This document shows, one piece after another, positions 1 to 64,000 of a stretch of 64,000 nucleotides of DNA. The notes beneath the pieces are model-generated. The model was not told the origin of the DNA and ran no database searches. It was given only the letters and a program-made list of their open reading frames with translations. How positions within the stretch are numbered: the first letter of the stretch is position 1; each line of letters opens with the position of its first letter. Source of the stretch: Adineta ricciae. Its lineage: Eukaryota > Rotifera > Eurotatoria > Adinetida > Adinetidae. Position numbers and translations under genes: made by a program. The stretch is taken from positions 1 to 64,000 of the forward strand of contig CAJNOJ010000353.1 of NCBI GenBank assembly GCA_905250025.1. Reading direction: 5' to 3'.

Positions 1-210
1 GGTAAATGTTGTTGAGTTTTCAGTTTAGATCTAATATTTCCAACAATAGCCATGGCCAAGTTCAAGATAACAAATGCGTGCACAATGAGACTTATTTCAG
101 TATACAGATGTAATTTATAAGTAATGCCCGCCCATTGAACTTGCTGGTATGATACTAAAGTGTTAGAAATATATCGTTCAGCATACTTGAACCACCACAG
201 AGAGTTGTCT
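1..210 (-). CDS. Possible exon of an unidentified membrane protein, cut by the window edge
   Basis: On the minus strand a 69-codon stretch is open from a plausible splice acceptor (TTACAAAG, exon beginning at 210) to the left edge. The translated segment has aromatic-rich text near its start (DNSLWWFKYAERY), then QVQWAGITYKL, then a strongly hydrophobic helix of about 20 residues (ISLIVHAFVILNLAM) and a basic tail (RSKLKTQ). This looks like a transmembrane helix with a charged flank. It has no start codon of its own and would be an internal or late exon of a gene lying mostly to the left. I do not recognise the family; a multipass glycosyltransferase is one possibility, but this is a guess. 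It could also be a chance open stretch. Confidence 0.35.
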
Positions 211-2825
211 CTTTGTAAGAAAAAAGTCGTTTTTGCCTGGTCGATTATCATGACCTATTCATAATATCCTATGTTTTTCTATTTCTATTCCACTTCAATG
301 AACATGTTTAACTTTATACCATGTTTAAAACCAATGACATCCTACTATACGTCACATGATGTTCTGTTTTGCAGCGCAGAAAAGCAACAGGTTCACGCAT
401 GCTTATAATAGATGGGAAAGATCTCATTTCAAATAGACCATATATCGAATAAGATTCGAAAAACAGGGTGCACAAGAAGAAGCTAATGTAAAGTTTGAAG
501 TTCCCAGTCTTAATTACGGTTTAATGGATGGTTGCTCAGAGCGAGTAAACTCCAGCGGATGCGATGGGAATACGCCGAAAGTCCAGGATTCTTAGCATTT
601 CTGGCATCCGACAAAATCCGATCTTTTCCTAGCGGATTTCTGCAGATTCTGATAGCTCGATTACTTGCTGTTTGTTTTTAATTCGTTTCTAATTCTCTTT
701 TCTGAAAGAACGAGTAATAGCGTATAAAATACGGTCGTTAAAATGCTAAAAGTTTGTTTGCATAATCCAATCAGATTGCAGCATTTTATAAATCAATGAA
801 AACCTAACCATACTTATTAGAAAACGATTGGTGGTAGGTAATTGGAGTCGAGGATCTCCAAAATGACCTTAAATTTTTCTTAGTCACAAACCTTCGGCTT
901 CATTCTCCTTTTCAGAAGAGATATTTTTCTCTATCGTCCTAAAATCTTTTGTAGAAGGTAGTGGCTTCAACGCTACTGCTGGATGTGATGTGGACCAATA
1001 GAGTAGTTTAGAAGTTTACAGAAGAAGATTTAATATACCATACATCATGATATTTCTAGTCCAAGAAATCATAAAAAGTGGTATAAGCTTAATACCATTT
1101 GTGTCTTCTAGGCTGCGATACGTCTAGTCTTCCAATAGGAATTTAGTGGAAATATGAGCCAGAGTGATATACCCGTAAGTGCAATTCCATCCTATTAACT
1201 ACAAAGACAGGGCCTATACAAATAGTATTCTAAACATAGGGTGCATTATGATGCGTGTTCTTTTCACAGCAAATAATAAAATAAAATAAAACTTTTATCT
1301 ATTTTCTTTTCAGGATCAAATAGATGGAAGATCAGCACTTTCGAAGCGACAATGAAATGAAGCACAGCTATTCAGTTTAAGAGTTAGTCAAATGTGAAAG
1401 GCATAACAGAGGTTGGGTAACAAGGACTAGTCGTGAGTGACCGACAGGAGAGAGGCCGACGAACGACTAGACGTTTGTTTCAAAAACTACTCGAGAGATG
1501 AGATTTGTAAGGGTCTCAGTTTATGTCAATGATTTTTTAACGAATATTACTGATGTCTTTCGAGCTTCGAGAATAAGTCCTGCAGATTATCAGCTCTTTA
1601 AATTGAAAAGAGTAATAGAAAATGTCCTGTAAACCGCACAGTTATGTCGAACTTTGACAGCTTCGGTTGCAGACCGACTCGGCGTAAATGAGAGTTGAAA
1701 GACGCAGATAGTCTAATTGATCTTTAAAAAAATTTAACTAATACTCTTTTTGAGAACGAGACCACTCAATTATCGAGTTCCGCAAGTGGAAAGAAGAGTA
1801 GAATCTGTGACAAAAATCACACTATTATGTAAAGTTTCAATATCTCGGATGAGAAACCGATCAGTTATGAGNTCGGTTTCTGAAATGAACAATCTCTGTC
1901 TTCTATTCACTCTAGTGTATGACATAATGCCATGGTTCAGTTGAGGACTAGTAGCAATCGCAGTGCCTTAGTTGTCTTTCAAAGTGTTTGAATGTGGTCA
2001 GCACTGGGACAATTCTTTCAGAAAAGGGTCAGCGAATCCAAAGGATGAGCGCTACTTGTTATTATTACAAGATCATACTCTCTGTAACAAAAACTTTTTT
2101 TTTGCGTACTGATTTTTAATTTTCCCCAACGAAGAAATCTATGGCTGGCCGCGCCGATGTGCAAATCAAATTGAAATGATACCTAATGGGAAAATACCCA
2201 TCGAGTTCTATCCTGGTCTAATCTTGGTCAGATCTCTAAGTATATCAAATCCACTCGACAATCTAATTTGGTTACGGCTCTGCGGTTTATTCAGTTGTTC
2301 CACTTTCAAACTATTTCACCTATCTGGCTACTGACTATAATAGCTTTCTCTCGATTGAAGGTAAAACCTAGTAATTTATATCCTACTTTTTTTGTATTGT
2401 TCTTCTCGAACAAATCCTCTTTCTCCACATTCCAACATAAACAATACAAATAAATCCCTCAAACTCTATTTTCTTTTTTCCTGTTACTAATTTGTAGGCA
2501 TCCATTGTGTCTTTAAAATAAATTGTTTACGATATATGTTGAAATTCAGTAATCGTCTGGTATGGAGCAGTAAAATTGCCGTTAGTTTCATTTTTACTTT
2601 TCAACACACTGACATCTTCATTGGTATACTTTTCGTCCAATAAAGTTCTCTTACGTGATGGTTGACTTTTTTTCTTCTATACACATTTGATAATGATTAG
2701 TTAGATTGAAAAGTAAATGTGTCGTATTTTGCTAAAGAAAACGATGAATATATAAATATGAAAACTTTTCAGGATATGTTAATTGTGCATTATAGATGAT
2801 CATCCTACATTCAAAATCAACAGTT
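211..2825. other. Region without a recognisable gene
   Basis: About 2.6 kb with stops in all frames and no protein family that I can recognise. The longer open stretches here lack good starts and have no domain-like text. Two short inverted repeats are visible: arms 1076-1084 and 1092-1100 around an AAGCTTA centre with one mismatch, and perfect 9-bp arms 1852-1860 and 1873-1881. The second has an undetermined base (n at 1872) in its loop. The region could be intergenic DNA, introns of the left-edge gene, or decayed mobile DNA. Confidence 0.5.
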
Positions 2826-4045
2826 ATGCATTTAACCAAACGGTTCCTGAGTACATCAATGATTTTACGATCCGTTTCATCTGGTTTTGAGCGACAAAGT
2901 ATTAGAAAACAATTATTTGGACTACATGTTACTCATTTTTTCATATAAAGATAATGAGTATGTACTAGTGGATATCAAAGGACAAAAATCAAATATTGCA
3001 CTTGTACAACTTAATCGCCCTAAAGTATTCAACTCACTGTGCAACAAACTAATAACTGAAGTAGAATGACATATATTTGTCAGAGAAGACATTATCTTCT
3101 TCTTTCCGTTTTAGTTAGCTACAACGTTAACCTCACTTGATAAAGATTGTCGAATTGCTTGTATAGTTCTTACCGGTAGTACACGAGCATTTTCCAGTAA
3201 GTCTGTCTTGGATTGTTCTATAAAAAATTTTATAATAATGTCCTCTACACCAGTTGGTGCTGATATCAAAGAAATGCATATGGAGAAAATGGCACACGTA
3301 ATTAAGTCTGATTTTCCTGAAGAATTATCAGTAGTCTCAAGATTAACAAAACCGATTATCGCTGCTGTCAACGGCTTTGCAGTATGATCATATTTGCAAT
3401 GCTTATATAATTCTCTTTATTAGTTAGGTGGCGGATGTGAATTATCGATGATGTGTGATATTATCTATGCAGGTCACAAAGCAGAATTTAGTCAGCCGGA
3501 AATCACTATCGGCACCATTCCTGGTATTATGAAAACAAGCGATTCATATAATTAATTTCTTTGTTGAATTATCTAAGGTGCTGGTGGTACGCAGCGTTTA
3601 GCTCGTTTTGTTGGAAAGTCGAAAGCTATGGAAATGGTTTTAACAGGCAATCGAATCAATGCTCATGAAGCAAAACAAATTGGATTAGTTAGTGATGTTT
3701 TTCCTGCGGAGAAACTTGTTGAAGAAGCCATTAAAATAGCTGAAAAGATCGGAAATCATTCAAAACTGGTAGTACAATTAGCAAAAGAAGCAGTAAATAC
3801 CGGTAAAATAAATTCATAATTGGTCTTGTATCATTTCTATCTTCTTATTTTATTCTACAGCCTTTGAAACTACATTAGCAGAAGGTATTCAATACGAGAA
3901 GAACCTTTCTCTCACAACATTTGGTTTAGTACGTTCGATTTTCGTTCGAAATGAATATCGCTCATCAAATTTGATTTAGGCTGATCGAAAAGAAGGCATG
4001 AAGGCGTTCATTGAAAAACGCCAACCTAATTTTACCGACCAATAA
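2826..4045 (+). CDS. ECHS1: Enoyl-CoA hydratase, short chain, mitochondrial
   Basis: Crotonase-family enzyme that hydrates trans-2-enoyl-CoA in mitochondrial fatty-acid and branched-chain amino-acid breakdown. Eight exons close in phase to 283 residues (human about 290): 2826-2898, 2951-3060, 3115-3196, 3254-3381, 3424-3523, 3578-3802, 3861-3928, 3980-4045. The N-terminus ([17 protein letters not shown]) is basic, hydroxylated and free of acids, as expected of a mitochondrial targeting peptide. Family motifs are intact: the oxyanion-hole segment GADIKEM, then NGFALGGGCEL and [18 protein letters not shown], which carry the two catalytic glutamates. The start is the first ATG before the presequence. 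An AATAAA (4041-4046) overlaps the stop codon, so the 3' UTR may be very short. Very sure of the family; the orthologue call rests on visible similarity only. Confidence 0.95.
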
Positions 4046-4822
4046 AAATTAGCGCTGTTATATCTTTGATTCAAAAGAAATTACTTTCATTACTGTGAAT
4101 ATACCAGCAGTTGTACGTGATTGTTTAACTTCCTTCGTTTTAGATACTCGTTTTCAGTTAACTTGAATGTAATCTCATCAGTCGTGTATGTGCGTTATGA
4201 TCAATGTACGGATTGATTAGCCGAATACGTGCTTTTGGGATAAAAGGATTACATTGTTTCGAAATGTCAAATTGTACGATGGATAGAATGTATTGATTGT
4301 CAAGTATCATTCAGAAAAATAAGTTTGCTTTGTGTGTAACATCTGTTTGATGTGATTCGAAAGAAAATTGTAAGTTGAACATTATATCGAAACGACTAAT
4401 TAATAATTAAGTTGGATTTTCTTCAGAATAGATATGTCTAGGCAATGCAATTTCTTCATCCACCTATAATCAAGTGACAGGGAATACGTTAGACGGGGGC
4501 GAACAATACAGACTTTGTTCAGAGGATTAGAAAAGTTGTTGAATCGTCTGCTTTTTTTCTTGCGCTCTGTCATCATGTTATATTAATGTCGAACCCCTCA
4601 TCTATCACTTCAATAATTTATTCATCACGAGCCCACGTAAAGATTCTCGTTATTTTTCTTGTTCTTTGTTTATAAGGGATCGGAGCGACAAATTTTCTCT
4701 TTCGTATTCATTTACGTAAGACGTGGCGTACGTAAAAGAGAAGCTGCATATGTACATGAGTCAAAACATAACATTGTGAATGTTTTAGATTAGAATTAAA
4801 TGTGATTGACCTTACTTCGTTG
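4046..4822. other. Intergenic region between ECHS1 and QSOX
   Basis: 777 bp of AT-rich sequence with no open reading frame that looks coding and no RNA gene that I can see. It should hold the 3' end of the ECHS1 transcript and the promoter of the following sulfhydryl oxidase gene. No clear TATA or other motif stands out. Confidence 0.6.
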
Positions 4823-7187
4823 ATGACACTCGTATTTACTCATCGGTATTTATTAATATGTTTTCTCATCCGGCTAACTTCATCAGCAGTTGTACCATCG
4901 CAAGATTCAATTTCACTGTATACCGCCAACGATAAAGTCGTCATCTTAACAGGTCAAAACTTTTCCTCAATAGTTTATCAATCGAAAACAGCATGGCTTG
5001 TCGAATTCTACGCAAGCTGGTGTGGACATTGTCAGTCATATGCAAACGTAAGATAATGCTTTATCGCCATTTTTATTACTATTATTCTTCTTTTGAACTT
5101 GTTTAGACATATCGAGAAGTCGCTATTGATACATGGGGTAAGGAAATATTCTATTCCTTATCAATAGATTTTCACTGCTTTTCTCACATTAGGATGGAGA
5201 ACAGTTGTGCGTGTTGGAGCAATAAACTGCTATGCGGATGAAAATGGTCCTATTTGCGATCAACACAATGTTGCGGCTTACCCAACACTTCGAGTAAACG
5301 AATAAGAATGTTAAACTTTATGAAGAACCTACTCATTTTAGTTAATCGGACCGAATTCATTTATCAATGGATCTAAACTTATACATCTAACTGCTACTGA
5401 TGCCAAAGGAGTAGAAAGAGAATTAATCAAAGAACTAGATGCACTACAACGCACAGATCGAAATTGGCCAAATTTTGCACCCATTGCGTAAAGTGTCGTA
5501 CAGTGATCGATTTGCGAATTATTTTGTTTTTTATTCTAGTGATGTTGGACTGGAAAACATCTACTCGTATGCTCCACCGACGGTTAAACTTGTTCTACTT
5601 ATTGTAGAAAAACAAGATGACTTCACCGGTCGACAAGTACGTGTACTCCATATGAACATATCGAAATCTAATAGATCGCTTTTAGATCATGTTAGATTTC
5701 TCCAAGTATCATGAACAACTGGTGATTTTTCGTGCAAGTACCGATGGGAAATTGTGGGGTCAATTACAATTAAATCTCACCGATATACCTGCTGTATTTA
5801 TTATTCATTCTAATGGAACGACAGAAAGAATGAATACTAAGCAGAATATGAAGTAATTGCACAATCACTGGCATCAGTTTGTACAGAATGTGTTCTTTCT
5901 AGTGAGAATCTCGGTAGTCGGAATTTATTGAATTATGCTATTCGATCATATGTTCATAAGAGCAAATGTATTGATAATTTCGATGATCGTGACTTAGAAG
6001 AAATCATTCATAGTAAAAATGCATTAAAAAAATCCGAAGTCAAAGGAACAAACGAAGCTCAAGGAGCAGTCATCGAAAATCAAAAACTAAACATGGTCGA
6101 TTTGGAAACTGCACTATCCTATATGCTACGTCGAGAAGTACCGCGAATCAAAATGATCTATGGCGAAACTTACGATGCCTTATTACATTGGCTAATTGTA
6201 CTGACTAAAGTAAAGTAACAATGAATAAAATGAAGTTTTTACCTATTCCCTCCTTAGTATTTTCCTGGCCGTCAACCAGTCATGACTTATCTCAAAGATC
6301 TATTATCTAAAGTTAAACAACAACCAAATGGCTTATCTGGAAAACAATTTCGTGAACTAGCCGATATTAACGCATCTAATAGCTATTTACCAAACAATCA
6401 AATACGATACATATATTGCACAGGCTCTGCTCCACAATATCGTGGTTATCCGTGTGCACTCTGGCTTCTTTTTCATACGCTAACAGTCTCCCAAGTTCAA
6501 ACCGGTAAGACTCTTCATTGATTTTCATGTTTGATTTTAACATATTGTGCACACACAGAATTTCAAAATACACATGTTACTGAAGTTCCGTCTGCAATCA
6601 AAGGTTTCATTAAATATTTTTTCGGATGTCGACATTGCAGTGATAATTTTATGAAAGAAACCAATGAACTTCATCAACTTGATGCGAACGACAAAAATGC
6701 AGCTGTTGTGTATCTCTGGAAAGGTAAAGCAGACATAGTTCAGCCTTTAATATTCTCCTTGTTCATTTTAGTTCATAATCATGTTAACGAACGCTTACAT
6801 GGTGACGAAACTGAAGATCCTCAGAATCCGAAAATTCAATTTCCATCGAGCAATCTTTGTCCGAAATGTCGAATGGACAAAACGAATTTTGATTCGGCAT
6901 CGACTCTTGATTTTCTTTTAAAACATTATTCAAAAGATAACTTTGATTTGTCATCTGTCGAGAATCCCAGTGAATCTTCGAATAAGAAAGATCAAATACC
7001 ATCACGAATAGATCAATATTCAATGATTGAAATCAATCATGACTTCAAACAAAAATCTGGTTTATTCTCTTATTTAACTTCCATTGTACAACGTTTTTCA
7101 TTCTATTTCCTTATATTTATTGTGATTATCGTCCTTTACGTTCGACGACGACATTGTAAAAGTAAACGAAAACGTTACACACTTTAG
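4823..7187 (+). CDS. QSOX: Quiescin sulfhydryl oxidase (with an apparent frameshift)
   Basis: Flavoenzyme that makes disulfides in secreted proteins using O2. Exons: 4823-5047, 5107-5137, 5193-5293, 5342-5487, 5540-5636, 5686-about 5841, about 5844-6209, 6258-6504, 6559-6723, 6772-7187; about 650 residues. In order: signal peptide ([15 protein letters not shown]), thioredoxin domain with WCGHC, second thioredoxin-like domain, helical FAD-binding linker (KYFPGRQP), Erv/ALR domain with [22 protein letters not shown], the FAD-binding VHNHVNERL and the distal CPKC, and a C-terminal transmembrane helix with a basic tail. The ATG at 4823 is chosen because it starts the signal peptide; an in-frame GTG lies seven codons upstream. 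Between 5838 and 5844 the reading frame shifts without a GT donor, which suggests one missing base or a real mutation. An AATAAA is at 7430-7435. Confidence 0.92.
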
Positions 7188-7521
7188 AAAATTAACTTTC
7201 TCAACTAGTCATTCCGTTTCTCTAGACAACAACGTACTCAAAACAGTGTCGATTCACTTAAGTTTTTTTAAAAAGACTTCTTGACATACGTAACAGTTTG
7301 TTGTAACGTTATTCAATTGTTCCCAACGAGTTCTTCTTTAGGCTTTGTGAGACCACCGATTTATTTTTTTTTCTTTTGTTATATTTATTTTTTCGTTTTC
7401 GTATATCTAAACACAGCATCAATCGAAGAGAATAAAATATCGCAAATTCCTTCTATCGGCTCTTCATGCACGACTATTTTTGTTTTAGAAAAGTTGTAAT
7501 GATCGATTATGCTCAGACATT
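7188..7521. other. Intergenic region between QSOX and SLC38A11-like gene
   Basis: 334 bp with a T-rich tract around 7360-7390 and AATAAA at 7430-7435, probably the QSOX polyadenylation signal. No gene seen. Confidence 0.55.
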
Positions 7522-9468
7522 ATGGACAGTGTAGTAAAATTCAATCGACGAGTGACACGTTACATAAAACGGGCTATGTCTGGGTATTGATCATCGATCT
7601 AATTTTCTTGTTTTTCATCTAATTGTTCTTTAGATCAACACGTTTCTTTACAGTAAGTTGGAATCGAATATAAACTGACAAAATATTCATCAATGACACG
7701 ATGGCACTCTTTGAATGCAATAGGATGAAGACGAAATACACCGTCGAAGTAGCATTGCCGGAGCATCGTATAATTTGATCAATTCAATTGTTGGATCAGG
7801 CGTTATCGGTAGATTGCTCCTTTCTTCTGTATTATTTTCTTGTTCAATTAGTCTTCTAGGTATGAGCTATGCATTTCGCCAATCGGGTTACGTAGCTGGA
7901 TTTATACTGCTTGGTATCGTTGCCATTTTAACTGGTAAGGAAAGGTGAGCTTTTCCGATCAATGCGCTACGATTCGAAGAAATCACCGAAAAACAAATCA
8001 AAATTTGATCTATGTTCTTTTTTATGACTTAGATTATTCAACAACAATTTTAATCCGTTCCGGTCACATGGCAAAAGTGAACACTTATCAAGAACTTGTT
8101 TATACTGTTTTGGGTAAATTTGGTTTTCTCTGGCTCTCGTTAGTTCAATTTTTATACCCATTTATCTGTTTAATTTCCTACAATATTATTATCGGTAACG
8201 AGATCGAAATACTTTTCATTTCTCTTCGATTTCTATACTGACGAATATATCTAGGTGATACGGTTACGAAAGTTCTTCACCGCTTATGGCCAACTATACC
8301 TTATTTATTTCAAAATCGGTATATAATTATCTTTCTATGTTCATGTTTTGTTACATTACCATTATCTCTCTATCGAAATATTGCAAAATTATCTCAGATA
8401 TCACTTATGGGACTGATTCTTGTTATCATTACAGTATTAATATTGATTAAACGCGGTGCAGATACGATGTCATTTATGTAAATCATATACGAAAAAGAAA
8501 AAAAAACTAGACTTTTGTACTTTAGATCGTCTGAAATTCGCATGGTGAATACAAATCTAGCTGAAAGTATTGGTGTGATGGCGTAAGACGAAAGATCGTT
8601 TCATCTCATCCAAATAATTTCTTTTCTGTTTAGTTTTGCTTTCATGTGCCAACATAATTCTTTTCTTATTTTTCATTCAATGAGTGAAAAGACTCTTCCA
8701 CGATGGCGAACTGTTACATTGATTACAACTACAGTTGCATTCATCTTTGCTGTAATGTACGCATTGACCGGCTACATGGTCTTCGGTCAACAAACTGAAG
8801 GTAAAACTCTTGTTGAAAGAAGAAACAATATCGATCTGTTTTCTGTTTCTTTTCAGGTGATCTTTTGGAAAATTATTGTCATTGGGATACACTTATAAAT
8901 ATAGCTCGACTTATCTATGCTATAAACATAATGTTGACATTTCCATTAGAATGTCTTGTTTGCCGTCAAGTATGTTTTCGATAGAAACAAATTGCTAGCT
9001 AATTGTTTACTTGAAGGTAATCGAAATTCTTGGAAATAAATGGTTGAACTTTAGTTCAGATCGACGGCATTATATCATAACGAGTCTTATTGTCGCATCG
9101 AGTGTATTGTTATCATTAGCTACAGATTGTCTCGGCATTGTTCTCGAATTGAATGTAAGTGATTGCAAATCAACTGAATACTTCGTTCACAATTGTCTTG
9201 CTAGGGATTATTAGTTGCATCGTCACTTGCCTACATCCTCCCAGCATTGTGCTACTTAAAATTGAGACCAACAACAATGCAATGGTCATCATTGGATGAC
9301 TTTGCTCCGTATATTATACTGTTAATTGGAATCTTGCTAACTATCTCTGGTTTTGTTCTTCCTCTTCGACATGTTTTAGAAGAAGGTTATTATTGTCAAC
9401 ATGGTACCGAACCTCGTTATTGCTCACGAATGTTTTCGCGATTGAACAATCAAACCAATGTGAGATGA
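7522..9468 (+). CDS. SLC38A11: Sodium-coupled neutral amino-acid transporter, SLC38A11-like
   Basis: Multipass transporter of the amino acid/auxin permease family. Eleven exons close in phase to 454 residues: 7522-7583, 7634-7652, 7724-7808, 7860-7934, 8033-8194, 8255-8477, 8526-8582, 8634-8800, 8857-8969, 9017-9154, 9205-9468. Exon 2 is only 19 nt. The family signature lies in TM1 (NLINSIVGSGVIG). Other matches to the SLC38A11 subfamily are QFLYPFICLISYNIIIGD, LPLSLYRNIAKL, MCQHNSFLIF, EGDLLENYCHWD, DCLGIVLELNG and the Cys-rich end CQHGTEPRYC. About 11 transmembrane helices are evident. The start gives a short cytoplasmic N-terminus (MDSVVKFNRRVTRY). The substrate is inferred from the family, not visible. 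AATAAA at 9574-9579. Confidence 0.92.
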
Positions 9469-10390
9469 ATTGCGAAACATGCCGAAATTTTACAATCAAT
9501 ACATAAAAAAAATTGTCTCTTCTTTTGTTTCTATGATATTTATCTATGTGATATACATACGCGTGTGCTTTGAAATAAATTATTGCATGAATACACCTAT
9601 TTATTGGCTAACTGATGTAATTTATTTGATTGCTCGACATTAACCAGATATATACACAAGCGAAAAGAATCTCTCAGTCAACACCTCTTCTCGTTTTCTC
9701 TTTGAATACGTATGTGTGTATAAAGGCAAATATCATCAACTTCTTATCAGCATCCATGTGTGTCGTCAACAGTCGTTCGTCTGCTTATAAGATCCAATCA
9801 ATATAATCATTCTAAGCGTTTGTAATTCTGTTGATAGTTTCTTCGTCGAAAGAGATCATATTATTGGTTAAAGAAAAAAAGATTATCCATCGAGACGAGA
9901 GACAAGTCAAGCAAAGGAAAGAAGATAAATGTTTCTCTATGGGAAAACGATCAGTCAATTGGTTGAAGAAAAGACAATCACGATCGACGAATGAGAAGAA
10001 GAAGGGAAGAATCAATTACATTAAACATATCATCGCGTGCAATTTCTGATTGTTGTTGCAGCAGTTCTCAAATTTGCCAGACAGAACTAGAGAGAATGAA
10101 GAAGAGAGAAAGAGAGAGAGAGAGAAGTAATTGTAGGATGGTTACATTGAGCAGAAACAGATCGTTTTAATGGGTATCGATAAAAAAAAAAGAGGAGAAG
10201 AAAAAAAAACCGAATAAGAGCGAGAATAGAAAAAAGAGCTAAATCTTGGATAGATAGCTCGATGCACAATAAAGAATGCGACAGTAATATCAAGAGGGAG
10301 ATGATTTACTTGAATGAGTTTTTAATAAACTAAATGACAAACGGATCATTTCACTACTGAAATTATCTTCATTCATTGAATCTCGAAGCA
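9469..10390. other. Intergenic region upstream of the TLX homeobox gene
   Basis: 922 bp, rich in purine runs, with an (AG)n stretch at about 10101-10126 and several A-rich tracts. Open frames here are low-complexity and overlap each other on both strands, so I treat them as non-coding. It probably holds promoter and regulatory DNA of the homeobox gene. Confidence 0.55.
10101..10126. repeat. (AG)n microsatellite
   Basis: A run of AG dinucleotides with few interruptions, inside a purine-rich tract about 290 bp before the homeobox start codon. Confidence 0.8.
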
Positions 10391-11368
10391 ATGAGTAAGA
10401 AACTTGGCTTTAATATTTCTGATCTCCTTGCTCAACCTGTTACTTCTTCGGCTTCTCCTACGACATCCTCGTCCGTATCCACGAATTCTGATCTGATCAC
10501 ATCATCTAATGATCGACCAATTGAATTAACTTCAACAATCTCTAGCAACGAATCAACAACTCATTTATCCAATTATGAACAATTAATGCGAGCATCATCA
10601 ATCTACCGCAATCAAGATTATTCTTTATTACCAATTGTAAATGGAACTTATCCATGGATTCAAACAGATAGTATTCTTAAAGATCGTTTTTCATGTAAGT
10701 TAATTGCTATTCTCATTTAATGAGTTCTGTCACGCACATACTGCGTTTTTTTTGTCTAGTATTTAATAATCAACGACGCTTGGGTCATCCCTATCAAAAT
10801 CGAACACCGCCGAAGAGAAAAAAGCCTCGTACATCATTTACTCGTTTACAGATTCTCGTAAATACGAATATTTCATCTGTTCAGTATTTATTCTATTTTA
10901 ATTCAATAGGAACTAGAAAAACGGTTTCATCGACAAAAGTACTTAGCGTCTTCGGAACGTTCACAACTAGCAAAAGGTCTAAAAATGACCGACGCACAAG
11001 TGAAAGTAAATCATATAAATCCGTTTTTCCACAAATCAGTTCATTTGCTTTAGACATGGTTTCAAAATCGGCGAACTAAATGGCGTCGACAAACAGCAGA
11101 AGAACGTGAACAAGAACGACAAGCAGCCAATCATCTTGTTCTATCCAATTCTCACCACCGCTCCGAATCATCAAGCCCAAAACTACCTTCACCATCTCAA
11201 CAAATCTCTACTGATGCTAACAATTCCTTGATATATTCAAGTGCATCATTGAATGCTCTACAGAACCTGCAACCATGGTCTACACCATCGAACCATTCAA
11301 ACTTATCATCAACATCATCAATGTCCGATGATAGTCATCAACGAACTATTTCAACCAATCGACAATAG
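10391..11368 (+). CDS. TLX: TLX-class (T-cell leukemia homeobox) transcription factor
   Basis: Homeodomain transcription factor; TLX genes specify neurons and organs in animals. Four exons close in phase to 270 residues: 10391-10694, 10760-10857, 10910-11005, 11054-11368. Near the N-terminus LGFNISDLL fits the eh1 motif (F-x-I-x-x-L-L) that binds Groucho corepressors. YPWIQ (about residue 90) resembles the PBX-binding hexapeptide seen in TLX proteins and is followed by KDRFS. The homeodomain (about residues 121-181) carries the TLX hallmarks [51 protein letters not shown] and the tail [14 protein letters not shown] cysteine usual in TLX (LQICELE) is leucine here. The C-terminus is Ser-rich and disordered. 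A splice site splits helix 3, between VK and TWFQNRR. AATAAA at 11474-11479. Confidence 0.95.
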
Positions 11369-12197
11369 AATTTCCTCGAACGATACTTTCAAATCTATTC
11401 ATTTTCTTTTTGTGCATTTTACTTCTATAAATATATTTCAATGATGTAAGTGTGTATGTGTGTGTGTTCTTTCAATAAACACTTGGCAGATTGCACTTTC
11501 TGTCTGTCTATCTATCTGTCATTTTAATTAGACAAAACTAATCCCAGGAGGAGCATCTTATCTATCTATATCGTTACACTTTAGTAAACACATTTTGTTA
11601 GTCAACTTCCATTTAATTATTAAAACTCATTTCTTTGCTTACTCTTCAGGGAGTCATAGAAAAGAGTTTTAGTTAAATAGTTCGAGAATAATTATATGAA
11701 TTTGTTATCTTGTTCCTTCTTGATCTTTCTATTCTTTCATGTGCTCGTGTTTTAGGATAAATACACTTTTTTTTATTATCTTTGTGTCGATCGCTCGCTT
11801 ATTGCCGTTCAACAGGCGACAATTGTCACATGCAAGACTTGAAAAAAAAGAGAGTGAGAATTGGATCACTGTGCAGATGGGTACGCAGCAATTAATTATG
11901 ATAGAAGAAGATTTTTCGTCTGCTATGATTTCGAAAAATAGGAGATTAGTTCTTGTTTTCAATGTTTATACGATGTCTCATTTTGTTTCTCGACTATCGA
12001 TGTCTGGTTATGATCATTTTTACATACAAACACTAGATCGTAAGTTTATGTTGTGTTGAACGTTATAGAAGAGGTAATTGGAGTGATTAATTGCAAGTTA
12101 ATTTGAATGCCAGCTGGCAATAGAAAAACACAAGACGAAAAAAGTATTTGTGAGTATTTTCTTGATAAATTTCAAAGAAGAGAGAAAATCAGAAAGT
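11369..12197. other. Intergenic region between TLX and the PLAT-domain gene (convergent)
   Basis: 829 bp between two convergent genes. It contains a GT-rich tract near 11450-11467, a TGTC/TATC repeat at 11501-11520 and the TLX polyadenylation signal. Open frames near 11739-12059 on both strands have no domain-like sequence. No gene supported. Confidence 0.5.
11450..11520. repeat. GT-rich and TGTC/TATC simple repeats
   Basis: Two short simple-sequence tracts in the TLX 3' flank: a GT-rich tract at 11450-11467 and a tetranucleotide tract of TGTC and TATC units at 11501-11520. The TLX AATAAA lies between them. Confidence 0.7.
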
Positions 12198-14488
12198 TTA
12201 CTCGAAAAAGGAATGCGCATCTTCGTTATCTTCCTCCTTTTCTTCCTTTTTTTTGCTTACGATTGGTCGACCAGACGAAGTAGAAGAAGAAGAAGGTCGA
12301 CGGTGTTGAATTGGTTTCGTTTTCACTGTTTCAGTTTTTGCTGGAGGAGTATCACGCTCGCTAGACGATTTTCTCGGTAGGTGTTCGGATGTTGATGATC
12401 TGCTTGAATGACTACGATTATCAAGTTCATGTTCGGATTCAGAAGATGATGTTGAAATGTGTGGTGATAAAGTGCGTCGTGTTGAAGGAACCGGGGAAAA
12501 TTCATCCTGGTCATAATGAGCTTCGATTGTTGTCGCTGGCGGTGGTGGTGATGGCGACACTGATTTTTTAGGTACTGTGATTGAATCGTCCGATCGACGA
12601 GATTGTTTCTTATGATGATGCTTTTTTGTCTGTTTACGAGTAATAGATCCATTACGAATTGTGCTTTCAGATGTTGCCGAACTTTTTCTTGCCGTTGCCG
12701 AGTGATCCGATTGACTATCATGTGATTTTTCGTGCTCTAAAAGATTTGTTTTGTTGAGAAATTTGAAATGTTCTAGAAAGAAAAATCTCTCATACTGTGG
12801 GATTCCTTCGCTTTTGCATTTGGTACTGTTTTAACAACGGGCAAATCACGCATTGTTTTCTGATCGTCCGCTTTATTCGATAGCCAAGCATTGCACGGTA
12901 TCTCTGAAGTAGTTTGACGAATCGGATCAAAAACAGTAATATTATCTAAGAACCATCCCGATCCTACAACGAAATCAATTCATTATCAAATTATCAAATC
13001 AGTTACTCAATTACGCATGTCTGTTTGATTGTGTCCTATTCTTATTCCAGCTAATTGTCCAACATGATCGGTTGATACAGTGAAAACATCAGTTTGATCT
13101 TTACAAAACGGAACACGATGCTTTTCGGATTCGGTCAGATCTGAAAAATTTGTACAACCATTTGTTCCAAAAAACATAATACGTATGGGTGCATCTGTTG
13201 ATGCACCATTACGATCTCCAGTTCGTATGGTCACTTTATAATCGCAGAGGAGACCTTTTTTCGTAATTGGTTTTGCACGACGCATCTGGAAGAGATGAAT
13301 AGAGAACTGTGAGTTCACCTTCAAAACTTCGGTCTTACAGTTGCTAATTCTTCTTCTTGTGCATCCGATGTTTTACGTTTCGGTTTAGCGGTTGGAGTGT
13401 AATTGGATGATGCATGTGAGTCGACAGACGTACGAGGTAAGGCAGAGCGTTTTGGTGGCACAGGAGTTTGCTCACTAGAAAAACAATTAGAAAACTAAGA
13501 GACTCCATCTTTGAGTTTTACTTTGTCGAACGGAAAGCAGAATTGTTATTCGCTGAAATGTATTGATGTGGTGTCTAAATGAGTTGTAAAACATGATAAT
13601 TCATGCTTTATCAAACCAGAGAGCTCGTACATGTAATGCTAAGTTTGTTTCATAAATCGATCGACGAGTTTTAACCATTGATGCAAGAATAGTTGCCGTA
13701 TCATCGACTAACTGGCTCTGCTCGAAACGAGATAATTTAAAAGCAGATCTAGGCATTTCTCGGCGAAAATCACGACCGCTTGCTCTAATGTATTAATAAA
13801 TAGTTTACTTATTCAAACGCTAAAACTTACATGCTGCACGCCGAGGTCGATCGTGCCGATGGTCTTAAACGAAGTTCAGCAAATTTTTGATTTTCTTTCG
13901 ACTACAAATTCACATCGAAGAAGAATTTTCCTTCTTAAAAAACATGTTTACCGATGATCGTTTTGGACGCATATGATAATTAAGTTCTTCACGACACATT
14001 CGTTTATCCGATGGATTCTGATTAGACTACAAAATACTTCTATACAAATCGAAACGAACTAAGAAAAAAAAATATTGTTCACATGAGCATGTCTTTGTTG
14101 CTGTTGAAAACTCCGCATATAAATCTTGATGTCATTGTCAGAAAAGGATGATCCATACAATGGTGGATATTGTTTTGCAGTTCCATACATATATCTCTGA
14201 AATACAAGGATAACAATAAAATATAAATAGCGAATCGAAACTTACTGCACGGATCGGTGCAGATTCGACTGCAGATGAATTTGGATTAAGAACAAAACCA
14301 TTTTCTCGACGTTTTACATCGATATAATGTCTCCTTAAAGCAAATATTAAACTATAAAATCTCACAATTCACAAAATACAATAGACTTACAAGCTCTTCG
14401 ACGTCTCTTTTATCACTTCATGCGATAATTGATCCAGAAAAGGCGTTGCAGTTACATTCGAGTTATGATTAGCCGCTACACGAGCCAT
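12198..14488 (-). CDS. PLAT/LH2-domain protein with disordered flanks
   Basis: Multi-exon minus-strand gene starting at ATG 14488-14486. The first exons are 14488-14391, 14333-14246 and 14196-14083; the last is about 12739-12198. Intermediate boundaries were followed but not all fixed. The N-terminal part is basic and of no known family (VKRRENGFVLNPNSSAV, ELNYHMRPKRSS, then a helical stretch QSQLVDDTATILASMVK). The central part, from about 13270 down to 12880, is a PLAT/LH2 beta-sandwich: CDYKVTIRTGDRNGAS, PIRIMFFGTNGCT, then FTVSTDHVGQLAGIRIGHNQ and GWFLDNITVFDP. PLAT domains bind lipid or protein partners. The C-terminus is Ser/Arg/Lys-rich and ends in an acidic run (KKKEEKEEDNEDAHSFFE). 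No catalytic domain is present, so it is not a lipoxygenase. Function unknown; probably a scaffold or membrane-associated protein. Confidence 0.75.
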
Positions 14489-15214
14489 GGTATTGCTACT
14501 TAATCTATGTTGCCAAGTAAATGTTTATGAATTTTTTTTACAAAAGGCTGAATATCAATTTTCTGATTTTTTGTTAAGGTTTCAATCTAATTTGACTGCT
14601 ACTCAATGACAACGATATGTAAAAAAAAATTTTTGATAGTGCAAGATTTGTTCATTACGGTTTTTTTCTCTCTCTCTCTCGTTCTGTCTTACCTTCAATC
14701 TTTCTTTCTATTTACAAGTTCTTCGTTGGAAGTAACAGAACAGGAATGAAACGATTTTTTCCTCGACATGTTCTTCTCATTCTACTTGTGTTGTTTTGAT
14801 AATTCTCTCTTATTGAAGAGTTACCGTGCGCGTATGTGTGTAGTTACAGAATGTTTTGGTTAAAATGAAGAAACTAACGACAATGAGTAAAGAAGACGTT
14901 GCAAGGAGAATAGAAAAAAAAAGAAAGAAAATATAAAATCAACATCACAGTTAGAGTGTGCATGTCTGTTGCCTTAGTTATCGGTTTTGTTGTTTTTTTT
15001 TCTTTTACCAGATGTTATTCAAATTAAGAGGAAGAAAGGCAGGAAAAAATAGAAAAAAAACTGTCAGAAATTAAGTTTGATTAATCGATTCGATCGAAAG
15101 AATAATAACTCAATTAGTTTGTCTTCTGTCGATTAAAAGGTTTGTGATTGAGTGCATTTTATTATCAAAGTTTTGTTGGAAAGACAGAAAAGTAGATCAC
15201 TTGAAAAAAAAAGA
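14489..15214. other. Intergenic region between coilin and the PLAT-domain gene
   Basis: 726 bp with a (CT)n tract at about 14667-14680 and A-rich runs. No coding text seen. It should hold the promoter of the PLAT gene and the 3' UTR of coilin, both on the minus strand. Confidence 0.55.
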
Positions 15215-16904
15215 TTATGTTGGTAATAATCGAACAGAATTCAGCTCAGAAAATGGTAGTGTCACCTGAAATAAACGAAATAATGAAGAAGAGTGAAAAG
15301 ATTGATCTTACAGTTGTTGAGTTTTCTTCTTCGACAACCGGCATTTCATCAGTTGGTGCGTAGAATTTCGATGGTTGATCGAAAACGCTTTGAAGTGGTT
15401 TGTCAAGTTGAATGGTTACTTCACCGGTTGTTTCATTCATATTCGTTACTGTTCCCTCTTTATACTGCGACATTGTCGGACAAAAAGTCTCACTCAATTC
15501 TAATAATTTGAATGCTAAACGTGTTTGAATAGGTGGAATCTGAGTGATTGGAGGATAAAGATCATAAATTTTGTCGTTATTCTCAATTGCCTCAGCAATA
15601 AGTGGTAGACGAGCTTTTTTGCTGAATGACGTTGGTAATGTCTAAAAAGTGCCTTGTACATTTCACATGTTCAATTTAGATGTGTTTTATACTTGAGGTG
15701 AGGATGCAGATGACGATGAGGAATGATGTCCATTGGTTGTAGTTTGCTTTTCGGTCTCATCTGCATTAAGACCGAATGCTCGATCAACAAAAGTCGCGAT
15801 GGAAAAATAGCTCAATGCCCGTTTTCGATGTTGAGAACGTTTACGACCGTATTGTTGCTGAATTTTCTTTGCCTCTTTTTCTTGGACAGTTTTATGCTGT
15901 TTCATTTCAAACAGCAGATCAATTGTTTTCTGCGGAGTTTGCTTCTCACTCGAAGGTTTTTCTATATCTGACGAAACTGGTGTTGACACATAATGAATGC
16001 GAGTTGAAGCATTACTATCATTGATAACGGGCTGCGATTCGACAGAGTTCGTCTTTTCGATCGAGATTGGAATTTTCAGTGATGGTTCTGGTTCTGGTGG
16101 TGGCAATGGTGCTTCTTCATCGCTATCAGAATCAAATCGGATATGAAGCTTTTCTAAAGATGAAAAAAGAGAAGAAGTAATGAAAAACGAAGGTCGATGG
16201 TACCTTGAACATTTCCTTTGACAGTAGATGTTTGGCTTTTCCATGCCGGTGTTTTCGATTTCAATTCTCTGAGACGACCATTCGTGGACGGAACGGATAT
16301 AGGTAATTCGCAAACGGCCTCTTTTTCAATAACTGGTTCGTTGACCATTGCTGGCTCTGGTTTTGATTGATTTTCCGGTGTTTCTGTTTTCGTTTTCTTC
16401 TTCCGAGGTGCTTCCTCAACCTTTTCTATTGTCGGTATAATCGTAATTGTTGATTCAGTTGAGATACTCTGAATATTGGAGTCCAATCGGTGCCGTTTAT
16501 GCCTATGTTCTGGCACAATTATTGATGGTTCCATAGCTATTGATGATGGCAGATTGAAATTCACGGAATCTTGCAGCGATTTTCTTTGTAGGTTATGCTT
16601 TGCTAATGGAATTAAACTAAAACCAGGAAGATTCGCCAACTTTGAACATGAAAAAACTTTCTTACGTTAGTTGATCGTTATCTCGTAGAATCTGACTAGA
16701 AGTAAAAGGTAATAATTGACAATCGTCAAGCTGAACGATCAACTCCTGTTGATCTTTCAAATAATTTCCATGAATATCTTCGAGAACATCTTTAATCGTC
16801 AACAACTTCTTCGGTTCGAAAGCATACCAAAAATTATGAAATTGTTTCGACGAATTCTCGTCGGAGAAATATTTCAAGTGAATTTGCACACGAATTGCAT
16901 TCAT
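15215..16904 (-). CDS. COIL: Coilin (Cajal body scaffold)
   Basis: Scaffold of nuclear Cajal bodies, where snRNPs and snoRNPs mature. Five exons close in phase to 497 residues: 16904-16666, 16616-16204, 16153-15693, 15641-15312, 15265-15215. The N-terminal self-association domain (residues 1-80) shows RVQIHLKYF, HNFWYAFEP and the typical end SSQILRDNDQLTL. The long middle is disordered, with basic clusters (RHKRHRL, APRKKKTKTE) that could be nuclear localisation signals and an acidic patch (FDSDSDEEAPLPPP). The C-terminal Tudor-like fold is clear: RLAFKLLELSETFCP, SQYKEGTV, EVTIQLDKP and STTVTLPFSEL. I see no RG-box in the middle region, unlike vertebrate coilin. The ATG at 16904 puts the N-terminal domain at the very start, as in known coilins; a TTTTTTAG acceptor lies just upstream. 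Confidence 0.88.
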
Positions 16905-18337
16905 TGCTTCTAAAAAAGCCAACAAATAGATCAATCGTTTTATTCCTAACACTCCCACTATAATTTAGAAAAAAAAAACATCGTTTATTTCAATCAAATG
17001 ACGAACACAGTCGAGTTCATTGAATAAATCATAGATCAGTAATGAATTTACACATAATTAATATCGAACAAGAATGAATTTGTTAATTATTCATAAGTCC
17101 GAGTCACGACATTGCCACATATCATGTGTAATGAAGAAATCTTCGCAAGTGTCTAATCATTGGAAATGGAAATCAACTAAGCACGTTGAATGACGCTTGA
17201 GTAATCGACATGAATCCGTTCAACGAGTTGAATCGATATGCTAAAACATCAATAGAAGACAAACTTCGGCTGCGAATATTGTAATCGTTGTTAAGTAATC
17301 TCTATCTACTTGAGCATAAATCATTTCTAAGGAGAAATAATTGTCTTGACTAGCATTGATGACGACTCTTACGATCGAACGATCGTATATTTTCCCTCGG
17401 AAAGCTCATATAACGAAACAAGGACATCATCAACATGCTCTCGGGTCAGATTTCTGATCAACTTTTCTTTCTAATTAAATTTCTTTTTTTCAATGTCGAC
17501 ATCAGGTAGGAGAGGCATTATCTCTTCAAAACTAATCTCTTTCATCGTAAGAAAAAAAGAAAGTAATGACTGACAAGCCGTCAGTTGAAACACACTTATT
17601 ATGGTGCGTTCAAATCCAACTGAAGCATCGACAAGAGAAACATCGCATACAGGTTCGTCAGAGTTCTAAAATAAAGGAAAATTTTCATATGTAGAGCAAT
17701 TCAAATGTACGAAAATCGAATAATCAATCGTAAACTTTTAATCGATTCGTCAACGAGAAATTTGGTAATATAGAAAAATTAAGTAATTGGATTTATTCTG
17801 ATCAATAGTCTGTAGTATTGACGAGTAGAAAATATCTAGAGAGATATTAATGGAAAATAATCTAGAAAATAGATGAAATAAGTCCTAGCGATTTATTCGA
17901 TTAGCAAGTGTTAAAATTTTCCAAACGCATTCGTCGCCTTCTTGATCTACGCGTTGAGTTGAAGAAAACCATTAAACTATTACAATGATTATTCTGTCGT
18001 TTTCGAGATTGTAGCGCTATTTAATCATTTGTTATTTATGTCATTCCAATGAGATCGGTGAGAACGACAAAATAATATTAGGAAAACAGGAGCAGAAAAG
18101 AAGGAAAAGCAACATAAACAAATCCAATCGATCGATCGATCGATCGTTTGTAGTTAGTCCTAGACCATCACTTCTTCGTCTTTTTTTTCTAGAGAACTTG
18201 TCGTCGTGCTCGTCATCATCGATTTTCTATCTTCTACGTTTCCTTCATCTATTCTAGAGAAGGACAAAGACGCACTATAATATTTATCAACAAAGAATTC
18301 GGGTCATGCATTCCGTTCGCTATCTATTTCTATTATC
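16905..18337. other. Intergenic region between coilin and the PDZ scaffold gene (divergent)
   Basis: 1.4 kb between two divergently transcribed genes, so it probably contains both promoters. It has an (ATCG)n repeat at 18127-18146 and many AT-rich stretches. No open frame looks coding. Confidence 0.55.
18127..18146. repeat. (ATCG)n microsatellite
   Basis: Five tandem ATCG units about 190 bp upstream of the first coding exon of the PDZ scaffold gene. The unit is itself nearly self-complementary (CGATCG), so the tract can fold as a hairpin. Confidence 0.85.
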
Positions 18338-21300
18338 ATGGCTCAACTATGCGGTAAAAACACATATACACTTGATTAATTGGAAACCTATACTTGATTA
18401 TCTTTTTCTATAGAAGCCAGTACCATATTAAAACGCTTGAGTGAACGTTTATGTCAGTATAGTGATTGTCAACAACCTGATATTGAATCACTGAAACAAA
18501 TCGTTGATAGTCCATTATTTCGAACATTATATAACTTACAAGATTCGTTTCAACAACTAAAAATTGAACTTGATAAAGGAAATCCCACGATAAGAAATTG
18601 TCTATTCGATTTTGATATTGAAGGTCATCTGAACTATTTAAATAAGAAAATCACGAGTCAAAGTAAGAATTTCACCGTAAATCTGCTCATAGTGATGATG
18701 GATTGATTTGTTGTTGTAGATATCAAGAATAACAAACGCTTAGCGAATGATAATATTGTTCGAAAAGTTGTTCTGAATAAACAAACATCGAGTGATTCAT
18801 TAGGATTTAGTATTATCGGTAGAAAACATCGTTTATTTGGTATTAATGGAATTTTTACTCAAAATATCCAAGCCAATAGCCTTGCTGATCTGTGAGTTCC
18901 TTTCTTCTCCATCTTTCTTTTTGTTATTCTATAGATCGGATTAGTTACAATTTTCATATCCTTGATGATTTACCTAATTTTTGGGAGTTTAACGTTTCTT
19001 CCTCGTGGGATTCTTGTCAGTAGAGATCAACAATCTGTTTTATATCGAACTGTTCGAAAAAGAACATGATCTAATCGGATCTTCAATTAATTAAAATGAT
19101 ATTGACATCAGCGGAAGATCTCGATACTAATAGGATAAATAAAAATCTGGATTATTTGTTGTTTTTTCTTCGGTTCTAAAAGGGGACACTTCTCTCTCGC
19201 CTTTTCGTGACCTTCAGTGATAACATCTAGTTATGTTTTCCATTTTTTTTTTCTTTTACGATAAGGAAACGCAAAAAGAGATGATTTACAAATAATTCCT
19301 CTTGCGTTGTAGCGTCAACTTTTTTCTTCTTCTCTCTGATAGAGAGAAAAAGAAAATGTATGTCGTGCACCAAGCATCTCTCTTCTAGCGTGTATACTGT
19401 GTATGTTCTGCCACTTTTGACAGTTGTCGGGACTCACACACACACACACATACACATAAAAGCCGAAAAAAGAGAAATATACATTGACAAGTTAGCTTTC
19501 CGAGAGGAAAACTTTTTCTAGATTGGAAATATAGTTCAGTTTCTGAGTATCTATAAAAACGAGAGGGAGAAAGAGGAAAGAAACGATCAATAACACTCGT
19601 TTTTTCATATTCTCCTTCTTTTTTTTTGTTGCTTTGGTATGTATGTATGTATGCGTGCGTATGTATGTATGTGAATGAAAAAAAAAAGAAGAAAGAATCA
19701 ATCGTCTTGTGCAAGTCTCGAGAGATCACCAACTATTGTCACAAAGGATAAATTCGTCGAATATAAAAAAGAAAGAAGAAAAGAAAAAAACGGAAGGAAT
19801 AGATCATTATCATCTTCATCATCGCTATGATAATCATGAACAGGAAAACGAGAAAGAGTTTTTAATGAGATATCGACAACGAATATATGCACCTTGTTGA
19901 AACTGTTTAATGAAGTTAGAGAAACATACGACAATATGAAGTCAAGTAAGGCACTTTTCTTTTTGTTTTTCTTATCTAAGCAAAGAAACAAATAATCATC
20001 GAGATATGTACTTTGTAAAGATCACTAAGATAATAACACATCGGAAACATGCTGTTGTAACATTTAGATCAGAGTGATAAGACGATGCCAATGATGTCTG
20101 GTGTTGGTTAATGTATACAAAATAGAGATTTTGTTAAAAAAATTCAATTAGGAACGACATTAATGAACTCTTATGTTAGAAAGATGCTCGCTTCTTTCTT
20201 CATTGACTAGTAGATCGTGAATTTTCAATAACAATACATCGAGATGTGCTGCGAACTAGGCACGACTATTTCTCTTTGTGCATTTTTCTTTGTAGAAATG
20301 GTCAACTACGTGTAGGTGATCAAATCGTGTGCATTAACGATACTTATTTAAACTCGCAAGATACTGCACTTGTTAGTCGCGCTCAACAACTGCTTACTGA
20401 TCCAGCCCATCTATCCATCGAGCTTGTGGTTATTAGTCCAGCTGCAGATTATCCTCATGCGGCTGTGTCAACGTCGGCTAACGATGGACACAGCTGTGTT
20501 CCAACACCGTCGACGCCTGCTCACGTCGACATGGTGGTAAGATATGTTTAATGATTGATAGAATAGATAAACAAATCAATATATATGTATGTCAGACATG
20601 TTGATATCTGATCCGTCTTGCTTGCTTTTAGCTAAATACATTGTGGACACAAATCGAAGTTGTCGAATTAAGTAACGACGGGTCCGGCCTTGGCTTTGGC
20701 ATTACAGGCAACAAGTCAACAGGTGTCGTTGTCAAAGCAATCGTACCTGGCTCGACCGTCGACAAGGTACTATCGATTTAATCAGATTATCTTGTTGTTT
20801 TCTGATCTGACCCGTCGAGTTTATTTTCCTTCCAGCTGTTTTTTTCCAACTGATCGAACAATAGACAATATACAAAGAATAGAAACCGAAAAGAAAAGAA
20901 GAATGACGAAAGAGAAGGCACAGCATCAGCAAGAAAAAAACTGACGACAAAGAAAAAACGAGAGATAGAAAAAGAAAGCTTTGCAGACAGAATATGTGTG
21001 AGAGAAAGAAAGAAAGAAAATAAATTTGCTTAATGAATGACAGTCAGTATGTATATATATCCGTCTTAGAAACGAGCGGAAAAAGCGAAGAAAGAAAATA
21101 GCACGAGCGAGATAGACATCGAGTCATTTGCTTCATATATCCTGCCAATCTGATGAGCAATACATCAACGATTCTTCATATCCGTTTTAATATCGATTTT
21201 GATCTAGGATGGCCGTATCCGTACGGGTGATCATATATTTCAAATCAATCATGTTTCTGTACGTGGTATGAGTTCCGAACAAGTAGCTAGTATACTTCGG

Positions 21301-24300
21301 CAGAGTTCTCAACAAGTTCGTCTTGTTGTGGCTCGAAGTGTACGTGAGCCAACATCAACGGAGACAGCGATGAATACCCCGCCATTAATGTCACAGCGTG
21401 CATCATTAACATCGGAAACATTAAATCGAACAACTAATCTCAGTGATTCATTATCTACTCGACCATCATTAGGGACAATTAGTGACAACGATGGAATACT
21501 AAATAGTTCGCCAAACAAGGTCTTGCTTCGAACTGAACGTTTATTAGAAAATAATTATAATTTTGAAAAGCTTCTGGAAAATCTTCGTGAACAGGTTGGT
21601 GACGATAATTTTTTTTTCCATTTTTTTTTGCATATTCTATTGACATTATGAAACAGGAAGAAAAAAAGAGAACGATTAATTATCTGGAAAAGCGAGAATA
21701 TATGCGCATGTGTGTGGCATCTTTTCTCACTTTCCTCGAACACACATTTTCCTCTCGTATTCAGCATCCTTTTCTCTCTTTCCATCTATCCTTCGAATCC
21801 CTTGGGCACTTTCTTCTTTTCACCCTTCATCATTCTCGTCGACTTCTCGACTCAAGAGTCTTTACGCTGAATGCAGCCATGACAGGTTGCTCTAGTAGTC
21901 ATAGTAGTAAGACGCAAGAGGAACCGACACAGAGAGGAAGAAACAAGTAGTCACTGTAGTATGTATGTCGTTGATTCTATTAAAAAAAAACGCGAGATGA
22001 GTGCCAGTCGATTGACGATTGTTAATCTCGAGTATCTTTTTCGCATTCTCCACGATGATCGAGCATCACCAAACACTACGGCATCTAATACTTTAGTAAG
22101 ACGACAATATTTTGGCTGTCCTTTTTCTCCTTTCCTGCTTTCATTGTCACATCTAAATATCTCATGGTTTTTCATTAATATGTTTAGTGTCAACAGGAAG
22201 ATGGCACTGAGTTATTGGACGTAACGTTGGAAAAAGGTGATGATGGATTAGGCATTACTGTCGCCGGTTATGTTAGTCCTGATTCCACGAATAATGGTAA
22301 AGCATTTGTCGTTGTTTTCTTTTCTCCTTCTTTCGTCTCGTTTTGTGAGGAGGATTTCTGTGTGAATTCAAGGGTAAAGGAAAGTTTCTATGATGTTTAT
22401 AAATATAAGTTAATTATTTTTCTATATGAATCAATAAAGACTACAAAGTATCAGCATTTCTGTTAATTAAAAACATGACATTTTCCTTTTCTTCTCTGTC
22501 ATTTTTCGATTTCAAGTTTCCAATAAGAAAGGGAAAACGAGAGATACACTTGCTGTTATTTACAACATCCCTATTCGTTTCTTTCTAACAAAACCATATA
22601 TTTATTTATTAGTGGAACTAATTTCTCTGATGGAATTGAAGCACTCTTTGTAGATACGAACGACTAATGGAAAAGGAAAAGCTAGGAGTACTTTTCACTC
22701 GCACAAGAGCTTACTTGATCGTTTGTATCTTGTTATTTAGATGCTATAGCTGGAATTTTCATCCGTGACATTGCAGAAGACAGTGTTTGTGCACGCGATG
22801 GCCGTTTGACTATCGGTGACCAAATTATCGAAGTTAATGATCAATCATTGAATGGCTTTTCTAATGTTCAAGCACTCTATTTATTACAAAATACGAGTTC
22901 ATCCGTAAGATTGAAGGTTCGACGTTATCTTGACGGTGCGAAGCATGAGAAAATCAAAGAAATGATTGGTAAGACGATCTATTGAATAAATTCTGTAGAA
23001 ATCGTGATCTTTTCATCTTAGCACTAGAATCCGCACATCAAGGTGAAGAAAAGCTTGAATATCAGCCACAATTAAACATCAATGAACAAGTCGGCCAGAA
23101 ATGGTCGAAAGTTCTCGGAAATAATTATGAAATTCTTATTGCTGATGTCTATAAACCTGATAATGGTGGTTTGGGTATCACACTAGAGGGCACAGTGGAT
23201 ATTGAAAATGGCGAAGAAGTTCGACCGCATCATTATATACGAGCATTGTTACGTGAAGGACCCATAGGAATGGAAGGGACACTGAGATCCGGTGATGAAT
23301 TACTCGAAGTAAGATGATTAAATCGAAGTAGATTTATTGTAGCTTATTTTCTTGCAAGGTTAACAATCAAGTCCTCTATGGAAAGAACCATATTCACGTT
23401 ATTGAAATTCTCAAACGTGTTAAACATCAAATCAAACTCGTTTGTGCACGCCGTAAATCTCCTCCGACGACTCAAACAGCTATATCGAACCATACGAATA
23501 CAAACCGTACTCGTTCGATATCGTTTGGTAAAACAGCGGAGATCGTTGTCAAAGCTAAGAGTCTGGGAACTTTGGATTCCACCGATGTTGCAATCAACCT
23601 TCTTTCACCATTGAAAAAATCTCCTAAATACATCAGATCTCGTTCTTTAGAAGTCATTTCAAATTTAGCTCTCTGGTCAACATCAATTGTCAATGTCGAA
23701 TTAATTAAAGGTGATAATGGTTTGGGATTTTCCATTCTCGATTATCAAGATCCCTCCAATCCAAGTCATTCACCAGTTATCGTTATTCGAGCTTTAGTAC
23801 CAGGTGGCGTAACACAACTGGATGGCCGTATCGTTCCCGGCGATCGTTTAGTAGCAGTGAATGATATCACATTGGAAAATATGACTTTAGATGATGTGAT
23901 TAAGATCTTAAAATCCACTTCGAAAGGTCGTGTGAAATTAAGCATATCCAAACCATTGCCTTATCCAAAATTTAAGAATGATAATGATGATAAAATACTT
24001 ACTGATAGCGATCAAGATGTAAATATAAACCAACAATCATCGCAATCGAATAAGAGTGAAGCAACAACATCGTCAGTACCACTAACAACAGTAGCAGAAC
24101 AGCGTCATAATCATCATCAGGTGAATATTCAATGATAGATTCGGTTTTACGTCATAGGAATGTCTTGAGTGATGTTTTTCTCTATTGTTTCCTTATATGA
24201 ATAAATCTAGTGGAAAGAGAAAAGCGCATAAGGATGAATACTCCTTTTGAGTAAAGCATATAACAGAAGTGAATACTTTATTTCCCGTGGCGGTTGTATT

Positions 24301-27300
24301 CTCAAAGATGAAAGGCGACTTATTAAAAAATCAAAGAAAGAACCCTTTTCTGAGAAGAAGTTTGTTGCGCATGAGAAGTGAAAAAATTCCAGCTATTATT
24401 GCGAAGTTTGAGAAGAAAACCGACACAATAACAGCAACGATAAAAAGAAAATTTCGAAACTAATCGGTTTGTGTTAAGACGATTTTCTTGTTGCTCGATA
24501 GGAAAGAATCTAATCGATTAGTCATATTGTTAATAAACTAGACTGATAAATCATACTAGAATGCGTTAGGATAAACATAGAAAACAAACGTCTTTCTTGC
24601 ATGTTTATATCATCTTCGTTGATTGACGACATAACATTTATACAAATGTTCTTATCGTCTAATAACATTAGTTGATATTAAATAAACATTTCAAGTTCAG
24701 TTAGACGATAGTTATCTTTGGTAAAACAACAACAGAGCGATCCATGCTCATGTTCGAATATGCACATTCTAAGCTTAGCTCGTCAAAATCGTTACTAATC
24801 CCTTGTCGGATACGTGAAAACTAATCGGATTAGTTTTCTAAACCTATCTAGACTTAATTATACCATTCATTGAAATGAAAAGACAAAGTCTATTGAGACA
24901 GATTTTTATTCATTCGTATAGATATTGGATTCATACTTGTTTTTTTCTCTTTTAGCGATCTGCTTCAACTCATCGTCCTTCACATTCATCAGCTGTTAAA
25001 CAACCAGCTGTTTCGGCTGGAATTGCTCTATCGGCTCCAGCTATTCTCAGTAAACATGAATATATTGAATCGCTAGTAAATAAGGAAAATATGAGAGAAC
25101 AAACTGAAAAACGTGCCTTCAGTGTTAATCGAAAACACCGTCGTTCCAAGACGACTTGTTTGGACAAAACGGACATGATTAAAGATAAAATTCGACAATT
25201 GAACAAAGAAGAATACCTTGATCTACTGCCAAAACCGAAATCTCAAATACAGGAAAAACTATCGACGAATGTCATATCCAATTTACCTGAATTTCCTTCG
25301 TTCCGGTCAGATCACCTTGTACTTTACCCGCAAATAGCCTCGTCGCCATTCTACGATCGGTTACGTGGTTCATCAGCTTTCTCTACGACTAAATTCAATC
25401 GACAATCAACGAATAATAATCTCAATAATAATATCATAGGCCAAACAGCGGCAATCGTTAGCGGCGGATCGCCACGTACAAGTCATTATGTCTCATCATC
25501 GAAAAGATCATCTCGATCACGGGCAGTCTGTGATCAACAGCATGCTCAAGTTACTCGCCCGTCCGTACTACGACCAACGACGAATACACTTGATTCGTTG
25601 GCATGTTTTCCGCACGTAAGTTGCTTTTCTCGGATTTGGTTATTTAAACAGATGACACACATAAGCCCACGGGAGAATCCTGACGAAGACAACAGAAAAA
25701 GAATGTATTCATAGATGTCGAGAAAAATTTGATTATCGTCGAGAATATTGATGATTACAGATAATTTGCCTGTGTATTTGACTGAAATAGTGACAATAGT
25801 GAAAGTAGCGAGAATTAAGTTAAGACTAGAAAGGAAAAAAAGAAAAGAGAGTGAAGAACAATCGAACTCTTCAGAGAAGATATCGAGGAAAGAAAAGAAC
25901 AAAACAAACGAGTTGTGACATTTGAGCAGTCTCAATGAGAACCAACAGCACTGGTGATATAACGGATGCATCTTGATTAAAACGCAAGAAAAAGATCGTT
26001 CCTCTTCGACTCGACCCCATATCCATGTCTTTTCTCGCTCAAATTATCCATCTCTATCGAATAGACAGTCTTCGTTCTGTTTGATATTTCCTGCGGCTTT
26101 CGGATGCTTTTTACGGAATTGATTAGATCTTGATTTCTATCTATTTTCCTCTTTGCACATATATCTCCATCGACATGCATATGCCGAGTTCGATGTTAAC
26201 ATACAAGCATATTTGGTTAATACGTGACTTTTAAATATAAAAATATGAAGAAATCTAATAAGGTATGTGAACTATAAAAACAGATGTATAAAAGCAGAAG
26301 ACTCATGTTAGCATTTTCATTGGCATTTGACTTTAAAAAACACAACATCAATCTTGTCAGCAATTTACGCTATTGTTATTCATAAATAAATCATTGGATA
26401 CTTCTAACTCTATCTTCGAAACAGCAAAGAAGAAAAGACATAGAGCATAGAGACATAAATACACGAGTATGTATCTATACGTTGATAAAATGCGCCGATT
26501 CGATTAACATAAAATGATCGATGCTTTAGGTGACTATTCTTCGATTTTGTGTGTTGTCTAAGCGTTTTAGTAAAATCGAACTAATTCGAAATGAATGGTG
26601 ATCAAGAGAAAGAGAAAAGAAGCGAGGTGTAAGTAATAGCGACGATATACCCGGCAGGTAGACAATACAGGTGATTCGTTGCATTTATCGACATTAACTC
26701 AATGAATGTGAGTCAATAAGATATACAAAAAGAGACGAACAAAAAAAACGTGTATGTAGACAATCGAAATAACTTTTAATACACATTGTAATCAAAGATG
26801 ATGTTAAACAATCGTGTTTGTTCAATCTTACGTTCATGTGTTCTATGTTCAGGAAAATCTAACGATGTTCATTGTCAGGTAAGAGATATGGTTAATTATA
26901 GTTTTCCTTCATAATTGAATTTTCTCCTTTTCCTTTCTCTTTTTATTAACATCATTTTTTTTTCTTCGATGTTTATCTGATTAGGAAAAAACATTGTCTT
27001 AGATATTTTTTCGTTTCTAATGATCGTAATTTTCTTTCTCTCATGTGAAGAAGAAAGAAAATATAAATTCACTTGTTTCTGCGTGTGTGGTCTAGTGGAA
27101 AAAAGGATGTGCATGAATGATGCATTGAGCTTCATGTATTAGCCGTTGTTTTCAATTATAGCCTTTTTTTGTGTTTGTCGTTCTTTTCGTCTTACTCTTC
27201 AAGGAAAATGTTAATGGTACCAGAGAAAGATAGAGGAATACAAAAAAAAATGAGACCATCGATGAAGAAAAGAAAGGAAAAGGAAGACGAAGCAAAGGAA

Positions 27301-30300
27301 GACGATGAAGAAGAAAAAGAAACATTGTGTGCGTGTATGTGTTTGGGGTACTATGGCGAAAGCTAAAAGGCGGACAGAAAGAATTATATTTTGTTGTCGT
27401 TGTTATATAGCTGGGCTGGTCTTTTCCGTCTTGCCATCCGTCTGCTATTCTTTAGTGTATATCATTGTGCGTGTGTGTGTGTCTCATGCTCTGATTCTTC
27501 ATGTGCTTCGCATGCACATAGTTTTTGTTTTTTCTTCTTCTTTTTTTTCTGTATTTTTTTGGTACACAGAATGAGAGAGTCATCGACTGAAAAAAAAACC
27601 AACTTGATTTGAATTCCAATGAAGATGTGTCCAATGAGAGAACGATCGCGAAATTATCATTGTTACCGGTAGAACAAATGAGATCTTTCGAAGTGTATCT
27701 ATTTACATTGAAGTTAATTATAATTTAACATATTGAGCCTTTAATACTCATACTCATTGACTTCAATCACATAGATTAGTTGTTTTCTCTATCGTAAGTA
27801 TATTGACCTTCTTTCGTCGCGCTTTTTTATATATTCGAGATGGATTACTGTAAATATATAGTAGCAGTATGTGTAGTAACACCAGCGGATAACCAAAGAA
27901 GTGGAAATGGAGATAGAAAGATGTTTTTTCATCTGTTCTCATGTACCAGTCCGTTTATCGATTGTGACAACAGACTTATCAAGAGCTATACAAACACCCA
28001 TTATCTCTTTCTTTCTCTTTTTCATCATTATCTATCGGAAACGAAAGCTAAAAGAGAAAAAAAAAAGAAGCAAAAAACAAAGATGACGAACAAAAATCAT
28101 TGTCATATATATATTGATTATTTTGCTTTTTGTTTTTCTTACTTAGCCTGACTTGAGTAGCGACGACGACCATCACAACAATAACAAGAATAACATTAAT
28201 TATAGCATTGCACGTCCATCATCCTCATCATCGTCATTAGCACAAAGACAATCGATTAAAAATGTTCTTCATTCGCCATCCACTCCCGTAACTGCAGCAA
28301 GCGTTGTGGACGAAGATGCTCACGAAGTCGATGCTATCATTAAGCAACACGAACGTGTATTTAGCAATGATAATAATGAAAATCACAGTGTAACACCATC
28401 AGCAATCAAAACTCCGACGACACCCACCACAACAACTAAATGGACCTCATCAAGACAGTCGTCGCGTATGGCTTCACCTGCTCTATCGACTAGTTCGCAA
28501 TCTTCCGGACGTGTCATCACATTTCTTAATCATGAAGTGATACAATTACCTGTTTACCTTGAACGTGAATTACGTGTTAAACAAAATTTTGATCAACTCG
28601 GTAAAAAAAGACCATCGCAATGTTCATCAAATTCCTCGTTTGAAACCATTCTTTTCTTTTTCTAGGCTTAGTGGTTGATGCGTATATTGACGAAGGTGTC
28701 AATGGATGTTATGTACGTTCGATAGCTCCAACCTCAACTCTAACTAGCCAACATGGCTTACGGCCTGGTGATTATATCTTATCCATTAACAACGAAAATA
28801 TGAGAAAAATAAGCAATGCACAAGCACGTTCAATCATACGGCGAGCATCACTTGTCGGGTCAGATATCAGGTAGAAGTCGAACCAGTTTGTTTCAATCGT
28901 CTATCTTCAAGCAATTGTGATTCTAGTGTCATTTTCATTCCGGGCGATGATGCTAAACAATTTAAAGATCACACACTCGATCCACAAACAACGTCATCGC
29001 CGATACCGCCCGAGTACGAGAACAAAAATAACAAAAAAAAAGAAACGGCTAATTATATAGACATTTCTTTTGTGTTTATTTTTAGAATAACTGATTCGGA
29101 TATAGAACATTGCGTAGCGAGATCGGTCACAACACCTAACGAAGAAGCAGAGTGTTCGTACGGGTTCGATGCACAAAATCAGCAACAATCCTATTCAAAT
29201 GTGATCGATAGTGAAGCATTGAGTGCAGCGCTATGGGGACCTCCACGAACTGTTATTCTCTATCGAAATGAACATGTTAAAAGCTTGGGAATCAGTATCG
29301 TCGGTGGAAAACTTGATTTCTCTGGACCTGGAAATACTATTGAATCGTGTATATCAGGAATATTTATAAAACATGTTCTACCAGACTCGCCAGCGGGTCG
29401 AAATGGTACATTGAAGACAGGTGACTTAATCTTAGAAGTCAACGGACATAATCTTCGTGATGCATCACACGATCGTGCTGTAGAAATCATTCGTGCAGCA
29501 CAATCACCTGTGAACTTTATCGTTCAAAGTTTGCTTGATCCTTCGAATCCCACGTCGACGTCGAATGCTGATCTTTCATCAACGAATTTTTCTCACATTC
29601 CAATGAATTCTCCGTCGCAAAGTCGAATTATCCCCATTAATAAAGTTTCGAATACAAATGAACGCAAAACCGAAGAAGAACTGATCAAACAGTACGGACA
29701 TTTGAATGGTGATCTTTACTACATTGATATCAAACGAACAATTGCCGAAATCAACGAACCTCTGGGACTTTCTCTTATCGGTCATCGTGATCCGACTAAA
29801 CTTGCCGTATTTGTTTGTGACATTCAACCAGGCTCATTACTCGATCGTGACTCCCGTATACATCCTGGCGATCAATTACTCGAAGTAAAAGCCGAAATAT
29901 TTTCTTTTGAAAAAATGAAGAAGTGTTTCCGCTTTCTAATTTAAAGCTCTAGTGCGTGACTATAATCTTGTTTAGAAGGCGAAGAAGAGGAAAAACCGGG
30001 AAAACTCGCTTTGTGTCAGTTTCCTTTGACTATATGCGTGATGTTTTTTTACCGAAAAACAGAAGAAGAAGAAATAATGAGAAAGAATAGAGGAAAAAAT
30101 AGGAATTCCATTTTTCTCGTTTGAGCATTTACAGCTGAAGAAAGACAAAGTACTATATATATTGCCGTAATCTATCGAAATAATTGCGTGACCGAGTTTT
30201 CTTTCCTATTCATACATCCAGATATTTCTTTTCTCTTTTTCTCTTCTTTTGTAATTTATTTTCATCGTCCGAGAAAAATCAAGATACGTTACTTTTTGAC

Positions 30301-33165
30301 ATGCTCATACGAGAAACAAAATAAGAAAGTCATTTGTTATTTTCAGGTTAATGGAGAAATCCTTTTGGGTAAAGCACACTCAGCAGTGACTCCAATTATT
30401 AAATCAATTAAAGCAGATACATTGAACTTCGTCTTGCTTCGGTATAGGAAACCGACACTTCTTTGAAACAAAGAATAAGTTTCTCTTCTTTCGTTTTTCA
30501 TCATCACAGAAATCCAAATGCAATCGATGATATGGCCTTAAATAGCCAACATGCCGCCGCGGCACGTCTTCGGGTATGTACAATATTTTATTGGTTAATA
30601 ACTCGTTTGATTTATATATTTTTTCATCACTATATTATTAAGGCATCGGCCATGGCGTCTTCTGATGTGCATCACATAGCGGCTTCTAACAAATTAGTAC
30701 GAAGTCAACCATTATCATCAGTTCCACATCCGATAGAACAACAGATGACAAACGATGCTAGTCATCATCATCAGCGTACTCATGTCCCAAGGCATCAACC
30801 GGATGTCAATGAACAGAAGAAAAATGACGATAGACTAACAACGACATCGATTTTCCCGCCTTCTTCGCATCAATGTGATGAGAGATACGATATTGAAAAT
30901 AAGACGCATGAGAAAAGATGTTCAATTTCCCAAATAACGTCAATCGCAAAGGATGAAAGAACTTCGGAGCCTGAAAAACTGCAAGTATCACCAACATCAT
31001 CATCGTCGCCTAATCGAATAAGAACAACAACTGACGTTCAAACGAACAACAACGAAGTTTCATTATTAAATCATAATATTTGTAGTCAGACGACGATCAC
31101 AGACATGAATTCTGTTTCTTCCGATGGTAGTTCTTCTACTCGCCGTTTCATTCCGTCAGCCGTCGATCAACAATCGGGCGTATATGGAAATGATCAATCT
31201 TTACCAACACTCCCCTCATCAGTAACTTCAATTTCATCAAGCTCATTAATGCATGAACAAGCAAATCATGCAAATGATAAATATTTAGAAAATCCACTTC
31301 AAATATCAAGTTCTCCTCATCGTAATCCAATTGAACTCAACAAAGGTTTGCTATTGTTATTGACATACAAAAGGAAAAAGTTACTTAACGATGTTTGTTT
31401 CCTTTAGATAAAACCTCACCTACACATTCGACTGCAATCATCCAGTCAAGTCAACCAACAAAACAGACAAGTAATAACTTGCCTTCAGACGTCAGTATAT
31501 CATCACCTAGCAAAGAGAAAATGCAAGATAATTTCCCCAACCTCCCGACAACTTCTCGAACAACAACTATGAATGGTGCTCTGACAACACGCATTTCTAA
31601 TACATCATCGTCTTCAAGTTCCTCGTCGTCACTTTCAGTTTCCACGCCTTCATCAACTGAGCATATAACTCGAAAACAAGTACCATTATCCTCAACACAA
31701 GTGGTGCGACGTATTTCTATGTCGACACCTGGTGCCCCGATCACTCTCATACTAAATAAAGTAGGCGAAACGTTTTGTTTCTGCTTGTTTACTCGATGTT
31801 TTTCTTCATAAATTTAAAGGATCACAGAGATTCGTTTGGCTTAACTGTTGCACAACATGATAACGAAATTTGGGTGCAAAGTGTTCAACCACATGGACCA
31901 GCCGATCAAGTAAGGATTTCTTCGAACGCAAATTAAGTGAAAATCTTCTCGCTTTTAGCACGATATCCGTGCTGGTGACCACTTAATACAAATCAATGGA
32001 ATTCCAGTTGACTCCTTGAAATTTACTGATATACAAAGTATGTTAGAACGTGCCAATAGTAATCAAATACACCTAACATGTATCCCATATCGGGAACCAC
32101 AACCACAACCGGTTGTCGTTAATATCAATCAAATGGAAAGTTTACCATTGTTAACTTCAAGTAAGTTTATTAAGAAATAAGAAGACACTATTAACTTCTA
32201 CTTCTGCTTCAGACGATTCTGAAAGCAACAAAGAAGACGATCCTCGTACACGATCAATACTTGTTGGACAAGAAACACTGATTGAAATCGATCGCGGCCA
32301 ATCCGGTCTCGGACTTTCCGTAGTTGGTGGATCCGATACTCAACTAGTAAAAGTCACGCTTTGAAATCATATATAGGTCCTACAGTTCATCTATTCTAGT
32401 CTGGAATTATCATTCATGATATCTATGATGGTTGTGCTGCACAACGGGATGGGCGTTTACTTGTTGGTGATCAAATTCTCGAAGTTAATTCAATTGATTT
32501 GCGCTTTGCCACCCACGAAGAAGCGATTCAAGCATTACGACAAGCGACGAATGTAGTTACTATATTAGTCCTACGAGGAAAAATGCTAACCGAAATGATG
32601 AATGAACAAGATAAATTTGATGTTATCAATGTTGAATTGGTTAAGAAATCAGGCAAAGGACTTGGCAAGTCTTCGTTTGATTAGAAAAGAATTATCTAAT
32701 CAGATTATTTCTAGGCTTTAGCATCATTGGACGACGGCATGGCTTTGGTGTATTCATTTCTCATATTGTAAGTAGTCATTGACATCTTCGACAAACGTGT
32801 TAAGACATTTTTAATATAGTTGGAAGGCGGTTGTGCAGAAAAAGATGGTCGATTGATGTCTGGTGATTTAATCTTAGAGGTCAATGGACAAGATCTACGC
32901 GCAGCAGCTTACGAACACGTTGCTTACACATTGAAGGTAATATAACAACTCGAATGAACTCGTTTCGATGTTAATCACCAATCTTCGTCTTTATCTTGTT
33001 TAGACACTTCCACATGGCCGTGTGAACATCAAAATCGGTCGTTTAAAAGCTAGCGCTCAAACGCAAAGTCGTCAGAATTCTGCAGGCAATGATCGTAAAA
33101 ATCGTTCACGTTCGTCTTCATCCAACTTTCGACGTTCATCAGCACACAAAGTCAACGATAGATGA
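18338..33165 (+). CDS. MPDZ: PATJ/MPDZ-type multi-PDZ polarity scaffold (L27 + 11 PDZ)
   Basis: Scaffold of the Crumbs polarity complex at cell junctions. 26 exons close in phase to 2342 residues: 18338-18353, 18414-18662, 18720-18891, 20296-20536, 20632-20766, 21208-21594, 22188-22296, 22741-22968, 23022-23308, 23359-24120, 24956-25615, 28147-28600, 28666-28870, 28927-29013, 29086-29884, 30347-30441, 30510-30573, 30643-31345, 31408-31760, 31820-31909, 31959-32160, 32213-32346, 32400-32664, 32715-32767, 32820-32936, 33004-33165. An L27 domain (about residues 5-60) binds PALS1-type partners. PDZ domains start near residues 98, 229, 410, 545, 719, 1211, 1381, 1537, 1981, 2117 and 2217. Signatures include [11 protein letters not shown] (PDZ2), [12 protein letters not shown] (PDZ5), SLGISIVGG (PDZ7) and [11 protein letters not shown] (PDZ10). 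The two groups of linkers are long and Ser/Thr-rich. PDZ5, 7 and 10 match MPDZ text closely. MPDZ and PATJ share this plan, so the choice between them is uncertain. An extra small exon near 22050-22096 is possible. Confidence 0.9.
19435..19456. repeat. (CA)n microsatellite
   Basis: Short run of CA dinucleotides inside the 1.4-kb intron of the PDZ scaffold gene. Confidence 0.85.
19637..19673. repeat. (GTAT)n tetranucleotide repeat
   Basis: GTAT units interrupted by GCGT units, in the same intron as the CA repeat. Confidence 0.8.
25616..28146 (+). other. 2.5-kb intron of the PDZ scaffold gene
   Basis: The largest intron seen in the window, between two exons that encode disordered linker (donor CGCAC|GTAAGT, acceptor CTTACTTAG). 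It contains purine-rich and T-rich runs. The open frames at 26896-27135 and 27169-27634 are low-complexity, lie on both strands and show no family features. It could contain an alternative exon or promoter, but nothing in the sequence shows one. Confidence 0.55.
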
Positions 33166-34517
33166 TAGTTATGATTCCTTCTCTGTTCACCAAAAATAGT
33201 CATATATACATATTTAAATCATGTGGTCTAGTCGTTTTTCAATTGTAGCCGATAAGTAAACTCGATCTGGCACCAAGGCAAAATGATTATTTTAAAACTA
33301 ACTAAGAAAATCCTTTGTTTTTCTGTTCTTTGTGTTGTTTTTCTTTTCTCTATAATTTCAGTCTACTACATAGAAATTTTGTTCTCTTATCTCTATTTAT
33401 TTCTATATAAAAATCTTTGTTTTCTTTTTTTTGCCAAAATAAAACAAATTTTCTCATCAGTGTTTTCATAAAAACAAAAGGAAATTGGAAGAAAACTTAT
33501 ACATACACTTTCGAAATTGATCTATGCTTCCATCTGTTTGTTTTTCTTCTCTCTGTATGCGTACGTGTGTATTTTTTTAATCAAAAATCTCATGTGAAAG
33601 AGTGGATATGTGTGTTCATTAGATTTCTTTGCGCGCTTGTTCTTTCTCAAACAAATCTACTTTCTACAGAAGATGCCAATCGATTGTTTCATTCTTTTTT
33701 TGTGTACTAGATGTGTATTTGACCAATCTGTACCAACAGAAAAGATGTTAGTACGGCAAAAATAAAAAAATGGGAGAGAACAAAGAATCTCTCGACTACT
33801 TATTAATTGTTTGATTAGAGAGAATGCCATGTCAAGATGGAAACTTCCGACGGAAATCATAGTGTGTTATATATAGAAAGTTTTTCCAACGTTTGCTTAG
33901 TCAATGGATAAGTTCCGGGTAGATTCTGTCTTAAATTTCAGCATCAAGGGAAATCGATATGAAAAGTAAATAGAAGATGAAATATCAAATTAGATCTATA
34001 CTTCTCTTTCATTCATTTCCTAATCGAGAAAAAGTAATAATACTCTTATAAGAAGGAAGTGAAATAAGTCAAGTATTTTCCGTTGATTTAATCTAGCTCC
34101 TTTGTTCGTAAACGAAGAAAAAGAATCACTGCCGATGGAATTCAAATGTGTATGAAAAAAATAATGTGCCGAAAATCTTGATTTGAATAATTGCGCATAT
34201 TGTTAAGTGAATTTTCCTCTCTGATTTTTTTCATTTGTTTCGCAGACTAATTTCATTATGAATTATCATAAATATTGAATTTTATGATTTATTCCACGGA
34301 GAATCCAAATACCAAACAATGATGATTGAGAATTGAATTAGGTTAATACAATCAATTCTTTATATAAATAGTTGCGTCTTTATCAACACGTTCGAAAAAA
34401 AATGTGTGTTATCGTTTTCGTTCCTTTTCTTTGCAACTGATAAGACATTTCGTGTGTGTGATACGACAAGATTGAATAAACCTCACTTTTTCTCCAAAGA
34501 GAACCAAAAAAAAGTCA
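33166..34517. other. Intergenic region between the PDZ scaffold and Hv1 genes
   Basis: 1.35 kb, AT-rich, with T-rich tracts around 33290-33470. Open frames on both strands are short and hydrophobic because of the T richness, without family features. No gene supported. Confidence 0.55.
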
Positions 34518-35563
34518 ATGGCTACGGTGAATCTAAGTGCTAATCCGATTTCTCAATCAACTTTAACAACAGTCGAAGAATTCGAACAAGAAGTAAACGA
34601 ACCGGAGAGTAACGATTGCTGCCATGATAGATGTTGTCCGTGTTTCAATCAATGGTGGAATGTTAAGTTTCAACACCAACGTAAAATTATGCATGTTGTC
34701 GAAAAAACGAGCTTTCATGTAGGAATTATTATACTTGTTCTTCTTGATTGTGTCTTGGTTATTGCAGAATTAATGCTTGACTTTCTTTTTTTAAATAACA
34801 AATGCTCGCGTCATGGAGGCAAATCTGAATCCGAGAAGAAAGAGTGTCCCGGATTAGAATTAGCCATCGAAATTCTGCATTTTGGGTCCATTTTTCTATT
34901 AGCTGTATTCGTTTTAGAAGTTCTTACGAAGATTTATGCATTCGGAAGGAAATGGTGGAATTTTCGGGAGAAAAAAATGGAATGGGTAGACTCAATTATT
35001 GTCATAGTTTCATTCGTTGTCGACGTCTATTTTGCTGAAGGACAAAATACACTGGCAGAAATTTCCCTGCTGTTTATATCGCTTCGTTTATGGCGTATCG
35101 TAAGTTGAACATTTGATGCATTATTTCGAAAGAGTGTCGTTCTATTCAAACGTTCGTTTAGGTACGAATTATTAATAGTAAGTAGAGGAATTGAAAGAGA
35201 AATTTTGTTTATTTGAGAATAATTTCAGGTGTTGCTCAATCGATACGCTCGCAAGATGAAACAGCGAAGAAAGATTTAGCGAATACTTACACACAAATAG
35301 TCGAATCGTTGTTAGACGTTCTCACGAAGAAAACTGAAGTCGCAACAGAAGTCCGACAAGAGTTAACCCGAGAGAATGCTGACAAAATGGTGGAAAAATT
35401 TACGTCAATCGATCGATTATGCCGTTCCATATTAGCACATTGTCCAAAACCTTCATCACGAAATGCCGTTACTGGTATTGCGCAGAATCTGCAAGATGCT
35501 CTCGAACAAGTGCGCTCATCATCATCAACATTGGGTATTAAAAAAACAACAAACCTTCCGTAG
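34518..35563 (+). CDS. HVCN1: Voltage-gated proton channel Hv1
   Basis: Proton-selective channel made of one voltage-sensor domain plus a coiled coil. Three exons close in phase to 310 residues: 34518-35099, 35162-35177, 35229-35563. S1 has LVLLDCVLVIAEL with the selectivity aspartate (human D112 position). S2 has FVLEVLTKIYAF, keeping the Glu and Lys of the charge-transfer region. S3 has WVDSIIVIVSFVVDVYF with both acidic residues. S4 has SLRLWRIVRIIN with arginines at every third position. The C-terminal third is helical and heptad-like (dimerising coiled coil) and ends in a Ser-rich tail. The N-terminus carries a Cys cluster (CCHDRCCPC). The S3-S4 loop lacks the Zn-binding histidine of the human channel. 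Exon 2 is only 16 nt and encodes the middle of S4. Confidence 0.94.
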
Positions 35564-36455
35564 AATACGTCTTGGCAATGAATTTGTGTTATTTCGCTTT
35601 ATTGACTCTTTTCGATTAAAGTACATTGAGACAAAGTTTTTTTTATACTATTTATAGTCACTTTTCGCAATAGAGGATTTTCTTACAATCAATCATTTCC
35701 GGTCGAGAAGTTTGACTTCGTTCGAGATCGTATGCTAATAATTAAATATCTCACTTATGTGACACATAATATGTTCTTGAACTAATTAAAATAATCTGTT
35801 ATTATTAGATGTGTTATGACAACTGTCGATTTAGTAAAGCCTTGAAACGTAATCATGTGCATCATATGATTAACAACCGATGCTTGTGAGTGACTGCTAA
35901 GAGATATGTGATCGACATCTGCGATGTATCTTCTAACTAATCGTAGACTTGTGTTGGACAGATGATACTCGTCGTATGATTTCCAATTTCTTGAATAATG
36001 TAATTATCTCAAAGGAAAATATTTACTGCTTTGACACGAATTCAATCAAATTTCGAGTCGAGTTTGGTAGATTATAGATGAAAAGCGCATAGAAACATGG
36101 ATGCTTTTAAAAACAGTTACGATTTATGCTGAGACAGATATGTGAGGAGATATTTCGCTATAAATCATGCTTTGTTTTAAGGATGAAAATGATCTTCAAG
36201 TTATTCAGCAAGATATTCAACCCGCACCCTGAAGATGAATGAATACTTACCAGTCGGTGAACTGTTGAATCAGATTAATAGAAAACTTTAGGATCCTTTG
36301 TGCAAGAAACAGATGTCGCTAGTTTTTTTGTATCTGATGATTGGTCATCCATGAAATATCTTCTCTGGTTCCAAAATGACCTCTCCAATCTAACCAAAAG
36401 TGCACAGATTAAAACGGATAATTTCTCAAGTATTCTTTTTTCATTTTTCTTCTAG
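35564..36455. other. Intergenic region between HVCN1 and UTP20
   Basis: 892 bp without coding text. It ends in a pyrimidine tract and CTTCTAG directly before the UTP20 start codon, so part may be a 5' UTR intron or a trans-splice outron. Confidence 0.6.
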
Positions 36456-39400
36456 ATGGCAAAAAAATCGAAGAACTCCAAAGAAAATGATAAAGAACAT
36501 CGTCCATTTCGATATCAATCGCTTCATGAACGTTTGAATAACATAAATATCAACGTTGTTCATCGCATTCGTTATCATGATACAGCAAATCTTGCAGATA
36601 ATGAAGATCTCGCTCGTACGAGCCATTTCCAGCAATCACTTGAACATTGGTCTATGCTCAATTTCAGTGAAATTTACTCTCAATTGCATCAAAAACTTCG
36701 TCCATTGGCAGGTTCACTTGAACAAGTCGTTTACAATCGTGAACAAATCCTTTCTTTACTCCGCCAAGCATTGATTGAACGCAATCCATTGATTATCGAA
36801 ACATTGTTAGATTTAATCGTTCAACTAGCACGTGACTTACAGAGTGACTTTTACATTTACTACAAACAATATCTATTCGTTGATATTGTGAATTTGCTGA
36901 TCAATAATCAAAGTCAACAGAGCGAAATGAATACACAACTCTTAGAACAAGTTTTTCAATGTTTAACATATCTATTCAAACATCTCTGGCGTATTATGTT
37001 GAAAGATTTAGCAAATCTATATGAACTGTATTCCAAGTATTTATTTTCATCGTCGAACTCTTTGACAACTAATTATGAATACATCCGTTCATTTGCAGCT
37101 GAATCATTTGCATATCTTCTACGTAAAATCGAGAATTATCAATCATTTATCGATTATCTGTTCGATCAAAACGACCGTGATGAAAATGAATTAGAAAGTT
37201 TGTCATTAGTATTCAGCGAGACATGTCAAAACGTTCAATCAACGTTTCATTCATGCACAAAAACCTTATTAACGTGTATCTGGAAGAAATTTCTCCAAAG
37301 GCCACAAATTGTTCAATCGTGTATAAAGACAATCTATTCATTATTACTTCAACATACATCAAAACAACATGTCGATGTTCTCTGGACTTCTATGATGAAT
37401 GTTTATCGAACAATCGATCATCAGAAGGAACAAACCGTTTCGATCCTTATTTATCAAATATTTTATGAAATCTTTCAATTATTTATCGATCATCGAATGC
37501 TGATTGATACAGATTTGTCCTGGGAATTTCTGACAATGATAAAATCAAACGAGAACAAAGAACTGTTAAGATTACATTATGAAACTGTTCGAAAGGTAAT
37601 GAATATATTTCCGATCACGAAAGAGTTAATCGATGTTTACTATCGTTTTCATACACAAACGTCATCGATGTTTTTGTATGAGCAAACGCGGAAGATTTTT
37701 CAAAGTGATTTAACTGATAAATTACCCAATGAATTTTACCTACGACTGTGGAATCATCTATTGAAAGGCAAGGATCATAGTCGAGAAGAAACGATCAATT
37801 GTCTGATTGATTATTTGATTTTCGGAAGAAAAAAAACAGAAATGATAATTTTGCCGCATGATAATGATCAAACTGTTTTGGAAAAAGTAAATCTATTGAA
37901 GACAAAAAAGAAGTTTCTGGGCAAAGACAAAATTGGTGAAGATGGATTGGAATTCATCCGAAAATTTATCTGCGAAACTTTGATAAAGATCAATGATGAA
38001 CAGATTTTGGTAAGATCTATTACCATTCTGACTTTTCATTACAATCATCGAACTAAATCTTCCTTTTCTTTAGCTAACAGGTCAACTTTGGCGTGCTCTT
38101 ATTCTTCTTCATTCTCTGTCCGACAAAGACACCAATGGAATCGATTTCACTAAGACACACGTCGAACTGTTCTCTTCACAATTGATAAACCATGCATCTT
38201 TATCAACATCAGCGACAGTAGCAGTAACGTTAATGGAAATAATATTTCAGCACTCTCAGTCATTTTCGATCGAGTTTTGGTATGAAATACTTCAACGTCA
38301 AGTCCAATCAGAACTCTATTTGCTGTGTACACGTTTGGCATTTCTATTGAATCCGCCGTCAAAAGCTATGACAGACAAGTTTATTGAATTATTGAAAACA
38401 AATTTATCATCATTCAATGCAAAAATTCGTTTACTATCACTTCGAATTCTCGATTCATTAATTTCCGATCCGACTCATGTGATATTTCATTGTCTTTCAT
38501 GTGAAGAATGTCCAATGAATGTTTATGAATATCGTTCGAAGATTATCCATCTACAGAAACTCTCGGTCGAATTTGTCTTAATCAATAACAAATCCTCATC
38601 GTTTCATTTAGCAATGTATTATCTACTCGGTTTACTTTCGGCAAATTTTACACCGTTATGGTCGATTTGTACTGAATTACTTGGCTCTTACGGTAACAAA
38701 GCAATTGAATACATAGGCCATGCATACTTTTGGTCGATATTGAATGACAAGTTTCAGTTAGTCAGTCAACGTGATCAAATTTCCGCGAAAGAAATCATCA
38801 CTGATGACTTAGTTAAAGAATTTGTCGAAAATGAAGAGAAACGAGAATATGAAGTCAATGACCAAAGCATCGATTACATTCAATATCGTATAAATTTATT
38901 TCAAACATTGACCCACTTTCCCAACGAATGTGAACAAAAGACTAAAGTTCTTGTTCCGATCATTTTTGATTTCTTTACCAACGAGTATCATGACCATTTA
39001 TTGGCATTGGGTCTCTTCGGTCAATCGAAATCTTCATACATCATTCAAACAAGTGCATCGAAACGATTGTCACGAAAGTTTTCATTGAAAACTTTAGAGA
39101 CGATCTTGAATCTTCTCAAACAATTTCATCATCACAAACAATGGTTTGAACCTCATCGGCTTTATCAATTCTACACTCGTCTACTTCTTTCAACCGATAA
39201 TTCAATTCAAAAATTAGCTTACGAGTGTTTGCTAACATGCCATCAAATACCCGAATCAATTATCCAATCCGATTTTCTCAAACATTCACAAGACATTCAA
39301 CCGTTGTTCACTCCGAGCACATGCCGAAAAACATTTCACGAATTGATCCAAGGCGTCCTACTGGAACATAATCTTTCCGATAATTTAAAAAATCAATATG

Positions 39401-42400
39401 CATTCATACTGATAAGGATTATTTACAGTAAATTAAACACCAAACGATCATTAGGTAAGTTAAAATCTTCGCCCTGGAATGCATCGGTACAGTTCAACTA
39501 GACATAGAATAGATCATGAGCGATGGAAATTTGTACTCGATTCGATGATTTGTTTTCTCTTATATGTCTTGAATTTTCTTAGGTTCAACAACGCGTGGCC
39601 GAAAAGATTATTTTGAATTGAATCGTAAATATTTATTTCAATTCCTTATCACATTCGCTTCGAATAATCTCTACGAACATCATTTTCGATACTTTATTCA
39701 ATTACTATCGGAACCATTTGCAGACGAATTGTTTTCATCGGAAGAAGATCAATGGTTGACCATTTTCGACAAGAAGATTGCTTTAAAATCTGAACAAGTT
39801 CATTTAACTTCCTACGAAACATTCATCAAATATATTCAACATTCTTTGTCTTTATTGAAAACATTCGTTTCTAAACTAGGTGTTTATCTTCAAAAACAAA
39901 TGCATTACATTATGAAATTTTATCTCTTAACGATAAAATTCGTTGATTATTTAACCAATCTGAAACATGTAGACGATAATCAAACAAAAAAACTTCGAAT
40001 TTCATTAAAACGTCTTCGATCGATGGCCTACAAAGGTTTACAAACCCTCTTTCAGCTTTTCGACGGTGATGAAAGTGAAATCTTCACGAGCGATCTTATC
40101 GATGCCGTATGGCTGTGTTGTATACGAGAAAATTATCTCGATAATCTGTTAAACAAAACCAAACAACGCGAAGATATTGTTCATATGTTAAAACTGGTCG
40201 TCATTTGGAGTAGTACACCGTATTTACGTCAAGCAATCATCGACGATCGACAGGATGCTAAAGATTTAATGAAATGTTCGATGAAGTTATTGAATGAGAA
40301 TATCTCTCATGAAAATAAACAATTGATCATTGAATTTATTTGGAATATTTTGCAAATTGATCGTATGTTTTCGTATTTTGATGAAATTTGCACATGTTTC
40401 TATGTTGTCTTGTCTTTTTAGCGAATGATGCATTGATCGTTCCTTATTTCGATCACTTACTGACATATTTAACTCGAATATCGAATTCTATGATGGAATC
40501 AAACAATGCAATAACATTATCTTCAAAAGAATTCGATATTCTTCTTATTCTTAGTAATAAACAATTAAAAACCGAGAAAATTGAACAATTGTGTTCGATC
40601 TTCGTTCGATTACTTCGTCAGAACATTCTTTCCAAGAAGAAGAAAAAGAAACTAGATACTAAAACATCCGCACAAGATCTAAATATTTCGATATTGAAGG
40701 TTTTACAAAATCTAGTACCAAACGTTGAAAACTCAATCGAAAAATATCTTCCTTCATTAGCAATTCTCTGTTGTAAAATAATTCGACGTGATCAACGAAT
40801 TGAACTAATTCAACTCTTTCAAATCCTCGCCAATCATTCATCAAAGTCCGAAATCAAGTAAATCAATCAATACATCATACCTATCATTCATTTCTTTTGT
40901 TCCCTTTAGCGCCATCTGGTATCTGAAACAACTAGTCGAACTGAACTCATGGAATAGCGAACAAATTGATGAACCCGACTACGAACGTCGGTTGAATAGT
41001 TATAAAGAGTTAACGCAAAACTTATTGAATCTACAAGATGCTGAAAAAGAGCAACATGAATATTCATGTTTATTTTACCATTGCTTATATGAATTACATC
41101 ATTCCATCAATGATCTTTCTCTTCGTGAATATGCATCTCAATGTATTCAGTTATTTCTTCAACGAGTTTCATTGTATCGAACGTGTTTTCTTACAGAAAT
41201 TCGTGCGATTCTCAAGCAACCAGCTATATCCTCAAGTATTCGTCATGAATTTCTTCGCCATCTTGCCTTCATCGTTGATCTCAATACTGAAAATGAAGAT
41301 TTAAACGATTTGAAACGTTTACGTAATCATACGGATGTTGAATTGGACTTCTTTCACAATATAACTCATGTTCAAAACCATCGACGATTACGAGCACTAA
41401 AACGTTTGAAATCTACCCAAGACGAAAATTCGTTTCGCGTCACAACGATCACCAGTTATTTGCTACCAATTGTGTGTTCGTTTATCAACGATAGTCTCGC
41501 CGAGGATGGTCATGATATAACAAATGATGATGTCGTTTTTCAATGTTTAGCAACATTCTGTCAAATGTTACCATGGATGAAATATAATCAATTGTTTGTC
41601 TCATATTTTCGACAATTGACAAATAATAAACGATCGCTAAGTTTAGTGCAGAAACGTTGTATAACCAAAACAGTTTCGGCAATCATCGATGCATTTCATT
41701 TTCAACTGGATTCGAATGAAAACAAATCTGAAAGTAAAGCGAATCCCGTTCAGCCTGGATGTTTTTTTTTCTAAATTTCCTTTGTTCTCCTAGGTGAACG
41801 TATCAGTAAAACGATTCAACAACGTTTATTACCAATGATTCTTGGTCTCCTAAGTCAAAATTCGTTCTCAATTGATGGTTTAACCACAACAGGCATGGCA
41901 ACGAAGAATGCCACTGTTGATGATCAACGTCAACAAGCTGTTCTCATAACAATTACGTGTTCCTTAATTGCAATGAAACTAATCGTCATCTTTCCTTCGG
42001 ATTTCATCGAACAACACATTTCTACAATTCTTCTTCATTTAATAACCTTACTTCGTTCACGTTTATATTCTATTCGTGATCAAGCACGGGATTGTCTTTG
42101 TAAATGTGTAACCATACTCGGCAAACGTTATTTGAAATTTATTCTCGAAGAGCTAATTGCTGGTTTGCAACGTGGTTACCAACGTTTCGTTCTTCTACAT
42201 ACAATTCATACGATTCTCATTCATATATCCTCGTTAAGTGCTGAATTCAATATCGATTCAACGGTGAAGATTATTACGAACTTATACATTGACGACTTTT
42301 TCAATGAAGAGAAAACCGAATCATCGAAAGCCAGTGAGCACGAAAATTCGTCGTACAAACCATCGAACATTCCCGAAGCTAAAACAAATAAAACGGTCAA

Positions 42401-44977
42401 CGTGATGGAATTACTTGGACGTTTAATTCATTCCAAGGACGAACTTTTAACATGTATGGAACCTTTACGTCAACAGTTAGCATCGAATCATGATTCCAGA
42501 GAGATATCGAAGTGTGAGAAATGTTTGCAACGTTTTCAAACTGGGTTGATTATCAATACGCATCTAACGACGGAGAGTCTGTTCGTATTTGTTTATCATC
42601 TATTGACGAAAACTGAAGAAAATTCAATGGATGAACAAAAAATAACGACGTCGAATAATCCAGCTTTGCGCGCAGCTATTCAGGAAAGAGAAAAATATCA
42701 TTTGGTTCCAGCGGAACCCAAGCGCGGCCATGCGCGAGTTGCTCAAGCAATAAAACACTTGAAGAAAACAAATTTGCATTGTTTAACAGCGTGGACATTG
42801 AATTTGCTTCATAAATTAATCAAAAAATTCAAAACGGACGATCAAACATTCTTATCAATGATTGATCCTTTTGTGCTTCATATTGAAACATGTTTAAATT
42901 CGTCGTACACAGATGTAGTCACCGCGACTCTACGAAATCTCTCGTCTCTATTAGAATATTCTCTGCCATCATTGAATCAACAACGAATAACAAGTTTATA
43001 TAAAAAGGTAAGCAGACGTTCGTTGAATTCATCGATATTCGTAATGATTAATGGTATATTTCATTGTTTAGGTATTTGATTTACTCAAAATGTATTCGTC
43101 TGTCGCTGGTTCAACGGACATGAATGATTTATTAACACTTTCATATAAAATTCTCGGTATATTTGTTCAACGTTTGATTATCGATAAAGTGTCATTGACA
43201 TCAGAGGAGTACCAATGTTTATTTACTTATGTTGAATCGGATCTATTGAACATTCATCGTCAATCAAGTGCATTTCTTCTCCTTCGTTCCATAATGATCC
43301 ATTCAGTGTCTGTCATCTCCAATGATAAAAATCTTCGAACGCTATTAGATAATCTTCTTCGATCTCGTTTGATATTCTTGATCGTTCAATCACCGTATGA
43401 TCATGTTCGAACAACCTGTCGCGATCTCTTCCACATCTACTTCTTCTCATACGAGCATACAAAGGCGAAGTTAAAATCTTATTTAGATTTCTTCCTTCTA
43501 CAACTGGATTACGAAGATTCCAATGGTCGATTGTCTGTCTTGATGTTTCTTAATACTTTATTCAATGATTTGACTAAACAACGTCTCAATGATTATGCCG
43601 CATATTTCTTTCTTCCATTAGCTTGTCATTATTATAATGAAACAAATAATGAATGTAAGAAGTATTTTCAAATGAATCTAAAGTTGTTGTTAGAAAAAAT
43701 CGACGAAGAACATCGAAACGATATTTTGAAAAATATCGTTTTTAGTTGGATAAATGACAAGATTGAACATCGGTGTTTGGCATTACAACTATTTCTTTTA
43801 TTTATTGAAATTGTACAAGAACGATTTGACCAATATTTAATTGAAGTATTCGAATTCATTCAAAGAGAATTTCATGCAATCAAATTCGATGGAAATGATG
43901 ATGAAGAGAAGTTTTTCGATCAATACATCTATCATTTAATCAATGTTCTGATTTCGGTGGTGAAATTCTGTCCAAACTCGTTGCAAATGATCCAATTGAG
44001 ATCAAAGTGGCTGGATTTGATGAAATTAATTGATGAAAAATGTTTATTGCATCCACACATATGGATCCGACTGTTATCAGCACAATTTTTCAATCAAATC
44101 TTTGAAATAAACAAACCCGAAGATGTTGTACAACGTTTAGACAAGATCAGGTAGAATTTCCATGAAAGAAAGCGAGACAAATGAATATATTATTCTAATA
44201 TTTAGTGCAATACCATCTGCAGCACCAGAAGATGGTCCAAGTCGCAAACGTTTAAAGAAATCTACACAAATAAATCTTGACCATGAACCATTGTTCGTTC
44301 ATTATGTGACAATATTTGATTCAATGAGTTCACCATTGATTAAAATTCAACGTTTATGTTTGGCATGTTGTTCTCAACTGAAACCATCGAATCTAACCGA
44401 AGAATTTTGTTTACAAGTGATCAAAAACTTGATCTATTTGTCAAAACTTCTCATCCTATCGAATTCGGAACATTTCGATTTAGTACTTCGACGTTGCTGT
44501 CGTTTAACCACATTCGAATCAACAAAATATCCCAACGAAACAACTCGTCGTTCGTCAATTTTCAAATGGATAGCGGCAATTGTTCTTGATTTATCAGCAC
44601 CGCTAACTCCACACCTCAAATCATTTCTCACTGTTCTCGAACGCGAAATCGAACGTGATGAAACAGCAGCGAATCTATCACTGAAAACTCTCGCACAGGA
44701 TGTTTTCGATGTATTCAAACGTCATTATGATATTCACCTAATTACCAGCATCTACGCTGATGTGGCGAAAAAACGACGAGCGAAACGCCTGGAACGTAAA
44801 CAGAAACTAGCTGTCTTAGCTGTAAATCAACCGGAAGTTGTTTATCGAAAGAAACGTGCTAAACAAACGAAACGATTGGGTTTAGGAAAGAAGAAACGTA
44901 TGAAAGCAATTGAACACGCCAGACAAAATCGGAAGAAAAAAGTCAAGAAAACCAGTGATGATACGGATGACTTTTAG
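36456..44977 (+). CDS. UTP20: UTP20, small-subunit processome component
   Basis: Very large HEAT-repeat protein of the U3 snoRNP/SSU processome, needed for 18S rRNA maturation in the nucleolus. Eight exons close in phase to 2679 residues (human 2785): 36456-38009, 38074-39454, 39583-40362, 40422-40857, 40910-41733, 41794-43007, 43072-44150, 44206-44977. Landmarks shared with human UTP20: FRYQSLHERLNNININVVHR near the N-terminus, LLDLIVQLARDLQSDFY, FAAESFAYLLRK, TFHSCTKTLLTC, then DVELDFFHNITHVQNHRR with LRALKRL in the third quarter and KRGHARVAQAIKHLKKTNLH. The whole chain is helical repeats. The last 70 residues are lysine/arginine-rich (KKRRAKRLERKQK, KRLGLGKKKRMK), a nucleolar localisation tail. 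At 41734 the true donor is GTAAAG inside the reading frame; the frame then runs on to a false stop at 41773. The start ATG follows an acceptor-like CTTCTAG. Confidence 0.95.
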
Positions 44978-45075
44978 TTAAGTTTTGTTGTTTTTCAATA
45001 TCCCTTTGTTATTCCTTGTTGTTCAAGGAAATTCAATAAAACAGACAAAAAACTAACGACCAGTTCGAATAATGT
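44978..45075. terminator. Short convergent 3' region shared by UTP20 and the PARP gene
   Basis: Only 98 bp separate the two convergent stop codons. An AATAAA at 45035-45040 serves the plus-strand UTP20 transcript. The two 3' UTRs must be very short or overlap as antisense transcripts. Confidence 0.7.
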
Positions 45076-48000
45076 TCATTTGTAAACAATTAAATACGAA
45101 GCATATGCTTGATCATCACGATATGTAACAAAAATATGATCACCATCTGTTGTGGAATCGTAACCAGCAGGTGGTGTTTTCATCTTTGAATTTCCTGTAA
45201 TGGTATCACCAACTAAAACATCTGCGACAAACATATATCGTTCACCAGTCGAATCGGTTATAGTCGCATAATTATGGCTATAGTTAGCCTTAGCCGAGAA
45301 ATAAGCACCTTGCCCATAGACAACACCTAAAATGCAACGATTTTTTTCAAAATTAAATGCGAATTCGACAAACCATTAATGCCCGCGAAAGATCGATTGA
45401 AAAATGAGTTAATAATCAGGGAGGTTGTTTGTCGAGGGCAGCCATGAAATAATTTTCTCTCTGTATGTTTCTTCGATGAAAAACTTCGATAGGAATTGTA
45501 CTGCATATACCACTGTTTGTTTTGAATTCGATCGATCCGAACGATCTCCGTATATTTCTTAGTCATAGTTTTATTGAATAAACGTAGAAGACTTTTGAAT
45601 TCATCGGAATTCGTTGACAAGGAAAATTGTTGAATATTGTGAATTTGAACGTGCCAATCTTTAGGAAATGTGAAGTCAGTTTGACGAACGATTGGACGTT
45701 CTTGATTAGTACTCAAGCATTTTTCAGTCATCATTTGAAAATCGATAAGATATTCTTTCGATTTGTCGTCTGTATAATTAAACTGATGATGTCATAGTTT
45801 ATGATCCGCTGCTCAATCTTTATTTTTTACTCACCGATTGCAGTTTCGATGTATACTGATCTTCGATCAAAGTATTGATTTCAGATGAGTATTTTTCCCA
45901 TTGATTTTCTCCGATTTTATACGCCCATATGATATCTCGTGCAATAACAGCCAATCGAGCTTGTTCGCTCTGTTTAACTTGTTGTCGAAGATATTCACTT
46001 TCTGCTTCTCGGACTGCTTCTTTTGACCCGTATAATCTCAAATAACCAATTTTCATATCCACGTCAATCACGACATGGCTTTTCTGACAAAAATGAAAGA
46101 ATTTATTTAACGCTGGCTGAGTCCATTTTTTCAGAGCTGTTTGTTGATAGGCTTCGTAGGTTCCAGTAGAGTTGGTAATATGATTGTGTAATGCTTCTAT
46201 ACATTCTCTTTGATTATTCTCATTAGATGAGTGAATGGTCAATGTTAGCGCTACAAAACAACGAAATCTTGACGATTATTGATGAACTGTAATGTAGTAT
46301 TACTCGACAAGTGATAGGAGATTTCTGCATCTTTAGTTTCGACGTTGCCTTCTTGCAAACTGGCAAGTTTTACCTCGAAAGCTTTGACAACATCCGTTTG
46401 TTGTGGTAGAATCACAAAAATAAGCTGTAACAGGGCATTAGCTGTTAATAATTGGTTCTGCGCCTCGACTAACATTTCATTGGCTATAATATCTTTTCCA
46501 ATATTTAGTTTACCACATCCAATTGATGGGAAAGCAATTGATGTGTGATGCGCCCTGAGAGCATATTGAACGGATCTTCTCACGAAATTTCGGATCGATT
46601 GAGTGAATTTGTGTTTAGTAGATTGATCGATATGCCATGGAAGGAATAATAATTTTCGGCATTGCAAATCTCCCGAATTCGTTTCAAAAGGTTCGGAAGG
46701 CGAGTGCTGAGCAATTCGTTCATATTCTTCTTTCACTGATTGACCAGCTTTTTTGATGATATCATCTCGAAGATATAACGATGTCGAACAAATCACAACA
46801 AGATCAACCTAATGAAAAGTTGGTACTAGTGATATAGCAATAAAAGCTCTTACGTTCTGATCAGCAAGATCACCCTGCTCTATTTTGATAGCTGCCGCTG
46901 TTAATTTATTTGATACGTGATCCTCTGCCGTTGATCGAGGAATCTCACAAATATGTTTCGTTGGAAATTCTTTGATTTCAACGTGACATTTATAATGCCG
47001 ACCGATGTCTATTAGATTCGGACATTCATTATGTGCCATGGGACGAAAAGTTTCTTCCTCAACGGTAAAAGAACTGGGTGGACAGAATGTAGCTAATTCC
47101 TTGATTTGTCTTTCGATTGTACTTTGTATATGTTGAGGTGCCATGAATTCTCCATTTCTCAAATGCTCAAGGATTTTTGCATTAACGAACGTTCTCTCCA
47201 TTATTCGAAGCTCATCAGAATAAAAATCGATTAAATAATTGATCTAAAATAATGCTACTACTACTACTACTTAGGATAAGTGGAATCCATTAAGTACCTG
47301 AATAGACTCTAAATTCAATCGAACCATATTGGATGCGTATCTCTCTTTGATACATTCGATTTGTTGCACGACTTCATCGACTATTGGAGTTATACCAAAT
47401 AAATGAATACATCGCTGCTCAAGTTTCATTAATACCGGACGTGTTCGAACTTCAACCTCGAGTTGCAGAATATCTTGTGCAAAAAAGCTTTTATTTTCCT
47501 TTGTCAGATCGGAACTCGCTGGTAGATTTACATCGGAGGATTTAAACTTATTCTTCAGTATTGTTCGAAGAGTTTCCCTAGTAGTACATAAGCGATGAAA
47601 ATCAACGGATATATGACCGTCGAAATAATGAATAAACAAGCCAATCTTTGAATATTCACACAGGATAAACAAGCTTTTATTCTGATCACCGTAAAATTGA
47701 ACGATACGAGCGTAATCTTGATCCTGTATCCAGAATCCTAAATGGAAATACGTTCACATTCCTTCATATGCCAGTGCGTTCATTTTTTGTACCTGCTTCT
47801 TCGCCTATGATTTCTATTTTGACCGAGTCAAATAGCAATTTCAATGCGTTTTTTGCTTTAGAAACATTTTCCGCATTTATACTTTGAAATGTTACAATAT
47901 AAAGAGGGTATTCTTGGTGTGATCCATCATTGCTCTTCTCAATAGTGACATCAACGTTAAACATGTGCTTCATCTCATTTCTTAATGCAGAACAAAATTT

Positions 48001-48666
48001 AGTCTGATTGAAAAAGCCACCACCTTTTTGATTTTCTCGATATTCATCTTCTTGAGTGAATAAATGTTGAGCTCTTCTAAAATAAACATACAAATTGTTA
48101 ACTGTCTTCCGTCAGATATAATTCATAGGTAATTACGTTCTTTTCGACGTAGTAGGTCGTACCTAAAAGAAAAAAGCAATACATTAGAAAATACCTTTTC
48201 CGATAATTCTACCGCTTGAATATTTGAGTCTAATTCATATAAGAAGTCATCCTTAATAGAAAAACAGACGATCAAAACGAAATCACTATTGAAAACAATG
48301 TACTATATTTGATAGTTCGGTAGATGATTCTTTGTCGTCAATTGCTGGATTGTACTATGTAAATTACCTAAATCTTTTATAATCAACAACTATGGTTTAT
48401 CATACGTCTTTAATGTTCGATTGTAGTGAGTCATCCATTGCCGTTTGTGGTCGAGAAGTGATTAGTGCAACAAATTCCTAACGAGATCGAATAGTAATCA
48501 AACTGGAAAATCTCATTGAGTATCGTTTACATCAAGCTTTTCATCAAAACGGCCAGTCATTAACTCGTCTTTGAAAAAACACAGATTCGTACATAGTTAC
48601 GCACATAACATTCAATTCTGTCTACATACCATCAAATTCCTCCTGATCTGAGAATGATAGCATCAT
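45076..48666 (-). CDS. PARP14-like ADP-ribosyltransferase (KH-like, macro, WWE, PARP)
   Basis: Twelve exons, read from ATG 48666, close in phase to 974 residues; later ones are 48251-48195, 48162-48137, 48076-47793, 47737-47298, 47243-46854, 46808-46304, 46250-45835, 45782-45374, 45326-45076. The acidic N-terminus is followed by one or more KH-like folds. Then comes one macro domain (IEQGDLADQNVDLVVICSTS, AFPSIGCGKLNIG), which binds ADP-ribose. A WWE domain follows (IIWAYKIGENQWEKYSSEIN, DDKSKEYLIDFQ). Last is the PARP catalytic domain: KLFHG (NAD-binding His), FNRSFAGINGVVYGQGAYFS (Tyr), and the end YRDDQAYASYLIVYK. No glutamate sits at the third triad position, as in PARP14/PARP15 types, so mono-ADP-ribosylation is expected. 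Such proteins act in stress and antiviral responses in other animals. The N-terminal three exons are the least certain. Confidence 0.88.
47254..47271. repeat. (CTA)n trinucleotide repeat in a PARP-gene intron
   Basis: Six CTA units (TAG on the sense strand) within the intron between the exons ending at 47298 and starting at 47243. Confidence 0.8.
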
Positions 48667-49630
48667 ATTGAAATCGTCCGCAAGACAACTGACTGTCAAT
48701 TATTTATCTACTGGCCTATATTTCAAGTATCGTTGTACATACAATTTCATTAAAACACTCAATGCATTTATTTTTCTCCTCGGAAGTATTGTTATGCGTA
48801 ATTTTAAATACAATAGAAACAAAAGTAAACAATAAGTCACGAGTGAGAGCGAATTGGTTGATTTCAGCTATAGATGTCCATTGTAGCGTTTTCATTCTTT
48901 AGTAATGCAATTCTTATTAAAAATGTTGCAATAATTGAAACATCGAGATTCATACGTTGATTTTGAATTGACATTCCTTTGTGAGATTAAAAGATGATGT
49001 AATTCAATGACTTTCTACTTGTTAATTTCACCTAGTGTCATTCATAGTGAATCAATAATTAAATAAGCCAGCTGGATACATTTTGTTCGATGAAAAGCAT
49101 CAGATGTTATTTCGTAATGGTCACATATTCAAGCTTTATTTGTTTGAGAAAGATATAAACCAAGATGTGACAAAAGCAACACAAAAGGTTATAGTGTCAA
49201 TCTGTTGTCCTTCGTCTTGAACACGAATATCACTGATTTTTTTCTGACCTTCAGTGGATCGTTTTATATCAATAGGTATTGGTAGATGTGCATTCTTTGA
49301 TGAAAAAGACGCAATTGATCTTTATTTCAAGATCAACTAATTCTGATCTTATACTTTTGAAGATTCGATTCGTTTTCTTTTTCATTATGTCTGTTAATTA
49401 CTAAGCACAATACAACGGTCACGTACGTGTATGTAGAAACGAATAAAAGAATATGTATTAATGAACTCATACAATGTCTTGACGAAAAAGGGAGGAGTGA
49501 ATAGAAGAATGAGAAGAAAAAATACGCGCGCGTCAGCGAAGAGAGAACAGGAGAAGTAAAGAGAGAGAATTTGTTTTGTTTCTCATTTTCAATAGATAGT
49601 TCGATGATAAGACATATTTGACTGAACAAT
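48667..49630. other. Divergent promoter region between the PARP gene and fascin
   Basis: 964 bp between divergently transcribed genes, so it should carry both promoters. AT-rich; no coding text; the open frame at 49333-49629 on the minus strand is hydrophobic and without family features. Confidence 0.55.
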
Positions 49631-51486
49631 ATGCATTCAGCTCTCAGGTTTCGTTATATTCAAATAATTATATGTGACGTACTCATACGAGATTCTAATT
49701 TAGGCCAAAACCTACGATTAAATTACCTCCATCACTGATTCCACCAGCAATCAATCATCATCCACAGCCAATAGTGAAGAGATCTTTTCTCAAACAGAAT
49801 TCTCTTGTCAATGGTAATGGTCACCATAGCACTTGTTCTACAGCGAACAATGCAACGATTGAAAAACTCTATTGGTCATTGGGTTTAATCAGTTCCAAAG
49901 GAAAATATTTAACTGCCGAAACGTTCGGTTGCAAAATCAATGCTAGTAATTATTTTCTAACAAATATTGGAAGAATGGTCTATTTCTTACCTTCTAGCTG
50001 GCACATCGTTGAAACGAAAACAAAAGTGGACGATTATCTATAATATTCCAAATGATTGTGTTTATCTCCAATCGCCATTGAATCGTTATTTATCAACTGA
50101 TAAATATGGTCGATTAAAATGTGATATGCACGATATCGATGATGATTGTCGTTTTCAACTTGAATACAATCGAGATGGACAATGGGCTCTGAAATCTGTT
50201 ACGTATGGTATGTACTTAGGCGGTGATAACGATCAATTGCACTGCTTTAGTAAAACACCAGAATGGTGGTCACCTCATTTAGCTCTCCATCCACAGGTAT
50301 AAACATTTCTTTGTATTGTTCATATTCAAGAGAAATTCTCGTCTTTTTTTTGTTTAGATTAATCTGAAACACGTACTTCGAAAACGTTACGCTAAGTTAG
50401 AAGATGATGAGATTCATATCGATGAAATTATTCCCTGGGGTAGCGATGCGATCATTGCTGTTGAATATCTCAATGATCATTACTGTATTCGTTCGAGTAA
50501 CGGGTACTATTTCCACAAAGATGGCAAATTATCGACCGAACAAACAGAAGAAACATTATTCACGATTGAACTTCATAAAGGATACATCACATTCAAAGAT
50601 TGTGATGGCTGCTATCTCACAGCTATCGGTCCACTAGGCATCATGACAACAAGAAATCGAACAGCTGGCAAAGATGAGCAATTTCTCTTAGAAGAAAGTA
50701 AACTACAAATATGCTTAGTGGCACCCAATGGTAAACTTGTTTCGATCAAACAAGGAATTGATCTATCGGCGAATCAATACGAACGTGATCAGAGTAGTAT
50801 ATTTCAATTAGAATATGACGATGATTTACAAGCTTATCAGATTCGAACCTATGACAATAAATATTGGACGATCGGAGGACTGAGTATACAAGCAACAGCG
50901 GAAAAAAAGTAAGACGACGAAGAATTTCGTGACGAGTTCTAATTGACTGATCAAATTTAGGTCAGTAGAGACAAGTTTTCATATACAATCTGTCGGCCAC
51001 GGACACGTCACATTTCAAGCATCAAACGGCAAATTTATTGTTCCACACGCTTCTGGAAATATGCGTGCTGTTTCCGATCAAAACAGTTTACCTGATGCTT
51101 ATTTTCTGCTGAAATTCATCAATCGACCATTTTGTGTATTTAAATGCGATTTTGGTCATGTTGGTTACCGGAACAAACAATCACGTGTTCTCGAGTGTAA
51201 CAAAGCTCTGTTCACATTATTTACATTAGAAGAAGCAGCTGAAGAAACTCATAGCGAAGGAGTTGTTTATTTGAAAGGTTCCGATGGTCTCTATTGGGAA
51301 ATATCAAATGATTTGAATATTAGTGTCAGTGGTTGTGAACCATCGAAATTTTCATTAGAATTATGTTGGTCATCATCTCGCGTCGTTATTAAAGCACCAA
51401 ATGGAATGTATTTACGCGCTGAACAAAGTGGAAGTATCCAAGCGATATGTCAAAATAGTCGACAAGCAACACAATGGGAGTTTTAG
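49631..51486 (+). CDS. FSCN1: Fascin (actin-bundling protein)
   Basis: Cross-links actin filaments in filopodia. Five exons close in phase to 544 residues: 49631-49647, 49704-49945, 49998-50296, 50358-50908, 50961-51486. Four beta-trefoil domains are visible. Trefoil 1 begins WSLGLISSKGKYLTAETFG and continues NATGTSLKRKQKW, which keeps the serine before the basic cluster that protein kinase C phosphorylates in human fascin (S39). Trefoil 2 begins at HPQINLKHVLRKRYAKL and includes ITFKDCDGCYLTAIGP. Trefoil 3 has QGIDLSANQYERD and YDNKYWTIGG; trefoil 4 has ASNGKFI and FINRPFCVFKCDFGHVGYR, ending in QWEF. An N-terminal extension of about 50 residues (Pro/Ser/Asn-rich) precedes trefoil 1. The 17-nt first coding exon is the weakest part of the model: its donor is GTTTCG. 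Confidence 0.93.
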
Positions 51487-52199
51487 TTGAATAATTCCCT
51501 TTCGTTGTTCATCTCTCGCTTTTTTTTTATTCATTCTTCTCAACACAATTAACCATCTATTATGATCCTCAGGTCAATACAACGCTGTTATTGTGTATGT
51601 GTATGCGAAAAGATAGATGTATGAGAGAATTTTGTTTGCATAAGTCTCATCATTCAGAGTGAAAGAGAAGCATGAATTGTTGTTGACATTTTGTCTTGTT
51701 CTGCAGAAAAGAAAGGATATGTTTTGTTGTTTTTTTTATCTTGACTGTGAAAATAATCTAGAAGTGTAGTTGATTTAGCAATGACCCCGTTGGTAGTGTT
51801 CATATTTATATTTTCTCCCTTTTTTTATGGTGATTTATGTATGAGAAAATGAATATCTGGAAATTTGAACTGTTTCTTAAGCAGTAGGAAACAAATGGCA
51901 GAATATCTTATCTCTTGAAGAATGAAAGCACGCCTCAGTTCAACTAATCGGATACATCGAATGTGTCATGCTTTCTCACGATCCGATCTGATTCGATATT
52001 CAATGATCAACGATATAAATATATTTTATCTATCGAATTATTTCTTCATGCGATTATGCCTACTCTTAGTAATAACTTCATCTTCGAATTATCTGCCATT
52101 AAAAAAATCGTTTTTTTTTTCTATAAAAATAACATTTTTTCCATTCAAGCACACACACACACACACATTTAGTTGTTAATTCTATAAAAAAAAACTTCT
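51487..52199. other. Convergent intergenic region after fascin
   Basis: 713 bp, T-rich, with a (CA)n tract at 52150-52166 next to the end of the minus-strand gene. No gene seen. Confidence 0.6.
52150..52166. repeat. (CA)n microsatellite
   Basis: Short CA repeat in the 3' flank of the minus-strand type II membrane protein gene. Confidence 0.8.
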
Positions 52200-53411
52200 T
52201 CATGTAAAGACTTCTCGACGTGTGACATTGGCCGCTAATGAACGTAGAGCATCTAAAGTCAGTACTTTTGATTGTAAAGCCATCAGCGTTGCGTATTCTC
52301 GTGCGACATAAATATTAAATGGTTCTTTGTCATAACCATCATAAGCATTTTGACGAAACATTCGTTCGGAAAACAAACTTGTCGAATGTGCGTAACATTT
52401 CAAATGATAAATATACGTACGATATGTTGTCAATGTGGAATCACAAGGTATGTCAACTTGTTTTTCGGTGAATAGAAAACGTGTTTGTAAAGCTTCGATA
52501 GTTGATGCGTAGTCAATCGAAGAGCTTTTCGATTCAATTCTTGGATCTTTTAATGTTTTCAATAGTGTCGAAACGAATTCATAAACTTGTTCAGTTTGAC
52601 CATAAAATGTGGAATAATCCGGTGATGTACCAAGAATAAACGCACATTTTACTGGAATGTATTTTCCAAATTGTGTTGTCAAGAACGTATTCATCGTTGT
52701 GACCATAAGAATATCGTACAAAGTTTCGTTCGTTCTCAATCGACTGATATAAGAATGAACAGCGAATAGGCGATCAACGTTGTCACTTAGCTCTCCAGCA
52801 CGATTGAGCATTGGGGAGATTTTCAGATAGTTTTCACGTTCTTTTTGTGTTCGTTCAGAATATAATTGATGTTGAACAAGAATACATCGTGAGATTTGCC
52901 GACGAGATGTGCGTTCGTTTTCCGATCGACAATTCAGATGTTCCAACAATTGTTGGGTCTCGTTGTCGAACTCTTTATCAATAAGAATGATCAGATCCGT
53001 GCGCCATCGATCGAGCGTAAACATTTCCGATTCGATCCAACTACGATAGAGCCAACGGAATTGTACGAAGTAATATCTCGCTCTCAGCGATGGGAAACGA
53101 ACGATCACGCCGCGCACAACCGAACGTGTACGATAATGGTCGATAGTCAACGCTTTATCTCGACATTCTATTAATGATCTATCCACCTCTTTCGTCGTCA
53201 CAGTCGTAGTTGAGGTCGTCTTTTTTGTTACTATTGGATACTTACGAGCGACTTCGAAAGTGATAAACTGACTATCTATATCTGGATGCTCGGATAATCC
53301 ATTATCATTCCAATGATACGATGGAGTGTAAAAGTGAAGTAGAAAAACTAGAAAGACGAGCGCTGCGGCTCCGTAGACTAGCAAAGACGAGACAGTTTTT
53401 AAACGAAACAT
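52200..53411 (-). CDS. Single-exon type II membrane protein, glycosyltransferase-like, family not named
   Basis: Intronless gene for 403 residues. The N-terminus has a short cytoplasmic part (MFRLKTVSS) and one signal anchor of about 20 residues (LLVYGAAALVFLVFLLHFY), then a Thr-rich stem (TKKTTSTTTVTT) and a soluble domain. This is the layout of Golgi glycosyltransferases. The lumenal part starts RGVIVRFPSLRARYYFVQFR with WLYRSWIE, then RWRTDLIILID, and later CAFILGTSPDYSTFYGQTEQ. These fit an alpha/beta fold that acts on a nucleotide sugar, but I see no clear DxD motif and cannot assign a known family with confidence; it may belong to one of the DUFs of animal Golgi proteins. The region before it (53412-54228) is shared with a divergent gene. 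Confidence 0.75.
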   Translation of the reverse strand: MFRLKTVSSLLVYGAAALVFLVFLLHFYTPSYHWNDNGLSEHPDIDSQFITFEVARKYPIVTKKTTSTTTVTTKEVDRSLIECRDKALTIDHYRTRSVVRGVIVRFPSLRARYYFVQFRWLYRSWIESEMFTLDRWRTDLIILIDKEFDNETQQLLEHLNCRSENERTSRRQISRCILVQHQLYSERTQKERENYLKISPMLNRAGELSDNVDRLFAVHSYISRLRTNETLYDILMVTTMNTFLTTQFGKYIPVKCAFILGTSPDYSTFYGQTEQVYEFVSTLLKTLKDPRIESKSSSIDYASTIEALQTRFLFTEKQVDIPCDSTLTTYRTYIYHLKCYAHSTSLFSERMFRQNAYDGYDKEPFNIYVAREYATLMALQSKVLTLDALRSLAANVTRREVFT

Positions 53412-54228
53412 AATGAGTAAAGGTAAGAGCAGTGAAAAAAGTGTGACCGAAAAAATGCGGCCTTCGTTCTGTTCTGTTTCTTCTACAGGAATATTTATTG
53501 ATCCGTCTAGTTATAGAAACAGAACGTCAAAGAAAAAATAATAAACGATTCATTTGAAAAGTGTGTTTTAGCGACTACCATCTATCCGCTGAAAGCTACT
53601 TACCCTAAAGAATCTATTTTACACATTGAAAACTGATATGCGTAAACGTTTCTGATTGCATCATACAATAATTTTTATTAAAATATCTTACATGACGATG
53701 GAAATTTGACTTATTTCATTTCCTTTCATGAAAAAAGATTCTCTATCTTTAGTCGACTTATGTTAAGCTCATTTTTTCTCTTTAATATTCTAAATGCCAT
53801 GAATTTGTAACACTCGACTGTTTTCTTTTATGAAATGTAAACGCGGAAATGTCCAATAAAACTTTTTACGTCTCGCGTGATACGGAAAATGCTTTTTAGA
53901 ATTGATAAATTCACGCTGACAGGTATCGTTGTTTAGAAACAAGCTCGACTAAATTTCACATACTATTTTACATCTATGTACATTGAGATTATTCAAGAAA
54001 TAGATAACGAGCATAGTACAACACAATACTCAAAATTATTTTTTATCATTTTTGTGTCAATTGTAGTTCAATGAACGAAAGCGACATCTGCCTAACGTCC
54101 TTCGTTAATCTGCTTCGATATTGGTTAGATTATTTTCCATTTGAAAAAATCTATTAAAAACGAAGCAAACTGATGATCTTTGACATTGTTGAGCCGATTT
54201 CCATAGACGTTTCTGAATTTGGTTTCTC
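53412..54228. other. Divergent promoter region
   Basis: 817 bp between the minus-strand type II membrane protein gene and the plus-strand Cys/His-rich gene. AT-rich without coding text; probably promoters for both. Confidence 0.55.
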
Positions 54229-55687
54229 ATGTCATCTGATGTGATCGTTTGTAGTGAAACAAGTTGTTCCAGTACTGATACATTTTTATGTGTGAAACAT
54301 TGTCAACGATATATTTGTTTTGAACATTTGCAAGAGCATCACCGTTTGTATGAAAAAGAAAAAAACGATTTACCGAAAGAACTGCGTCGACAAGTTCAAC
54401 AACGATTCGTCCTTTACAATAGACTGATCGATGAAACAAAACTAGATGAACAAGAAAAACGGGATATTGAAATAGCATGTACAGAAATCCAACGCACATA
54501 TAAACAACGTCGACGTGATCATCTTCAATTACACTCAGAAGGAGCATCGCTCTTAGAATCCTCGTCGACTACACAAGATCTCCAAGCATATTTAGATAAA
54601 TTACACGTAGCTATTGAACGTGAACAACAGCGAGAACGTGTCTACGCCAATTCAGATGCACCAACGAATATTAAAGTTGAACCAGACGAATTCATGGATA
54701 GTGAGAATATTCATTCTAACCATATTATTCCTATTTCATGTAAATAGCGCGCCGATGTATCAATAATTTGCATTGAAATTCTTTGTATATGTTTAGTATC
54801 GAAGAGTGGAAGTCTATCGACGGAAAACAAAGACAATAAATCTGACGAGTAAATCACAATTATTCATATTGATAGGAAAGTTTTCTTCTGCTCTGTTTTA
54901 TAGTTTATCCGGCGAAGAAGCTGGACGAAGCGAGATAAATTCCAGTGATATTGACGATGCTGATTCGGTAAGAAGACTAGCCATTGATGAGTTGAGTCGT
55001 AATTTTCGATTCATTTAGGAAAATGATGATCATCGTGCAAATTCATCGAATCGTCGATCATTTTCATCGGCAAATTTGAATCAATCCGTGACGATTTATC
55101 GTGGAGCTTGTCCATTGACACGTGTCGGTCTGTTTGGCATTCTTCCAATTCACAACATTCGATTATGCGAAGGAAAACCAAGTTGTCTCTATAATCATCT
55201 ACAAAGTTTTCATCATATGACAGCTCGAAGTGCGTACAAAGTTTGCAAAGCCGTTTTGAAGCAACGTGATCCTGTCGTAACCGTCCTGTTCAGTTCGCAA
55301 GATGTTTTATACAACAAGAATTTTCACATTGCTTGTCCGTTCAATCAAGATTCGAGAAATCTGTTCGATTGTCAACCGAAATATATCGTGAAAGCACCAT
55401 GCTCGTCGATTATCTCACGTTTAGATATGCCACGACACTTACGTGACGTTCACCATGTCTATCGAGCAAGCGCGTTGAAGATTGTTGCTGAAATGCGACG
55501 CTGTGCAAAGAATTCAAGTAAAAATCATCCTATCCAGTTGAATCGGAATCTGTTTGCAAAAGATGAAAATATCATTGAACTAATTAACGATAAATCTAAT
55601 TCACGAGTAATGAATAATACTTTCATTCGTACTAGATCTGACACTTCGATATTTCAGGTTTCTAAACAAGCAAAACGACACAAGTAA
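54229..55687 (+). CDS. Unrecognised Cys/His-rich protein with B-box-like N-terminus
   Basis: Four exons close in phase to 431 residues: 54229-54739, 54797-54848, 54904-54967, 55019-55687. The first 45 residues have CSETSCSSTDTFLC, then VKHCQRYICFEH and HLQEHH, a spacing of Cys and His that resembles a B-box zinc finger. A helical, charged region follows (about residues 45-145), probably a coiled coil, then an acidic disordered linker. The second half has two further Cys/His groups: CEGKPSCLYNHLQSFHH and CPFNQDSRNLFDCQ with PRHLRDVHHVY. These look like degenerate C2H2-type fingers. The ending KQAKRHK is basic. I do not recognise the full family; similar architectures occur as multigene families in bdelloid genomes, which is an inference from memory, not from this sequence. 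Possible role in nucleic-acid or protein binding. Confidence 0.7.
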
Positions 55688-55887
55688 TCGTACGATGCAT
55701 TCATTTTCGTTCAATACTCAGATACGGTCGTGTTACAATTGCTCGATCTTGAATTTCTATGAAATTTTTTCTTTCTTTTTTCTTGTTGTGCATGTCAAAT
55801 TTGTATTTCTTCTCTCCTCAAGTAATGTGATATTCTTCTAGCTTTGTTTACGTATTCAGTGATGATGTAATTTGTTGTTTATATAGT

Positions 55888-55907
55888 TTTTTTTAATTGA
55901 ATTTCAG
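55888..55907 (+). promoter_or_regulatory. Splice-acceptor-like site directly before the F-box start codon
   Basis: A T-rich tract followed by ATTTCAG ends at 55907, and ATG starts at 55908. No upstream coding exon joins it, so it is either the acceptor of a 5' UTR intron or a spliced-leader trans-splice site. Confidence 0.55.
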
Positions 55908-56774
55908 ATGAAATATTGTTCGTCATTTGACAATTTGTCTAATGAGTTACTGTTGGAAATATTTGATTATTTGGACGTTTACGACCTTTTCCAAGGATTC
56001 TTCGATATCAATCAACGACTGAATTGTTTGATTACGGATCGACGTCTTTGTTTTCAAGCAAATATGTTTCAGCTCAGTTCGAAGCAGTTTTCTCTTTATC
56101 AAAATGTTATCCTTCCAAAAATTGGTCAATATATCCGTTATTTATCGATTTCGGACGAGTCGAATCGTCTGCGAATCGCTCTGCAATCGCTTGTATTCGT
56201 AAATTTACAATCAGTTCGATTGTATGATGTTAAACTGAACGAATTAAAACAAGTCTTGAATACTTCCAAACTGAAATCGATCTCGATTGATACAAATTAT
56301 ATTCAAAATGAACAACATTTGTATGAAATTTTCAGAAATTTATTACAAGATCAAGAAGATCTACGGTCGATTGAATGTGATTTCCATACGAACTTGTTCT
56401 TCATCAAAGAAAAATATCGTCCAAGTCAAGTTAGAAGAATTGTTATCAATTGTCCATGTTTTTCAAGTGATTTGATTATTCTGATTTGTCAGTTACCGAA
56501 ATTACGTTATCTAAATGCGAATATCAACGACGATAAACGAGAAGTTATGGATAAAGATGTTGATTATCTATCAGGAAATGAATCGCTTCGTTCATTGACA
56601 CTTCAAATTGAAAATGTTGAACTCGATCGTCTATTACTCATCTTTTCCTTGACAAGCAACGTCCGAGTACTTGAATTGAATGGTACAATCGATTTCGACA
56701 TCAATTATCTACTTGAATTCGAAAGAAATTATACATCATTCCGATGTAATCTCAAACATTATCTTCTTTTTTAG
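55908..56774 (+). CDS. F-box protein with leucine-rich tail
   Basis: Intronless gene for 288 residues. The F-box is at the N-terminus (about residues 6-45): FDNLSNELLLEIFDYLDVYD and LFQGFFDINQRLN. It would bind SKP1 and recruit substrates to an SCF ubiquitin ligase. The remainder contains irregular leucine-rich repeats (VFVNLQSVRLYDVKLNEL, LPKLRYLNANI, NVRVLELNG), a plan common in the large bdelloid F-box family. It is shorter than many relatives, so the repeat region may be truncated. The stop codon TAG (56772-56774) lies two bases before the ATG of PIGO, and no polyadenylation signal is possible between them. Confidence 0.85.
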   Translation: MKYCSSFDNLSNELLLEIFDYLDVYDLFQGFFDINQRLNCLITDRRLCFQANMFQLSSKQFSLYQNVILPKIGQYIRYLSISDESNRLRIALQSLVFVNLQSVRLYDVKLNELKQVLNTSKLKSISIDTNYIQNEQHLYEIFRNLLQDQEDLRSIECDFHTNLFFIKEKYRPSQVRRIVINCPCFSSDLIILICQLPKLRYLNANINDDKREVMDKDVDYLSGNESLRSLTLQIENVELDRLLLIFSLTSNVRVLELNGTIDFDINYLLEFERNYTSFRCNLKHYLLF

Positions 56775-56776
56775 AT
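56756..56776 (+). promoter_or_regulatory. Candidate trans-splice acceptor overlapping the F-box stop codon
   Basis: The pyrimidine tract CTTCTTTTTTAG ends with the AG of the F-box stop codon TAG (56772-56774). The PIGO ATG begins at 56777. A spliced leader joined here would leave a 2-nt 5' UTR. The alternative, a 29-nt cis-intron that fuses the two proteins, is discussed under rejected items. Confidence 0.5.
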
Positions 56777-59077
56777 ATGGATTTCAGATTTTTATCTCTT
56801 CTTGCGTGTTACCTTCTCGGTTTGGCTTTCTTTCTCAATGGATTTCTATTAACGCGCCGTGTTATCTTGGAAAATTCTACTGGTACAATACCATCAACAG
56901 TTCCGCTCGAGTTTAAACAAGTCGTTTTTATTGTTATTGATGCACTTCGTTATGATTTTATCAAGCCAACGAAAAATCTCAAGATAACAAATTACCAAAA
57001 TCAAATGCCGTTCATTCGTGAACTACTCCAAACCCGACCACAACAATCTGTTCTATTGAAACTCTTAGCCGATCCTCCAACCACTACACTTCAACGTTTA
57101 AAGGCTCTAACAACTGGAACATTGCCAACATTTATCGACATATCTTACAATTTCATTGGATACGAAATCGAAGAGGATAATCTCTTAAATCAGCTACAAA
57201 CCAGTGTCTATCAACGAAATATTTCCTTGTTAGGTGATGATACATGGTTGGCACTTTATCCGAACATTCCATTTAAACATTTACATGTTTATCCATCGTT
57301 TGATGTGCATGATTTGGATACAGTTGATAATGGTATCCTTGAACATCTATGGAGAGTTCTCGAAGATACTCGACATGACGAATATTCGTTTGTGATTGCA
57401 CATTTTCTCGGTGTGGATCACTGTGGTCATCGATATGGTCCGTTGCACGCCGAAATGAAACGTAAACTAAATCAAATGGATGATGTGATGCGAAATTTAA
57501 CGAGAAAACTAGATGAGTTTGACTCACCGTCGCTTCTGATGGTGATCGGTGATCATGGAATGACTCAACAAGGTGACCATGGTGGTGATGAGTTAAATGA
57601 AATCGAAACTGCCATGTTTCTCTACACAACGAAAGCCAACTACTTTCCATTAGTGAACACAAACGAACAAGTTGTGTCTCAGATTGATCTCGTTCCAACA
57701 CTCTCGTGGTATCTTCACATATTAGTACCATTTTCGAATGTGGGGATGATGATTACAGATCTGATTCCATTGGAACAACGTTTTCAAGCGATGAAATTAA
57801 ATTTTCAGCAAATGGATGCATACTTAGCCGAGATATCTTTGACATTACCATTATCCGATGATATACAAAACTTACGGGCTAATTTGCATACGATATTCGT
57901 TAACAACAAAGAGCGAAATGCGACTATAGTTGAGAACTTATTCAATGAATTTAAACATAAACTACAAACACATTTTCGTCGTCAATGGTCAACATTTAAT
58001 ATTCCTCGAATTCTTACTGGATTGTTCATCATGCTCATTTCATCGACAATCTTGTTCTTCGTCTACTTCAACGTCTCAAAATATCTCAATGATTATTCCA
58101 ATGTTATCTTTTATATTTTGCTTGCATTCATGTACTTCGCCATATCATTTTCGAATAGTTTTATAATCAATGAAGCAATGTGTCTTTATTTTCTAATTCA
58201 AACAATTGTTTTACTCTCAAATCGACGATTTTACGAAAAACTTCTCCTTTCACTTCTATTATTTCTTTCTCGAGCATTTCTTATCTGTCGTGAAGAACAA
58301 CAACCCTATTGTCTCGATCCCGACTGGCTTCTGTCAAAATCCTTGAATACTTCCGAATATGTTCTTCCATGTTTATCTGCAATTCTTTGGTTTATTATTC
58401 TTTACTTGACACCAAACTATTCCCATCTTTCATATTTAACCATCGTTGCTTATTGGTTCAACATTCCACATACATTACCGATATTCTATCTAAGTATTCT
58501 CGTTCAGATTTGTTTTGTGATCTACAGACCATCTCGTTTCGATACTCTAATTTATTCAATTCTAATCTTTGTTGTTGGCTATCGATTTTCATTCGTGATA
58601 TTTCTGCAATATTTTCTCTATAGAATTCTTTTCGAGACAAGTGGTCAGTCTATACCGTTATTGTTTTCATTACTATCCGACTATTTCTTTTATGCAACTG
58701 GTCATCAACCTGTGATTTCGCAAATCCGTTGGACAGCTGCATTTCCAACGTTAAATTCGCCGATAAACGCTTATCTTTCATTAGTGATGAATTCGTTGAT
58801 TCTTCGTGGAATTTTCGTTCTCATTGAAACCTTTTCCGGTCAGATATTAAATGTGATATTCATTCGAAAAATGCTCCGAAAAACCTCTGATACGACTTTA
58901 TTAAAGCGTGTTTTGATCGTTGATTGTTGTAAATTACTCACAACTTCGTTGAGTGTGTTTCTTTTACGAAGACATTTGATGTTATGGAAGATTTTTTCGC
59001 CGAGATTTTTATTTCAACTCGTAGGATTCGTGATAAAATGTTTAGTTGTTTTTCTAACAATGAAATTAGGAAAATGA
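56777..59077 (+). CDS. PIGO: GPI ethanolamine phosphate transferase 3 (PIG-O)
   Basis: Transfers phosphoethanolamine from phosphatidylethanolamine to the third mannose of the GPI anchor in the endoplasmic reticulum. Intronless, 766 residues (human PIGO 1089). A signal-anchor helix (LLACYLLGLAFFLNGFLL) is followed by the alkaline-phosphatase-type lumenal domain: VVFIVIDALRYDF (metal-binding Asp), TTTLQRLKALTTGTLPTF (nucleophile Thr region), FLGVDHCGHRYGP and IGDHGM with QQGDHGG (metal-binding Asp and His). About ten or more hydrophobic helices fill the C-terminal half, and the family landmark FYATGHQPVISQIRWTAAF is present near residue 640. The protein is shorter than human PIGO, mainly in the membrane half. 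Its ATG follows the F-box stop by 2 bp and its stop precedes AP2S1 by 32 bp. Confidence 0.93.
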   Translation: MDFRFLSLLACYLLGLAFFLNGFLLTRRVILENSTGTIPSTVPLEFKQVVFIVIDALRYDFIKPTKNLKITNYQNQMPFIRELLQTRPQQSVLLKLLADPPTTTLQRLKALTTGTLPTFIDISYNFIGYEIEEDNLLNQLQTSVYQRNISLLGDDTWLALYPNIPFKHLHVYPSFDVHDLDTVDNGILEHLWRVLEDTRHDEYSFVIAHFLGVDHCGHRYGPLHAEMKRKLNQMDDVMRNLTRKLDEFDSPSLLMVIGDHGMTQQGDHGGDELNEIETAMFLYTTKANYFPLVNTNEQVVSQIDLVPTLSWYLHILVPFSNVGMMITDLIPLEQRFQAMKLNFQQMDAYLAEISLTLPLSDDIQNLRANLHTIFVNNKERNATIVENLFNEFKHKLQTHFRRQWSTFNIPRILTGLFIMLISSTILFFVYFNVSKYLNDYSNVIFYILLAFMYFAISFSNSFIINEAMCLYFLIQTIVLLSNRRFYEKLLLSLLLFLSRAFLICREEQQPYCLDPDWLLSKSLNTSEYVLPCLSAILWFIILYLTPNYSHLSYLTIVAYWFNIPHTLPIFYLSILVQICFVIYRPSRFDTLIYSILIFVVGYRFSFVIFLQYFLYRILFETSGQSIPLLFSLLSDYFFYATGHQPVISQIRWTAAFPTLNSPINAYLSLVMNSLILRGIFVLIETFSGQILNVIFIRKMLRKTSDTTLLKRVLIVDCCKLLTTSLSVFLLRRHLMLWKIFSPRFLFQLVGFVIKCLVVFLTMKLGK

Positions 59078-59087
59078 CAAATCGAAT

Positions 59088-59109
59088 TCGCTTTGATTCT
59101 AGATCAACT
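59088..59109 (+). promoter_or_regulatory. Candidate trans-splice acceptor between PIGO and AP2S1
   Basis: The 32-bp spacer between the PIGO stop (59075-59077) and the AP2S1 ATG (59110) contains CTTTGATTCTAG, with AG at 59101-59102, followed by ATCAACT and the ATG. There is no room for a conventional promoter or 3' end in the spacer. Confidence 0.55.
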
Positions 59110-59806
59110 ATGATTCGATTTATTCTCATTCAAAATCGAGCAGGAAAAACACGATTAGCAAAATGGTATGAAGGAAAAGTTTGTCTTGTTTTTTTGAACG
59201 TTTTGAATTTTCGTTTTGAATAGGTTTATGAACTTTCATGATGATGAAAAACAAAAATTGATCGAAGAAGTTCATGCTTTAGTCACTGTACGCGATGCGA
59301 AACATACAAAGTAAGTGAAGAAAGAAGTTTTGTCAATTGGAGAAATGTATTTTGCTTGTTTTTTTAGCTTCGTCGAAGTATGAACATTAAAATTGATGAA
59401 ATGTTTCTGAGATTCTTTGTTTGTTTAGTTCCGTAACTTTAAAATAGTCTATCGTCGTTATGCTGGTTTATATTTTTGCATCTGCGTGGATGTGAATGAT
59501 AATAATTTAGCTTATTTAGAAGCAATTCATAATTTTGTCGAGGTTCTTAATGAGTAAGTTGAAGGTAAACTTTCGGTATATTGATGTGACCTTGATTTTT
59601 TGTCGAAAGGTTTTTCCATAATGTCTGCGAACTGGATTTAGTCTTCAATTTCTACAAAGTAATGCGAACTTTGCTCTGTTGCTCGTGTTATTCTGTCTTT
59701 TCAGGTTTATTCGGTCGTCGATGAAATGTTCCTCGCTGGAGAAATCCGAGAAACTAGTCAAATCAAAGTTTTAAAGCAACTTACAACATTAACATCACTC
59801 GAATAG
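59110..59806 (+). CDS. AP2S1: AP-2 clathrin adaptor, sigma subunit
   Basis: Small subunit of the AP-2 complex that recruits clathrin and binds dileucine sorting signals at the plasma membrane. Six exons close in phase to 142 residues, the same length as human AP2S1: 59110-59165, 59224-59310, 59368-59377, 59429-59553, 59610-59658, 59705-59806. Nearly every residue matches known AP2S1: [73 protein letters not shown], and [20 protein letters not shown]. The first arginine-rich stretch (residue 15 region) that contacts the acidic part of the dileucine signal is intact. Exon 3 is just 10 nt (CTTCGTCGAA). AATAAA at 59952-59957. It lies 32 bp after PIGO on the same strand. Confidence 0.97.
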
Positions 59807-60126
59807 ATGAATTCCCATCAAATTTTATTCTTTCGATTAATATTTATCGTTTGATTGAGTAGTCGTCATTCCTCTAGAGATATCCACGTACGGTGTTCTT
59901 TCTCTCACCATTTTTATGTGCAATAGGATGCTGTTGTCTTGTCTTTTCAAAAATAAAATCCAATCAAAACATGAAAAGAATTTCAGTTCGGAACTATTTG
60001 TGTTTTGCGAAAGATAACTTGAAGAAATGTGTGGGAATAAGCTTGAAAGAAGTCCTTTTCTTTTAGATAACATAGCAGATATTGACTGGAGTTAGAACAA
60101 TCGATTGATCGGTGCTTTTTGTCATC
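59807..60126. other. Intergenic region between AP2S1 and COASY
   Basis: 320 bp. It holds the AP2S1 AATAAA (59952-59957) and, at about 60052-60066, a strong acceptor-like tract TCCTTTTCTTTTAG, 60 bp before the COASY start. That tract may end a 5' UTR intron or be a trans-splice site. Confidence 0.55.
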
Positions 60127-62079
60127 ATGACTGAGAAAAACATCAGACGATTTCAAACGGCACTTCTGCTAATAACAAACCCAATACGCTCGCGTATTCC
60201 ATCGATCCTATCTGCAGTCATTCCGTATGTTGAACGAAATCTGTACATTGTTGTTCAAAATCTCCATACGCAGGCATCAAACGCTTCACCAGAAAGATTC
60301 TTCGATCGAGAACAACAAAAACGATGTATACGTCCAATGTTACATGCAATTTATAAACAAGTGACGTCCACGAAGAATCCTTCAGTTGATGTATTATTGC
60401 ATAATGTCGATTCAGTGATCAAGTCAACCAATCCATTACGATTGCCTAGTCTATGCGAAGCTGTTTTTGCTGATTGTTCACCATCGCCGGGATTGTACGA
60501 TTATTGTCGAAATCATTTCCATCAATTAGATCAAAATTTCGAACTTCGTACAATCGATGAGAAAGACGGAAAAGAAGATCAACTGATTGAGAATTCATCT
60601 ACAAGGGAAAACGACTTATTCAGTCATAAATCCACAACTCCATACAATCGAGGAGTTCTTGGTGGTATGTTTCGTGAAAATGACACATCTTACATCTGAT
60701 ATCTGTTCTCGATTAAGGTACTTTTGATAGATTACACAATGGCCACAAACTGTTACTAACCGAAAGTGCTCTTCTTTGCGATGAGAAAATCGTCGTTGGT
60801 GTTACTGATGGAATCATGATACAAAACAAAGTATGTTCTCTTCAAACTTTTCATCGGCATGAATTCATTTCAAACTTATGTCAATTACGTAGGTATTAGG
60901 AGAAATTATCGAACCGGTTGCTAAACGTATGTCGAACGTCAGTTCGTTTGTTTATTTAATTCGACCTAGTATTCATGTTCATTGTGAACCAATTGAAGAT
61001 CCGTGCGGACCATCGGCAACTATGCCAGATTTGAATGTAATATTGTTTTTCTTTTTCCATACGGATACAATGTGATGATTTAGTGTATTATCGTTACTGA
61101 AGAGACTCAACAAGGTGCTGCACAGGTGAATAAAGAACGAGCGGAAAACAAACTTTCTCAATTACCAGTACATGTCGTATCAATGGTTCCAGCCGACGAA
61201 GATAATCTCGACGGTGACATTAAATTGAGCTCGACGTCACTTCGACGAGAAATGCTTGGCACTCTCCTTCGACAACCTTTGGTAGAATAGATTTGTTTCT
61301 TGTTTAGTATCGCGTCATTCTTATCGTTTTTAGAAAGCTAGTGAACCAAATCGACCATACATTATTGGACTTACTGGTGGCATAGGATCAGGAAAGTCAA
61401 GCATTGCACGTCGCATAGAAAAACTTGGTGCCGCTGTTGTTGATTGTGATAAATTAGGTCATGAAGCGTATAAAGTCGATACTGATGCGTATAGAAAAGT
61501 CATCGAAACATTTGGAAATGACGTTATCAATCCTACTGACCGTTCCATTGATCGGAAAATACTCGGCCAAAAAGTCTTTCAGTCGCCCGATGAAATGAAA
61601 AAACTAACCAACATTGTTTGGCCTGCGATATTAAACTTAGCACAAGAACGTATCGAACAATTCTTTCAACAAGGTAAAATAGAAAATTTCCCAAGAAAAT
61701 CTACAGTTCATTCATCCAGGTAAACGCATCATTGTACTTGATGCAGCTGTGTTACTTGAAGCAAAGTGGACCGTTGCAGTCAATGAAATATGGATTGCAT
61801 CGATTCCTCCAAAAGAGGTCAGTTGTTGATAACATGCTTCTATCAGATTTATTCATAAATCTTTTCTCATAGGCCATTCGACGCGTTGTCGAAAGAGATC
61901 ATTTATCAGTCGAAGAAGTAAAACGCCGTTTGGACGCGCAAATGTCGAATGAAACTCGATTACCATATGCTAATGTTCTTCTTTGTACTTACTGGGCTGA
62001 GAGTATTACCCAGAAACAAGTTGAACATGCTTGGCAGTTACTTTTACAACGCATTGACAATGACGCGTCTTCCGTCTAA
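60127..62079 (+). CDS. COASY: Bifunctional coenzyme A synthase (PPAT + DPCK)
   Basis: Catalyses the last two steps of coenzyme A synthesis: adenylyl transfer to 4'-phosphopantetheine, then phosphorylation of dephospho-CoA. Seven exons close in phase to 545 residues (human 564): 60127-60664, 60718-60830, 60893-61036, 61084-61281, 61334-61673, 61720-61817, 61873-62079. The N-terminal 150 residues are a regulatory or accessory region. The adenylyltransferase domain has GGTFDRLHNGHKLLL, the nucleotidyltransferase T-x-x-H-x-G-H motif, and ends near SSTSLRREM. The kinase domain has the P-loop GLTGGIGSGKSS, then AAVVDCDKLGHEAY and VVERDHLSVEEVKRRL. Both active sites look intact. The start at 60127 is the first ATG in frame; an alternative upstream TTG is not preferred. 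Confidence 0.95.
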
Positions 62080-62754
62080 TTCCATTCCGTTTACTCTGCT
62101 CATTCTTATTTTTACTTCATTTATTTTCCGATCGTTATCGATTATGGATTTTTCTGTTTGATTATTTATATTCTAGTGTTCAGAAAAGAAAAAAAAATGA
62201 TTGAATATGTTTCTGAAACATTGTCAATATGATTTAACAAACATGTTTCCGTTTCTCGGATCTATATTTGCAATTCACACCGCATTGATATCTTATGCCA
62301 CGGCTGGCGTGTTACTACTCTAAATAGCACTTTCCTAAGATAGTTATAGATGTACTGTGGCTCAATCGTTAAGAGTGACTTCATTATTTTACTGTGCTCT
62401 TATATATGTTAATGTATTCGCCCCATTTTGATTACTTCGTCATACAGAAATTGAATCAGTAGGCTATGCAACACGTTTTTAAAGTAAGATTGCCTCATGC
62501 GCTTCTGGTGTTCCGTATACACTCGATGAAATGTCATATATTTTAGTTGCCTTCGCTCGATTATCGAATGATTAGTCATTAAACAATTACAAAAAAAATA
62601 AGCATGGGGTCGATGCTTTTTTTTCTCATCACTTAGTTTATCCCATGCTCAGATAAGTGTTGATTCGAGTTTGCTGGAAAGCAAATATATGATGAGAAAC
62701 TATTGCAGCCGTCGCTAGTATCTTCATGTGTATATCTGCTAATGTATCGTTTCT
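62080..62754. other. Intergenic region between COASY and the secreted intronless gene
   Basis: 675 bp without coding text that I recognise. It should contain the COASY 3' end and the promoter of the next gene. Confidence 0.6.
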
Positions 62755-63732
62755 ATGATCAATAGATTCACAATGTGGATGTTAATCTTTGTACTGACAG
62801 GTTGTATCGCATCTCTTACTAGCGGGCAAGCTCCATCAGATGATGCGCGCCATAAACTGGTATCACTGATCGGTGATGTACGTGGCGCTGACGGACGTCG
62901 ATATGCCTCACGTGATAATCTTGGAAACACTATGGACTGTGTGAAGATCATTAAACGAACTGATACCGAACAATTTATTGGAGTTTATCATACATATGTT
63001 AATAATGTGCCAAGAGTGAATTTAGCTGTATCAGATGATTTGTTAAATTGGACGTGGCTTCGCGAATTAGCCTATTATGGCTCACAACCGACAATTGTTG
63101 TACCTGCTGATCAACCTCAAGGCTACATAGTTGCTTGGGAACAAGAACCGAGCAATCACTTACGTTTTTCTTTTTATCTCACATGGTCCGACTTACAAGC
63201 TGGCACCTCTAAACTAAATTATTCTGTTCCACGTACATTGTCCCGGTGCGCTGAAGGCACACCCAACATATACGGTCAACCCACATTGAATAATATTGAT
63301 GTCGGCTTTCATTTTTATGATAATTGTATTGTTGATCGACAAGCTCGTGCAACATTGAAAAATTTCAATCTATGGGTTCAAATTAAGAAACAACCCAATG
63401 TTGATAATGCTTTACTTCATTACGGCGTACAAGGTAATATCGGTGATCGTGATGCTATTTCAGATTTCAATGGTTACGCATTCACTGCCATCGAGGGACA
63501 ATATACACCAAAAGATTTCGGCACTTGGCGAACATTCATTTTTGATCCTCAAACAGGCAATGCTGATCAAGTGACTATTGTTACCGATAAAGGCAGTCAA
63601 GCATTTGCAAATCCAACCATAACATTGACAACATGGAAGGGTGAACGTATTCTGATCGTCACTCTTTTCATTCCCAGTGAACAATCAGCACCCGGTGAAG
63701 CAGGTGAACTCATCTATTATCGTAAATTATAG
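62755..63732 (+). CDS. Secreted intronless protein, beta-propeller (GH43-like) fold suspected
   Basis: Single exon of 325 residues. A signal peptide is clear (MWMLIFVLTGCIASLTSGQA, cut near residue 26), so the mature protein is extracellular. The body is rich in short beta strands and aromatic turns: FIGVYHTYVNNVPRVNLAVS with DDLLNWTW, then QPTIVVPADQPQGYIVAWEQ, SDFNGYAFTAIEGQYTPKDF, WRTFIFDPQTG and GELIYYRKL. Sequence of the type AVSDDLLNWT is usual in five-bladed propeller glycoside hydrolases of the GH43 kind, but I cannot place the catalytic acids and the family is not certain. Lack of introns among intron-rich neighbours, plus a secretion signal, is the usual profile of a horizontally acquired gene in bdelloids; that origin is an inference. 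An in-frame ATG at 62773 would also give a signal peptide. Confidence 0.75.
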   Translation: MINRFTMWMLIFVLTGCIASLTSGQAPSDDARHKLVSLIGDVRGADGRRYASRDNLGNTMDCVKIIKRTDTEQFIGVYHTYVNNVPRVNLAVSDDLLNWTWLRELAYYGSQPTIVVPADQPQGYIVAWEQEPSNHLRFSFYLTWSDLQAGTSKLNYSVPRTLSRCAEGTPNIYGQPTLNNIDVGFHFYDNCIVDRQARATLKNFNLWVQIKKQPNVDNALLHYGVQGNIGDRDAISDFNGYAFTAIEGQYTPKDFGTWRTFIFDPQTGNADQVTIVTDKGSQAFANPTITLTTWKGERILIVTLFIPSEQSAPGEAGELIYYRKL

Positions 63733-64000
63733 GCTATTTTTCTTTCGTATTTCAAGTATTAAAAATAATGAATCATACTATACTCTTCAGCCCGAATTGA
63801 CCTTTTGATAATTCAATGACTATAGTATATTTGATTGGCGTGTCATAACGCAAACAGTTTTGACATATTTTTAAATATGATTTTTATTGAATTGAATTGA
63901 AAGAAATAGATTAAAAATTCAATATACAAAACAAACGTTATGTCACTCACTCTATTTCAATCGCTCATCTGACTTGAGGAGAAAATTCATCATAAACGAA
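63733..64000. other. Right-edge flank
   Basis: 268 bp of AT-rich sequence after the secreted protein gene; nothing coding is visible before the window ends. Confidence 0.5.

Follow-up and report, generated by a model that had tools for sequence, protein, structure and literature searches.

In the bdelloid rotifer Adineta ricciae, PIGO and AP2S1 lie directly behind an F-box-like/LRR gene, and their arrangement is best explained by a spliced-leader operon, a reading of the DNA sequence which we consider probable. Within the window, i.e., the 64,000 nucleotides of contig CAJNOJ010000353.1 analyzed here, the three genes follow each other on the forward strand, nearly end to end and in three different reading frames, separated by spacers of only 2 and 32 bp (Table 1). 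These coordinates and spacers agree exactly with an earlier sequence-only reading, which described three unrelated same-strand genes and noted the missing promoter space between them, as is visible in the sequence.

Table 1. Features of the trio and its surroundings (positions in the window).
Feature	Position	Strand	Description
Upstream neighbour, unknown family	54229..55687	+	Four predicted exons; gene finder score 63
AG directly 5' of the F-box ATG	55906..55907	+	Weak acceptor, score -0.30
F-box-like/LRR gene	55908..56774	+	ATG 55908, stop TAG 56772-56774; single exon, 288 aa; coding score 39.5
Polypyrimidine tract and AG acceptor for PIGO	56757..56774	+	Score 5.64
PIGO, GPI ethanolamine phosphate transferase 3	56777..59077	+	ATG 56777, stop TGA 59075-59077; single exon, 766 aa
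AP2S1 acceptor, inside the 32-bp spacer	59085..59102	+	Score 2.28
AP2S1, AP-2 complex sigma subunit	59110..59806	+	ATG 59110, stop ends at 59806; six exons set by hand, 142 aa
AATAAA	59952..59957	+	145 nt past the AP2S1 stop
CoA synthase-like gene, dephospho-CoA kinase domain	60127..62079	+	Pfam CoaE 9.1e-26 in 61334-61672

In the proposed mechanism, one promoter ahead of the F-box gene would drive the whole trio as a single transcript. Addition of the leader at 56774 would yield a PIGO mRNA consisting of the leader, AT and the ATG, and addition at 59102 an AP2S1 mRNA with seven nucleotides between the leader and the ATG. The last gene of the unit would be AP2S1, the AATAAA at 59952 perhaps marking its 3' end. 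The AG of the PIGO acceptor doubles as the last two letters of the F-box TAG, so that a single precursor could not simply yield PIGO mRNA together with a normal F-box mRNA; the two may thus be alternatives, or the F-box mRNA may be cut just 5' of this AG. In the SL1-type operons of Caenorhabditis elegans, 3' end formation and trans-splicing are mutually exclusive.

The evidence at the gene starts is uneven. An AG ends at 55907, 56774 and 59102, that is 0, 2 and 7 nt 5' of the F-box, PIGO and AP2S1 start codons. Their strengths were compared with 67 cis acceptors of the genome, and their chance rates are the share of ATGs, in the complete set of 8,159 on the two strands of 190 kb, that have an AG just as good within 10 nt. 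The PIGO acceptor exceeds the 95th percentile of the cis acceptors, while the AP2S1 acceptor is ordinary (between the 25th percentile and the median) and the F-box acceptor falls below the 5th percentile. With chance rates of 0.06%, 1.4% and 6.5%, respectively, the PIGO and AP2S1 acceptors stand out and that of the F-box gene is indistinguishable from chance. The expectation of an AG acceptor within 10 nt of each ATG thus holds for all three positions, but above chance only for the two downstream genes. Furthermore, a good cis donor close upstream of PIGO is missing, as the best GT in 56561-56740 ranks in the bottom 1.5% of the genome's 67 true donors.

The overlap of the PIGO acceptor with the F-box TAG was assessed in 20,000 random draws with the F-box protein tail and the codon usage fixed. 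A TAG stop with an equally good acceptor occurred in 0.31% of them, and any AG at least as good as the median acceptor at the F-box tail in 19.6%. Genome-wide, the acceptor-plus-ATG pattern TTYTTTTTTAGNNATG is not enriched, since its 29 matches compare with 32 for the reversed control. One precursor could give rise to both mRNAs if it were cut between T56772 and A56773 and the poly(A) tail rebuilt the F-box stop (U + AA), a scheme that we regard as doubtful at best. We know of no tail-completed stop codon in any animal nucleus. Nuclear cases have been reported in Blastocystis (PMC4159000).

Spliced-leader trans-splicing in bdelloids was reportedly described by Pouchkina-Stantcheva and Tunnacliffe in 2005, and the genome sequence indicates that spliced-leader RNA genes exist in A. 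ricciae. A genome search with the published 23-nt bdelloid leader exon, allowing up to three mismatches, returned 46 matches, 41 of them with a single mismatch; neither the exact 23-mer nor the reversed pattern had a genome match. The A. ricciae exon thus equals the published leader, as given in Table 1 of PMC3795323, in 22 of 23 bases, and one exon is common to nearly all gene copies. It is directly followed by GT in all 12 distinct spliced-leader RNA genes listed, and in the predicted fold of the RNA 6 of 30 base pairs covary.

How unusual such small gaps are was judged with a gene finder written and trained on this genome, which yielded a small sample of 68 genes with a score of at least 10 in 190 kb. 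For the same-strand gaps, 23 further loci were added, some of which overlap or are allelic, so that double counting of a few gaps is likely (the value 1063 occurs two times). Earlier finder versions over-spliced or fused genes, and the last of them served only to seed the final training. Of two cost settings, one was picked because it returns the trio genes separately. It places both ends of the F-box gene and PIGO and the start of AP2S1 exactly, and the AP2S1 3' end too short, whereas the other setting fuses all three genes. Its further errors are a split phosphoglucomutase, a split CoA synthase and a missed TRIQK. In the gene-fusing parses of the earlier finder, a cis exon starts at 56775 in three of three settings and at 55908 and 59103 in one of three; the fused parse of the final finder has cis exon starts at 56775 and 59103.

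As read from the sequence, none of 16 divergent or convergent gaps is shorter than 50 bp (8/8 divergent gaps measure at least 817 bp, 8/8 convergent gaps at least 69 bp). Five of 54 same-strand gaps are, namely the trio's two and three within genes or an element cut by the finder; real gaps this small therefore occur only in the trio, within the sequence examined. What looked like another operon on the same contig (C353 86992-89149, gaps of 22 and 113) was rejected, as its pieces look like one gene split by the finder, which we take to be a phosphoglucomutase. The two sides of a 41-bp gap at 82500 belong to a single, presumably transposon-like element, one piece of which had no match in a Pfam scan. 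The 19-bp gap in locus L024 arises where the finder split a single F-box-like gene, which is evident from the near-identical copy L020; a Pfam scan of this L024/L020 protein gave no match. Other close same-strand pairs are YRDC and an F-box-like gene (84/85 bp, acceptor scores 3.8 and 3.6) and AP2S1 and TRIQK (131/133 bp, scores 0.01 and 2.75), the acceptor of the latter pair being weak in one copy, given its score of 0.01.

Several other explanations have to be weighed against the operon. Each gene could be transcribed alone from a promoter inside the preceding coding sequence, with a leader still possible on each 5' end, and the compactness of the genome speaks for this. This would require promoters embedded in the coding parts of the F-box gene and PIGO, however, and promoters seem to need space here, because even the smallest gap among the eight divergent pairs spans 817 bp; we therefore consider separate promoters unlikely. 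Alternatively, a single promoter could be combined with cis-splicing, so that the PIGO and AP2S1 mRNAs carry an upstream 5' exon or are fused with the preceding gene. The acceptors of the trio would be equally usable in cis, and one finder setting favours an in-frame fusion via donors at 56683, 58953 and 59021, but these donors are poor to fair: 56683 lies in the bottom 1.5% of true donors, 58953 below all 67, 59021, in front of AP2S1, at the 22nd percentile, and 56467, used in another parse, at the 6th. Moreover, joining 59021 alone to 59103 breaks the AP2S1 frame, as worked out by hand, and the conservation of AP2S1 starts at residue 1. Judged by these donors, cis-splicing appears quite improbable.

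Re-initiation on an mRNA that stays polycistronic would fit the 2-bp spacer and the overlap of the PIGO stop with an ATG in the AP2S1 frame (ATGA, 59074-59077), from which AP2S1 would gain 12 residues. Yet AP2S1 is conserved from its own first residue, and re-initiation after long open reading frames is rare in animals, which makes this a very improbable route. Finally, the closeness might be fortuitous: the F-box gene could be in decay, or a recent insertion, with its end next to PIGO by accident. It belongs to a large group (at least 128 genome matches including itself, the best other one with 31% identity over 209 residues, and no second copy), and its last 30 codons are weakly coding, contributing 2.4 of a coding score of 42.6. 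Nevertheless, its 288-codon frame is intact with a coding score of 39.5 (Table 1), and the predicted fold of its product is a plausible F-box/LRR fold; chance is accordingly the explanation to which we give the least credence. The operon remains the best fit, as the sequence-only reading had proposed, in view of the spliced-leader RNA genes, the strong PIGO acceptor without a good cis donor close upstream and the small gaps, unmatched in the sequence examined. Against it count the weak F-box acceptor, a trio order without a second copy, the absence of genome-wide enrichment of the acceptor-plus-ATG pattern, the 19.6% chance of a median-strength AG at the F-box tail, and the small gene sample from an error-prone finder whose setting was picked for separating these genes.

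The assignments of the three proteins differ in strength. The F-box protein stays below the Pfam cut-offs for F-box (18.6 bits, cut-off 20.5) and LRR_14 (22 bits, cut-off 40). Its predicted fold comprises two N-terminal helices followed by alternating strand/helix repeats, with low confidence for residues 1-20, and its six PDB matches at E <= 0.001, among them COI1, TIR1 and FBXL17, have low query TM-scores of 0.36-0.51. By sequence comparison, PIGO consists of a type I phosphodiesterase-like catalytic domain (Pfam Phosphodiest, 2.9e-13, 50.6 bits, above the cut-off of 23) and a membrane region, with a hydrophobic N-terminal segment and many hydrophobic segments overall; the PIGO_PIGG family scores below its cut-off (1.5e-4, 21.3 bits, cut-off 27). 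The catalytic motif reads GDHGMTQQGDHGGDE in the window's PIGO and GDHGMIDQGGHGGSSNEE in the C484 paralogues, and may point to PIGO rather than PIGG. There is no in-frame ATG upstream of the PIGO start, a PDB sequence search with PIGO at 0.001 found no relative and an NCBIfam search added nothing further. The AP2S1 product is a full-length AP-2 sigma by alignment, with residues 1-142 matching residues 1-142 (E 2.9e-85) and a far weaker match to AP-1 sigma (E 6.4e-40).

The limits of the unit are less sharply marked. The upstream neighbour ends 220 bp before the F-box gene and may or may not be part of the same transcript; its last exon has 18 other genome matches with 26-38% identity. At the other end, the AATAAA behind AP2S1 is a possible 3' end of the unit, and the CoA synthase-like gene probably lies outside it. 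Neither AATAAA nor ATTAAA occurs in the final 150 nt of the F-box gene or of PIGO, but this absence is weak evidence, since an AATAAA follows the stop within 250 nt in only 22 of the 68 predicted genes. An Rfam scan of 50000-64000 gave no match, and a bacterial-type promoter scan, which is not designed for animals, returned 6 hits with 11.4 expected.

A comparison of gene order with a homologous copy, as had been suggested, found no counterpart. Genome searches with PIGO, the F-box gene and the first exon of the CoA synthase each revealed no second copy. Other copies of AP2S1 occur at two places with 73-74% identity and as a 77% fragment at a third, where they adjoin other genes; PIGO and the trio's neighbours are absent from the 19 kb and 39 kb around them. 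The trio is thus not comparable between copies, because only AP2S1 has others of high identity, and its order occurs nowhere else in this genome. The idea that one transcript functionally links GPI-anchor synthesis, an F-box protein and a clathrin adaptor found no evidence in its favour.

Operons of this kind are already known from tunicates, nematodes and chaetognaths. In the tunicates Ciona intestinalis and Oikopleura dioica, median intercistronic gaps are reported as 1 and 31 bp, comparable to the 2 and 32 bp of the trio, and one leader serves both monocistronic and operonic genes (PMC7986045). They belong to another phylum with another leader, which is seen there in RNA reads. The rare, Ciona-like SL1-type operons of C. 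elegans often lack an intercistronic region as well (PMC7986045); they use the nematode SL1 instead of a rotifer leader, and processing of the trio is predicted from its sequence. Chaetognaths, gnathiferan relatives of the rotifers, also have close-packed operon genes: in Spadella cephaloptera, three bases separate the poly(A) site of RP S14 from the PCNA acceptor (PMC2481426), and candidate operons of P. gotoi have genes less than 250 bp apart (PMC12460157). Their operons contain other genes, and they have several leaders, in contrast to the one exon common to nearly all copies in A. ricciae. For Rotifera, operons are given as ND in Table 4 of PMC2481426, rotifers are named among the lineages with both trans-splicing and operonic transcription in PMC12460157, and the portions of the literature searched contained no described bdelloid operon.

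If the operon reading is true, annotators should beware of gene finders merging such genes, which happened here in some settings. Leader-capped PIGO and AP2S1 mRNAs, if they exist, would place bdelloids beside tunicates, nematodes and chaetognaths among the animals for which leader-resolved operons, including gap-free ones, are documented.

The genes for an F-box-like/LRR protein, PIGO and AP2S1 follow one another on one strand, in three different frames and with gaps of 2 and 32 bp, and this part of the sequence-only reading is confirmed by the coordinates. We consider it likely that PIGO and AP2S1 belong to a leader-resolved operon, a mechanism that we infer, and somewhat less certain that the F-box gene is its first cistron.

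Positions of the three consecutive genes in the window
Gene	Position	Strand	Basis
F-box-like/LRR	55908-56774	+	read from sequence
PIGO	56777-59077	+	read from sequence; Phosphodiest profile match
AP2S1	59110-59806	+	six exons spliced; AP-2 sigma alignment

The AP2S1 start is fixed by the end-to-end alignment of its product with AP-2 sigma (residues 1-142); an ATG in the AP2S1 frame also overlaps the PIGO TGA stop (ATGA, 59074-59077). The PIGO start is supported by a hydrophobic segment beginning at the first residues and by the absence of an in-frame ATG from the nine open codons 5' of it. In Pfam, the phosphodiesterase match of PIGO lies above the cut-off and its PIGO_PIGG match below, as does the F-box match of the first gene (E 0.0017). 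The structure predicted for the latter from nine sequences (mean pLDDT 74.7, pTM 0.70; residues 1-20 poorly predicted) comprises two helices followed by strand/helix repeats, with COI1, NLRC4 and TIR1 as top PDB matches, FBXL17 and SKP2 ranking lower and all TM-scores modest, and "F-box-like/LRR" is a fair name.

An AG acceptor had been proposed before each start. Scored with a weight matrix built on 67 short cis-introns, focal joints excluded, the PIGO acceptor (5.64) exceeds the 95th percentile of true acceptors (5.58) and that of AP2S1 (2.28) falls between the 25th percentile (2.01) and the median (3.14), so that the proposal is supported for these two, but not for the F-box gene (-0.30, under the 5th percentile of 0.31). 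Among 8,159 ATGs, an equally good AG within 10 nt upstream occurs at 0.06% (PIGO), 1.4% (AP2S1) and 6.5% (F-box); scores of at least 2 are found at 6 of 65 other predicted starts versus 1.7% of all ATGs. Of 20,000 draws constrained by codon usage and by the C-terminal residues of the F-box protein, 0.31% gave a TAG stop whose acceptor was equally strong, and 19.6% gave some AG at or above the median acceptor. On its own, the strong pattern shows no genome-wide enrichment (29 matches, 32 reversed), and the argument therefore rests on motif and gaps combined.

As for ordinary donors, the best GT 5' of PIGO (56561-56740) scores -0.16, which places it within the lowest 1.5% of the 67 true donors. 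The best one 5' of AP2S1 (59021; 1.10, 22nd percentile) would, joined alone to 59103, be out of the AP2S1 frame when followed by hand. A small gene finder, purpose-written and trained on 190 kb of the same genome, was run at two cost settings. The one adopted reproduces F-box and PIGO with the ends given above and starts AP2S1 at 59110 but cuts its 3' end short; the alternative merges all three genes and stays in the AP2S1 frame by means of an additional, very poor donor (58953).

This gene finder is a crude one: the CoA synthase gene came out split, and TRIQK was missed. Its 68 predicted genes scoring at least 10 gave 46 same-strand, 8 convergent (minimum 69 bp) and 8 divergent gaps (minimum 817 bp). 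Extension by 23 loci, some overlapping, yielded 54 same-strand gaps, five of them under 50 bp: those of 2 and 32 bp are the trio locus, and those of 19, 22 and 41 bp were rejected as presumably lying within genes, or one element, that the finder had split. AATAAA and ATTAAA are absent from the last 150 nt of F-box and PIGO and from the interval between the upstream gene and F-box; a single AATAAA (59952) lies between AP2S1 and the next gene. Since AATAAA occurs within 250 nt 3' of the stop in 22 of 68 predicted genes, the missing signals are weak evidence.

The genome (130.46 Mb, 1033 contigs) contains no exact match to the bdelloid leader exon given in Table 1 of PMC3795323. Allowing up to three mismatches gave 46 matches (41 with one, 3 with two, 2 with three), and none to the reversed pattern. 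In the 41, the mismatch is at the first base, directly 5' of GCTTATT, where the genome has T and the published exon G; this suggests that the templated leader has 22 nt and that the published G derives from the cap. GT directly follows the exon in 12 of 12 distinct genes (20 loci listed). In a joint fold of 11 of these (9 distinct sequences), the first hairpin pairs the exon end with the donor site, and for 6 of the 30 pairs one or more rows carry substitutions in both partners that preserve the pairing; in copy L025 five second-hairpin pairs are broken as aligned. For one copy, the fold is better than that of each of 200 shuffled versions (z -5.38). Judged by sequence, this animal is probably a bdelloid and carries genes for the leader RNA. 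Many of these genes are paired head-to-head, most pairs being separated by ~153 bp and others by 371 or 467 bp (C6, C8, C43, C77, C79, C99, C146; e.g. L051:1178-1352).

A homologous copy preserving the gene order, as envisaged earlier, did not emerge. The genome search found no second PIGO, F-box or CoA synthase first exon; other PIGO matches (34-39% identity, two places on C484) resemble PIGG by motif. AP2S1 occurs in three other places, none beside PIGO, with weak acceptors at their starts (0.21, -0.48, none; window copy 2.13, same matrix). Two of them (L045 on C134, L047 on C332), 94% identical over the last 350 nt, precede a TRIQK-like gene (Pfam 22.4 bits, cut-off 27) by 131 and 133 bp. 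The ATG of that gene has an AG 21 nt upstream, which scores 0.01 and 2.75 in the two copies; by eye, the C134 TRIQK frame meets a stop. The first exon of L047 AP2S1 is damaged, and a further copy, in L049, ends after exon 2. Another candidate operon joins YRDC (Sua5; Pfam 147.7 bits) to an F-box-like gene across 84/85 bp in two ~95% identical copies (L024 on C24, L020 on C35), with a good acceptor AG 12 nt before the ATG (3.8 and 3.6). Each pair probably represents two alleles, thus two further candidates rather than four. On the window's own contig, 81523-85287 holds pieces of a helicase-bearing element, which we take to be Helitron-like.

On the likeliest reading, a single transcript would run from 5' of F-box to beyond AP2S1, with leader addition at 56774 (PIGO) and 59102 (AP2S1). 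Because the AG of the PIGO acceptor is also that of the F-box stop codon, a molecule spliced there loses that stop; F-box protein would therefore come from molecules unspliced at 56774, or from those cut just 5' of the AG, the stop being rebuilt by the tail.

The relevant passages of PMC7986045 describe gap-free operons in Ciona (median gap 1 bp), likened to SL1-dependent operons of C. elegans, and a passage of PMC2481426 a three-base gap in a chaetognath operon; the gaps here are 2 and 32 bp. In PMC12460157, one sentence lists rotifers with other lineages that show trans-splicing and operonic transcription, and rotifer operons may thus already be familiar to specialists. Against the open-access literature searched, leader-resolved operons are a known kind of arrangement, of which the trio would be a new instance.
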